Source: a virus. From it: DNA of 42,503 nt. The DNA lies in IMG/VR virus record IMGVR_UViG_3300048930_001405, positions 1 through 42,503 of that record; one strand, given 5' to 3'. Every line of letters begins with the position of its first letter. Position 1 is the stretch's first letter. Positions 1 through 42,503 of the stretch are shown one piece after another. The notes beneath the pieces are model-generated. The model had not been told where the DNA came from and ran no database searches. It saw only the letters and a list, made by a program, of their open reading frames with translations. The position numbers and the translations under genes were made by a program.

Positions 1-1161
1 TCACGAACTTCTCACATTGGCCGGATTTCGTGCCGTTGCGAGCATCGCTTCGAGGCTTGTCGCCGCATCTCGCTGCATGTTGTCGCTGACGTGCGAGTAG
101 CGATCGAGCGTGATCTGAATACCGCTGTGGCCGAGGCGTTCCGAGACGATCTTGGGATGGATCCCGTTCTCGAGCATGAGCGTCGCCGCGGTGTGGCGCA
201 GATCATGGATTCGAATCGTGGGGAGTCCGGCGTCGCGGACCAAACGAGCAAACGCGCGATCAATCGGAGTACTCCGCAAGATGGCGCCGTGGCCATTGCA
301 GAACACGAAGTCGTTGCTCTCCCACTTCTCGGACTGCAGGCGTTGTGCGACCTGGGCGGTCCGATGATGCTTGAGTGCCTCCACGTCCGCTGGCCCGATG
401 GCTATGGATCGCCGACCACGCGCAGTCTTTGGAGCGCCGGCGATGTATTGCCCCTGCTCTCCGCGAGAGATCGTCTGGCGAACTACAACGATCCCTCGGG
501 TAAGATCAACATCGACCCATCGCAAACCGATCAGCTCACCGATGCGCATCCCAGTTGTCAATGCAAGGCGCCAGAGCGCCCCGAATCGGTCATCTGTTGC
601 CGAGTGCTCGATCGCCTTCGCGGCCTCTGATGCGCTCCAGGTGCGCATTTCTTCCGTGTCCATGCGTGGAGGGGTGACTGCGCGGCATGGATTGGTTGAG
701 ATCAGTTCCCACTTCACCGCGTGATTCAGAGCGGTGCGTAGTGTCGAGAAGACCGCGTTCGCCAGGGACGTTGACCGACCTGACGCAATGATTGTCGTGA
801 TCAGTCGATTCACGTCGGCCGGGCTGATGTCGCGAAGACGGCGATGTCCGAGCTGAGGAATGATCCAAGCGTCGCAGCGTGATCGCCAGGTCCGCATGGT
901 CGATGGTTTCACAGTCGGGCGCACGAGATCCAGCCACTCTTCCAGGAAACTGGATAGAGCTTGACTCGAATCGACAACGGGCTTCCCTTCACCGTCACGG
1001 GCGATCACGAGCGCGATCTCTGCCTCGCACGCCTTTCTCGTCGTTCCGCTCACGTGCTTCTGTCGCCGTTTACCAGTGGCGGGATCGCGACTGAGCTCCA
1101 CGGTTGCGTACCATGTGACGCCACGCGGTCCTTCTCTTTTTCTGATGTGGTGTCGGGTCAC
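1..1161 (-). CDS. int: Tyrosine recombinase (phage integrase)
   Basis: Site-specific recombinase that would integrate and excise the prophage at attP/attB. The 386 residues show an arm-type DNA-binding N-terminus (about 12-60), a SAM-like core-binding domain (about 66-160) and a C-terminal catalytic domain. The expected active-site set is visible: R206 in TTGMRIGEL, K245, H319 and R322 in RIHDLRHTAATL, H345 in the LGHS motif, and the nucleophile Y355 in RYSHVSD. Translation starts at GTG (1159-1161), with an AGGAGG Shine-Dalgarno at 1170-1175 spaced eight bases. The stop codon is the first triplet of the window, so an attachment site, if adjacent as usual, lies outside. Expression probably runs from the region carrying a LexA-like inverted repeat at 1194-1207. 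The gene is intact and the family assignment is secure. Confidence 0.97.
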   Translation of the reverse strand: MTRHHIRKREGPRGVTWYATVELSRDPATGKRRQKHVSGTTRKACEAEIALVIARDGEGKPVVDSSQALSSFLEEWLDLVRPTVKPSTMRTWRSRCDAWIIPQLGHRRLRDISPADVNRLITTIIASGRSTSLANAVFSTLRTALNHAVKWELISTNPCRAVTPPRMDTEEMRTWSASEAAKAIEHSATDDRFGALWRLALTTGMRIGELIGLRWVDVDLTRGIVVVRQTISRGEQGQYIAGAPKTARGRRSIAIGPADVEALKHHRTAQVAQRLQSEKWESNDFVFCNGHGAILRSTPIDRAFARLVRDAGLPTIRIHDLRHTAATLMLENGIHPKIVSERLGHSGIQITLDRYSHVSDNMQRDAATSLEAMLATARNPANVRSS

Positions 1162-1175
1162 AGGTTTGACCTCCT

Positions 1176-1188
1176 GACAAATCTTGTC
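1176..1188. promoter_or_regulatory. Operator-like inverted repeat GACAA-N3-TTGTC
   Basis: Perfect 5+5 inverted repeat between the integrase ribosome binding site and the LexA-like box. Its place in the divergent control region suggests a repressor or excisionase binding site, but no second copy was found. The function is inferred from position only. Confidence 0.3.
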
Positions 1189-1193
1189 GAATC

Positions 1194-1207
1194 AGAACAG
1201 GTGTTCT
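1194..1207. promoter_or_regulatory. LexA-like SOS box (AGAACAGGTGTTCT)
   Basis: Perfect 6+6 inverted repeat of the form GAAC-N4-GTTC, the known core of the SOS box of Bacillus and Actinobacteria. It lies in the divergent region between integrase and the rightward zinc-finger gene. A second site with one mismatch to the core (CGAACAAGTTTTC) occurs at 1286-1298, just ahead of the rightward gene. Host LexA binding would tie integrase and/or the neighbouring gene to DNA damage. The pattern match is direct; the binding is inferred. Confidence 0.5.
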
Positions 1208-1316
1208 AGTCTGCAATCATGTTCCGATAGCGTCAAGGAGGGGCACGAGGGGAAAGAGACATGTGAAGCTGAGGATTGTTTCGGTCGAACAAGTTTTCAA
1301 CGATAGGAGGATTACG

Positions 1317-1736
1317 ATGGAAGAGTCGAATCAGCCTCCACGCAATGTGGATATGAGCGGGTTCCAGTTTTCTGAGTCGCGTCGGGCGAAGGACAAGCGT
1401 CGTCAACTCGCGAACAAATTCGGGTTCGAGGTCGGAGATTCGGCAAAGTTTCGAGTTGAGGGAGTTGGGACCGGCAAGCAGGCCAACGCTGAAACCCGAT
1501 CTCCGCATGTGAAGAAGTTCCTTCGTGACTTCGAGGCTGCCTCATGGGAGACATCGAGCGATTTCGTTCAGCCATACTCAAAGGCTGATCAAGTCGGGCC
1601 GAAGAAGTCGAAACGCAGCGATCCGGAAGCGTCAATCACTTGCCCGGCGTGTGCCGGCGCCGGATGGCACGACTGTTCGCTGTGCGATGGTGCCAAAACG
1701 GTGCCGACGAGAATCGCGAAGGGCTACCAAGACTAG
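1317..1736 (+). CDS. Small protein with C-terminal DnaJ-type zinc finger
   Basis: A 139-residue protein of unknown function. The first 100 residues are charged and show no recognised domain. The C-terminus carries a single zinc-binding module with CPAC, GAGWHDC and CDGA, the CxxCxGxGxxxCxxC pattern of DnaJ-like cysteine-rich motifs. An in-frame ATG exists 54 bases upstream, but ATG 1317 is preferred because AGGAGG (1305-1310) lies six bases before it. The gene is divergent from integrase, downstream of LexA-like inverted repeats, and is followed at once by a terminator, so it forms its own transcript. It could be a DNA-binding or chaperone-adaptor protein; nothing in the sequence decides. Confidence 0.75.
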   Translation: MEESNQPPRNVDMSGFQFSESRRAKDKRRQLANKFGFEVGDSAKFRVEGVGTGKQANAETRSPHVKKFLRDFEAASWETSSDFVQPYSKADQVGPKKSKRSDPEASITCPACAGAGWHDCSLCDGAKTVPTRIAKGYQD

Positions 1737-1747
1737 GCGATTTCACA

Positions 1748-1776
1748 GCCGGGGCGTGCGGTGGCGCCCCGGCTTT
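1748..1776 (+). terminator. Rho-independent terminator after the zinc-finger gene
   Basis: A 9-bp perfect GC stem (GCCGGGGCG pairing with CGCCCCGGC) with an eight-base loop and a short T run, starting 12 bases after the stop codon at 1736. It faces the leftward gene that ends at 1924 and could insulate both. Confidence 0.75.
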
Positions 1777-1923
1777 ATAATGCGTCAACGTCTCACTAAC
1801 GTTGAAGGGGCTGAAAGGATCGACGCGATGGACGGTCCGCCAACACGGACATTGAGTGGAGACCACGCGCCCGGTTCAAATGACGATGTCCGCAGGTACC
1901 GGATCTGGACATCTCCGGATGGC

Positions 1924-2319
1924 CTAAGTGTCGCGAAGCTCGACACTCAGCGGGATGGTAGTCATGAATCTGGTGCCAAGGTGGAGATCGAAGAGGTAGA
2001 TGCCGGGGACTAGATCCAGTGTGAACTCGTTTCGCTCATCCACGAATTCATTCCCTGCTACGAACGTGATCGCCTTCTCGTATACGGGCAAACGTTCCCC
2101 CAGAAAGCGCACCGTCAGCTTTTCGGTGACGGTTCCGTTGAATCGACCTGCGACGAAGCATGTGTAGAACTGGATCGTAGTTTCTTCGTTTGGTGAATTG
2201 ATTCGCCGCCGATTGTGAATGGAGTAGATGTTCCGAGTGCCATGTTCGTCTCGCAGATCAATTTGATCGCAGAATAGCGCGGCAATACAGAACGGACCTC
2301 CCCAGTTTGCCTGAGACAT
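1924..2319 (-). CDS. DUF6941-like hypothetical protein
   Basis: A 131-residue protein with alternating beta-strand pattern and no signal peptide. The opening (ALFCDQIDLRDEHG), the central FLGERLPVYE segment and the closing strand resemble, from memory, the DUF6941 beta-sandwich family of unknown role. The assignment is tentative. Its ATG lies directly after the TAG of the XRE regulator upstream, and GGAAGG just before serves as ribosome binding site, so the two are one operon. It could modulate the regulator or be an accessory lysogenic gene; the sequence does not decide. Confidence 0.7.
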   Translation of the reverse strand: MSQANWGGPFCIAALFCDQIDLRDEHGTRNIYSIHNRRRINSPNEETTIQFYTCFVAGRFNGTVTEKLTVRFLGERLPVYEKAITFVAGNEFVDERNEFTLDLVPGIYLFDLHLGTRFMTTIPLSVELRDT

Positions 2320-2730
2320 CTACACCTTCCTTTCAATCGATTCCGCGATCCTCAACAGCACCGCCCGCTCCTGTGCTTTCAAAGCCCGTAGCATCGGGAC
2401 CAGTGGTGCCAGGAGCGGATCTGGAAGCTCAGCAATCAACGCCATCAGCTCCTTGCGAAGCGGCGTGTCAGGCGCCGCGTCAGCAGGTCTATGGTCAGCA
2501 GCCACGAGCACCTCATCGACCGGGACCATCAGCGCGTGCGCAATCTGAGCGCAGACCCATGTTTCGGGCGGTGAGGTGTAGATCATCCTGGAGATGTGGC
2601 CGGATCGAATCCCCGAGGCGCGAGCAAGATCAGCTTTTGACATTGAGCGTTCTTCAAGGCGATCGATCAGCCAGCGTCCGAAAGGGATGAGATCGGATTC
2701 TGGCCTGCCGGCGCGTCCTGTGCGGGTCAT
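2320..2730 (-). CDS. XRE-family transcriptional regulator
   Basis: A 136-residue DNA-binding protein. A lambda-repressor-like helix-turn-helix spans about residues 14-75; MSKADLARASGIRSGHISRM is the recognisable helix 2-turn-helix 3 stretch. The C-terminal half (about 85-136) is Leu/Ala/Glu rich and probably mediates dimerisation. There is no peptidase domain, so it is not a self-cleaving CI/LexA type. It is co-transcribed with the DUF6941-like gene directly downstream. It is one of two XRE proteins in the left block and a third occurs near 36.3 kb. Which one maintains lysogeny is not clear from sequence. Confidence 0.9.
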   Translation of the reverse strand: MTRTGRAGRPESDLIPFGRWLIDRLEERSMSKADLARASGIRSGHISRMIYTSPPETWVCAQIAHALMVPVDEVLVAADHRPADAAPDTPLRKELMALIAELPDPLLAPLVPMLRALKAQERAVLLRIAESIERKV

Positions 2731-2761
2731 CGCACTAGGCCTTCACGATCCATCATTGTCG

Positions 2762-3496
2762 CTAGCATCCGAACCACACCCCGTATGGGCTCTGAATTCC
2801 GATCACTCGGTATTGAAAACTGCTTGGACCGGGGTTAATGCTTACTGATACGCGCACAAATCGGCCAGGTAAAACTTCAGCAAAAGACGGCATGTATGCA
2901 GTAGTTATCAAGAATCCTCGATCGTCGTATACCAAAACGACCATAGACAAATCTCCGACGGGATTCGGTCCGTTATTCTGGATGTCCCCGGTAATCGATA
3001 AGTAGCCAAGAGGTGAGGTCTCCACTTGGATGTCACTTATCGAAGGATTTGCGGTCAAAGAGGAAACGAAGTCAGTCGCATTTTGAGGGCAGGCGGTTAC
3101 CACGAAACGATCGACTTGGGGCAAGTCCTCCGCTCGAAGATTGTTGAGCCCGCTGTTGTACGCCACCCGCTTTCCGCTGGCGACGGTGAGCTGAATAGGT
3201 AATATCGTTTCGGCCCCGAGAACGTTGCCATTTACATCCACTGCCGTAACTTGAACGATGGGTGCATTTATCGTGCCTTGTCCCTCCCAGCGACCTTCAG
3301 CAACAAATTCAGGCCTTTGCACTTCATCGAGTCGCTCGGCCGACCAGTACAACAGTTTGAAGTCGGGAAAGACCTCAATCGGAACTACCCCATTGGGGAG
3401 GGGAGGAGTCGTATCGATTTGCCTGGGCTGTGATGCTGATGCAGCGACTTGAAACATGAGGCATGCTGCCAGGATGAAGGCAAGTTTCCGTTTCAT
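2762..3496 (-). CDS. Secreted protein with tandem FxLYD-like beta domains
   Basis: A 244-residue exported protein. The N-terminus (MKRKLAFILAACLMFQ) is a basic-plus-hydrophobic signal peptide. An LAAC sequence ending at residue 12 could act as a short lipobox, so export as a lipoprotein is possible. Two beta-rich repeats follow (about 60-135 and 150-235); the second contains LSITGDIQNNGPNPVG, typical of FxLYD domains. The start at 3496 is chosen over an upstream in-frame ATG because AGGAG sits seven bases before it and the signal peptide begins there. It belongs to neither replication nor structure and is probably a lysogenic-conversion gene acting at the host surface. Confidence 0.82.
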   Translation of the reverse strand: MKRKLAFILAACLMFQVAASASQPRQIDTTPPLPNGVVPIEVFPDFKLLYWSAERLDEVQRPEFVAEGRWEGQGTINAPIVQVTAVDVNGNVLGAETILPIQLTVASGKRVAYNSGLNNLRAEDLPQVDRFVVTACPQNATDFVSSLTANPSISDIQVETSPLGYLSITGDIQNNGPNPVGDLSMVVLVYDDRGFLITTAYMPSFAEVLPGRFVRVSVSINPGPSSFQYRVIGIQSPYGVWFGC

Positions 3497-3506
3497 TCGG
3501 TGGCTC

Positions 3507-3965
3507 CTATGACTCAGATCCAATCATCCCCTCGAGCAACAGCTTGATACCCAGAAGCGTTTGAGCCGGAATGTCTGAGCTTTCGAGGAGATCCACAATC
3601 TCTCTTCGAATGTCACCTACCTCGAATGGCGATTGTGGTGCGCCAGGCTCAGGAAGTGGTTCAGTGATCACTCCAGCACCTGCCAATAACTCGACTTCAC
3701 TAGACCGAAGAGCGCGAGCCAACATCGATAGCCAAGGCTGAGAGATCATCGTCTTCTTTTGACTGTTCTCAAGCTGCGTGACCCAGCCGACGTCAATCTC
3801 CGGCCCCATTGCCTCTGCAACGTCCGCCTGCGTCATTCGCAGTAAGCCTCGGCGATGCCGTACCCACCGACCTAATGCAATTCCGTGATGCTCACGCTCA
3901 GTCCGTTCAGTATCCATACTCGTCATGATATCTGCGTTGCACATGTTGACAATCTGCATTAGCAT
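3507..3965 (-). CDS. XRE-family transcriptional regulator
   Basis: Up to 152 residues with a helix-turn-helix at about 33-92 (MTQADVAEAM, then WVTQLENSQK). The C-terminal 50 residues are acidic with LLESSDIPAQTL and may dimerise. The start is uncertain. ATG 3965 gives the longest form, but in-frame ATGs at 3926 and 3917 would leave more room for the divergent promoter of the early operon, which starts only 52 bases away at 4017. The gene is placed like a CI/Cro-type switch opposing the rightward early genes. It is immediately upstream of the secreted-protein gene, with a 10-base gap to that start. Confidence 0.85.
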   Translation of the reverse strand: MLMQIVNMCNADIMTSMDTERTEREHHGIALGRWVRHRRGLLRMTQADVAEAMGPEIDVGWVTQLENSQKKTMISQPWLSMLARALRSSEVELLAGAGVITEPLPEPGAPQSPFEVGDIRREIVDLLESSDIPAQTLLGIKLLLEGMIGSES

Positions 3966-3975
3966 CCTCTAGACT
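3946..3975 (+). promoter_or_regulatory. Candidate early rightward promoter (TTGACA)
   Basis: TTGACA at 3946-3951 matches the sigma-70 -35 consensus. A poor -10 (TCTAGA at 3968-3973, or TAGACT at 3970-3975) follows at 16-18 bases. It precedes the rightward early operon and overlaps the 5' end of the divergent XRE gene, which is a natural arrangement for repression. The -10 is weak. Confidence 0.3.
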
Positions 3976-4016
3976 CCAGATGTCGAAGGTTGGCATTCTG
4001 TATCACGGAGTATCCG

Positions 4017-4244
4017 ATGGCACATCCGAAAACAATGGAGCGACGCCGAACGTTCGGAATCTCTCTTGACCCTGAACTCGCCGAGCGAATTGACGTTCTC
4101 CAGCCAAAGATTGGACGACGGTCTATGTTCATTGCTGACACCTTGGAGATCGGGCTTGAACGTCGATTCGGGCCGAACTGGCGCGAAATGGCAGACCAGC
4201 TCAGGGCCCAGAAGGGCATTGAGCAGGGGGCCGTATCAGCATGA
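4017..4244 (+). CDS. Ribbon-helix-helix-like DNA-binding protein
   Basis: A 75-residue protein, first of the early operon. Residues 8-55 read as a short beta strand (RRTFGISLD) followed by two helices (PELAERIDVL and SMFIADTLEIGLE), the CopG/Arc-type ribbon-helix-helix layout. It probably dimerises and binds operators, as Arc-like phage proteins do. ATG 4017 with GGAG six bases upstream is preferred to an ATG nine codons earlier. Its last codons overlap the ATG of the next gene (ATGA). Confidence 0.75.
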   Translation: MAHPKTMERRRTFGISLDPELAERIDVLQPKIGRRSMFIADTLEIGLERRFGPNWREMADQLRAQKGIEQGAVSA

Positions 4245-4621
4245 TCGACCTTGACCGCCCGTTCTTCTCCGTGAAGGAAGCCGCAGAGATCCTTGGTATC
4301 GGCCATTCGACGCTTTGTGAGGCCGTACGCACCGGGAAGATCAAGGCCGTTGAGATCGGCAACACCACGGCGTCCGCTCGAATTCCCCGCACGGAGCTTT
4401 TCCCTTCGGAAGGCACCGCATCTGATCTCCGAACACGCCGGCTTCGTCGGTTGACGCTCAACGCACGCGACAAGCGAGACCTGGCGGACCGCAAAAGAGC
4501 GGAGTGGCTTGAGTACGAGCGTGAAGCCGATGAGGCGTTGCGTGAAGTCGAACATGCCCAGGCTCTTGACGAAATCGAAGCTGCTGATGAGCGCTCCAAG
4601 CGATTGCTCACCACCGGTTGA
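4241..4621 (+). CDS. Excisionase-like helix-turn-helix protein
   Basis: A 126-residue protein. The N-terminal FFSVKEAAEILGIGHSTLCE followed by VRTGKIKAVEIG is the MerR/Xis-type helix-turn-helix plus wing seen in phage excisionases and helix_turn_helix_17 proteins. The C-terminal half (about 65-126) is a long, highly charged helix rich in Arg, Glu and Ala, probably a coiled coil. Start ATG overlaps the previous stop. It could be the excisionase partner of the integrase, or an early regulator. It is longer than simple Xis proteins because of the helical tail. Confidence 0.7.
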   Translation: MIDLDRPFFSVKEAAEILGIGHSTLCEAVRTGKIKAVEIGNTTASARIPRTELFPSEGTASDLRTRRLRRLTLNARDKRDLADRKRAEWLEYEREADEALREVEHAQALDEIEAADERSKRLLTTG

Positions 4622-4703
4622 CCGGTTCGGGAAGCGTTTCCCTGAACACCCTAACTGCAATCAATGGGTTGCGTATCTGCACAAGAGGGGAGGTGAGAAA
4701 GAG

Positions 4704-5066
4704 ATGAGCAGCACACCACAGAAGGTCGTTCTGGCAGAGACCTGGGAAGAGGTATCGGACGCCACGAAGCGACTCATTTGCGAGGTCTTCGCGGCCGGTG
4801 AGGATGGCGTGTTTACCGAATCCGAAAAAGGCCGAATCGCCGTTCGAGCGATTGAAGTTCTTGAGGGCGGCGACATGCACCAGGTGTCGGTGACCAGAGC
4901 CACCGCCACGTTCAGCGTTCTGGGAACGCTCGGACACTCAGGCCCGGACAGCGAATGGTTTCTCCGGAAGGTCACGGAGATTCGCCGAGACATGTCCGGG
5001 ACAGTCCCGGACACACGAAAAAGCCCCGACCCGTTGCACCGGATCGAGGCTCTTGTCACCCGCTAA
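4704..5066 (+). CDS. Hypothetical early protein with repeat-derived C-terminus
   Basis: A 120-residue acidic, largely helical protein with no recognised family. ATG 4704 has a GGGGAGGTG ribosome binding site about nine bases upstream; in-frame codons before it overlap the preceding gene and are not used. Residues near 96-104 (DMSGTVPDT) are encoded by one copy of the dispersed TGTCCGGGACA palindrome, so the C-terminal tail looks acquired. Later residues (SPDPLHRIEALVTR) return to normal composition. Confidence 0.75.
   Translation: MSSTPQKVVLAETWEEVSDATKRLICEVFAAGEDGVFTESEKGRIAVRAIEVLEGGDMHQVSVTRATATFSVLGTLGHSGPDSEWFLRKVTEIRRDMSGTVPDTRKSPDPLHRIEALVTR
4989..5014. repeat. Dispersed palindrome copy 1
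   Basis: Compound of TGTCCGGGACA and AGTCCCGGACA lying inside the 3' part of the gene at 4704-5066 and translated in frame. First copy of the family from the left. Confidence 0.8.
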
Positions 5067-5096
5067 CGGGATTTCACACACCGGAAGGATACCACG

Positions 5097-5357
5097 ATGG
5101 CAGAACGACATTGTACGAGTTGCGGCGCCAAGGTGACATGGGCGGTTCACGTCGACACCCGGCGGAGATCTCCGATCGATGCCGACGAGAATGAAGCGGG
5201 GAACGTTGTCTTCACGCACGACCCTGACCTGGGCGGGGATCCCGAATATCGGGTCCTCACCCAGGCCGAGTGCGCTGAGGAACTGAGCGTCGCTCGATAC
5301 ACCAACCACTTCATGACCTGCCCGAACGCGAAGCAGCACAAGAAGGGTGGTCGCTAA
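5097..5357 (+). CDS. Small zinc-binding early protein
   Basis: An 86-residue protein with CTSCG at residues 6-10 and a C-terminal HFMTCPNAKQH motif, together a probable CCHC/CCCH zinc site. The middle is acidic and extended. AAGGA about nine bases upstream of the ATG is the ribosome binding site. The stop TAA shares its last base with the ATG of the next gene. Function unknown; such small zinc proteins are common in early operons of phages infecting high-GC bacteria. Confidence 0.72.
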   Translation: MAERHCTSCGAKVTWAVHVDTRRRSPIDADENEAGNVVFTHDPDLGGDPEYRVLTQAECAEELSVARYTNHFMTCPNAKQHKKGGR

Positions 5358-5782
5358 TGTCCGTCTCCCCGATGCCCAACGGTCGTCGCAACTTCGCTCG
5401 CCAACTGTCTGAAACCGACCATCGTTTTCTGGCAATGAACAACGCGATCTGGGACCTGCAACAGGAAGTCGCTCGACTGCGCGAAGAGCAGGGAGACCAG
5501 AACGCGGTGTTGGCCGATCACGATGGCGCCATCACTCGCCTGGACAACGTTGCGTACGAGGCGAAGGCGACTGCCGTCAATCCAGAGCGCATTCCGGCCA
5601 CGGGATCTTCAGTCGTCGAACCCGAAATGCAAGCGCGAGGCGAAGCATGGGAGCAGCTGGTCGAAGCAATCGTCGTCTACGGGTTGCAGGGCGTGACCGG
5701 CGAGGAGCTCGCTGGCGTGCTTGCTCAGGCCACGGTCGAAGCCGAGATCCGCTCCGGCATCGATATGGGCGAGCAGCAGTGA
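5357..5782 (+). CDS. Coiled-coil hypothetical protein
   Basis: A 141-residue soluble protein. Residues about 28-65 form a heptad-like coiled coil (LQQEVARLREEQGDQNAVL). A Pro/Gly linker and a C-terminal helical part (about 95-135) follow. It overlaps the upstream stop by one base and is translationally coupled. No catalytic motif was seen. Confidence 0.72.
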   Translation: MSVSPMPNGRRNFARQLSETDHRFLAMNNAIWDLQQEVARLREEQGDQNAVLADHDGAITRLDNVAYEAKATAVNPERIPATGSSVVEPEMQARGEAWEQLVEAIVVYGLQGVTGEELAGVLAQATVEAEIRSGIDMGEQQ

Positions 5783-6018
5783 TCACCATGGCGATCGCCG
5801 CCCCCTTCCTTGCCTTTGCCCTTGGTTCTTGGTACGGCCGACGTCGATGCGATCAGGAGCTCCGGGACGAGTACTCAGAGCAGTACCGGGTGGCAATGGC
5901 CGCACATCGGTTGCGCGAGTACCACCGGCTCAATGCCGAGCACAAGGCGTTCTACAAGGTTGGCCTCACTCCTCGCCCGTTTCTGGATGGGGAGATCGTG
6001 AAAGTGGGAATGAACTAA
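5779..6018 (+). CDS. Small single-pass membrane protein
   Basis: Reading from GTG 5779 gives 79 residues; ATG 5788 would give 76. The N-terminus (MITMAIAAPFLAFALGSWYG) is a transmembrane segment followed by Arg-Arg-Arg, so the C-terminal 55 residues should face the cytoplasm. The cytoplasmic part is Arg/Tyr/His rich and helical. It overlaps the previous stop (GTGA) and its own TAA overlaps the next ATG (TAATG). Function unknown. Confidence 0.6.
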   Translation: MITMAIAAPFLAFALGSWYGRRRCDQELRDEYSEQYRVAMAAHRLREYHRLNAEHKAFYKVGLTPRPFLDGEIVKVGMN

Positions 6019-6995
6019 TGGAAAAGCGAAATACGTCGGTCGCGGTTGTCGATCCTGGCGTTCCCGACGTCGTCCAGATTAGCGGCGTCACGTCTCCGCT
6101 GGCCTCAAGCACCGATAAGTTCGTCGGTGATTTCATGTCGCTCATGCCGGTCGCAGATGCCCTCTTCAAAGGCAACTTTGCCCCCAGCGGATGCAAGCAC
6201 CCGTCCGATGTCGCGATGGTGCTCCTTACGGGGACGGAGCTCGGCCTGAGTCACGCCCAGTCACTCCGCATGATGTACATGATCAGCGGAAAGCCCGTGC
6301 TCGCCGCGGACGCAATGGCCGCGGTGGTGAAGCGCTTCTGCGCCCAGAAGGGCGGCGGATTCATCCGGGTGGTGGAAAACACCGAAGACAAGTGCACGGT
6401 TGAGTATCAGCGTCACGACGATCCCGAGGTGCGCAGCGTCACCTGGACGCTCGATGACGCGAAGCGGGCCGGACTACTCAATAACCCGACCTGGGCCAAG
6501 TATCCCGCCGACATGTGCAAGGCGCGTGCTCTGACCCGTGCAGCGCGCACCGGATGGCCGGATGTGCTTGGCGGCGTCTACGACCCGAACGAACTGATGA
6601 ACCCGTTGTATCCCGAGCCTGAAACGATGCGCTCCTCCTCGACCGTCACCGTCACCCAGCCGGAAGCGCCGGTAACCGCTTCGATCGCGGCACCGAAAGC
6701 GTCCGACGACGACCCCGTCACTGACGTGGCGCTCGAACAGGTCCGGAACAAGGCAGCTGAGCGCGGGGTGATCGAAGTCGAGTTCGATCAGCTCGTCTGG
6801 CACCGCTTCAACGGCATCGACAACCCCAGTTGGATGACCACGGGACAGGCACGCGATCTGTATCGGGATCTCACGCGATTTGACGATGCAGAGATCGATC
6901 AGGTGATGGTGAGCGTCCGGCGTGCGGTCAATCAGTACCACGACCAGATGATCGCCGAGGAAGAGTCCAACCGGCTCCAGCAGAGCGGCAAGTAG
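6018..6995 (+). CDS. RecT-like single-strand annealing protein
   Basis: A 325-residue protein. The core (about 30-200) carries the pattern GTELGLSHAQSLRMMYMI, then SGKPVLAADAMAA, then WAKYPADMCKARALTRAAR and GGVYDPNEL. This is familiar, from memory, in phage proteins annotated as RecT-like annealing recombinases. The C-terminal 110 residues are a divergent acidic tail that may bind partners. It lies just upstream of the replication genes, as annealing proteins often do. The partner 5'-3' exonuclease is not obvious; the VRR-NUC protein and the leftward DEDDh exonuclease are possible but unproven partners. The family call is moderately secure and activity is inferred. Confidence 0.65.
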   Translation: MEKRNTSVAVVDPGVPDVVQISGVTSPLASSTDKFVGDFMSLMPVADALFKGNFAPSGCKHPSDVAMVLLTGTELGLSHAQSLRMMYMISGKPVLAADAMAAVVKRFCAQKGGGFIRVVENTEDKCTVEYQRHDDPEVRSVTWTLDDAKRAGLLNNPTWAKYPADMCKARALTRAARTGWPDVLGGVYDPNELMNPLYPEPETMRSSSTVTVTQPEAPVTASIAAPKASDDDPVTDVALEQVRNKAAERGVIEVEFDQLVWHRFNGIDNPSWMTTGQARDLYRDLTRFDDAEIDQVMVSVRRAVNQYHDQMIAEEESNRLQQSGK

Positions 6996-7004
6996 CAGGA
7001 ATCA

Positions 7005-7049
7005 GGCCGGGACATTGTCCCGGCCTGGCCCGGCCACGTCCGGGACAGG
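7005..7049. repeat. Dispersed palindrome copy 2
   Basis: Three palindromic units in tandem (GGGACATTGTCCC, GGCCTGGCC and the half site GTCCGGGAC) between the RecT-like stop and the metallopeptidase start. This copy is intergenic if the metallopeptidase starts at GTG 7072. It also holds a TTG codon that a gene caller could mistake for the start. Confidence 0.75.
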
Positions 7050-7071
7050 TGATGATCGAGGAGATAGCCCC

Positions 7072-7950
7072 GTGGATTCCACCGGAAAGCGAAACCGCAC
7101 CGAGACACTCGATGGGCGAGTAGCCGACATGGCTTGCTACCTCCCTGACGAAGACGACTTCGTTGAGGGGGAATACCTTGAGGGTGAGTCGCTCGAGATT
7201 ATGGCCAATGCGGTCATTGAGCACTACGACCGCTTCGAAGATCTCCGGGAAACAGAGTTTGGCAAGATCCGAGTTCGCTACCTCTGGGTAAACGGGGAGA
7301 AGAAGAGCGGCGGTCAACTTGTCTTGGGTTGGTGCCAAAAGGCCAACGGCCTCACAAAGTGGTTCACCGGCGTGGACTACGTGATTGGTATCCAGGTCGA
7401 GGCGCTGAGGCTGCACAGCTTCACAAATTGGCAGCTTGAGGCGCTTCTGTTTCATGAGCTCTGCCACATCGAGATCGAGACGGGCAAGGGCGAGATCAAA
7501 CGTCGCGTTAAGGGTCACGACCAGGAGATCTTCCACGACGAAGTGACGTATTACGGACTTTGGAAGTCATCGCTCGAGCCGACGTACGAAGCTTTCAAAC
7601 AAATGCCGCTCACTTCCAAGATCGCGCATGCCAACAAGAAGGCGGAAAAGTCGCTAGCGGAAATCGATCGTCTCCTGAAGAAGGACGAACCAGCTCCGGC
7701 TAATTCCTCTTCGTCACCCCTTCCCGAGGTCAAGCAATTCAGGGATTCGATGCAGCGTCTCGCAAACGAAGATGGTTTGACAGTGACGCTGTCCACTCCG
7801 AACCAGTGCGTCTCGATCGGACCAACCAGACGGGTGGTCGACGGCGAGACGTTTGAGCGAGACGAGTTCGGCCGTTACGTGAATCGCGAGACCGGTGAGT
7901 ACCTCGACGTCGCCGATGTTGTGCCCCTCAAAACAGCCGGCGGACGGTAG
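7072..7950 (+). CDS. Putative phage metallopeptidase
   Basis: A 292-residue protein. HELCH (residues 128-132) followed by H149 in KGHDQEIF gives a gluzincin-like zinc site. The surrounding sequence matches the putative phage metallopeptidase domain known from early regions of many phages, whose substrate is unknown. The C-terminal 110 residues contain an acidic Ser/Pro linker and a small beta domain (RDEFGRYVNRETGEY). GTG 7072 is the preferred start because GAGGAG lies about eight bases before it; an upstream TTG lies inside a palindromic repeat. No signal peptide is present, so it acts in the cytoplasm. Confidence 0.8.
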   Translation: MDSTGKRNRTETLDGRVADMACYLPDEDDFVEGEYLEGESLEIMANAVIEHYDRFEDLRETEFGKIRVRYLWVNGEKKSGGQLVLGWCQKANGLTKWFTGVDYVIGIQVEALRLHSFTNWQLEALLFHELCHIEIETGKGEIKRRVKGHDQEIFHDEVTYYGLWKSSLEPTYEAFKQMPLTSKIAHANKKAEKSLAEIDRLLKKDEPAPANSSSSPLPEVKQFRDSMQRLANEDGLTVTLSTPNQCVSIGPTRRVVDGETFERDEFGRYVNRETGEYLDVADVVPLKTAGGR

Positions 7951-7955
7951 CGGTT

Positions 7956-8930
7956 ATGGCTTGGGTTGAGTCACATCAGGAAATTGGCAAGCATCCGAAG
8001 ACCAAGCGAGCCGCTCGATTGGCCGGTGTCAGCATCCCGACCATGGTCGGTCATTTGCATATGGTCTGGCACTACGCGCTCGATTTCGCCGAGTCCGGTG
8101 ATGTGACTCACCTCGAGCCGTGGCAGATCGAAGACGCCGCTATGTGGGACGGTGCTGAGGGCAAATTGCATGCGGCGCTCGTTGAATCGGGATACATCGA
8201 CGTCGATGAAGAAGGCAATCGATCACTTCATCACTGGCATGACTACGCCGGCAAACTGATCGAACGGCGGCGCGTGGATTCCGAACGAAAGCGCAAGCTC
8301 TCCGCGCCAAATCCACCAAAGCGCTCAGGAACTCCTGTCGTCGTCGCCCCGGATTCCACTGGAACTCCAACGGAAATCCATCGGAACTCCGACGGAATTC
8401 CAACAGAAGCCGTACAGAGTCCGTCAGTAACCTTAACCGTTACCACTACCAGTTCAGAAGTACCTCACGGTACTTCTGGCGCTGAAGCGCCGATCGATCA
8501 CCCTGACGATGGAGTTCCAGAACAGCCGACGGACGATACCGGATCCACGAAAGAGCTTCCCGAAAACGGTCCGGCGCAGCGATTGGTCGCCTGGTGGTGC
8601 CGAAAGACGGGCGTCGAGAAACCCGCGAGCTACGGCAAAGCGGTCGGCGCGGCTCGGGACCTGCATGCGGCTGGAATCACGACCCCGGCCCAAGCCGAGG
8701 AGCTGTACGAGTACTGCCTGACGATCCTCAGCGGCGGCATCACGCTAAACGCCATGCTCGCGTCGCTGGACAGCTTCTGGGCGGTAAAGAATCGGCCTCC
8801 GAGAACGCGAGCAGCGCCGATTTCTGCCTTGCCACCACCTCCCCAACCACGCCGAGAAATGGCGAAGAGCGCCGAAGAACTGCATGCACGATCGGCCAGT
8901 TTCATGGCCGGAACCCGAGGTGACACATGA
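7956..8930 (+). CDS. Phage replication protein (initiator/organiser-like)
   Basis: A 324-residue protein. The N-terminal about 100 residues (MAWVESHQEIGKHPKTKRAA, then the strand-helix block ending SLHHWHDYAGK) resemble N-terminal domains of phage replisome-organiser proteins. The middle (about 110-205) is low-complexity Thr/Pro/Ser linker. Residues about 205-300 are helical (AWWCRKTGVEKPASYGKAVG). It sits directly before the DnaC-like loader with a four-base ATGA overlap, the lambda O-P arrangement. The linker-coding DNA carries regularly spaced repeats and hairpins (8328-8491), suggesting that the origin lies inside the gene. The role is inferred mainly from context. Confidence 0.7.
   Translation: MAWVESHQEIGKHPKTKRAARLAGVSIPTMVGHLHMVWHYALDFAESGDVTHLEPWQIEDAAMWDGAEGKLHAALVESGYIDVDEEGNRSLHHWHDYAGKLIERRRVDSERKRKLSAPNPPKRSGTPVVVAPDSTGTPTEIHRNSDGIPTEAVQSPSVTLTVTTTSSEVPHGTSGAEAPIDHPDDGVPEQPTDDTGSTKELPENGPAQRLVAWWCRKTGVEKPASYGKAVGAARDLHAAGITTPAQAEELYEYCLTILSGGITLNAMLASLDSFWAVKNRPPRTRAAPISALPPPPQPRREMAKSAEELHARSASFMAGTRGDT
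8328..8491. other. Candidate phage replication origin inside the replication gene
   Basis: Octamers of the form GGAAnTCC occur at 8361, 8372, 8383 and 8394, exactly 11 bases apart. An identical GGAACTCC occurs at 8328 and a degenerate GGATTCC at 8351. They are followed by a run rich in TAACC/TTACC (8425-8450), a perfect 10-bp hairpin (CAGAAGTACC pairing across TCAC, 8455-8478) and a second 5-bp GC hairpin (8478-8491). One-turn-spaced iterons followed by a melting region and hairpins, placed within an initiator gene, resemble the lambda origin in gene O. Function is inferred. Confidence 0.5.
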
Positions 8931-9730
8931 CCGCCCAACATGCCGCGAGTGGATTCCAGCCGATCGGACGGTCATTGGCCGCGATGCCGGACCGATTCGC
9001 CTCCTTGCGGGAGCGTGATCGTCAGCGCCGCATAGAGGTCATTGCCGAGCATGGCTGGGCCGACGACGTGAACTGCTTGCGATGTGGCGATACCGGCACC
9101 GTGCCGGCCAACGGTGGCGGCGTGTTTCTCTGCGATTGCGACATCGGCGCCGGGATCAAAGCCGTCAAGGATCGTGAGGCGAAGTGGCGCGAAATGATTC
9201 CTCGTCGCTTAGCGGACTACCGGCTCGATACATCGCCACAACCGATCATCGCGGCTGAGCTGAGTCGATGGGTGGCGAGTTCACCATGGCACCGCGGCGA
9301 GAATCTGCTGCTCTACGGTGGCATTGGGACCGGCAAAACGGGACTCGCGATCGGCGCTCTGCGAGCTGCGCACGAGGCCGGCGTTTCGACCGAATTGATC
9401 ATCCTCTCGGACTGGTTGATCAAGCAGCGGCCATCAGGTGCAGGCCTCGTCGAAGAGGACCAGATGGAGATCGCGAGTCAGCCGTCGCTGCTGGTGATCG
9501 ACGACATCGGCACCCAGAAGGATTCGCAGTTCACCTACGAGCGGATCTATGTGCTGATCAACCGGCGGTATCTGGCGATGAAGGCCACGATCGTCACCAC
9601 CAACCACTCCGATCGCAGCGTGCTGAGTACCAGCCTGGGGGAACGCGCGACGAGCCGATTGCTTGAGCAATGTCTGCCGATCGAAGTCGAAGGCCCGGAT
9701 TTCAGGGAAGCACGTTCGGGGAGTCGCTAA
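8927..9730 (+). CDS. DnaC-like AAA+ helicase loader
   Basis: A 267-residue ATPase that would load the replicative helicase on the phage origin. Walker A GGIGTGKT is at 131-138 and Walker B LLVIDD at 188-193. Sensor-1-like TIVTTNHS and an arginine-bearing GERATSRLLEQ segment follow, as in DnaC/IstB proteins. Before the AAA+ domain, C50, C53, C69 and C71 (CLRCG, CDCD) form a zinc-finger-like module, as in many phage loaders. Start ATG overlaps the replication-protein stop (ATGA), giving coupled synthesis. Confidence 0.9.
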   Translation: MTAQHAASGFQPIGRSLAAMPDRFASLRERDRQRRIEVIAEHGWADDVNCLRCGDTGTVPANGGGVFLCDCDIGAGIKAVKDREAKWREMIPRRLADYRLDTSPQPIIAAELSRWVASSPWHRGENLLLYGGIGTGKTGLAIGALRAAHEAGVSTELIILSDWLIKQRPSGAGLVEEDQMEIASQPSLLVIDDIGTQKDSQFTYERIYVLINRRYLAMKATIVTTNHSDRSVLSTSLGERATSRLLEQCLPIEVEGPDFREARSGSR

Positions 9731-9731
9731 G

Positions 9732-10088
9732 GTGGCAAGCTCAATCATCCACGTCTCTGAAATGGCGAACTTTCCTGGCGCGGTCTACATCGGACGCGCC
9801 AACGGGCGCAAAGGCTTGAAGGCCAGCCCGCTTCAAAACACGTTCGTCATAGGGCGAGACGGCACACGGGAGGAGGTCATTGACGACTTCCAAACCCTCT
9901 TCACGAGCAAGGTGGAGAAGGGGTTCCCAGAAATCATCAACGCGCTCATTGATGCCCGTGGCAAGCCGCTCGCGTGCTGGTGCCGGAAGTCCACGCAGCG
10001 CGGCCCAGCCTGTCACGGCGATGTGATCCTCGAGCTGCTTGCCCAATACACCGACGAGCATCTGGTGGCCATGATCGGAGGCCGCTGA
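9732..10088 (+). CDS. DUF4326-domain protein
   Basis: A 118-residue protein. AVYIGRANG near residue 17, the SPLQNTFVIGRDGTRE segment (32-47), LACWCRK (80-86) and ACHGDVILEL (93-102) match the DUF4326 pattern, including its CWC and CHGD signature. The family is widespread in phages and probably folds around these Cys/His residues, but its reaction is unknown. GTG 9732 is the start, with GGGGAG eight bases upstream. It lies two bases past the loader stop and is followed two bases later by the nuclease gene. Confidence 0.85.
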   Translation: MASSIIHVSEMANFPGAVYIGRANGRKGLKASPLQNTFVIGRDGTREEVIDDFQTLFTSKVEKGFPEIINALIDARGKPLACWCRKSTQRGPACHGDVILELLAQYTDEHLVAMIGGR

Positions 10089-10089
10089 C

Positions 10090-10461
10090 ATGCCTCGCAA
10101 GCGACGTGATGTGATCGATGCCAGCGAGTACCACCAGTTTCAGACCGAGGCAGAGTTGCAGCGAGCGATCGTCAACCAGGCGAAGCTCATGCACTTCCTC
10201 GTCTACCACACGAAGTACTCGATCGGCTCTCAGCCTGGCTTCCCGGATCTGATCATCGTCGGCCACGGTGTTGTGCTTGCGGTGGAGTGCAAAGGCCCGA
10301 CGGGCACGGTCTCAGACAAGCAGACCGAGTGGATCCAGAAGCTCACCGAGGCGGGGATTCCGACCTGGGTGGCATTCAGCAACCGCAAAGCGGACTTCGA
10401 CACGATCGTCGAATTCCTGCAAACCAGTTTTCAGCGGTCAGTTCACGTGTCCCGGACATGA
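10090..10461 (+). CDS. VRR-NUC domain nuclease
   Basis: A 123-residue PD-(D/E)XK nuclease. E21 in TEAELQRAIV, D53 in GFPDLIIV, and E66 and K68 in AVECKGP form the catalytic set of the VRR-NUC family, whose members cleave branched or flap DNA. Small stand-alone versions occur in phage replication modules and may process recombination intermediates. Its last residues (HVSRT, then stop) fall inside a copy of the dispersed palindrome, so that repeat sets the C-terminus. Confidence 0.88.
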   Translation: MPRKRRDVIDASEYHQFQTEAELQRAIVNQAKLMHFLVYHTKYSIGSQPGFPDLIIVGHGVVLAVECKGPTGTVSDKQTEWIQKLTEAGIPTWVAFSNRKADFDTIVEFLQTSFQRSVHVSRT

Positions 10462-10490
10462 CCGGGACATTCCCGGACGGTGTCCGGGGA
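10448..10490. repeat. Dispersed palindrome copy 3
   Basis: Units TGTCCCGGACA, CCGGGACA, TCCCGGAC and TGTCCGGG in close succession, spanning the VRR-NUC stop codon and ending just before the ribosome binding site of the next gene. Confidence 0.8.
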
Positions 10491-10500
10491 GGGTAAAGGG

Positions 10501-11208
10501 ATGGTACAGAATCTCAAAGACCGACTCGCCGAGAAACGAGACCATGCCGGCGACTTCCCGGCCAAACGCCGGGAAATCGCCACGCCTGACTATCCTCCAT
10601 GCCTTCAATGTGGAGATCCTGCGATCCGAGGGGTGTACTGCCTGTCATGCACCGAGAAGCGTCGGGCCACCGGAATATTCAAAAAGGCACCCAGCATCGT
10701 CGAGTTCGCCGACGATGAATCGGACACCGATCGGACACAATCTGACACTTCCGATAAATTTCAGCCCGTTCCGCACCACATCTATCTCGAGCAGAAGCGC
10801 TCCGAGGCGATCGCTCAGGCCAGCAGACCCGCTCCTGCGCCCCCACGAGAGGAGCGCCCAACCGCAGCCATCGTCTCCGCTTCTGACGTTCGACCAGCAC
10901 CCCAGGAGCCGAGAACCTTCAGAAATCAGCCTGCCGCAATCGCTCAGGAAGTCGACCTGAGGCGCGTCGACTCGCTTCCGGACGTTGGAGAGAAGACGGA
11001 GCAAATCAATGGGGTCCAGGTGCGGACGATTTGGTACCCAGCGATCAGCCTCGAGCGCGCGTCGGTCGTGGTTGAAGCGGTCCGACCGGCAACGATCGCG
11101 ATCGGCGGCGGATCTGACGGGACTGCCAAGATCAAGGCGCATGAGATCAACATCACGGTCGCGATGATCCGCAATCAAGAGACGTGGTGTCGGTCGGGAA
11201 GAGGGTAG
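10501..11208 (+). CDS. Zinc-ribbon-containing hypothetical protein
   Basis: A 235-residue protein with an N-terminal four-cysteine site (CLQCG and CLSC, about residues 33-50). A long Pro/Ala/Arg-rich disordered stretch (about 95-150) follows, then a C-terminal beta domain (VQVRTIWYPAISLE onward). The start at ATG 10501 is supported by GGAGG eight bases upstream; a GTG at 10480 lies inside the palindromic repeat and is less likely. Unknown role; the cysteine site suggests binding of nucleic acid or protein. Confidence 0.72.
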   Translation: MVQNLKDRLAEKRDHAGDFPAKRREIATPDYPPCLQCGDPAIRGVYCLSCTEKRRATGIFKKAPSIVEFADDESDTDRTQSDTSDKFQPVPHHIYLEQKRSEAIAQASRPAPAPPREERPTAAIVSASDVRPAPQEPRTFRNQPAAIAQEVDLRRVDSLPDVGEKTEQINGVQVRTIWYPAISLERASVVVEAVRPATIAIGGGSDGTAKIKAHEINITVAMIRNQETWCRSGRG

Positions 11209-11212
11209 GGCA

Positions 11213-11410
11213 GTGCCGATTATCGAGATCCGGCGGTATCGCGCCAAATGCGATGGATGCGACCACATCGCAGAGTTTGACGGTCGCAGTCCGATTGATC
11301 TCCTGGAGGGCTGGCAGGTGCTTCCCGAGACCGACCGCTCCCAAGTTGGATGGCAGGGCCGCAAGGTTCTTTGTCCGACGTGTGCGAAGCCGAGTGGAGA
11401 TCAGGACTAA
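11213..11410 (+). CDS. Small zinc-ribbon protein
   Basis: A 65-residue protein with CDGC near residue 13 and CPTC near residue 54, a classic split zinc ribbon, over a short beta-rich body (IEIRRYRAKC). Start is GTG 11213, five bases after the previous stop, with GAGGG nearby as ribosome binding site. Small phage zinc ribbons of this kind are common and mostly uncharacterised. Confidence 0.7.
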   Translation: MPIIEIRRYRAKCDGCDHIAEFDGRSPIDLLEGWQVLPETDRSQVGWQGRKVLCPTCAKPSGDQD

Positions 11411-11673
11411 TGCCGATGTGGGTACAGCTCACCCGCCGGCCCGAAGGGGCGGCGGGTGAGGAGAGCGACTACATCGGATCGAAGGTGATCCCGCTCTTCA
11501 CCAACGAGGGTGAGATGCCGCTGAACGTGAAGCGGCAAACGATCGGATTGCTGGTGCGACCAGGGAAACGAGCGCTGGTCGTCTGGTATCACCCGCTGAC
11601 TGACCTTCTGTCCGGGCCGATTGATGTCCCGGACAGTCCCGGACAGGTGTCCGAAGGGGAGCAAGTTCAATGA
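11410..11673 (+). CDS. Hypothetical protein with repeat-derived tail
   Basis: An 87-residue protein whose ATG overlaps the previous TAA (TAATG). The first 65 residues are beta-rich (IGLLVRPGKRALVVWYHP). The last 20 (LSGPIDVPDSPGQVSEG) are encoded by a copy of the dispersed palindrome, read in more than one phase. No family recognised. It overlaps the HD-domain gene by four bases. Confidence 0.68.
   Translation: MPMWVQLTRRPEGAAGEESDYIGSKVIPLFTNEGEMPLNVKRQTIGLLVRPGKRALVVWYHPLTDLLSGPIDVPDSPGQVSEGEQVQ
11607..11653. repeat. Dispersed palindrome copy 4
   Basis: CTGTCCGGGCC, then TGTCCCGGACA, AGTCCCGGACA and a final GTGTCCG, covering the 3' end of the gene at 11410-11673 in frame. The stop and the next start follow within 20 bases. 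Confidence 0.8.
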
Positions 11674-12152
11674 TCGACTTCGAAGCGCTATCCAGAGCGG
11701 TTGAGGGGATCTACGCGATGCACGGTCGTCTTCGCGAGTACGCCCATATTGAGCGTGTCGCAGCTATGACGAGGGTATCAGGTGATCGCGCAACGGCTTA
11801 TCTGCACGACGTGGTTGAGGATGGACTGCTCACGCTCCCCATGGTTCGGACGACTCTGTACACCGTTGGTGCAGTTGATGACTCGGCGAATTCGGTCTTA
11901 CGGGCAGTAGCAACTCTGACGAGGAGACCATTCGAGTCATATCGCGAGTACATCGACCGAATTGTCGCCTCTGACGACCGCACCGCGATGAGGGTGAAGC
12001 AATTGGATCTCTTCGACCATCTGAGCCCTTACACCCGGCACACACTGGAGCGTGAAAAAGCCGAGCGGTACGTCGGCGCGCTCGAATTGTTGGTCAAAGC
12101 GAGTCTGCCTTGGATAGATCCCGACGTGTCCGGGACAGCTCAGAGTAGGTGA
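11670..12152 (+). CDS. HD-domain hydrolase (SpoT-like)
   Basis: A 160-residue protein. H46-D47 with E50-D51 in AYLHDVVEDGLLT, and D113 in VKQLDLFDHLSP, give the metal-binding pattern of the RelA/SpoT-type HD hydrolase family, with H26 a possible further ligand. Such enzymes remove the 3' pyrophosphate of (p)ppGpp; whether this one does is inference, and other nucleotides are possible substrates. There is no synthetase domain. The C-terminus (DPDVSGTAQSR) runs through a short palindrome copy at 12126-12138. It is the last gene before terminase and overlaps its upstream neighbour by four bases (ATGA). Confidence 0.75.
   Translation: MIDFEALSRAVEGIYAMHGRLREYAHIERVAAMTRVSGDRATAYLHDVVEDGLLTLPMVRTTLYTVGAVDDSANSVLRAVATLTRRPFESYREYIDRIVASDDRTAMRVKQLDLFDHLSPYTRHTLEREKAERYVGALELLVKASLPWIDPDVSGTAQSR
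12126..12138. repeat. Dispersed palindrome copy 5 (single unit)
   Basis: One unit, TGTCCGGGACA, inside the last codons of the HD-domain gene and translated as VSGTA. Confidence 0.7.
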
Positions 12153-12171
12153 ACACAGGAGGTGAACGGCC

Positions 12172-12804
12172 GTGGCGAATAAACGCAGAAGCGGCGCCCG
12201 TGCTGAACGCCTGGCGCTGATCGCCGATGATCTCGCGCTCGACATGACCGTCAGACAGATTGCGGCAAAATACGACATCTCACCGACCCAGGCGCATAAG
12301 GATATTCGCGAGATCAAGGCCGATTGGCTCGCATCTCGCAATGAAGCGGTTGAACAGGCGCGCGCCCAACACAGCGCGCGCCTGGCGCGCTATATCCGCG
12401 AGATGTGGGATGCGTGGTTCGCGTCGAAAGGCGTGCAGATCTCCACGACGGAACGCCAGAAGCCGGGGCCACCGGTGTTTGAGTCGCCGGGGCCAGGACT
12501 CGTGCCAGGTGGATTCATTGCGCCCGATGTTGAAACGCAGGGATCACCGATCACCACGTCAATCATCAAAGAGTCATCGATTAGCCACGGCGACCCGAAG
12601 TACGCCGAACGCATCGCTGATGCTTACGATCAGCTCGCAAAGATCAATGGGCTCTATGCCGCCAAAGAGATCCACCTCAACGTGACGCGCTACCTCGAAG
12701 GGGTCGCTGAAGAGTTAGGCATCGATCCATCCGATCTTCTCGAGCAAGCTGAAGAGGTCGCTGAAACGGCTTGGAAACAATCTGGGGCGACGAGCGGGCG
12801 ATGA
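12172..12804 (+). CDS. terS: Small terminase subunit
   Basis: A 210-residue DNA-recognition subunit of the packaging motor. The N-terminus (about 10-55) is a helix-turn-helix (MTVRQIAAKYDISPTQAHKD). The middle is a helical, then proline-rich linker, and the C-terminus (about 140-205) is helical and acidic, as in oligomerising small terminases. GTG 12172 follows a strong AGGAGGTG. Its gene overlaps the large subunit by four bases. It opens the late operon, and its site of action (pac or cos) was not identified. Confidence 0.85.
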   Translation: MANKRRSGARAERLALIADDLALDMTVRQIAAKYDISPTQAHKDIREIKADWLASRNEAVEQARAQHSARLARYIREMWDAWFASKGVQISTTERQKPGPPVFESPGPGLVPGGFIAPDVETQGSPITTSIIKESSISHGDPKYAERIADAYDQLAKINGLYAAKEIHLNVTRYLEGVAEELGIDPSDLLEQAEEVAETAWKQSGATSGR

Positions 12805-14183
12805 CAAACAAGCCGAAGATCACGATGGAGCTGGCCCAGGCGATCGCAGCAGCGACCCGGGCAAAGGTGCGCCTGGCGAGAGAGGCCGACCCCTGGAAAC
12901 AGATGGCGCGGCACACCGGATGGGTGGATGCCGGTGGAGACGTGCAGGTCTGGAAGTCTCAGCTCGCTCCTCCTGGTGATTGGTCGCTCTGGTTGTTGAT
13001 GGCAGGCCGCGGCTTCGGAAAGACCCGTGTGGGCGCGGAATGGGTGCGTCAGGAGGCGATGAGTGGCTCAGAGGGCATGATCATCAGTTTGGTCGGTCCG
13101 ACGGCTGCTGACGTTCGTGACGTGATGATCGAAGGGGAGAGCGGCATTCTCGCCTGCTGCGAGCGGTACAAGTTCAAAGCCCAGTACCAGCCATCCCGCC
13201 GGCGCATCGTGTTTGGGCATGGAGTGATCGCCAGAACCTACTCAGCCGACGAGCCGGATCGCTTGCGCGGATCTCAGTGCCATCGCGCCTGGTCGGACGA
13301 AGTCGGCGCATGGCGTTATGCCGATGCCTGGGATCAGCTGCAGTTCACGAACCGCTTGCCGATGAAAGACGGCACCAGAGTCAAGCAGGTGGTTACGACC
13401 ACGCCGCGGCCAACAAAGGTGGTCCGAAAGATCCTCGCACGCAAAGGCCTGATCATCACCCGCGGCTCAAGCTATGAGAACCGCGGGAATCTCACGGACG
13501 AATGGTTCGAGGAGGTGATCAAGCCATACGAGGGCACCCGCCTCGGTCGCCAGGAGATTGAGGGCGAGCTGCTGGATGCGCTCGAGGGGGCGCTCTGGAC
13601 ACATGAGCAGCTCGATGCGTTGCGGGTGGAATTTGACGAAAAGCGTGTGTACCGGCGCATCGTCGTTGCGATCGATCCGCCGGCAGGGGATGACTCGAGG
13701 GCAGCCGAATGCGGAATCATCGTGGCCGGCACTGGCGCGGATGGTCACGGCTATGTGATCGCCGATCGGAGCTTGCGCGGTTCGCCGGCGGAGTGGGCCG
13801 CGGCCGCGTGGGCGGCGGCTGCAGAGTTCGATGCCGATGCCCTGGTGTATGAGACCAACATGGGTGGAGCGATGGTTCGCCACACCCTGCAAACGGCGCG
13901 GCCGCAAGGCGGCAAGCCTCGGCGGATGATCGGAGTCACGGCGACCCGCGGGAAGCTCCTGCGAGCTGAGCCCGTGTCCGCGCTCTACGAGCAGGGGCGA
14001 GTGCATCACGTCGGAACGTTCGGAAAACTCGAAGACCAGATGTGCACCTATTTGCCTGAAGAGCAGGCGAAGCGGCGCAAAGAAGAGACTGGAGAAGGGC
14101 AGTCGAGTCCTGACCGGCTCGATGCTGGGGTGTATGCCATATCGAATCTGATGATCGGTCAGGCAACCGGGTACACGGTCTAG
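12801..14183 (+). CDS. terL: Large terminase subunit
   Basis: A 460-residue packaging ATPase and nuclease. Walker A MAGRGFGKTR is at 67-76, Walker B with D166-E167 in HRAWSDEVGAW, and the coupling motif VVTTTPRPT at 197-205. The C-terminal RNase H-like nuclease shows D292 in VAIDPPAG and a late acidic site in SPDRLDAG (about 436-443). It resembles the Terminase_6 family of siphoviruses. ATG overlaps the terS stop (ATGA). Full length and intact. Confidence 0.95.
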   Translation: MTNKPKITMELAQAIAAATRAKVRLAREADPWKQMARHTGWVDAGGDVQVWKSQLAPPGDWSLWLLMAGRGFGKTRVGAEWVRQEAMSGSEGMIISLVGPTAADVRDVMIEGESGILACCERYKFKAQYQPSRRRIVFGHGVIARTYSADEPDRLRGSQCHRAWSDEVGAWRYADAWDQLQFTNRLPMKDGTRVKQVVTTTPRPTKVVRKILARKGLIITRGSSYENRGNLTDEWFEEVIKPYEGTRLGRQEIEGELLDALEGALWTHEQLDALRVEFDEKRVYRRIVVAIDPPAGDDSRAAECGIIVAGTGADGHGYVIADRSLRGSPAEWAAAAWAAAAEFDADALVYETNMGGAMVRHTLQTARPQGGKPRRMIGVTATRGKLLRAEPVSALYEQGRVHHVGTFGKLEDQMCTYLPEEQAKRRKEETGEGQSSPDRLDAGVYAISNLMIGQATGYTV

Positions 14184-14213
14184 GCGAATAAAGCACACTA
14201 TACGATGCTATCC

Positions 14214-14222
14214 TGTCATAAT
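14214..14222 (+). promoter_or_regulatory. Candidate extended -10 promoter before the portal gene
   Basis: TGTCATAAT is an extended -10 element (TG-N-CATAAT) in the 63-base AT-richer gap between terminase and portal, the longest gap so far in the late operon. There is no good -35. It could boost structural-gene expression. Confidence 0.3.
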
Positions 14223-14246
14223 TGACGGCGACAGGAGGTTCTCCCC

Positions 14247-15680
14247 GTGAGCGACATTACCTTTCTCATCGATGCTCTGATGGCGCGGATGGAAACCTAT
14301 CAAAAAGCTCAGAAGTATTACGACGGCGAGCATCGACCAGTCTTTGCCACGAACCAGTATCAAAGCGCCTTTGGCAAGTACCTCGATCAATTCACCTACA
14401 ACCGGTGTCGCACGATTGTTGACGCCCACACAGACCGACTCAAGATCGTCGGGTTCGCTGACTCAGCGGGGGTGCAGGCGATCGCCGATCGCGCGGCCGA
14501 GGTCTGGCAGCGCAACCGGATGGAGCGCTATCAGATCGAGATTGAAACTGAGGCTCTGGTGCTTGGGGCCGCGTTCGCCATCGTCTGGCCCGACGAGGAT
14601 GGCTTCCCGCGGATCTACCCGCAGCGCGGAGACCGCATGATGATCCGCTGGGATGACAACGATCCCCGCAAAATCGCGGTAGCGGCCAAAGTCTGGCAGC
14701 CCACGCCGGCAGCTGGGCAAAAGGCCTATTGGCACCTGAACCTTTACTACCCCGATCACCTCGAGAAGTACATCGCCAAGAATTCTGGTCCGGAGCTGAA
14801 GTCGAAGCCTGGCGGATGGAATGTTCGTGTCGATGACGGAGATCCGCTCGAGGACCAGCTCAGATATCCCTGGGGCGAAGGAATGCCGGTATTCCCCTTC
14901 CTGAATCGCGCGCGCCTGGGCGGTTGGGGTATCAGCGAGCTCGCCGATCTGATTCCGCTGCAGAACATGCTGAACAAGAGCCTGGTGGACATGGCCGTCG
15001 CCGGCGAGTTCACCAGCTTCCCGCAGCGCTGGGCAGTCGGAATGAACCCGCTTTACAACGAGGAGACGGGCAAGTTCGAGGCCCCGTTTGAATCCGGGCC
15101 GAACAAGGTCTGGATGGCACCAGGAGAAGCCGGTGGCGTCGAGCCCGGTTTCGGTCAGTTCGATCCGGGAGACATATCGCAGTACACGCAGCAGCAGGAG
15201 AGCCTCGATCGACAGATGGCAAGGGTGTCCGCCGTGCCGGCGCATTACCTGGGCATGGCGGGCGAGTTCCCGAGCGGAGAGAGCCTGAAGACGGCGGAGT
15301 CTCCCTTCACCCGTAAGCTCGAGAAGCTGCAGACGGCGCGCGGGAACGACTGGATCGACCTCATGCACTTCTCTCTTCGCCTCAGCGGGATGGCGCTTGA
15401 GGATGTGGAGCTCGAGGCGATCTGGGAACCAGCCGAACCGCGATCTGATATCGACTTCTGGAATACGGCCACGCTCAAGATCAACGCCGGCGTGCCGGAA
15501 GAGCAGATCTGGGAAGAGGCTGGCTACACGGTCGAACAGATTGAAGAGTGGAAAGCCGAGCAGGAGAAGCAGGAGAAGGAGATGGCCCGCCAGATGCAAC
15601 GGGCCTTGAACAGTCAGCCTCCGGACGACGAGGAAGGGGTGTCCGGGACTGACCCGGACAGTCCCGGACAGGTTGAATGA
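14247..15680 (+). CDS. Portal protein (SPP1 gp6-like)
   Basis: A 477-residue dodecameric portal that connects capsid and tail and passes DNA. The N-terminal TIVDAHTDRLKIVGF region, the long alpha/beta stem (PLQNMLNKSLVDMAV) and the acidic Gln/Glu-rich C-terminal helix are typical of SPP1 gp6-type portals. Start GTG 14247 has AGGAGG eight bases upstream. The final residues (GVSGTDPDSPGQVE) are encoded by a palindrome copy, extending the tail beyond the family helix. It overlaps the MuF gene by four bases. Confidence 0.93.
   Translation: MSDITFLIDALMARMETYQKAQKYYDGEHRPVFATNQYQSAFGKYLDQFTYNRCRTIVDAHTDRLKIVGFADSAGVQAIADRAAEVWQRNRMERYQIEIETEALVLGAAFAIVWPDEDGFPRIYPQRGDRMMIRWDDNDPRKIAVAAKVWQPTPAAGQKAYWHLNLYYPDHLEKYIAKNSGPELKSKPGGWNVRVDDGDPLEDQLRYPWGEGMPVFPFLNRARLGGWGISELADLIPLQNMLNKSLVDMAVAGEFTSFPQRWAVGMNPLYNEETGKFEAPFESGPNKVWMAPGEAGGVEPGFGQFDPGDISQYTQQQESLDRQMARVSAVPAHYLGMAGEFPSGESLKTAESPFTRKLEKLQTARGNDWIDLMHFSLRLSGMALEDVELEAIWEPAEPRSDIDFWNTATLKINAGVPEEQIWEEAGYTVEQIEEWKAEQEKQEKEMARQMQRALNSQPPDDEEGVSGTDPDSPGQVE
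15640..15671. repeat. Dispersed palindrome copy 6
   Basis: GTGTCCGGGAC, then CCCGGACA and AGTCCCGGACA at the very 3' end of the portal gene. Degenerate half copies recur shortly after at 15825-15858 inside the MuF gene (CCCGGACA and TGTCCCGGACA). Confidence 0.8.
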
Positions 15681-17224
15681 CCGATTCCGAGCGCTTCGAG
15701 GCTCGCGTAACCAAGGCGGTCCGGAAGTACCGTCGCGATCTCATTGATCGCGATAAAGCAGCACAAAAACGCTTCGCACTGCAGCTGAGAGAGGCGCATC
15801 AGGCGTTGCTCAAGGAGCTCGAAGCGGCCCGGACAGCGGTTGAGATGTCCCGGACACGTGGCGCCAATGAGAACACCTTCCGACTTCAGCGCGCCCTGGA
15901 CATGGCTCAGCAGGCTGAGACCCTGCTGAAGCAGTACGCGCAGAACGGAACCTCCTACATCGCCCAGGAGCAGGCGGCGGTATCCAAGGTTGCGTACCAG
16001 GCCGCGCAAGAGTTTCTCGATACTACCAACCCGCCGCCTCCGAACTTCCCGAACGCGAGTAGCTTCATGACCTTCCCGACCGAGGCGCTTGAGACGATCA
16101 CGGCCGCGACCACGACAGGCCCGGTCGCTGAGCTGCTGAATCGTTATGGAGCCGATGCAGCGAAGGAGGCCGGGCGGATCCTCACGCAAGCGATTGTCCT
16201 GGGGACGCATTCCGATGTGATCGGCCGGCAGCTGAGTGATGCCTTAGCGGTCCCGCTCTGGAAAGGTGCGCAGATCGCTCGCACCGAGATCAACCGGGCG
16301 TACCAGGAATCGTTGCGAGAGACGTGGAGGCAGAACAAGCACATTACGCCGAAGTGGATCTGGCGCTCAGGCCGCACCTCGAGCACATGCGCGGTGTGCT
16401 GGGCAATGGATGGCACCGAGCACGACGTAGAGGAGCCGATGGGATCACACCCCTCATGTCGATGTTCGATGGTTCCGGCATCGGTCTCCTGGGATGATCT
16501 GGCGGCTCAGTTTGGCATCGAGATGCCGGCGGGCGATTTCGATCCGCCAAAGGAGCTGACCGGGCCGGAGGCGTTCGCTCAGTTGCCAGAAGCTGACCAG
16601 CGGGCCGTATTGGGGCCTGGGAAGTTCCGGGCATTCAGCGCGGGCGATATCAAGCTCGAGGACCTGGTGCGGGAGCGGAGATCTGACGACTGGGGAATGA
16701 ATCGGAGCGAGGGCAGTCTGCAGCGGGCCACGGACCTCGGTAGAGAACGCAATGACCTGGCAATTGCCTCACTCCCAAAGCGCAACTGGGAGGTGCCAAG
16801 CCAACGCAAAGTAGTCGGTCCGAGCGTTCAGAACGTGATTGGAGCGGATTCAAACATCGTAAGGATGGGAGATCACGCGTGGACATCGATCCAGCCTCCT
16901 CCGCCTGGCATTCCAACAAACCCCGCAGGAGACGCGACGAAAGGGAAGATCGGCCAGCACTACTCAGCGCGGAAGTACGTTGACAATCTGGATCGCTTTC
17001 TAAGCGACTGGAAGTGGCAAGGGTTTACCCCAGGAGACAGTCAAGCCAGAAGAAAGAGAGGAGAGGACTCGTGGGAGTTCTATTCTCCGACGGAAACCAA
17101 TATGTGGCTCGTTGTTGTGATCAATCGGCGCTCAAATGGAGAGCATTTTATCAAGACCGCATATCTCACATCGGCCCAAAAAGTTGAAGAAAGGGTTAAG
17201 TCGCGTTCTCTTAGGGGAAGATGA
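15677..17224 (+). CDS. MuF-like head protein with C-terminal toxin-like domain
   Basis: A 515-residue protein. Residues 1-270 form a phage Mu gpF-like minor head protein: a coiled N-terminus, then IARTEINRAYQESLRE (200-215) and the Cys/His cluster C238, C241, H258, C261, C263 (CAVC...HPSCRC). The extra part from about 290 is not needed for that fold. Its last 140 residues (WEVPSQRKV to the end), with WEFYSPTETNMWLVVVIN and GEHFIKTAYLTSA, look like the BECR-type RNase toxins (PBECR) known to be fused to MuF proteins. It could be injected with the DNA. The toxin call is by pattern only. ATG overlaps the portal stop. Confidence 0.8.
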   Translation: MTDSERFEARVTKAVRKYRRDLIDRDKAAQKRFALQLREAHQALLKELEAARTAVEMSRTRGANENTFRLQRALDMAQQAETLLKQYAQNGTSYIAQEQAAVSKVAYQAAQEFLDTTNPPPPNFPNASSFMTFPTEALETITAATTTGPVAELLNRYGADAAKEAGRILTQAIVLGTHSDVIGRQLSDALAVPLWKGAQIARTEINRAYQESLRETWRQNKHITPKWIWRSGRTSSTCAVCWAMDGTEHDVEEPMGSHPSCRCSMVPASVSWDDLAAQFGIEMPAGDFDPPKELTGPEAFAQLPEADQRAVLGPGKFRAFSAGDIKLEDLVRERRSDDWGMNRSEGSLQRATDLGRERNDLAIASLPKRNWEVPSQRKVVGPSVQNVIGADSNIVRMGDHAWTSIQPPPPGIPTNPAGDATKGKIGQHYSARKYVDNLDRFLSDWKWQGFTPGDSQARRKRGEDSWEFYSPTETNMWLVVVINRRSNGEHFIKTAYLTSAQKVEERVKSRSLRGR

Positions 17225-17447
17225 TCTAGCCGTCGCCCGGGCGGTACTCCGGGGGTTTCCGCCGGTCAAAGGCGGCGTAGGCACCATTACTCACTACCTC
17301 GACGGCTATCTCAACATCAATAGTACCACTAATGTCAAGCAATCCTCGCAAACGAACAGCTTGACGCATCCCTATTTCGTGCTCATAATCACATCCAACG
17401 GTGCGGATGCGGCATTAGCGCGGGGAGTGATTCCCCACCTGGAGTGA
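17184..17447 (+). CDS. Small ORF after MuF, candidate immunity gene
   Basis: An open frame in the +1 frame relative to MuF, overlapping its last 41 bases and ending at 17447 (87 codons from TTG 17184). Codon third positions are GC-biased like the neighbours, which supports coding. The central part (DDLAVARAVLRGFPPVKG, then ITHYLDGYLNI) is unrelated to any family I know. No clear ribosome binding site is seen, so start and reality are uncertain. Position directly after a toxin-like fusion suggests an immunity protein. Alternatives are a frameshifted C-terminal extension of MuF or chance. Confidence 0.4.
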   Translation: MKKGLSRVLLGEDDLAVARAVLRGFPPVKGGVGTITHYLDGYLNINSTTNVKQSSQTNSLTHPYFVLIITSNGADAALARGVIPHLE

Positions 17448-17487
17448 TTCCGGGGCGTGTCGTGGAGGCGCGGGGAGTGATTCCCCA
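17418..17487. repeat. Direct repeats with hairpins ahead of the scaffold gene
   Basis: The 20-mer GCGCGGGGAGTGATTCCCCA occurs twice (17418-17437 and 17468-17487, 50 bases apart). Each copy forms a GGGGA/TCCCC hairpin. A third partial copy, GGAGTGATTCC, lies between them at 17441-17451. No T run follows. It could be an RNA processing, attenuation or protein-binding array controlling the scaffold-capsid block. Confidence 0.6.
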
Positions 17488-17519
17488 ACCGGTCGAATCC
17501 CAAGGAGCCTGAAAACCCA

Positions 17520-18110
17520 ATGACGAAGCTACTGCACGGCGTGTCTCCGGAAGAGTTGTCCGCGTTCATAGCCAGGTACGGCGTTCCCCCTGTCATTTCA
17601 GGTGGATCACCAGGCGAAGGCGGAGAAGGTGGCGAGGGAGCCGGCGACGGTGATGGTGGCGGAGATGAGGGGAGCCAGGACGATGCCGCGGCGAAGGCGC
17701 TGAAGGCGGAACGCAAACGCGCTGAAGACGCTGAAAAGCGCCTCAAGGCCATTGAGGATCGCGATAAGTCCGAACTGCAGAAGGCGACTGAGCGGGCGGA
17801 GAAAGCCGAACGCGATGCCGCGGAAGCAAGTGCTCGAGCTCGGGACCTCACCGCAAAGGACCTTGTCCAAGCGGCGGCGACTGAGGCGGGTGGCAAACGG
17901 CCAGGAGCGATTTACGAGCTGGTGAAGAGCAAGCTCGACTTCAACGACAAGGGTGAGATCACGAACGTGAAGGACGTGATTGCCCAGGCGAAGAAGGACG
18001 TTCCTGAGCTCTTCGGTATCAGCACTCAGGGAAACCCTGGGAATGGATCGGGCGACAAGAGCTCGCCGGTAGACATGAATGCACTGCTTCGGGGAAGCCG
18101 GAGCAGGTAA
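17520..18110 (+). CDS. Capsid scaffold protein
   Basis: A 196-residue assembly scaffold that would guide capsid formation and then leave or be cleaved. After a short N-terminus there is a Gly/Glu/Asp-rich linker (about 28-55). A long highly charged coiled coil (about 58-110, AKALKAERKRAEDAEKRL) and a C-terminal segment ending DMNALLRGSRSR follow, the basic tail expected to contact the capsid protein. This profile and position just before the capsid gene are typical. AAGGAG lies about 12 bases before ATG, rather far. Confidence 0.85.
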   Translation: MTKLLHGVSPEELSAFIARYGVPPVISGGSPGEGGEGGEGAGDGDGGGDEGSQDDAAAKALKAERKRAEDAEKRLKAIEDRDKSELQKATERAEKAERDAAEASARARDLTAKDLVQAAATEAGGKRPGAIYELVKSKLDFNDKGEITNVKDVIAQAKKDVPELFGISTQGNPGNGSGDKSSPVDMNALLRGSRSR

Positions 18111-18151
18111 TTGGCCGGTGATGTTTGCCGGCTGAGGAAGGACCCGCAGTC

Positions 18152-19090
18152 GTGGCGAGCATTGAGCGGAGTGGCGCTTCTGCGCTGATCCCTGAAGAAG
18201 TCTCCAATATCATCCTCAAGGACGTTCAGAACAAGAGCGCTGCGATGTCGCTCTTCCGGCGCCTCCCGATGGGCACCAATCAGACCCGGCTTCGCATCCT
18301 GGCCGCACTTCCGCAGGCGTACTGGGTTGACGGAGATACCGGGCTTAAGCAGACCACCAGCATCGCTTGGGACAACAAGTTCCTTGTTGCTGAGGAGCTC
18401 GCCGCTATCGTTCCGATTCCGGAAGCGCTACTCGATGACGTGGACTACGACGTTTGGGGTGCGGTTCAGCCTCTTCTTTCCGATGCCATCGCTATCGCGC
18501 TCGATGCGGCAGTTTTCTTCGAGACCAACAAGCCAGCGTCATTCCCAACCGGCATCGTGGCGGGAGCCGTTGCGGCTTCGCACGTGGTGGTTCGTGGCAC
18601 GGCCGCTGCAGATGCTGGTGGCGTTCCCGCCGACATCAGCAACGCCTTCTCGAAAGTAGAAGAGGACGGCTTCGCTGTTTCTGGCATCGTGGCAAACCAG
18701 CGATATAAGGGCCTCCTTCGCAATGCTCGAGACGGTGAAGGTCGGCAGCTCAACGAGGTCAACTCCTCGCAAGCCTATGGCGTCGGCATCGATTACGCGA
18801 TGGAAGGGCAGTGGCCGACCGGGACCAGCCAGCCAGAGTTCATTGCTGGCGACTTCTCACACGGAATCCTGGGCGTTCGCACTGACGTGACCTACAAGCT
18901 GCTCGATCAGGCGGCGCTCTTCAACCCGGACGGCACGGTTCAGTACAACCTCCCACAGCAGGACATGGTCGCTCTGCGCGTGATGGCGCGGTTTGGCTTC
19001 CAGACCGACAACACCATCAACCGGACCAAGCCAACTAAGACCGATGCGACCCGCTACCCGTGGGCCGTCATCAACTCGCCGGCCGGATAA
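18152..19090 (+). CDS. Major capsid protein (HK97 fold)
   Basis: A 312-residue shell subunit. The pattern ALIPEEVSNIILKDVQ, LFRRLPMGTNQTRL, then AWDNKFLVAEELAAIVPIPE and the closing RYPWAVINSP region is that of HK97-fold capsid proteins of siphoviruses that use a separate scaffold. GTG 18152 is the start, with GAGGAAGGA about nine bases upstream; a TTG 27 bases earlier is less likely. A small GCCGG/CCGGC hairpin (18114-18132) precedes it and a larger one follows the gene. Confidence 0.93.
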   Translation: MASIERSGASALIPEEVSNIILKDVQNKSAAMSLFRRLPMGTNQTRLRILAALPQAYWVDGDTGLKQTTSIAWDNKFLVAEELAAIVPIPEALLDDVDYDVWGAVQPLLSDAIAIALDAAVFFETNKPASFPTGIVAGAVAASHVVVRGTAAADAGGVPADISNAFSKVEEDGFAVSGIVANQRYKGLLRNARDGEGRQLNEVNSSQAYGVGIDYAMEGQWPTGTSQPEFIAGDFSHGILGVRTDVTYKLLDQAALFNPDGTVQYNLPQQDMVALRVMARFGFQTDNTINRTKPTKTDATRYPWAVINSPAG

Positions 19091-19115
19091 GTCCTGGCTG
19101 AAGAAGACCGTGAGC

Positions 19116-19139
19116 GCGGGCCGCGTCTGAGTGGCCCGC
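19116..19139 (+). other. Hairpin after the major capsid gene
   Basis: A 7-bp perfect GC stem (GCGGGCC with GGCCCGC) with a ten-base loop and no T run. Such a hairpin could stabilise the capsid mRNA end or attenuate transcription into the following genes. Confidence 0.45.
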
Positions 19140-19160
19140 AGCCTCCAGGAGGATTCCATC

Positions 19161-19568
19161 GTGGGTAACGAGTTCCCAATCACGCGATCATTCTCTGTCC
19201 CTGTCGGCGCCGTTGCCACGGCGAGCTCTGCGAGTGTTGGGGTGGTGCGTGCTCCCTTTGCGGGCAAAGTGACGAGCGTCAACTACGCTCCGATCGCCGG
19301 CATTACCGGGGCCAACGGCAGCACGCGCGAGTACAAGTTGGTCAATAAAGGTGCCAGCGGCTCAGGCACAACGGAGATCGCAACGCTGATCATGATCAGC
19401 GGCGTCAACGCCACGGCCTTTGATGAGAAGCCAATTACGCTCTCCGCGACGCCTGCCAATCTCGTCGTTGCAGAAGGCGACATCCTCGCCTGGGTCTCCA
19501 ATCACCAGTCTTCTGGCCTTGCTGATCCTGGCGGATTACTGACGATCGCCATCGAGCGCACCTACTAA
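19161..19568 (+). CDS. Probable head decoration protein
   Basis: A 135-residue beta-rich protein of small and hydrophobic residues (SFSVPVGAVATASSASVGVV). Its place directly after the major capsid gene, its size and all-beta pattern fit a capsid decoration or stabilising protein. GTG 19161 follows AGGAGG with eight-base spacing, stronger than an in-frame GTG 30 bases upstream. No specific family was recognised, so the role is by position. Confidence 0.7.
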   Translation: MGNEFPITRSFSVPVGAVATASSASVGVVRAPFAGKVTSVNYAPIAGITGANGSTREYKLVNKGASGSGTTEIATLIMISGVNATAFDEKPITLSATPANLVVAEGDILAWVSNHQSSGLADPGGLLTIAIERTY

Positions 19569-19843
19569 TGGTCACCGAGCACGGCGGCGAGCTGATCATC
19601 GAAACGCCAGAAGGCGCGCGCTACGGGGTGAGAGATCTCCCCAAGGCGCTCCGCAATCATCCTGGCGCGAAGGTGATCAGCTACGCCGACGGACGCCCGT
19701 ACGAGGCCAAACAAGCGCCCCCTAAGCGGGAACGCACGGCCTCCCCTCGACCACCACGGCGACGGAATCCCGCCCCGGACGCTGTCCGGGACACGTCCGG
19801 GCCAGTCCCGGACAACTCTGATGCGGATCATGGCACTGGATAA
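19568..19843 (+). CDS. Small head-region protein with repeat-derived tail
   Basis: A 91-residue protein starting on the stop of the previous gene (TAATG). The first 50 residues are a compact alpha/beta stretch (GELIIETPEGARYGVRDLPK). The rest is Pro/Arg rich and ends in residues encoded by a palindrome copy (AVRDTSGPVPDNSD). It overlaps the connector gene by about 20 bases. Unknown role; perhaps a head-completion accessory. Confidence 0.68.
   Translation: MVTEHGGELIIETPEGARYGVRDLPKALRNHPGAKVISYADGRPYEAKQAPPKRERTASPRPPRRRNPAPDAVRDTSGPVPDNSDADHGTG
19772..19815. repeat. Dispersed palindrome copy 7
   Basis: CCCCGGAC, then TGTCCGGGACA, CGTCCGGGCC and AGTCCCGGACA, at the 3' end of the gene at 19568-19843, six bases before the ATG of the next gene at 19821. 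Confidence 0.8.
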
Positions 19844-20189
19844 AGAGGCGGCGATCGCCTTGCTCAGCCGTGAGGTGCCGGTTTCGGCCGAGCCGGTTCT
19901 CAGCGAAGAGGACCTCGAAGACCTGGTGGCATTGATGGCCATTCAAGATCCGGACGGCCGAGCGCCGGCAGATGAGGCATGGGAGCCAACGTACAGCCGT
20001 GCTCGGCTCCCCTATGCCGCGGCTGATGCGTTTGAGCGCAAGGCTGGCCGGGTGGCCAATCTCGCTTCAACCGTCGTGCCGTTCCAAGGCACCTTCAGCG
20101 CCGGGGAGCTGCACAAGCAGTTCCTCACGATGGCTCGCCGCTATCGAGCGAAGTGCTACGGAACGGCCACGGTCAGAGGAGGCAACTAA
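19821..20189 (+). CDS. Head-tail connector protein (adaptor-like)
   Basis: A 122-residue (119 if ATG 19830 is used) helical protein located where siphoviruses encode the head-tail adaptor. The N-terminal helices, a linker (DPDGRAPADEAWEP) and the C-terminal FSAGELHKQFLTMARRYRAK segment fit a small connector. No clear Shine-Dalgarno is seen; expression is probably coupled to the overlapping upstream gene. Its TAA overlaps the next ATG. Confidence 0.65.
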   Translation: MRIMALDKEAAIALLSREVPVSAEPVLSEEDLEDLVALMAIQDPDGRAPADEAWEPTYSRARLPYAAADAFERKAGRVANLASTVVPFQGTFSAGELHKQFLTMARRYRAKCYGTATVRGGN

Positions 20190-20560
20190 TGGTTGTTGGC
20201 CTTCCTGACTGGTTGCTTTCACAGGCGCGATCGTCGCTCGAGTTGCTGTTCGATCGGGATTGCACGGTGCTTCGGCCGACCAGCGTCAGCAATGGCGCTG
20301 GCGGCTCCGTGAAAACGGACGTTGTAGCCGGCACCTACCGATGCGCGATTAGCCCGGTGCGCGGTCGCCAGGCAGAAGCGCTGGCCGCACGCGGCGTGAT
20401 CGTGACCACCGCGGATCAGCAGGTATCGCTTCCGCTCGAAGCAGATATCCAGGCAACGGATCTGCTCGAGATCGACAACGTTCGCTTCACTGTCGTGAAC
20501 GTCTCAATGCCGGCGAGCATCGAGTTCACGAAGACCGTCATCGCTCGGCGAGCGGGGTAG
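20189..20560 (+). CDS. Head-tail stopper/closure protein
   Basis: A 123-residue beta-barrel-like protein. LLFDRDCTVLRPTSVSNGAG, then GTYRCAISPVRGR and ATDLLEIDNVRFTVVNV, resemble head-closure (gp16/HK97 gp7-type) proteins, which plug the portal after packaging. AGAGGAGG lies just upstream of the TAATG overlap. Order in the operon supports the call. Confidence 0.75.
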   Translation: MVVGLPDWLLSQARSSLELLFDRDCTVLRPTSVSNGAGGSVKTDVVAGTYRCAISPVRGRQAEALAARGVIVTTADQQVSLPLEADIQATDLLEIDNVRFTVVNVSMPASIEFTKTVIARRAG

Positions 20561-20564
20561 GGCA

Positions 20565-20906
20565 ATGGCGCAGGCACCGGTTCGCATCACCGCCAAGATC
20601 AACAACTTCCCCAGGATCGCCAAGCGCTTCGAGCCGGCGGTTCAGGCGGGATTAGTGAAGGCGGCGGCTGACAACCTGCGATTGAGTAATCCACTCACAC
20701 CGTTCCGGAAGGGGCACCTTCGCAACACCGCACAGATGCGGGTAGAGCGCCTGCACACGCGGGTGTACTGGATGGCGCCCTATGCGCCGTATCAGGAATT
20801 CGGAACCAGGCGGGGCATTCGACCGAAAGAGTTCGCTCAGCGCGGGCACGCTCAGGCAAGCCGAGGCCTCATTGCGTTCATGGGCGCACTTGAGAGGCAA
20901 CTCTGA
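20565..20906 (+). CDS. HK97 gp10-like tail completion protein
   Basis: A 113-residue protein. MAPYAPYQEFGTRRG near residue 69 is the hallmark of the HK97 gp10 family, which helps join or complete the tail. The preceding NPLTPFRKGHLRNT segment is also typical. Its TGA overlaps the next ATG (TGATG). Confidence 0.88.
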   Translation: MAQAPVRITAKINNFPRIAKRFEPAVQAGLVKAAADNLRLSNPLTPFRKGHLRNTAQMRVERLHTRVYWMAPYAPYQEFGTRRGIRPKEFAQRGHAQASRGLIAFMGALERQL

Positions 20907-21367
20907 TGTTCGGATCACTTGCAGCTGAGCAATGGATCTTCCAAACCCTCGCCCAGGTCACTGAGCTGGAAGACCTGGTCGGGGAAGAGATCCATTCGCC
21001 GTACGCCCCTCAGGGCATCGTCGGGCCGTTTGCCGTCTTCTACCGAACCAGCGCGGAAGACTCCACGGCCATCGGTGTTGGCATCGAGGTCGGGATGCAA
21101 CGCCTGGTCTACACCGTCGCGGTCGTAGCAGAAGGCAATGACAAGTTCGCGCTACTCGAGGCGATAACCGCCGCACACCAGGCGCTTCATGGGCAAGCAG
21201 CCGATCACCAGCTCACCGATGCGGAAGATGCTGAGTACGGGTCCTTCCACATCACCTGTCACCGCATTGGGGAGTTGCCCAATGACGACGTTGCAGCTCC
21301 CGATGGTGGCGTCGCGTACGTGACGCTCGGTGGTCTGTATGAGCTCGAGGTAACCGCGGCGGAGTAA
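20906..21367 (+). CDS. Tail terminator-like protein (DUF3168-like)
   Basis: A 153-residue alpha/beta protein. The N-terminal helix (AAEQWIFQTLAQV), IHSPYAPQGIVGPFAVFY and the closing VAYVTLGGLYELEV strand are like the DUF3168/gpU-type tail-terminator proteins that cap the tail tube and set its end. It sits between the gp10-like gene and the major tail gene, the usual place. Confidence 0.78.
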   Translation: MFGSLAAEQWIFQTLAQVTELEDLVGEEIHSPYAPQGIVGPFAVFYRTSAEDSTAIGVGIEVGMQRLVYTVAVVAEGNDKFALLEAITAAHQALHGQAADHQLTDAEDAEYGSFHITCHRIGELPNDDVAAPDGGVAYVTLGGLYELEVTAAE

Positions 21368-21388
21368 GCCGCCAGAGAGGGAATAACC

Positions 21389-22381
21389 GTGGCTACAGGA
21401 CGCAAGAATCAGCAGCTTTGGTTCGGCCGAGAGGCCGTCGCCGGCGTGGCTGACGAGGACGCGATGATCCGCTTTGGCGGCATCGATGGCCATCCAACGT
21501 ATGTGACGACGCAGACGAAGTTCAGTTCGGCCGGATCCCGGGTGACTGACGCCATCATCCCTGGTACGGAGATGGGCGGGCTCACTATCAACTCCATTCA
21601 GGACTACAACGCCCTGACCGCCGTGTTCGATTCGGTACTCGGGGTGTCGACTCCGACCACTCCTGACGGTGCGACACTGGCCCGATCGCGCAAATGGAAC
21701 CTCTACGCGACCGGCGCGATCACTCCTGAAACGTGGACAGTTGTTTACGGTAACGCCAGTCAGGCACTGAAGCTCCTTTACGGTGTGTTCAATAGCTTTG
21801 GACTCACCATCAATCGCGGCACCCTAGGCTTCACCACCAGCTTCCTTGCCCGTATGGCGTCCACTGGGGCGACGTTGCCATCGTCCGGCACGACCTTCGT
21901 TCCGGCGGCGCCGATCCCGGCCCGGTCGTACAGCGTCTACTCAGACGCCGCGTGGGCTGATCTCGGCGACACGAAGCTGCTCAATGTGTATGACATGGGG
22001 CTCACGTTCCCTGAGCGTTGGGCCCCTGACTGGCCGATCAACGCCGCTAACGCCAGCTTCGATTCGATCATCGAGACCGAGAACACCGAGCACACCATGA
22101 GCATGCAGATCGGCATGAGCGCCGGCATGGTCACTGAGCTCGGTGCCTGGACAGCCGGTACACGGAAGTATTTCCGGATCGAAAGTGTCGGCGGGCTGAT
22201 CGAGGCTGGCCAGAACTACGAGCTGCTTATTGACCTCTCTACCAGCATCGTCATGCCCGGGGAGTTCACCACGGCGCCGATGTCGCCAACGTGGGTGCTT
22301 CCGTTCACCTATGAGTTGGTCCCGGATCCGGTGACCCTCAAGGTGGCCGAGATCACGCTGATCAACGCGGTCGCCGTCTAA
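21389..22381 (+). CDS. Major tail (tube) protein
   Basis: A 330-residue beta-rich protein, the expected tail tube subunit. Strand-rich blocks (AGSRVTDAIIPGTEMGGLTI, WTVVYGNASQALKLLYG, YVIYDMGL-like region ending FPERWAPDWP) and position between the tail terminator and the tail chaperones support this. GTG 21389 has GAGAGGGA upstream. A strong hairpin follows, fitting a highly expressed structural gene. Confidence 0.82.
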   Translation: MATGRKNQQLWFGREAVAGVADEDAMIRFGGIDGHPTYVTTQTKFSSAGSRVTDAIIPGTEMGGLTINSIQDYNALTAVFDSVLGVSTPTTPDGATLARSRKWNLYATGAITPETWTVVYGNASQALKLLYGVFNSFGLTINRGTLGFTTSFLARMASTGATLPSSGTTFVPAAPIPARSYSVYSDAAWADLGDTKLLNVYDMGLTFPERWAPDWPINAANASFDSIIETENTEHTMSMQIGMSAGMVTELGAWTAGTRKYFRIESVGGLIEAGQNYELLIDLSTSIVMPGEFTTAPMSPTWVLPFTYELVPDPVTLKVAEITLINAVAV

Positions 22382-22396
22382 TCCGGCCGATTGAAC

Positions 22397-22433
22397 GCAC
22401 GTGCGGGCGGCGATTGTGGCCGTCCGCACGTGC
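22397..22433 (+). other. Strong hairpin after the major tail gene
   Basis: A 10-bp perfect stem (GCACGTGCGG with CCGCACGTGC), extended inside by CGGC/GCCG, between the major tail stop and the chaperone ribosome binding site. No T run. It parallels the hairpin after the capsid gene. Confidence 0.5.
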
Positions 22434-22449
22434 CAAGGAGTAGCACAAC

Positions 22450-22845
22450 GTGGCAAAGAATCTCGGAGCAGTACTCGGCGGAATCGCGATTACTCGGGAC
22501 ATTGACCTCGGGTACGGTGAAACGTTTGAGGCGACGTTCGATCCAACCTCTCTGCCTTCGGACAATGAAGGCATTTACGAGGCCGGAGACCTTGACGAGG
22601 TCGCCGTAATTATCTGCACGGTCATCAAGCGTTGGGAGTTGGTCGGGCCGGTGCCATTCTCGGATATCGGCAAGTTGAAATCGGGCGAACTGGTGGCAGC
22701 TGGCGCTCCGATCCCGCTCGATCCGGCAATTCTGATCAAGATGCCCCCTGTCTTCATTGCCAGTGTTCTCCGCGGGCTGGTATCGGCCAGCTTCCCAAAA
22801 GGTCCGACCCGGACACCGGAGAGCGCGGAGACGCCGAACGCATAG
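22450..22845 (+). CDS. Tail assembly chaperone (gpG-like, short product)
   Basis: A 131-residue protein read without frameshift; it would bind the tape measure protein during tail assembly. GTG 22450 has CAAGGAG upstream. It ends SFPKGPTRTPESAETPNA. Near its 3' end the slippery heptamer CCCAAAA allows a -1 shift into a longer fusion. Size, order and the frameshift signal match lambda gpG/gpGT-type chaperones. Confidence 0.85.
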   Translation: MAKNLGAVLGGIAITRDIDLGYGETFEATFDPTSLPSDNEGIYEAGDLDEVAVIICTVIKRWELVGPVPFSDIGKLKSGELVAAGAPIPLDPAILIKMPPVFIASVLRGLVSASFPKGPTRTPESAETPNA

Positions 22846-23066
22846 CCGCAGCGTGGTCAATGTGGGGCGTCTACGTTTCCGAGCTTGAGGACGGTCGGGC
22901 AGATCCCCTCCCTGAATACGTTGGGTGGTTCGCGGTCGCCAACAAGCTCGGAATCCCGGTTACCGAGATAGGAACCGTTCACCCGTACTGGATTCGGATA
23001 GCCAGCGTGATGCTCGAAGCCGAAGCGATCAAGGCCGATCAGGACGCCGCGAAATCGAGGGCATAA
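22450..23066 (+). CDS. Tail assembly chaperone fusion (gpGT-like, by -1 frameshift)
   Basis: A predicted 205-residue product made when ribosomes slip -1 at 22794-22800. The first 117 codons are shared with the short chaperone. The tail continues in the -1 frame (KRSDPDTGERGDAERIAAAW and then MWGVYVSELEDGR) to the stop at 23064-23066. The -1 frame has no good independent start and shows tail-chaperone character with a conserved-looking Trp-rich stretch, so frameshifting is the simplest way to make it. Only four bases then separate it from the tape measure ATG. Confidence 0.8.
22794..22800 (+). promoter_or_regulatory. Programmed -1 frameshift site CCCAAAA
   Basis: The heptamer is phased C CCA AAA in the upstream reading frame, the canonical X XXY YYZ arrangement, so both tRNAs can re-pair on CCC and AAA. 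A small stem (GTCCG with CGGAC, 22802-22814) lies directly downstream. Confidence 0.8.
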
Positions 23067-23069
23067 ACA

Positions 23070-26060
23070 ATGGCTGTAACTGCAGCGAGTCTAATGACCG
23101 AGTTTGGCGCTACTGGCGCTGACTCCGTCATTCGAGACATCAGGAATGTCAGTGGAGAGGTCGGCAAGGCTGCGAAGTCGGGCGGGCTGTTCTCGACTGC
23201 CATGGGCACTGCAGCCGGCTTTATCACGGCCAATCTCTTCACAGCGGCGGCCGGACAGGTTGCTGGTCTTGGCCGCAACCTGATCAGCGTCAGTGCCCAG
23301 GCAGAGACGCTCGGTCTCGCCCTCGAGACGGCCGCTGGTGATCGCGCCAAGCAGCTCTACGCAGATCTTCAGGAGTTCGCCAAGCTCACCCCGTTTGAGT
23401 TCCCGGAGCTCGTACAATCGGCGATCGTCCTCGAGAACTTCGGCATCAAGTCGAACGAAGTGATCAAGGGCGTCGGACGCAACTGGACCGAGGTCATCGG
23501 CGACACCGCGTCTGCGATGGGCAAGAGCTACGACGAGGTGACGCAAGCGGTCACCGATGCCGTGATGGGCGAAGGCGAGCGACTGAAGGAGCTCGGCATT
23601 CGATCGACCATCGAAGGCGACAAGATCAAATACACCTACATGAAGAACGGCAAGGAAATGACCGCCTTCGCCGATCGCAATAGCCAGGAGATGATCGCGG
23701 CCACCGTTGCCGGGATCTGGAATGACAAATACGAAGGTGCGATGGAAAAGCAGTCGCGTTCATTCGCCGGCAAGTTGGCGACGCTGAACGACAACTGGTC
23801 AATGACCATGCAGCGCCTCGGTGAAGACTTCTTTGATTTCACCAAAGTCGGACTCACGCACGCCAATCTCTTTTTCGATCGTTTCAATGTCGGCCTCGAT
23901 CGTGGCATGAATCCATTCCAGGCGGGCGCTCGAGCGCTGAAGTTCACCCTTCAGGACATCTTCGGCAAAGGCCCCGTTAACAAGATCTGGTCGGGCATGG
24001 AGGGCATGTTTGGCATGCTCGAAACCGGCGGGCGATCCCTCTTCAATGTGGCCGGCGGGCTGAAGAACATCTCCTTCGGCATTGGCGCAGCCTTCCTGGA
24101 AGGCGATCGCCAACAGTTCTTCCGACAGTTGCCAGGCTGGTTGCAATCGAGCGCCCAATACGCCGGCACGGTGGCCGAGGGCTTCGGAGACATCTACCGA
24201 GCGTTCCGTGAGAACGGTATTGGCGGCGCGTGGGATGCCCTCACCGGTGGGGAGGGGCGGCAAATTGCCAACGCGACGGTTGATCTGGTAGTCGATGCGG
24301 TTCCGCGTCTTGGTAATTGGCTCTGGGACAAGGGCACTGATCTGGCAACGTGGCTTCTCAGCAAGATCGGCATGACCAACACCACATCGACCTATCTGGG
24401 CGGTGGGATGTTCTCAGAGTCCACGTCGATTGTCAGTCTGCCAGAAGCCATCGGCGTAACGATGGATGCAGCTGCACGGTTCGGGGAGTGGATCTGGGGA
24501 ACGGTTGGCTCAGCCTCGGAGTGGATATCAGACACGATCGGCACGGTTGAAGATGTCATCGTTGATGCCATCCTGAAGATCCGGCCATCGCTTGCAGAAG
24601 AGGACGGAGACAACGGCATCTCCGTTGTCATCGGCAATCTCCTGGACGATCTGATCAAGGCTAAGCCGATCGAGCTTAGCCCAGAGATCAAGATGGGCAT
24701 CGGCAACATCGGATTCAGCGCAGGTGAGAAGACGGGCGAGTTTCTCCGCGAGCTGGATTGGGACACGTTCCTCAAGATGGCCCCCTTCCTCAACCCCATG
24801 TCATTGGGCGGGCTGGTTTCAGGCTGGGCAACGACCAAGATCGGCCCAGCGATCATGCAGGGCATCTCGAGAGGTGTTTCAGGGTTCGCAAAGGGCCTCG
24901 GAGCGGGTGCGTTCGGTTTCGGCGAGGTCTTCGCTGGTCAATGGCAACGCGACCAGGGCATGGGGATGGATACCACCACCGACTCATGGACTGAGTTGAT
25001 CATTGGCTGGCTCGAGGACGGCACCGCAGGACTCACAGGCAAGCTCAATGAGTGGGGCGACGGAGTTTGGACATCAATCACCGACGTTCTGAGTGGCATC
25101 TGGGATGCCGCCACGAATCCATTTGATGGGTTGGGGGACAAGCTCGCCGGCTGGATCGATGACCAATTCCAGGCGGCGATCGACAAACTTCCTGGATTGC
25201 CGGGATTTGGAGCATTCAAAACCGCTTACAACCTCATTCCGTGGCTCGATGATATCAATCTCGGTGACGACCCGAACGACCCCGAACAAGTTGGCGTTCC
25301 GCCCCTCGCTCGAGGCGGCGCAGGCGGCGGGATGCGGAACAAGCTCATGCCGATGGCGAAGAGTCTCCCTATGACGCTCGACCTCGACGTGAGTGATGCG
25401 ATTGCCAAGCTGGCCGCGCTCGGAGGCAGCGGCACGCCGGCGAAGGGCACGCTGGGCGATGCCAACGCCTTCAAGGCGGTCTTCGACCTCGACACCGATC
25501 GCGCGGCCGACAAAAAGAACGACGCGTTCGATTGGGGGAAGACGTGGGCTGACGAAACCTTCCAGTCGATCTTCGCGATCGATAACGGCCCAGCGGCGCT
25601 GAAGTACACCGATGCGTTCACCTGGGGCGAAGCGTGGGCAGGCACCACGTTCACCGCGAGGTTCAGCGTCGATCTCGGGCCGCTCGAAGCGGCGAAGATT
25701 CGTGTTGCCGAAATCGCCGGCGAAATCAGTGACTTGCTTCCGAGATCCCCAGCCAAGCGTGGCCCTTTGGCGCGCCCGATCAAATTCGACTACATCGGCG
25801 ATGCGTTGAAGTCAGCGATGCGTGGCATGGCCCGTGATGCTGAGGCAGGCATGGCCATGCTGTCCGGGACACTGTCCGGGCCTGTCCCGGCCATGTCCGG
25901 GGGCGGTCGATCGAAGCCGGACTCCGTCACGAACATCAACATCATCACCCTCCCGACCGATGAATGGCTCGCCGTCACAGCGGCGGTCGAACGCGGCGAG
26001 AACATCGATCGGAATCTCGCTCGCGAGCTCGCTGTAAGGGCGGCAAGGGTGGTGAAGTAA
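23070..26060 (+). CDS. Tail tape measure protein
   Basis: A 996-residue protein, the longest in the window, which sets tail length and helps DNA entry. The N-terminus has a hydrophobic helical stretch (AAGFITANLFTAAAGQVAGL). The middle is a long run of Gly/Trp-rich helices and amphipathic segments (for example FGEWIWGTVGSASEWIS). The C-terminus is globular and holds a palindrome-derived insert (MLSGTLSGPVPAMSGG) about 55 residues before the end. Position after the chaperone pair confirms the role. Confidence 0.93.
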   Translation: MAVTAASLMTEFGATGADSVIRDIRNVSGEVGKAAKSGGLFSTAMGTAAGFITANLFTAAAGQVAGLGRNLISVSAQAETLGLALETAAGDRAKQLYADLQEFAKLTPFEFPELVQSAIVLENFGIKSNEVIKGVGRNWTEVIGDTASAMGKSYDEVTQAVTDAVMGEGERLKELGIRSTIEGDKIKYTYMKNGKEMTAFADRNSQEMIAATVAGIWNDKYEGAMEKQSRSFAGKLATLNDNWSMTMQRLGEDFFDFTKVGLTHANLFFDRFNVGLDRGMNPFQAGARALKFTLQDIFGKGPVNKIWSGMEGMFGMLETGGRSLFNVAGGLKNISFGIGAAFLEGDRQQFFRQLPGWLQSSAQYAGTVAEGFGDIYRAFRENGIGGAWDALTGGEGRQIANATVDLVVDAVPRLGNWLWDKGTDLATWLLSKIGMTNTTSTYLGGGMFSESTSIVSLPEAIGVTMDAAARFGEWIWGTVGSASEWISDTIGTVEDVIVDAILKIRPSLAEEDGDNGISVVIGNLLDDLIKAKPIELSPEIKMGIGNIGFSAGEKTGEFLRELDWDTFLKMAPFLNPMSLGGLVSGWATTKIGPAIMQGISRGVSGFAKGLGAGAFGFGEVFAGQWQRDQGMGMDTTTDSWTELIIGWLEDGTAGLTGKLNEWGDGVWTSITDVLSGIWDAATNPFDGLGDKLAGWIDDQFQAAIDKLPGLPGFGAFKTAYNLIPWLDDINLGDDPNDPEQVGVPPLARGGAGGGMRNKLMPMAKSLPMTLDLDVSDAIAKLAALGGSGTPAKGTLGDANAFKAVFDLDTDRAADKKNDAFDWGKTWADETFQSIFAIDNGPAALKYTDAFTWGEAWAGTTFTARFSVDLGPLEAAKIRVAEIAGEISDLLPRSPAKRGPLARPIKFDYIGDALKSAMRGMARDAEAGMAMLSGTLSGPVPAMSGGGRSKPDSVTNINIITLPTDEWLAVTAAVERGENIDRNLARELAVRAARVVK
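25860..25902. repeat. Dispersed palindrome copy 8
   Basis: CTGTCCGGGACA, CTGTCCGGGCC, TGTCCCGGCC and ATGTCCGGGGG in tandem within the tape measure gene, in frame, about 160 bases before its stop. It is the copy deepest inside a gene. Confidence 0.8.
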
Positions 26061-28705
26061 TGGCTTCCATCGTCTGGATCGGTCGCAATCCATCAAGCCC
26101 GGATCCTGAGTTCGCCGCCCTCTCCGGTGGCAACATGCTTGGCTATGTGCCGGTCGCTTCCACGACGCAGCACCTTTGGGCCGTTGAATTCCGATACCGC
26201 GCTGGCCGAAGCACTGGCAGCAATGCCACCGCGCGAGCGGCGCTCTACCGCATGGTGAGCGGCGTAGCCTCCGGTCAGCTCGGATACAGCGAAGCGGCAA
26301 CCCTGGCCACGGCAATGACCACCGCCGGTGGCGGCGAGTGGATCACCAGTCCAGTCTCCGTGGTTGGCGGTGAAGCTGGCGGCGCCATCCCGATCACGAG
26401 CGGCACGCAACCGCTTTTGTCGCTGCTGGTTACCGGAGCAAGCGCCAGCCTTGGCATGATCAGTGCGGCAGGCATCTCGCCCGCACCGCACAACACGTCG
26501 TTCTACTGGCGGGCCGGACTTTCTCAGCCGCCGCCGGATCCCTATGGTTCACCGTCCATCTCCAACGAAGGCCATCTCACCCTCGGCCTGCTCTGTTGGA
26601 CAAACGATCCGCCGGTCATTTGCAGCAGCCGTACCCCGGGCAATGCGAATTCGGGGACCCCGCAATCGATCCAGACACAGGCGCCATCGTTCGACGGCGA
26701 TCACCGCGATCGCAACGGGCCGTGGGGAACTGGCAACAGTGGGTACGACGCCGGCGACTACATGAGTCAGTACCGGATTCAGCTGCAGCAGCGGGTGTCG
26801 GGCAACTGGACAACGATCTGGCAACCGACCTTCACGGCTACGCCGGAAGAGCGTGCCAGCAATCACTTCTCCGCGACCTATCCGGGCACCCTCACGCGCG
26901 GAGAAAACTTCCGGTGGCGTGTCCAGACCGCTGATCACTTTGGTGCCTGGTGGGACTGGTCGACGGACTCAGCGTGGCTCTATTTCATCGTGTCGGCCCT
27001 TGGCACGGTCACACTCAATGGGGCTCCGACAGGGAAGGTTGAAGACAACACCCCGGACTTCGCCTTCTCCTGGGCGCACGCCACGCCGCTCTCGACCGAG
27101 AGCGTGCAGCTTCGTCTCTATCGCGACACCACATTGGTGCATACCAGTTCCGAGATCTCGAAGACCGTGGCCAACGGAGCGTCCGGAACGATCACCTGGG
27201 CAGATAGCGGAGCGGGCACCCCGTATCCGAGTGGACTGACCTGGGGGCAAACCTGGTACTACAGCATTCGCGGCAAAGATACGAACGACCAGTGGACCGA
27301 CTGGAGCGCACAGCGTCAATTCAAAACGAACGCGCCTCCAGGCATTCCGGACGGGCTCTCGCCGGCGAATAGTCAGATCCTGACGAGTTACCCGCTGCTG
27401 ACCTTCACCCTGATCGATCCCGACGATCTCCCGGCCGGAGACCTCGTCGGCAAGGTGCGGATCAAGAACAGTGGAGGCACGGTGCTTTACACGCGCACGG
27501 CCACCTACAACAGCGGCACTGGCCGATTTGAGTACCAGACGACTGGGACCGACCTGGCGACCTATGCGACGTTCCGCTGGGACGCCTATGGCTACGATGG
27601 CGCGCTCTATTCGGGCGCGAAAACCGTCGAGGCGAACGCGACCACGTCGGCCGAGGCGGTCTTCGTTTATGCCGACGGTCCGACCGTCACCGTCGCGGAG
27701 CCGGACGACGAAGACACCATCACCAGCTCAACGCCGACGATTGAATGGACCGGCGAGAATCAGAACCGATACCGGATCACGATCTACTACGCCGGCACAA
27801 ACGACGTCGCGTACCTGCGCGGCTGGATCACCTCTCCATCAACGGATGAGTGGACCATCCCGGCAGGCTTCCTGCGCAACGGCACAGCATATGAACTCGA
27901 GGTAGAAGTCGAGGACTCGAATCCGCTGCAGGGTTCGAGCGGCCGCATTGCCTTCGATACCGATTACACCGATCCCGACGACCCGACCGGCGTTCAGGCG
28001 CTTCCGTATGCGCTCGGAACCGATCCGCTCCCCAGCGCGATTCTGGTGCAAGCGGATGCGGCTACGGGTGGAGATCTCTTCGTTGGGCGCTACATCTACC
28101 GGGATGATCTGACCGATCGGCCGCTGGTTGTGCTCCCTTCGGCGTCGGATACGGCCTTCATTGATCCGTTCCCGATCAGCGGCCGGCTGCACACCTACAC
28201 CTGGCGGGATGTCTTCTTCACCGACGAATCCGAGTCGGAGATGATCGAAAGTCCAGGCGTCACCGTTTCGGCCGTTGTGGAACTCAGGGGAGCGGTGCTG
28301 GCGAGCGTCAACGATCCCGTCGGCCGTCGGTCGTATCTGACCTCGGTGCAGAGCCGGGACCGAACGCCGGTGCGTGATCGCGAACGTCTGCTGGGGTGGA
28401 CTTCGAGCAAGCCGACTCGATACAAGGGCCTTGCGAATTACTGGGAGCTCGATCTGACGATCCGCGTGCTCGGTCACTCAGCGTTGACTGCGCTTGAGCA
28501 GGCAGCCGAGTTCGAAGAACTGCTGCTCGCCGACGAAACGATGTGCTATCGCGATGAGCGGAGCCGCAAATACTTCGTGACCTTTGACCGTGAATCGGTG
28601 AACGATGCGCGGGTAATGCGCGAAGACGCTACCTTCGGGCTGATCGAAGAAGAGCACTACGAGGGATACCGGGTGCTCGATCTCGATTACGAGGTGCTGG
28701 AATGA
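26060..28705 (+). CDS. Large distal tail / fibre-like protein
   Basis: An 881-residue beta-rich protein. The N-terminal about 200 residues (WAVEFRYRAGRSTGSNATAR) form one beta domain. Several fibronectin-III or Ig-like units follow, with repeated FRWRVQTADHFGAWWDWS, WYYSIRGKDTNDQWTDWS and FRWDAYGYDG-type strands. The C-terminal 180 residues (DRERLLGWTSSKPTRYKG onward) are a separate alpha/beta domain. It follows the tape measure with a TAATG overlap and is probably the distal tail or adhesion scaffold; saccharide-binding is possible but not shown. Confidence 0.75.
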   Translation: MASIVWIGRNPSSPDPEFAALSGGNMLGYVPVASTTQHLWAVEFRYRAGRSTGSNATARAALYRMVSGVASGQLGYSEAATLATAMTTAGGGEWITSPVSVVGGEAGGAIPITSGTQPLLSLLVTGASASLGMISAAGISPAPHNTSFYWRAGLSQPPPDPYGSPSISNEGHLTLGLLCWTNDPPVICSSRTPGNANSGTPQSIQTQAPSFDGDHRDRNGPWGTGNSGYDAGDYMSQYRIQLQQRVSGNWTTIWQPTFTATPEERASNHFSATYPGTLTRGENFRWRVQTADHFGAWWDWSTDSAWLYFIVSALGTVTLNGAPTGKVEDNTPDFAFSWAHATPLSTESVQLRLYRDTTLVHTSSEISKTVANGASGTITWADSGAGTPYPSGLTWGQTWYYSIRGKDTNDQWTDWSAQRQFKTNAPPGIPDGLSPANSQILTSYPLLTFTLIDPDDLPAGDLVGKVRIKNSGGTVLYTRTATYNSGTGRFEYQTTGTDLATYATFRWDAYGYDGALYSGAKTVEANATTSAEAVFVYADGPTVTVAEPDDEDTITSSTPTIEWTGENQNRYRITIYYAGTNDVAYLRGWITSPSTDEWTIPAGFLRNGTAYELEVEVEDSNPLQGSSGRIAFDTDYTDPDDPTGVQALPYALGTDPLPSAILVQADAATGGDLFVGRYIYRDDLTDRPLVVLPSASDTAFIDPFPISGRLHTYTWRDVFFTDESESEMIESPGVTVSAVVELRGAVLASVNDPVGRRSYLTSVQSRDRTPVRDRERLLGWTSSKPTRYKGLANYWELDLTIRVLGHSALTALEQAAEFEELLLADETMCYRDERSRKYFVTFDRESVNDARVMREDATFGLIEEEHYEGYRVLDLDYEVLE

Positions 28706-29790
28706 GCCGCACTATTTACGGCGAGCTGTACCGCACCGATATCAATGGCGTGATCCTTGAAGATCTGAGCAAGCAGGTGCTCGCCGGGAACGTCGAATAC
28801 AGCGCCCAGCGCAGCGGCAGTACGCCGCTCCTGGGACGCTTCACCCTTAAGCGGGCCGATCTCCTCGAGCCGATGGTTTCGTTCGTGTCGCCGTTCCTGA
28901 TTCTGGTCGAGGAGAACGGCGCGATCAGCCGCCGTCGCATGGGGATCTACCAGGCATCGATTCCGTCAGAGCGGCATATGCCGAACCGGGCCGAGCCAAC
29001 GTATGAGCTGCGCGATCTGACGGCCCTTCTGGCCCGTGGATCGAATCAGGAGCCCTACGTCGTCAATTCGGGTACCAACATCGTGACAGCGCTTACCGCC
29101 ATCGCGGCACTTGCTGGCATCACCCGCGTGGCGTTCCCGGCGAGCACGCGCACCACTGGCTACAGACGTACATTTCCGGCCGGCACTCCGTGGCTCGAGA
29201 TCTTCAACAGGCTTTGCGAGGCCTTTGGCTGGTATCCCGCCTGGATGGGACTGGATGGCAGGCTCACGACTCGACCTCAGCAGCTGCTCAGCGATACGAC
29301 TCCGATCACCACGCTCACCGAGGCGCAGCTGACGGGTGAATTGCAGGTGGTCCCGAACGATCCGGATCAGGTGGCAAACATCGTCATCGTTGTGCGGGAT
29401 CGGGCCGATCAGCCGCCACTCGAGGCGAAACGGGTCAACGATGATCCGAGTTCGCCAACGTCGATCAGCCGCATTGGTCCGCGGGTGTTTGGGGGAGGTC
29501 CGTACGAAGCGAGCGATGCCGAGACACAGGATGACGTAGACGCCATCGCTGATCGGCTCTTCGAGCAAGCACGAAGCTACGAACGGGTGGTGACGGCGCG
29601 CGTGCATCCAGACGTGCGATTGCTCGGCATGTTCCGGACGCTTGATCTGAACATCAGAACGGACTCAGGAGCACATCTGCGAGGCAAATATTGGCTCAGG
29701 GATTGGTCAGCTGGATTCACTCCCCGTGAGGCTGCGATGACGTTCTCGCTCAATCGCCTGGTGCGCTTCGGAAGGGGTGAGGATCGATGA
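28702..29790 (+). CDS. Tail/baseplate hub protein
   Basis: A 362-residue protein overlapping the previous gene by four bases. The pattern LEDLSKQVLAGNVEYSAQR, a middle domain (TPWLEIFNRLCEAFGWYPAW) and a C-terminal beta region (VTARVHPDVRLLGMFRTLDL) resemble siphovirus tail-hub proteins of the gp27/late control D type. It would sit at the tail tip between tape measure and fibre. Family name is uncertain. Confidence 0.72.
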   Translation: MSRTIYGELYRTDINGVILEDLSKQVLAGNVEYSAQRSGSTPLLGRFTLKRADLLEPMVSFVSPFLILVEENGAISRRRMGIYQASIPSERHMPNRAEPTYELRDLTALLARGSNQEPYVVNSGTNIVTALTAIAALAGITRVAFPASTRTTGYRRTFPAGTPWLEIFNRLCEAFGWYPAWMGLDGRLTTRPQQLLSDTTPITTLTEAQLTGELQVVPNDPDQVANIVIVVRDRADQPPLEAKRVNDDPSSPTSISRIGPRVFGGGPYEASDAETQDDVDAIADRLFEQARSYERVVTARVHPDVRLLGMFRTLDLNIRTDSGAHLRGKYWLRDWSAGFTPREAAMTFSLNRLVRFGRGEDR

Positions 29791-30461
29791 TCGACCACAT
29801 CCCTATTGCCGATGCGATTGAAAAAATCGTCGATGTTCGCCTTCGAGATCTCCGCATTCGGACGGCCGAAGTGAGCAGCGTCACGAGCGGCCTCGTGTCG
29901 GTCATTCGCCCAGGAAGCGTCGATCCCGAAGGCGGCATTGCAAAGCTCATTCCGAAATCGCCAGAACCAGGTGATCGAGTGGCGATCGCCATGGTGGGAC
30001 GCACAGCACTCGTTCTCGGCGTGATCTCGACGATCGAGGAGGAAGAGGTTGATCTGGGAGCGCCACTCATCGGGCAACTCTTCATTCGAGGATCGGCGGC
30101 AAGTGCCGCTGACACGGGGACGAACAACAGCACCAGTGTCTACGCCAACGCTCGATCCGCGACCTTCAGCGATATCCCGGACGGCGTCTACGACATCCAG
30201 GTCGAATCTGGAGCGGCCTTCAGCCATTCCGGTAGCGGCAATCTCCACAGTCGCGTGACGGCCGGCGGCAATAACGGCACGGCGTTCTCGCTCTCACTGA
30301 CCACAACTCGTGAGCAGATCCGCTATGTCTGGACGTTCTCGAACGTCACCGTCGTGGGCGGAATCACGGTCGTCCATGAGTACAAGCTCAATGGCGGATC
30401 CGGGACGATCAGCGCCCGTAATCCTTCGATGTCTGTCTCACTCACCTACAAGGGGGCCTAA
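29787..30461 (+). CDS. Tail-tip protein with OB-fold-like N-terminus
   Basis: A 224-residue protein. Residues about 20-90 (VSSVTSGLVSVIRPGSVDP, then PGDRVAIAMVGRTALVLGVI) look like an OB-fold barrel as found in baseplate spike-like proteins. The remainder is a repetitive Ser/Thr/Gly beta-sandwich ending SMSVSLTYKGA, typical of receptor-contacting tips. ATG overlaps the hub stop; the next gene starts right after its TAA. Confidence 0.7.
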   Translation: MIDHIPIADAIEKIVDVRLRDLRIRTAEVSSVTSGLVSVIRPGSVDPEGGIAKLIPKSPEPGDRVAIAMVGRTALVLGVISTIEEEEVDLGAPLIGQLFIRGSAASAADTGTNNSTSVYANARSATFSDIPDGVYDIQVESGAAFSHSGSGNLHSRVTAGGNNGTAFSLSLTTTREQIRYVWTFSNVTVVGGITVVHEYKLNGGSGTISARNPSMSVSLTYKGA

Positions 30462-30833
30462 ATGTCTGACCTGCTGACTGCGCGTGATCTGTCGAAAGAT
30501 AGTGGATTCATTGACCGGGTTGCCGTCGCGGCCGTCGAAGCGGCAATCAACATCACGTCCGAATCCCGCAAAACACCGAACCATCTCAACCGCGCAGCCC
30601 TCGCCCGAAAGGTGCTGATGAGTCCGCGGCGGTGGGGGGAACTGATGGCAATCGCGGTGGCCGTGAACGGCACGATCAACGCGAAGCACGCAAAGAGTGA
30701 AGAGATTCCCGACGGCGATATCCAGTTCGTGGTGGCCAGTCTCTGGGATGCCTACGCCGATTCAGGCGATGCAGAAGACGGCTTGGAGGAAGAGCCGCAA
30801 GCAATGAGCGCAGAAGCGCAGAAGGGGACCTGA
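30462..30833 (+). CDS. Hypothetical structural-module protein
   Basis: A 123-residue helical protein (VAAVEAAINITSESR, then NRAALARKVLMSPRRWGEL). The acidic C-terminal tail ends AMSAEAQKGT. The layout is typical of small proteins encoded near the tail tip in actinophage-like genomes, with no known role. Start ATG immediately follows the previous TAA and its TGA overlaps the next ATG. Confidence 0.7.
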   Translation: MSDLLTARDLSKDSGFIDRVAVAAVEAAINITSESRKTPNHLNRAALARKVLMSPRRWGELMAIAVAVNGTINAKHAKSEEIPDGDIQFVVASLWDAYADSGDAEDGLEEEPQAMSAEAQKGT

Positions 30834-31336
30834 TGGGAGATCGAGCCGCATCTCAACGGGACTACGTGGTGCCAGCGATTGTAGGAGCCGTCGCCATTGT
30901 GGCGATTGTTGCCGGCACGCTCGTCGGTCTGACGATGGCGAAGCGAGATGACGCGCTGCTCCTGGTTGGAGCGCTCGGCACGATCGGAGTCACGCCGATC
31001 TTCGCGGTCCTGCTCCCGTTGATCAAGAGCGTCAATCGGGCTGCCGCGGCAAATCAGGCGACTGCTGAGGGAGTGGAGAGTATCAAGCACAGCCTTAACG
31101 GTGGCTTTGAGGATCGTGTCAAGCGAGCCGTTTCAGAAGCACTCGGCCCTTTGCGCCAGGAAGTTGGCGACCTGAGATACGAGATTGCGGCGATGAAGAA
31201 CCGGCTCGCAGCAGGTGATCAGAAGTTCGATACACAAGCAGCGTATGTGGCTGAAGTGAGTCAGCAAGTCGCAGCGGTCAAGAAGCAAATCGAGCAACTC
31301 ACGAACTGCGAAACCAAGCCGGAGGTGGAGGGGTGA
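30833..31336 (+). CDS. Membrane protein with coiled-coil tail (holin candidate)
   Basis: A 167-residue protein with two N-terminal transmembrane helices (about 13-35, AIVGAVAIVAIVAGTLVGL, and 41-63). A long cytoplasmic coiled coil follows (about 75-155, VGDLRYEIAAMKNRLAAG). Two hydrophobic helices near a lysis cassette make it a holin or lysis-regulator candidate, but the long coiled coil is unusual for a simple holin, so a structural anchor is also possible. Confidence 0.65.
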   Translation: MGDRAASQRDYVVPAIVGAVAIVAIVAGTLVGLTMAKRDDALLLVGALGTIGVTPIFAVLLPLIKSVNRAAAANQATAEGVESIKHSLNGGFEDRVKRAVSEALGPLRQEVGDLRYEIAAMKNRLAAGDQKFDTQAAYVAEVSQQVAAVKKQIEQLTNCETKPEVEG

Positions 31337-31629
31337 TGCCGCAGAACTACATCGATGAACTGGCACTGGACATCTTTCGAAGATCAGAAGGGGAAGGGAC
31401 ACCAGAGCCAGACGACCTGGTGCTCTATCGAATGTATGGGCTCCTCGCTCTCAGCAAGGGCACGGCCACTACCGCGAAGGATGTCCACGATGCCTGGTCA
31501 GCCTGGTGCGCGAAAGACCGACCTGAGCATCCATCGCTCGTTCCCTTTGATCAGTTGGCGCCGCATGTTCAGGCGATGGACGCGCCGTACGTCTGGGCGA
31601 TTCACGACGCTTCGCGAGCGAGGGAGTAG
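31336..31629 (+). CDS. DUF7701-like small protein
   Basis: A 97-residue protein. LYRMYGLLALSKGTATTAKD, then VHDAWSAWCAKDRPEHPSLV and PFDQLAPHVQAMDAPY, resemble, from memory, a family of small actinobacteriophage proteins (DUF7701-like) with no known function. ATG 31336 overlaps the previous TGA; GTG 31333 is an alternative start. GGAGG lies upstream. Confidence 0.72.
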   Translation: MPQNYIDELALDIFRRSEGEGTPEPDDLVLYRMYGLLALSKGTATTAKDVHDAWSAWCAKDRPEHPSLVPFDQLAPHVQAMDAPYVWAIHDASRARE

Positions 31630-31633
31630 GGTG

Positions 31634-31930
31634 ATGGAAGGAACTTCTTACAGTGACTTGTCCCATGAAGAGAAGCTCTCCCGTCGGAAGGCGCAAAAGG
31701 AGCTTTCTCTCGAGCAGATGTATCCGTTCCTCAAGCAGGAGAAATCGATCCGGCGCAGCGTGGGTGTGATCGTCCGCGACAAGACGCAATCCAAGGCGAT
31801 TCGCATCGTGGAGCTCGAACAAATCGCGTACGACATTGCGAAACAGGCCGACGATATCCGCGACGAACTCACGCCTGAAGAGCGCTGGGAATTGATCGAG
31901 GTCGCGAAGCCAGCGAGGGTGGGCCTGTGA
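31634..31930 (+). CDS. Small charged helical protein
   Basis: A 98-residue protein, almost wholly helical and charged (HEEKLSRRKAQKELSLEQMY). Start ATG 31634 is four bases past the previous stop, with GGGAG about seven bases upstream. Its last codon overlaps the endolysin GTG (GTGA). Its place next to the lysis genes might suggest a regulator or chaperone of lysis, but no evidence goes beyond position. Confidence 0.65.
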   Translation: MEGTSYSDLSHEEKLSRRKAQKELSLEQMYPFLKQEKSIRRSVGVIVRDKTQSKAIRIVELEQIAYDIAKQADDIRDELTPEERWELIEVAKPARVGL

Positions 31931-33519
31931 GCACACCCATTCGCGGCCACGACGAGATCACCGCCGCCGATGCCCTGCAGAAGATCCGTAGCGCCTCGCC
32001 ACGCGACGTTCGCCCGGCGGACACCGCTGACTATGTGCGTGAAGTCGTGGCGCTCTGTGGTGCATTCAACCTGAACTGCACAGTCCTGCTCGCCCAGGCG
32101 TGGCATGAGACCGGCGCATTCGGTCCTGACGGCCGCTGGCGTGAGCTCAATCCCGCTGGTCTCGGCATCACCAGCGCCACGGATCCGACCGGCTTCAAGC
32201 TCATCGATGGCACCGAGGCGGCGCAGCTGCACGTCTGGTCGATGCTCGTCGCGCTGCGTGAGTGGAATCAGGCAGAGCGGATCCTCCTTCCACCGGCAGC
32301 TGAGGGATGGAAGCGCCGCTGGTCCGCAAAGTACAGCGACCGGCTCTGTCCTCCCGTCAACAACGTCGAGGACCTCAACCGCATCTATAGCGGAGATCGC
32401 GCCACCTGGGCGGCTGATCCCGCCTATGCCTCCAAAGTCATTCGACAGATGGAAACACTCTTCGGAAAGGAACCCGTCGTGAGCGCCATTACCTTTGGTC
32501 GCGTCCCACATCCCGACTACCACCTTCGCCCGATCGCCAAACCGGCCGGCGTCGGCCAGGACAATCTCGGCAAGCGCTCGGTGAAGGGCGTTGTCTGGCA
32601 CCGGATGCAAGGCAACTTGCTGGGAACGGACGTCTACTTCCGGATCCCGACCGTTGCCGCCCTGACCGATTACGGCATCGGCGTGAAGTCGATCGACGGC
32701 GCCGCACTCGATGGCGTGATCTATCGCTGGAATGATCCCTACGGCTATCAGTCGGGACATGCTTCAGGCCGCGTGATCGCGCCGTGGGGTGACGGCCTCA
32801 AGTTCGTGCAGAAGTACGGCATCAACGCGGTCAATCGCGACCAGGTCAGCATCGAGCTCAGCGGCAACTACGGAACGGCGCTGACCGACAAGGCCCGGGA
32901 AGCCGTTGTCGCGCTCACTGCTCACTTTGCTGACCAGTACGGCATCCCGTGGGATCAGTTCCCGATCGCTCCCCAGGACGGGTTTAGCTTCGTTCGCTGG
33001 CATCAGGAGTTCACCGGGCCACAGGAGAAGGAATGCCCGGGCTCGGTGGTAATGCGTGAGACCGAGGCGCTCTTTGAGCTCATCCGCGGCCGCATGAAGC
33101 AGTACCAGGAGCAACCGGCCGGGCACGGGCCCGAGACGCCGGACGGATCGATCTACGCCTCGCCGCTGACCTATCCATGGCTGGTGCGCGACGTGGCGGA
33201 TGAGGGGATCGATCGGAAGATCCAGCAGACGAAGATCTACTACTTCCCGGGGGTCTACACCGCGATCGAGGAGACGCCGCGCAATCAGCACGCCGGCGCT
33301 GGCTCGCCGGTGATCGGACCCCCAATCGAGAAAGGGACGACGTTCCGGGCGGACTATGTCTTCCGGAGTGGCGGAGCCTCCTGGGTGCTGACTCCGTACG
33401 GCACTCGCGTTCGGGCGGCAGCGCTCGAACCCAAGATCCAGATCACCCGCACCGGCACGATCTCGGTGAGGCGCACGGCCGGCGCCAAACCGGAGATCGG
33501 CCGTCCGGCGAGTGGATAG
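31927..33519 (+). CDS. Two-domain endolysin (glucosaminidase plus amidase)
   Basis: A 530-residue cell-wall hydrolase. Residues about 30-180 resemble GH73/lysozyme-like glucosaminidases, with E61 in AQAWHETGAFG as likely catalytic acid. Residues about 200-385 are an Amidase_2 (N-acetylmuramoyl-L-alanine amidase) with zinc ligands H225 (VVWHRMQG), H359 (RWHQEF) and C370 (KECPG). A C-terminal beta region (about 410-520) may bind the wall. There is no signal peptide, so release depends on a holin. It would cut both glycan and peptide links. Start GTG overlaps the upstream stop. Confidence 0.9.
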   Translation: MSTPIRGHDEITAADALQKIRSASPRDVRPADTADYVREVVALCGAFNLNCTVLLAQAWHETGAFGPDGRWRELNPAGLGITSATDPTGFKLIDGTEAAQLHVWSMLVALREWNQAERILLPPAAEGWKRRWSAKYSDRLCPPVNNVEDLNRIYSGDRATWAADPAYASKVIRQMETLFGKEPVVSAITFGRVPHPDYHLRPIAKPAGVGQDNLGKRSVKGVVWHRMQGNLLGTDVYFRIPTVAALTDYGIGVKSIDGAALDGVIYRWNDPYGYQSGHASGRVIAPWGDGLKFVQKYGINAVNRDQVSIELSGNYGTALTDKAREAVVALTAHFADQYGIPWDQFPIAPQDGFSFVRWHQEFTGPQEKECPGSVVMRETEALFELIRGRMKQYQEQPAGHGPETPDGSIYASPLTYPWLVRDVADEGIDRKIQQTKIYYFPGVYTAIEETPRNQHAGAGSPVIGPPIEKGTTFRADYVFRSGGASWVLTPYGTRVRAAALEPKIQITRTGTISVRRTAGAKPEIGRPASG

Positions 33520-33523
33520 CCCC

Positions 33524-33604
33524 GTGGAGCTCGCCACGGTACTTGGCGTGTTGTTTCTCGTGTTGTTCGCCGGCTCGATGACGTGGGCCGGCGGAAAGGA
33601 CTAG
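33524..33604 (+). CDS. 26-residue membrane miniprotein
   Basis: A small open frame GTG 33524 to TAG 33602-33604 between endolysin and the next membrane gene. It is a nearly pure transmembrane helix (ATVLGVLFLVLFAGSMTWAG) with a GGKD end. It is tightly packed between its neighbours (4-base gaps). The ribosome binding site is weak. Such miniproteins in lysis cassettes can be holins or holin modulators; too short for usual gene callers. Confidence 0.5.
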   Translation: MELATVLGVLFLVLFAGSMTWAGGKD

Positions 33605-33608
33605 GGTC

Positions 33609-34001
33609 GTGATTCCCCGTAAATACCTGCTGCGCTTCTGGTTCGCTGCCTCGCTCGCTTTCATGCTCACCTTCTGGTCGGTCACCGGGGTTAGCGCCCA
33701 GGACGTCGGCGCGGTGATGCCAGACACGAACGTTGGTCGCTGGTCGTTCCTGGTTGGTTTCTTCCTCCCACTCGCTGCCGCCGCAGTGATCAAGCAGCGG
33801 TGGTCATCCCAAGTGAAGGGTGGGGCGGTTTTCGTGCTCTCGGCGATCGCTGCAGCCGGCACCTCCTTCTTTGCCGGAGATCTCCAGGGCGGTGATTTCA
33901 TCTCGGCAGCATTGATCATTCTGGTGATGGCCTCGATCACGTACCAGACGCTCTGGAAGCCGACCGGCATCGCGCCGGCGATCGAGGCGAGAACCGGCTA
34001 G
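33609..34001 (+). CDS. Polytopic membrane protein (holin candidate)
   Basis: A 130-residue protein with an N-terminal signal-like helix (LLRFWFAASLAFMLTFW) and three further hydrophobic segments, about 45-62, 72-87 and 98-113. Small size, several helices and position directly after the endolysin make it the best holin candidate. Start GTG 33609 has a weak ribosome binding site. It is the last gene before the late-operon terminator. Confidence 0.65.
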   Translation: MIPRKYLLRFWFAASLAFMLTFWSVTGVSAQDVGAVMPDTNVGRWSFLVGFFLPLAAAAVIKQRWSSQVKGGAVFVLSAIAAAGTSFFAGDLQGGDFISAALIILVMASITYQTLWKPTGIAPAIEARTG

Positions 34002-34039
34002 CGATCCTTCTTTCTGCATTCTTGTAGCCATTCATGAGA

Positions 34040-34086
34040 CATCGCACACCGGTCGGGCTAGTTCCCGTCGAGTGTGCGATGCTTTT
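34040..34086 (+). terminator. Strong rho-independent terminator of the late operon
   Basis: A 10-bp perfect stem (CATCGCACAC with GTGTGCGATG), extended by further pairing (CGGG/CCCG type) around a short loop and followed by CTTTTATT. It ends the long rightward transcript about 40 bases after the last holin-candidate stop. Confidence 0.88.
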
Positions 34087-34144
34087 ATTGTCGCAATATG
34101 CAAATCATTCGACGCGAATTGGATGCCTAGATTGGGAGGACCAG

Positions 34145-35017
34145 ATGAAACGATTCATCGCTTTGATCGTCAGCTTCTCACTGCTCTCGTCAATCATTCC
34201 TCAGACAGCGAGCGCAAGGCCACTTTCAGAATCCGAAGGAATCTACTTTGGTACTGCAACTTCGATGTTGACGGTGGCAATCACGAGCTTGTCCGATATT
34301 GTCATCCTCTATGAAAACCCAGAGCCGACTGAGGATGATTGGTGGTTCGAGCTGGCAGCTGAGTTTGGTACGTTGATTTCACTGTCTGAATCCGGTTTCG
34401 ATAGCGCACCCCGGGTGTTCAGATCCTCGAACCAGCTCTTCAAACAACGGATAGCTGATATCGGCGACATCGGGCGGGAAGGGCTTGCGGCGGTCATCGC
34501 GAGAGACGAGGATGCCTTCGAAGATACGGTGAGATCGTTCCTGCTTTTGAACGACGATTTGCAGGAATTGACCGAATCGCTCCAAGAAGATTTGGCATGG
34601 ATTCGAGAAGTCGACGCTGAGATGGATGTTCAAGATGAGTCAGATGCTCAAGGAGAAACAGCCTCGACACCAGGAAGACCCGAATCGAATAACAACCAAT
34701 CGAACGATAGCCAACCGACAAGTTCAAGTAGCAATGGCCGAACCATCAAGGGGAAGGGTTCAACAGTCTCGGATTCATTTCGACTTTCTGCTGGCCGGTA
34801 CAAAGTGACTGCGCGAGTCGAGGTCGACGGATTCGACGGCTTTGCGGTCTGGATTTACGGTGCCGGAGATTTCAAGGATTTACTGTTCAATGACGTTATT
34901 GACGAGTCAGGAACCTGGACATCTTCTCAAGTGTTCGAGACGGACGGGGGAGGTTCGTTCTATGTTGAAACAACCAACACCGATTCGTCGTGGACATTGA
35001 CATTCGAGAAGATGTGA
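34145..35017 (+). CDS. Secreted accessory protein
   Basis: A 290-residue exported protein. A signal peptide (residues 1-24, ending QTASA) is followed by an all-helical domain (about 28-160). A Ser/Asn/Gln-rich linker (about 170-200, SNNNQSNDSQPTSSSSNGR) and a C-terminal beta domain (about 205-290, YKVTARVEVDGFDGFAVWIY) follow. The start is ATG 34145, with GGGAGG five bases upstream. It lies after the late terminator on its own transcript and is more AT-rich than its neighbours. This suggests a lysogenic-conversion gene acquired separately. Function unknown. Confidence 0.8.
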   Translation: MKRFIALIVSFSLLSSIIPQTASARPLSESEGIYFGTATSMLTVAITSLSDIVILYENPEPTEDDWWFELAAEFGTLISLSESGFDSAPRVFRSSNQLFKQRIADIGDIGREGLAAVIARDEDAFEDTVRSFLLLNDDLQELTESLQEDLAWIREVDAEMDVQDESDAQGETASTPGRPESNNNQSNDSQPTSSSSNGRTIKGKGSTVSDSFRLSAGRYKVTARVEVDGFDGFAVWIYGAGDFKDLLFNDVIDESGTWTSSQVFETDGGGSFYVETTNTDSSWTLTFEKM

Positions 35018-35094
35018 CACACGAGCTAGAGGTGGACCTTCAAACGAATCTGTTGATCAGTCCCTGCTGAGTGGACCAACCCGGACCATCGAAA

Positions 35095-35140
35095 TCCCGT
35101 CAGGCGAGCGAAGTGCCTTACCTTCACCCTCCTGACGGGA
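35095..35140. terminator. Hairpin between convergent genes
   Basis: A 10-bp perfect stem (TCCCGTCAGG with CCTGACGGGA) with a 26-base loop, between the convergent stops at 35017 and 35146. There is only a short T run on the leftward side. It could end the small leftward gene. Confidence 0.4.
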
Positions 35141-35145
35141 AATCG

Positions 35146-35298
35146 TTATCGCCGTTGCGAGTCGATTGGTACGAGGATTGGGAAGGCTCTCTTCCCGTAC
35201 TGTTTGGCCCAAATCACTGTTCCATCTGGAAGCGTGATCCAGGGTCTGAAGATGTACATTTGGCCCTCTGGTGCTACGGGCCGAATTTCGTTGGCCAT
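35146..35298 (-). CDS. Conserved-looking 50-residue protein
   Basis: A small leftward protein. MYIFRPWITLPDGTVIWAKQ, then YGKRAFPILVP, resemble compact beta proteins seen in many bacterial genomes, which supports coding. ATG 35298 has GGAG nine bases upstream; an in-frame ATG 33 bases earlier has no such site. An inverted repeat at 35359-35378 lies in its promoter region. It is isolated between accessory genes and its role is unknown. Confidence 0.6.
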   Translation of the reverse strand: MANEIRPVAPEGQMYIFRPWITLPDGTVIWAKQYGKRAFPILVPIDSQRR

Positions 35299-35358
35299 TT
35301 GCTTTGACTCCGTACGCGTTACTACCGACATCCGGAGGCACCACTTGCGGCGAACAGT

Positions 35359-35378
35359 CCGTCACATTATGATGACGG
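35359..35378. promoter_or_regulatory. Operator-like inverted repeat upstream of the small gene
   Basis: CCGTCACATTATGATGACGG, with CCGTCA/TGACGG arms. On the leftward strand the centre contains CATAAT, a possible -10 box, so the repeat may overlap the promoter of the gene ending at 35146 and serve as its operator. Confidence 0.4.
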
Positions 35379-35416
35379 TGTTCCTAAATCAGAGTCCCCA
35401 AGGCGGGATTCCGGTC

Positions 35417-35441
35417 GGGCTTGCGGTCCTAACGCAAGCCC
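35417..35441. terminator. Hairpin downstream of the ImmA-like gene
   Basis: A perfect 9-bp stem (GGGCTTGCG with CGCAAGCCC) with a seven-base loop, about 90 bases past the leftward stop at 35534. No clear T run in either direction. Between 35299 and 35533 there is no gene; only this hairpin and the operator-like repeat are seen. Confidence 0.4.
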
Positions 35442-35533
35442 TTCGCCGTTAAGCGAATGCCTCATTTTTCAGAAAGCAACAGATTCCGTCGGCGGGCCCC
35501 GGATGCTTTGCATTGATAGATGCGCTGCTAGTT

Positions 35534-36124
35534 TCATTTGACCAATCCAAACAAGTACATGAGTCTCTTCGAGGCAGCTTGGATCGAGACTTGAAGCAAC
35601 TCGGAGACTGCTTCTGGAGAATGGCCGTATTGGGAATGGATGGCTTGCATCGAGTTTCGATTCATTAGTACACAAGCAGCAAAGTAGTTGGCCTGCCACT
35701 CAGGATCGCAATAGGCAGGTAAGTCTGAGCGGCGCGCAAACGCCTCATACATCCCAGAATTGAGCGACCCAGGCATTTGGTCAGCGTGGATGACAACATG
35801 CCCTGCTTCGTGAGCTGCGGTAAAGCGGGCTCGAAACTTACCGTCTCGGAGCATCTCATATGTTCTCGGACTGAAGATGAGGTCAATTTGTCCTGGGTTT
35901 GAGATGGAGTCGGTGATCGCTTCTAGCGGAGCTGGAAGTTCGCCAACGCGGACAATCAATCCTGAACCGGGAGATGGCATATCGAACTCGACGATGTCCG
36001 CAATTGGCACGGGTTTTAGGACGGAGAGGCTCTCCGGATCGTAGGTTTGAAGAAAGCGCAACGCGGTGCGCTCAATGCTTTCTTTCGACATCCCGCTCAC
36101 GATCGGGACACGCATTCCGCCCAT
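35534..36124 (-). CDS. ImmA/IrrE-type metallopeptidase
   Basis: A 196-residue zinc protease. HEAGH (105-109) is the gluzincin site and the following helices (about 140-195) fit the ImmA/IrrE family, which cleaves XRE-type repressors after DNA damage or other signals. Its ATG overlaps the TAA of the XRE gene upstream (TAATG), so the pair is one operon. The likely role is anti-repressor protease for the immunity regulator encoded next to it. An upstream in-frame extension overlaps the XRE gene and is not used. Confidence 0.9.
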   Translation of the reverse strand: MGGMRVPIVSGMSKESIERTALRFLQTYDPESLSVLKPVPIADIVEFDMPSPGSGLIVRVGELPAPLEAITDSISNPGQIDLIFSPRTYEMLRDGKFRARFTAAHEAGHVVIHADQMPGSLNSGMYEAFARRSDLPAYCDPEWQANYFAACVLMNRNSMQAIHSQYGHSPEAVSELLQVSIQAASKRLMYLFGLVK

Positions 36125-36483
36125 TAGTCCCTTTCCTCCACAATCTTTGCAAGCGCCTCCGCCAGTTGGCTCTGTTGCTCTTCGGTCAGCGTGTCCCAAG
36201 ACCTCGCCAATCGAGCCGCAACATCTTTTTTCAGTTCTGTCTGACCCTCGATGGGAAGCTCGACTACTTTCTTTCCGCGAAGCGCCAAAGTGGCAAACCC
36301 TTCGGGATCTAAGTCAAGAGCCTTTGCCCATTCCCGAGCGATATCAGGTGATGGCGGCATACGACGACCGGTTTCCATGTCGCTCAAGTAGATCACCGAG
36401 AGCTGAAGTTGCTCAGACAACGCTCGTAGCGAGAGTCGTTTTGCGATTCGGGCCTGACGTGCAGCCTCAGCGAATCCGAGCAT
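36124..36483 (-). CDS. XRE-family repressor paired with ImmA
   Basis: A 119-residue regulator with an N-terminal helix-turn-helix (about 8-62, LSLRALSEQLQLSVIYLSDM) and a short C-terminal helical part (LTEEQQSQLAEALAKIVEE). It is the probable substrate of the ImmA-like protease. Start ATG has AGGAGGAAGG upstream. A promoter and inverted-repeat operator lie at 36524-36577, so it is likely to repress its own transcription. Confidence 0.9.
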   Translation of the reverse strand: MLGFAEAARQARIAKRLSLRALSEQLQLSVIYLSDMETGRRMPPSPDIAREWAKALDLDPEGFATLALRGKKVVELPIEGQTELKKDVAARLARSWDTLTEEQQSQLAEALAKIVEERD

Positions 36484-36523
36484 CGACTTTTCCTTCCTCC
36501 TAGCTCAACAGCTGGACATTGCG

Positions 36524-36577
36524 TGTACGCGCTGCTGCGTACATGAGTACGATAGCATCCACTCGTTGGTTCTGCAA
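36524..36577 (-). promoter_or_regulatory. Promoter and operator of the XRE-ImmA operon
   Basis: On the leftward strand TTGCAG (36572-36577) and TATCGT (36549-36554) stand 17 bases apart as -35 and -10. An inverted repeat TGTACGC-N6-GCGTACA (36524-36543) covers the start region, with another GTAC beside it at 36547. The layout fits autorepression by the XRE protein. Confidence 0.6.
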
Positions 36578-36649
36578 GGTCATCCAAGATGCGGTTTGTT
36601 GCAGTTTTCACTCGATTTGGGCGACCAGCCTGCCAAGTACCATTGCCGG

Positions 36650-36955
36650 ATGAAAACGACTCAGACCATCCTCTCAGCCGAAACGATCACCATCGAGGAA
36701 GCGAACGCTCTCCTGACTGCGTACGCTGGCATTGGCGAGGCGCTCGCCGGCATCGCGGCGAAGATCGAGCGAACACATCGCGGCGTGGAGATCAAGCAGT
36801 TCTCCGCCGCCGAGATCTCCAAGCTCTGGTCCGGGAATCTCGCTAAGGTAATGGTCGGATTCGTGGCTTATTCAGCATCCGGCATGACTCAATTTGGCCG
36901 TACAACGCTCTGCATTGAGAAGCGAACAGGTCACCTGGTGACGGATTCCTGGTGA
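36650..36955 (+). CDS. Small rightward protein of unknown function
   Basis: A 101-residue protein. Residues 8-45 are helical (TITIEEANALLTAYAGIGEA). The rest is a beta-rich stretch with VMVGFVAYSASGMTQFG and ending VTDSW. It is divergent from the XRE-ImmA operon, so it may be regulated from the same region. Ribosome binding site is weak. No family recognised. Confidence 0.65.
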   Translation: MKTTQTILSAETITIEEANALLTAYAGIGEALAGIAAKIERTHRGVEIKQFSAAEISKLWSGNLAKVMVGFVAYSASGMTQFGRTTLCIEKRTGHLVTDSW

Positions 36956-37020
36956 TACGTCACGCTTGACATTGAGCAAATAGCAAGCGTGCTGCATTCA
37001 TTCGATGCTCTTGTCAAGAA

Positions 37021-37048
37021 AGCGCCGGCGGAACATTCCGCCGGCGCT
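37021..37048. terminator. Bidirectional terminator between convergent genes
   Basis: A perfect 13-bp inverted repeat (AGCGCCGGCGGAA with TTCCGCCGGCGCT) with almost no loop, between the rightward gene ending 36955 and the leftward operon ending 37078. On the leftward strand it is followed by TTTCTT, so it should end the early leftward operon. Confidence 0.8.
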
Positions 37049-37077
37049 CTCCATTCGAGTCTATTCAACAAGACCCA

Positions 37078-37353
37078 TCATTGTTTGAATCTGCTCTTCT
37101 GCTTAAGCCCTGATGGTAAGGCCCCGGAAGATGGAGAAGTCTTTCGAATTGATGACTCAATCACCGAGATAAGCTGCGCCGCGCTTGCCAGATAGGCAGC
37201 CTGCGCAGGCGTAGGATCAGAGTCACTCCATTTGCCACTTGACCAATCGCATCGATCAGCAATCGATTTGATCGACTCGTAGAGAGCATGGAGGGTTTCA
37301 ACCTGGAGATCTTCGAAGCTTTGCCGAAGCTCATCTCCATTGGATTCTGTCAC
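37078..37353 (-). CDS. Small helical protein, last of leftward operon
   Basis: A 91-residue acidic helical protein (DELRQSFEDLQVETLHALYE) with a basic tail (LKQKSRFKQ). GTG 37353 is the start, with AGGAG six bases upstream. Last gene before the terminator. Unknown role. Confidence 0.68.
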   Translation of the reverse strand: MTESNGDELRQSFEDLQVETLHALYESIKSIADRCDWSSGKWSDSDPTPAQAAYLASAAQLISVIESSIRKTSPSSGALPSGLKQKSRFKQ

Positions 37354-37439
37354 GGTTGTCTCCTTGTTTACGATATACGACGATCCTACGATGCCCGCCT
37401 GTCCGTTCAGATTCTGAGGCGATGTCGATTCATAAATGA

Positions 37440-37889
37440 TTATGGCATCAAGGCCGGCAACATTCCGCCTCGACTGATCGCCAGGATATCAGGCACCAGC
37501 AACTCACCAACCGTCTTCCCGTTCGGCGTCATGATATCCGCCAGGAATTCCCGTTCGATCGTTGAGATCCCGTCATCGACCATCGCGAGTTTTGCTTTGA
37601 TCGCGTTGGCCAGAGTGCGCCAACGCTGCCGGCATGCTTGCTCGAAGTCTTTCTCGATCGCAGATTCGGTGCGGCGTTTGCCCCGCGTATCGGTCTCGAA
37701 CTGCGAGCGATCCGGCAGTGTCATGTTCATGACTACTCGTACGCCCCGGATCTCGAACGCGATCGCTACTCGCGGCATTTCATTGAAGTAGGCGAACGAC
37801 GTCGCCCCGAATCGGCCAAGCGTGCGTTCGATCTCATCGCGCGATCGACTGACTGGGACGGTGGTGTTTGATGCGAATTCACCTGGCAT
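37440..37889 (-). CDS. Hypothetical early protein
   Basis: A 149-residue alpha/beta protein (TSFAYFNEMPRVAIAFEIRG, then IEREFLADIMTPNGKTVGEL). Similar proteins that start by handling a Ser/Arg-rich N-terminus and end VPDILAISRGGMLPALMP are common in phage early operons with no known role. ATG 37889 has AAGGAG upstream. The 86-base gap to the next gene holds nothing recognisable. Confidence 0.72.
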   Translation of the reverse strand: MPGEFASNTTVPVSRSRDEIERTLGRFGATSFAYFNEMPRVAIAFEIRGVRVVMNMTLPDRSQFETDTRGKRRTESAIEKDFEQACRQRWRTLANAIKAKLAMVDDGISTIEREFLADIMTPNGKTVGELLVPDILAISRGGMLPALMP

Positions 37890-37912
37890 CTGACGAGATC
37901 TCCTTGTTTGAT

Positions 37913-38278
37913 CTATCCGAATAGCGCGAGTTGCCGTACGTCCGGTGTCGGCGCCAGAATCTCCCGCATCAGTTCATTGATCTTGAACACATAGCAGCAC
38001 TCGATGCCATGCACACGGGTAACATGCACGATCGGGCCGGTGTGCGCTTTGTCATGAAACGCGCAGCGGACACCGCCAACGTGCGCGACCTCAACCAGGC
38101 TGGATCGACCGCTGTGGCTGCTGTGGATCTCGCTCGCTGACTGGCCTATCTCAACTTTCCAGCGGATGTGCTTAGCGGCCAACGCTCTGGCATCGGCTTC
38201 TGTGCAGGTGAAGCCCATCGCTCTCAGTCGAGATTCAACGCAGCGGTTGAGTGCCGGCCAATAGGACCTGGTGAACAT
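37913..38278 (-). CDS. Hypothetical early protein
   Basis: A 121-residue protein with Cys/His-containing centre (VRCAFHDKAHTGPIVHVTRV) and a C-terminal helix (DVRQLALFG). From ATG 38278 it overlaps the gene upstream by 44 bases; from the in-frame ATG at 38218 there would be no overlap (101 residues). Start undecided. Role unknown. Confidence 0.6.
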   Translation of the reverse strand: MFTRSYWPALNRCVESRLRAMGFTCTEADARALAAKHIRWKVEIGQSASEIHSSHSGRSSLVEVAHVGGVRCAFHDKAHTGPIVHVTRVHGIECCYVFKINELMREILAPTPDVRQLALFG

Positions 38279-38522
38279 CGAGTCCAGCTCGCGCTTGACC
38301 AGGGGGGCGCCCTACACTCATCGCCATTTGAGCCAGGAGGACTCCGGCCGCAAATGCCACCATCCCATCGTGGTTCGCGCATCGAGGGCATTCACACTTG
38401 ATGTTGTTCCGGATGTTCTCGAGGATCGCCACCGTGGTGATGAGCGTGTCTTCGTGGTCTTTGCAGAGCGCCATCGCTGCCTGAAACTGCGCAACTTCCT
38501 CTGAGTGATCCTGGGCCTTCAT
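38235..38522 (-). CDS. Small zinc-motif helical protein
   Basis: A 95-residue protein with CECPRCANHDG near residue 41, a possible zinc-binding or nucleic-acid motif. The N-terminal helix is acidic (SEEVAQFQAAMALCKDHEDT). ATG 38522 follows AAGGAG and overlaps the previous stop (ATGA), which supports this start. Its C-terminus overlaps the next gene's longest start. Confidence 0.65.
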   Translation of the reverse strand: MKAQDHSEEVAQFQAAMALCKDHEDTLITTVAILENIRNNIKCECPRCANHDGMVAFAAGVLLAQMAMSVGRPPGQARAGLDVHQVLLAGTQPLR

Positions 38523-38785
38523 CTCATCAACTCCTTGATTCTTCGCTTGCGTGCCGGGCGAGTTCCGTTGTGAACACCGCCACAGATCCGGCACTTGAAC
38601 GGGCCGACGTGTGTCCCGGTCATGGTTCGCGCTCGCTTCACATGGCGGGATGCCTTCTTGGCCATATCCCACCGCTCGAAGCGCGGTTTTCGTTCGCACT
38701 TCTGGCGCTCGATCTGCTGCCAGGTGAGGGGAGGCGTGCTGTCCGGGACAGACCGGGACATGTCCCGGACAGCGTTCGTGGTCAT
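38519..38785 (-). CDS. Basic protein with CxxC motif and repeat-derived N-terminus
   Basis: An 88-residue, very basic protein. Residues 6-16 (VRDMSRSVPDS) are encoded by a palindrome copy. A helical region and a CRICGGVHNG motif with a basic Arg/Lys tail (RKRRIKELMR) follow, suggesting nucleic-acid binding. ATG overlaps the stop of the upstream gene. HNH-type activity is not supported because key residues are missing. Confidence 0.65.
   Translation of the reverse strand: MTTNAVRDMSRSVPDSTPPLTWQQIERQKCERKPRFERWDMAKKASRHVKRARTMTGTHVGPFKCRICGGVHNGTRPARKRRIKELMR
38738..38773. repeat. Dispersed palindrome copy 9
   Basis: CTGTCCGGGACA, CCGGGACA and TGTCCCGGACAG, at the 5' end of the gene at 38519-38785, read in frame as its N-terminus. 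This is the only copy in the leftward operon; a degraded half site (TGTCCCGGTCATGG) lies at 38612-38625. Confidence 0.8.
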
Positions 38786-38985
38786 CGCTCTGGCTCGATC
38801 TTCTCGAGGAAGTGTTCATGGAGGATAGAGACGCCATAGGTACCAACATTGAGCTCAGGCGTGTCCATCGCCACCAGGTAGACGCCGGGCGGATAAGCCG
38901 CTTCTTGGATGGTTCCTATCTGTCCAATCCATTTCGGCACAGGCATCGTGCAGCGCACGCGATCGCCGCGGGTGAATGTGGTCAT
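38782..38985 (-). CDS. Small beta-barrel-like protein
   Basis: A 67-residue protein. FTRGDRVRCTMPVPKWIGQI and the following GVYLVAMDTPELN resemble a KOW/SH3-like small barrel common in phage genomes. It overlaps both neighbours by ATGA. Unknown role. Confidence 0.68.
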   Translation of the reverse strand: MTTFTRGDRVRCTMPVPKWIGQIGTIQEAAYPPGVYLVAMDTPELNVGTYGVSILHEHFLEKIEPER

Positions 38986-39266
38986 GGCGCAGCCTCGCTT
39001 TCGGCGAGCGAGTCAATGTGTTCGATGATCTGGATCGCTACCGCCGCGACTTGAACAAGCTCAGTCCTTAGGTCTTGAAGCGGGTCGGCCGACGTCCCAT
39101 CGCGCGGATCGTTGAACGTTGCGCGGAGTGCTTGTTGGCACGCCTCTCCGAATTCCTCGCCCAGGATGGCGATCCATATCCCGAGCGGGTGATTCTGAAC
39201 GCCCCACTTCTCATGCTGACGTACGCGTTCCATGTGAACGTCTGCCATTGGCTTGATAGGTCTCAT
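38982..39266 (-). CDS. MazG-like nucleotide pyrophosphohydrolase
   Basis: A 94-residue protein. HEKWGVQNHP (18-27), then AILGEEFGEA (33-42) and LRTELVQVAAVAI (66-78), give the E-x-x-E helices that bind metal in the all-alpha MazG-like NTP pyrophosphatases. These phage enzymes hydrolyse nucleotides or alarmones; the substrate here is not known. Coupled by ATGA overlaps to both neighbours. Short compared with full MazG, as usual for phage versions. Confidence 0.82.
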   Translation of the reverse strand: MRPIKPMADVHMERVRQHEKWGVQNHPLGIWIAILGEEFGEACQQALRATFNDPRDGTSADPLQDLRTELVQVAAVAIQIIEHIDSLAESEAAP

Positions 39267-39634
39267 GGCGTCGCCTCTACCGGATACCCGGCCGCACGGG
39301 CGAACAGGGCGCGGAGGGCTTGTTCGGCATCATCCAACCGATCGCTCCACCGTTCTTCGAGAACGTAATTCCCGCAGGAAATCGCCTTTCGAAGTTCGGA
39401 TGCACACTCACGATACCGTTCAATCGCCGCATCAAGCTCCGCCATCGTGGGCGGCGGATCGGCTGCACGGGCTGCGATGAGAATTTCGACCACGTCGTCT
39501 TTGAACTCAACCCACTGTTGCGTCCCGTCCTCAGCGATGAGCACAATATCGGCGGCGTCATCAATCCAGGATATGTTGCAGAGCTTCCGCGCCCCCGCCT
39601 CAATAGAAGCGGGTGATGGTTGGTAGCCCATCAC
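39263..39634 (-). CDS. Hypothetical early protein with coiled-coil
   Basis: A 123-residue protein. A short beta region (ADIVLIAEDGTQQWVEFKDD) and then a long helix (MAELDAAIERYRECASELRK) are visible. Start is GTG 39634 or ATG 39631, overlapping the exonuclease stop. Unknown role. Confidence 0.66.
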   Translation of the reverse strand: MMGYQPSPASIEAGARKLCNISWIDDAADIVLIAEDGTQQWVEFKDDVVEILIAARAADPPPTMAELDAAIERYRECASELRKAISCGNYVLEERWSDRLDDAEQALRALFARAAGYPVEATP

Positions 39635-40731
39635 TTCGCGCCCTTCTTCGTCGTGATCACCAGACGCTCGTCGGTCACCATCTCAACGCCAGGCACCTTG
39701 ATGCCGCGGCGTTTGATCGCATCGCCGAGCGACTTCTTGTCGATCGTCTCGGTCAGGAAGAAGCGACCAGTTGCGTCCGACTTCGCCCACTCGATCAGCT
39801 GATCGCCGTCGTTCACGGCCATGCGGCTGATCAGATCGATCCGGGCGACGAGGTTGGTGGTGGTGCTTTCGGCGCTGGTGCAGCCATCGGCGATGAGGAG
39901 GGACTCGATATCGCTACGAAGACGCTTAATCTGGAACTCGGCGTCTTCCTGCCTCTCAAGCTCAATTGCAAGAAGCGCGAAGTTCTCTTCGAGCGTGAGG
40001 GTGTTGTCGGTGGTGTTGTCCCAACCCTGCGCTTCAATCTCAGCAAGCGTCTCAACCGGAACCATCAGTTCAGATTCGTCCCAGTTCGAGATGAACGGCT
40101 TCGTGACCGGGGACTCCGCCGGCGGCAGCTGCACAAACGTGCCGGCATCAATCGGACCGCCCTCGAGCGCCATCGCGTGCACCATCAGGCGCGTCGTCTC
40201 GGCGTCGGCACGTGCCCGGTGGCCACCAGGCGCAATGCCGAAGTGCGCCGCCGCCGCGTCGAGCTTGTGCCATTTGGGCTTGCCCCAATCGTTCATGGTG
40301 CCGTCGTAGTCGGAGTAGGCGAGCATGGCGCACATCCAGTTCGCCGGGATCTGAAAGAAGCGAGCCTCCTTCTGGTGCTCCTGGATGATCGGCTCGTCGT
40401 ACCCGCAGTTGTAGATGACCACCGTTCGATCACTGAGGAGATCTACAACCTTGTCTGCGATGTCCACCCACGTCGGCGCATCGGCGACTATCTCGTCGGT
40501 GATGCCGTGAATAGCGGCTGCCTCAGTCGGGATCGGTCTGCCCGGATTGACGAGCGATTCGAAGAGGACCGTGCCAGTCTGATCGATGATGGCGATATCG
40601 CAGATCCGGTCGAACCGCGACTTGCCAGTGGTTTCCGTATCGAGATAGACAGCATTCGGATCGGACACGACATCTCGCGCCCAGGTGATCGCGCTAGGTC
40701 GGGTCATCGGTGCCTGTTTCTCCACGTTCAT
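39631..40731 (-). CDS. DEDDh 3'-5' exonuclease (DnaQ-like)
   Basis: A 366-residue protein. The DEDDh set is visible: D31 and E33 in YLDTETTG, D112 in YNCGYDEPII, H171 and D176 in HRARADAETT, with the IHGIT motif between. Residues 1-190 are therefore an intact DnaQ-type exonuclease. The C-terminal 175 residues are a separate helical part (about 240-300, FALLAIELERQEDAEFQIKR) and a short alpha/beta end resembling phage DNA-binding modules. It may edit or trim DNA in phage recombination or replication. Ribosome binding site GGGAG is close to ATG 40731. Confidence 0.88.
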   Translation of the reverse strand: MNVEKQAPMTRPSAITWARDVVSDPNAVYLDTETTGKSRFDRICDIAIIDQTGTVLFESLVNPGRPIPTEAAAIHGITDEIVADAPTWVDIADKVVDLLSDRTVVIYNCGYDEPIIQEHQKEARFFQIPANWMCAMLAYSDYDGTMNDWGKPKWHKLDAAAAHFGIAPGGHRARADAETTRLMVHAMALEGGPIDAGTFVQLPPAESPVTKPFISNWDESELMVPVETLAEIEAQGWDNTTDNTLTLEENFALLAIELERQEDAEFQIKRLRSDIESLLIADGCTSAESTTTNLVARIDLISRMAVNDGDQLIEWAKSDATGRFFLTETIDKKSLGDAIKRRGIKVPGVEMVTDERLVITTKKGAK

Positions 40732-40751
40732 ACTCCCTTCAAACGTTGCGG

Positions 40752-41030
40752 TTACGGGATGAATTCCGGTTTGTGTTCGACCAGCCAGGCGGCTGAGTCG
40801 CGGACCATATCAATCAATTGATCGATGTTTTCGGGTCCGAGCTCGAGTGCCTCGATGCGGAGGTGTTGTTGGTGGGAGCGCGCCTGAATCGATATTGACC
40901 CGGGTTCATCTGCGCGCACGATCTCGCGGTAGTGGCCGGTATGCGGCCGGCCGACCCACGAATAGGTGAACGTGCTTTCGAAGACGAGGACGCCTGGGAT
41001 CGTCGGGTGGGGCACTCCCTTATTACTCAT
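40752..41030 (-). CDS. Hypothetical early protein
   Basis: A 92-residue protein with a beta-rich first half (GVLVFESTFTYSWVGRPHTG) and a helical second half (ENIDQLIDMVRDSAAWLVEH). ATG 41030 overlaps the previous stop (ATGA); longer in-frame starts would lie inside the upstream gene. Unknown role. Confidence 0.68.
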   Translation of the reverse strand: MSNKGVPHPTIPGVLVFESTFTYSWVGRPHTGHYREIVRADEPGSISIQARSHQQHLRIEALELGPENIDQLIDMVRDSAAWLVEHKPEFIP

Positions 41031-41539
41031 TGGCCATGCTCCGATCTCGCCTCGAGCGCGATCCACTGCCAGTAGCGATCCGTGATCTGGGCGGGGTCGT
41101 ACAGGTGGAAGTGGGCGGGGTTCGCGAGGAAGCGTCGCAATTGCCGTGGGGTGATGGCCGTGACATAGCCGGCGTGACCTGCAGCGCGTTGCCTTCGGCT
41201 CCTGATGATCCCCTTTCGGATCCACCGCGCGACGGTTTCCTGAGCGCGACCGAGGATGCGCGCGACCTGTCGGCCGGTCATGACCTGGCGCTGCTCTCGG
41301 CGATTGGCGAGGTTGAAGCCCGCAATCATGTCGTCAATGACCGTAAGGCCTACGCCAAAGCGAATAGCGAGCTCGTTGCGGGTGAGCCCGGCTTCCCACG
41401 ATTCGATGAAGTGGAACCGCGCCGGGATTGGCCAGATGTGGAAGAGCGGTTGCCCGTCACATCGGATGCGAGCGGGCACCGGGAACCGATAGGTGTTGGG
41501 ATGAACCTTGATCGGGAAGGTCAGCTGAGGGGTCATCAC
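41027..41539 (-). CDS. Helix-turn-helix DNA-binding protein
   Basis: A 170-residue protein with two HTH-like regions: NELAIRFGVGLTVIDDMIAG (about 55-75) and TGRQVARILGRAQETVARWI (about 87-107), the latter followed by a basic wing. The C-terminus is Trp/Tyr rich. It is probably a regulator or DNA-binding early protein. Start GTG 41539 (or the next ATG) overlaps the previous stop. Confidence 0.7.
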   Translation of the reverse strand: MMTPQLTFPIKVHPNTYRFPVPARIRCDGQPLFHIWPIPARFHFIESWEAGLTRNELAIRFGVGLTVIDDMIAGFNLANRREQRQVMTGRQVARILGRAQETVARWIRKGIIRSRRQRAAGHAGYVTAITPRQLRRFLANPAHFHLYDPAQITDRYWQWIALEARSEHGQ

Positions 41540-41769
41540 AGGGCTACCGTTGTCGAGGTGGTTCGCAGTGGCCGCTCAAGCGCCCGGGCGAGGCGAGGGT
41601 GCGCCGGTGCCAGGCGAAGCGCACACGCGTAGCAAATGGCCTCCTCCTCGCTCCCGAACGGAAGCGATGGCGCGTAGACCTTGCAGGCGATGCAATAGCC
41701 GTCTTCGCCGCCGCCTGGTGCGCAGCGGCTAAGGGCTTCCTCGTAGGTGATCAAAGAGAGGAGGTTCAC
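41536..41769 (-). CDS. Small zinc-ribbon protein
   Basis: A 77-residue protein with CIAC (about 26-29) and CYAC (about 46-49), a zinc ribbon, and a Leu/Arg-rich helical tail. Overlaps both neighbours by four bases. Unknown role. Confidence 0.68.
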   Translation of the reverse strand: MNLLSLITYEEALSRCAPGGGEDGYCIACKVYAPSLPFGSEEEAICYACALRLAPAHPRLARALERPLRTTSTTVAL

Positions 41770-42503
41770 GAAGCACCCCCTTCCACCTTCGTGTAGAGCT
41801 TCCAGATCCCGTGCTTCGCGGTGAACGCAGCGATATCGAGCTCGTTGACCCGTCGATCGATGAAGTCCAGGACAGCATTGGTCTCGGAGAGGAAGCCCTG
41901 CTTGTGCAGCCCACGCACGATACGAACGATCGATGCCTTGAACGACGCCGCATCGAACCCAGGCATCTCGCCGCGTTCGATCTTGGCGATCGTGACGAGG
42001 TCCCGTTCGATTGCAGTGGTCAACCGTTTGACGATCGCGGCGGCTTTCTGCTCGGGCGTTTGCAGATCGCTGAGCCGTTGGCGGATGCGATTCTGGCCAC
42101 GTTTCGCGAACGCCTTGAGATCCTCTTCGCGCTTCGCTTCCACGGCGAGCGCCTTCTGATTGCGCTTCGTCGGGAAGTTGGCGCCACCGGTGATAAACGA
42201 GGAAGCGGTGCGAGATCGAGCGCTCAGGACATCGTTGAGGCGGGTGAGGTAGCCGGTTGCGTAATCACTCACCGCCCGATGCAACTCCTCGAGTTGAGTG
42301 GCTGATTCGGCGTACGTCAGCGCAGTCACGGTAACGGCGAGGATGTGAGCGTGAAAGCCATCTCGCTCCCAGCGAGCCCGCTCTTCTGGCGTGTGACTCA
42401 GGTGGGAGTAGGTCCGCAGGGCGAGTTCGTCATTGAAGGGAGGGATGCTGGCGAGGATCTCGGCGGTGATCGCCTCGGCAGTTGGGGAGGTGGTAATGGT
42501 CAT
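41766..42503 (-). CDS. Hypothetical early protein at the right edge
   Basis: A 245-residue, mostly helical protein. ITGGANFPTKRNQKAL (about 104-119) resembles a conserved motif seen in several large phage proteins of unknown role. The rest is long amphipathic helices (QKAAAIVKRLTTAIERDLV). The ATG falls on the last three bases, so the true start and its promoter may lie outside the window. It is the first seen gene of the leftward operon. Confidence 0.68.
   Translation of the reverse strand: MTITTSPTAEAITAEILASIPPFNDELALRTYSHLSHTPEERARWERDGFHAHILAVTVTALTYAESATQLEELHRAVSDYATGYLTRLNDVLSARSRTASSFITGGANFPTKRNQKALAVEAKREEDLKAFAKRGQNRIRQRLSDLQTPEQKAAAIVKRLTTAIERDLVTIAKIERGEMPGFDAASFKASIVRIVRGLHKQGFLSETNAVLDFIDRRVNELDIAAFTAKHGIWKLYTKVEGGAS

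Follow-up and report, generated by a model that had tools for sequence, protein, structure and literature searches.

The lambda origin lies within gene O, and its iterons are followed by a strand-asymmetric A+T-rich tract and an inverted repeat. Binding of the O protein opens the A+T-rich tract (PMC5043065). In the iteron plasmid origins (RK2, pSC101, P1, and F), phased iterons lie beside an unstable region (PMC5043065). In the unwinding region of Bacillus subtilis oriC, DnaA-trios come after the DnaA boxes, and DnaD has its own recognition element and reads the opposite strand (PMC10201434). Here, we analyzed a 42.5-kb stretch of a virus record (hereafter the window) and found an initiator gene with iterons, an unstable box, and hairpins in the DNA encoding its linker. 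This segment is very probably the phage replication start site within the initiator gene.

With the lambda sequence as a control, the window showed the same intragenic iterons, strand-asymmetric tract, and inverted repeat in the same order, and a helicase-loader gene next to the initiator. However, the lambda iterons are about 18 bp long at 20–24 bp spacing, the lambda tract has no significant 5-nt repeat (z 1.5), and the window initiator is not homologous to O by Pfam and shows no sequence match to the O family. As in the unwinding region of B. subtilis oriC, a short single-strand motif is repeated after the double-strand sites. However, the unit of the phage box is 5–6 nt versus 3 nt in the DnaA-trios, and the phage initiator has no AAA+ match. 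Given the period of 5 or 6, the lack of a DnaA box, and the lack of an AAA+ match, the box is not an element of the DnaA-trio type. Involvement of DnaA was also rejected, because no TTWTNCACA box was found anywhere in the window. The window shares with the plasmid origins the phased iterons beside an unstable region, but its origin is inside the initiator gene and the initiator matches no plasmid Rep family. The same N-terminal domain (50% to 34% identity), iterons in the linker, and a 5-nt box were found in Paenibacillus phage Harrison gp65 and in the initiators of Faecalibacterium and Roseburia phages. These differ from the window in having GTCAC or GACC iterons, Asn or Glu at residue 108, and a 5-nt rather than 6-nt box.

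The initiator gene and its repeats

The features of the locus are as follows.

7956 to 8930, plus strand: initiator gene, 324 aa (open reading frame with a PHROG 9474 profile match)
8235 to 8303, plus strand: codes for a long basic helix, aa 94–116 (predicted model)
8277 to 8279, plus strand: D108 codon, within the basic helix (the residue that tracks the iteron class)
8328 to 8335, plus strand: outlying GGAACTCC of the GGAAnTCC type, 33 bp (3 × 11) upstream of the array, that is, before 8361
8355 to 8407, plus strand: iteron array in 11-bp steps, TCCnnnGGA cores at 8355, 8366, 8377, and 8388 and a degenerate copy at 8399
8427 to 8450, plus strand: hexamer box GTAACC-TTAACC-GTTACC-ACTACC, a putative unwinding or single-strand element (lag-6 p = 0.01, codon shuffle)
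8455 to 8478, plus strand: hairpin 1, stem CAGAAGTACC / GGTACTTCTG, loop TCAC (pairing kept in the closest relative)
8478 to 8491, plus strand: hairpin 2, GGCGC-TGAA-GCGCC (identical 5-bp stem and another loop in the closest relative)
8511 to 8518, minus strand: iteron-like half unit in inverted orientation, GGAGTTCC (the reverse complement of GGAACTCC), beyond the hairpins
8927 to 9730, plus strand: DnaC-like helicase loader gene (PHROG 50, E 3.8e-31; Pfam IstB_IS21, E 1.5e-11)

The PHROG 9474 profile ("replication initiation protein") matches aa 1–117 of the initiator (E 6.5e-37), and by this N-terminal match the protein belongs to that family. Its PHROG matches are replication families other than lambda O. 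No Pfam family was found at E 0.1, and thus there is no lambda O, AAA+, or plasmid Rep match. The predicted structure consists of an ordered N-terminal domain (aa 1–117), a disordered linker (pLDDT <50 at aa 151–199), and a helical C-terminal domain. The C-terminal domains of some relatives match DnaD, and the profile of the alignment matches DnaD 8ojj (E 2.4e-5), while Pfam gave no match for the window protein by itself. Structural comparison of the model gave just weak winged-helix matches (MarR and IclR), none of them usable, and the top match, a low-quality DnaD model (Z 6.4 at rmsd 21.8 Å), was discarded as well. The DnaC-like loader frame is directly downstream and overlaps the end of the initiator gene. 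The gene upstream of the initiator (7027–7947) encodes a putative phage metallopeptidase domain (Pfam PF18894, E 3.3e-17).

The GGAAnTCC octamers start at 8361, 8372, 8383, and 8394, in 11-bp steps, and besides these and the copy at 8328 the plus strand of the window has just two more, at 9985 and 37544. Three in a row at 11-bp spacing appeared in 0.16% of codon-preserving shuffles of the gene and four in a row in 0 of 20,000; the array is not due to chance. The unit common to the relatives is TCCnnnGGA every 11 bp; thus, the octamers and these cores are one array read in two registers.

In the window, the 30-bp stretch with the lowest duplex stability in the initiator gene starts inside the box. 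In the closest relative and in two others (L011 and L012), the box is likewise the weakest 30 bp of the entire gene, and across the family it coincides with the local minimum of duplex stability, while the iteron DNA is a stable duplex. In addition, the box is strand-asymmetric, with C on one strand and almost no G. The array is therefore adjoined by an unstable, strand-asymmetric tract, as in lambda. It should be noted that the hexamer box of the window encodes a ValThr/LeuThr dipeptide repeat, which could partly explain the period of 6. Since it is in step with the codons, its own periodicity is weaker evidence than that of the 5-nt boxes of the relatives. All four elements that the initial annotation had pointed out, namely the octamers at 11-base spacing, the fifth copy at 8328, the TAACC-rich segment, and the two hairpins after it, were recovered in our analysis.

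The closest relative (L002/L010, one contig; 67% protein identity) shares the array, an identical GTAACCTTAACCGTTACCACTACCA box, and both hairpins, and lacks the GGAGTTCC half unit. Where a residue is identical in the two proteins, its codon is also identical at 28 of 32 positions in the iterons, box, and hairpins versus 90 of 169 elsewhere (Fisher p 3e-4). In L011, whose N-terminal domain is 70% identical, the iterons are spaced 11, 11, and 11 bp apart and the box is AACCGTAC. Far from the origin elements, at 8688–8730 (initiator codons 245–257), every residue identical to the closest relative is also codon-identical. Perhaps this region is a second DNA-level element or is under strong codon constraint.

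To survey the family, we collected 100 non-redundant genes from three scans and annotated phages, and compared linker self-similarity at each lag of 4–25 nt with codon-preserving shuffles. A first search of genome contigs with the full-length initiator found no relative. The linkers showed an excess at lags of 5, 10, 15, 20, and 25 nt and at 11 and 22 nt. At p 0.05, 58% of the genes were significant at lag 10, 55% at lag 11, and at most 11% at other lags; for 93 control reading frames of the same loci, the share was at most 5% at any lag. TP901-1 rep and A118 gp49, which have other N-terminal domains, showed neither the 5- nor the 11-nt signal. In phi11 gp15, the 11-bp signal was present (z 4.0), and those at 5 and 10 nt were weak (z 2.6 and 2.5).

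The unit of the box is a degenerate 5-nt NWACM (e.g., GTACC, TAACC, and GTACA), with an AGA type in one clade, and seven genes including the window have the 6-nt form. We found no clear alignment column at which a protein residue tracks hexamer versus pentamer boxes. AGA-type boxes (GGAGA and GTAGA) also occur outside the GACC clade, in L032, L059, and L060; thus, a switch of box type need not go along with a switch of iteron class. Of the 52 genes carrying both, 49 have the iterons before the box, at a median distance of 55 nt. About 20% of the relatives have no called iterons, and some have another linker insert. In five linkers (L031, L084, L111, L118, and L189), a Cys-x-x-Cys-like stretch of HNH-type appearance replaces the iterons.

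To measure the distance between iterons and box, we counted from where the last iteron core begins to the box's first ACC or AGA. In the window, the first ACC is 42 bp past the start of the last intact core. Of the 15 GTCAC-type genes, 12 have a distance of 11 bp, and values of 10, 21, 32, or 43 bp prevail in the GACC clade. For most TCCnnnGGA genes the distance is 19–20, 30–31, 41–43, or 52 bp. In this class, three neighboring phases of 11 account for 26 of the 29 genes (p 3e-12, with the phases picked after seeing the data), and the Rayleigh test, which needs no choice of phase, gave p of about 7e-8. The distance steps by 11 bp, so the box lies on the helical grid of the iterons. Relatives sharing this fixed layout are spread over several bacterial phyla. 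The initial annotation had named absence of the repeats from relatives as one refuting observation, and its reading withstood this check, as the iterons, the unstable box, and partly the hairpins do recur there.

Beyond the box, the hairpins of the window fold as single-stranded DNA well below shuffles (z = −4.5; −5.1 for the closest relative). Hairpin 1 of the closest relative has two base-pair differences, both of which are compensatory, despite Val to Leu and Thr to Asn changes in the protein. L011 has a hairpin of GTCCTCC-TTCG-GGAGGAC. The hairpins of the window and of its nearest relatives are statistically clear, but only 20% of the relatives have significant ones (p 0.05). One may ask whether they work in RNA, for example in mRNA stability or as a terminator, rather than in the origin. 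Their stability is equal on either strand, which this reading would accommodate. However, no T run follows them, the Rfam search for a known RNA element gave no match, and the lambda control has an inverted repeat at the equivalent place beyond its tract. We thus consider a role in RNA unlikely.

Residue 108 and the iteron class

In the discovery set, residue 108 is Asp in 34 of 34 TCCnnnGGA genes and in 0 of 33 with GTCAC, GTAACG, or ACGTG iterons. For 91 genes, the held-out loci included, Asp108 was found in 39/39 of the TCCnnnGGA class and in 0/52 of the other called classes (phi 1.00), and the next-best alignment column, residue 112, reached a phi of 0.69. Held-out loci with a called class agreed with the residue 108 rule in all cases (14/14). 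Asn108 accompanies GTCAC and ACGTG iterons, Glu108 the GACC class (13/13), and Arg108 GTCAGCGC-like repeats (four genes). One Asp108 protein (L215) has no iterons. This covariation speaks for the proposal of the initial annotation that the encoded protein is the iteron binder, and we conclude from it that the initiator very probably binds the iterons.

The iteron class changes 33 times on the N-domain tree versus 58 in shuffles, which indicates repeated switching with clustering; on a tree built without the helix, 18 changes are needed for both traits. The association persists when just the DNA downstream of codon 108 is counted. Only three independent pairs represent well-supported switches (3/3 concordant, p 0.25), so the ancestry-free test is weak. 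These few switches, together with the position of codon 108 just about 20–80 bp before the iterons, would also fit a block swap of neighboring DNA by recombination that involves no reading of the DNA by the residue. However, residues 107 and 109–111 are equally close and correlate far less (best 0.44; 0.69 for 112), and several unrelated iteron classes each have their typical residue. We regard the block swap as a rather improbable source of the covariation.

Proposed opening of the origin

The array, box, hairpins, and covariation indicate a lambda-type intragenic iteron origin whose initiator has no detectable homology to lambda O. The label "lambda-like" in the initial annotation thus holds for the layout and fails for homology, as Pfam gave no lambda O match. 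Its claim of a phage origin gained support from the PHROG replication family, the adjacent DnaC-like loader, and the recurrence of the elements in relatives. As a marker of the origin, the GC skew of the window was uninformative, as it is flat with no clear turn at 8.4 kb.

We infer the following course of initiation. The winged-helix-like N-terminal domain would bind the TCCnnnGGA iterons through the basic helix (aa 94–116), with D108 as its probable specificity residue. One initiator would sit on every 11 bp, all on the same face of the DNA, and the array would end in helical register with the weak-duplex box of short ACC-containing repeats. The initiators stacked on the iterons could then melt the box and hold one strand. 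The C-terminal domain may recruit the DnaC-like loader and thereby place the replicative helicase at the box. The hairpins past the box may block re-annealing or aid the entry of helicase or primase. For this combined explanation (intragenic origin, iteron-bound initiator, box melting, and helicase loading), we estimate a probability of about 0.88.

Intragenic sites can regulate their own gene, and the repeats might instead be an operator through which the protein represses or tunes its operon, with replication beginning elsewhere. However, this would leave unexplained both the conserved order of a phased, unstable box and a hairpin and the surrounding replication gene families, and we consider it very improbable. 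Low-complexity coding of a linker that is predicted to be disordered, with a V/L/T dipeptide pattern encoded by the hexamer box and no function of the DNA, is largely refuted, because neither 11 nor 5 nt is a multiple of 3, the signal is lost in codon-preserving shuffles and absent from control genes, and the iteron class follows one residue in another domain.

For the intragenic origin, we further propose a two-part code, which in our judgment has an even chance of being correct. Residue 108 (D, N, E, or R) would select the iteron class, and the 11-bp-phased array would guide the initiator to a repeated 5- or 6-nt single-strand motif (NWACM), a counterpart of the DnaA-trio with an initiator that is not AAA+. 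A search of mainly open-access literature for the repeat returned nothing relevant. The phased pentamer or hexamer box and the one-residue recognition code are apparently undescribed in the mainly open-access literature covered.

These results would provide a sequence rule by which replication origins can be located across a broad range of phages and prophages, and the residue-to-iteron code is testable. In addition, the box points to ordered single-strand motifs next to initiator sites in origins other than those of DnaA, and it bears on how initiators other than AAA+ proteins open DNA.
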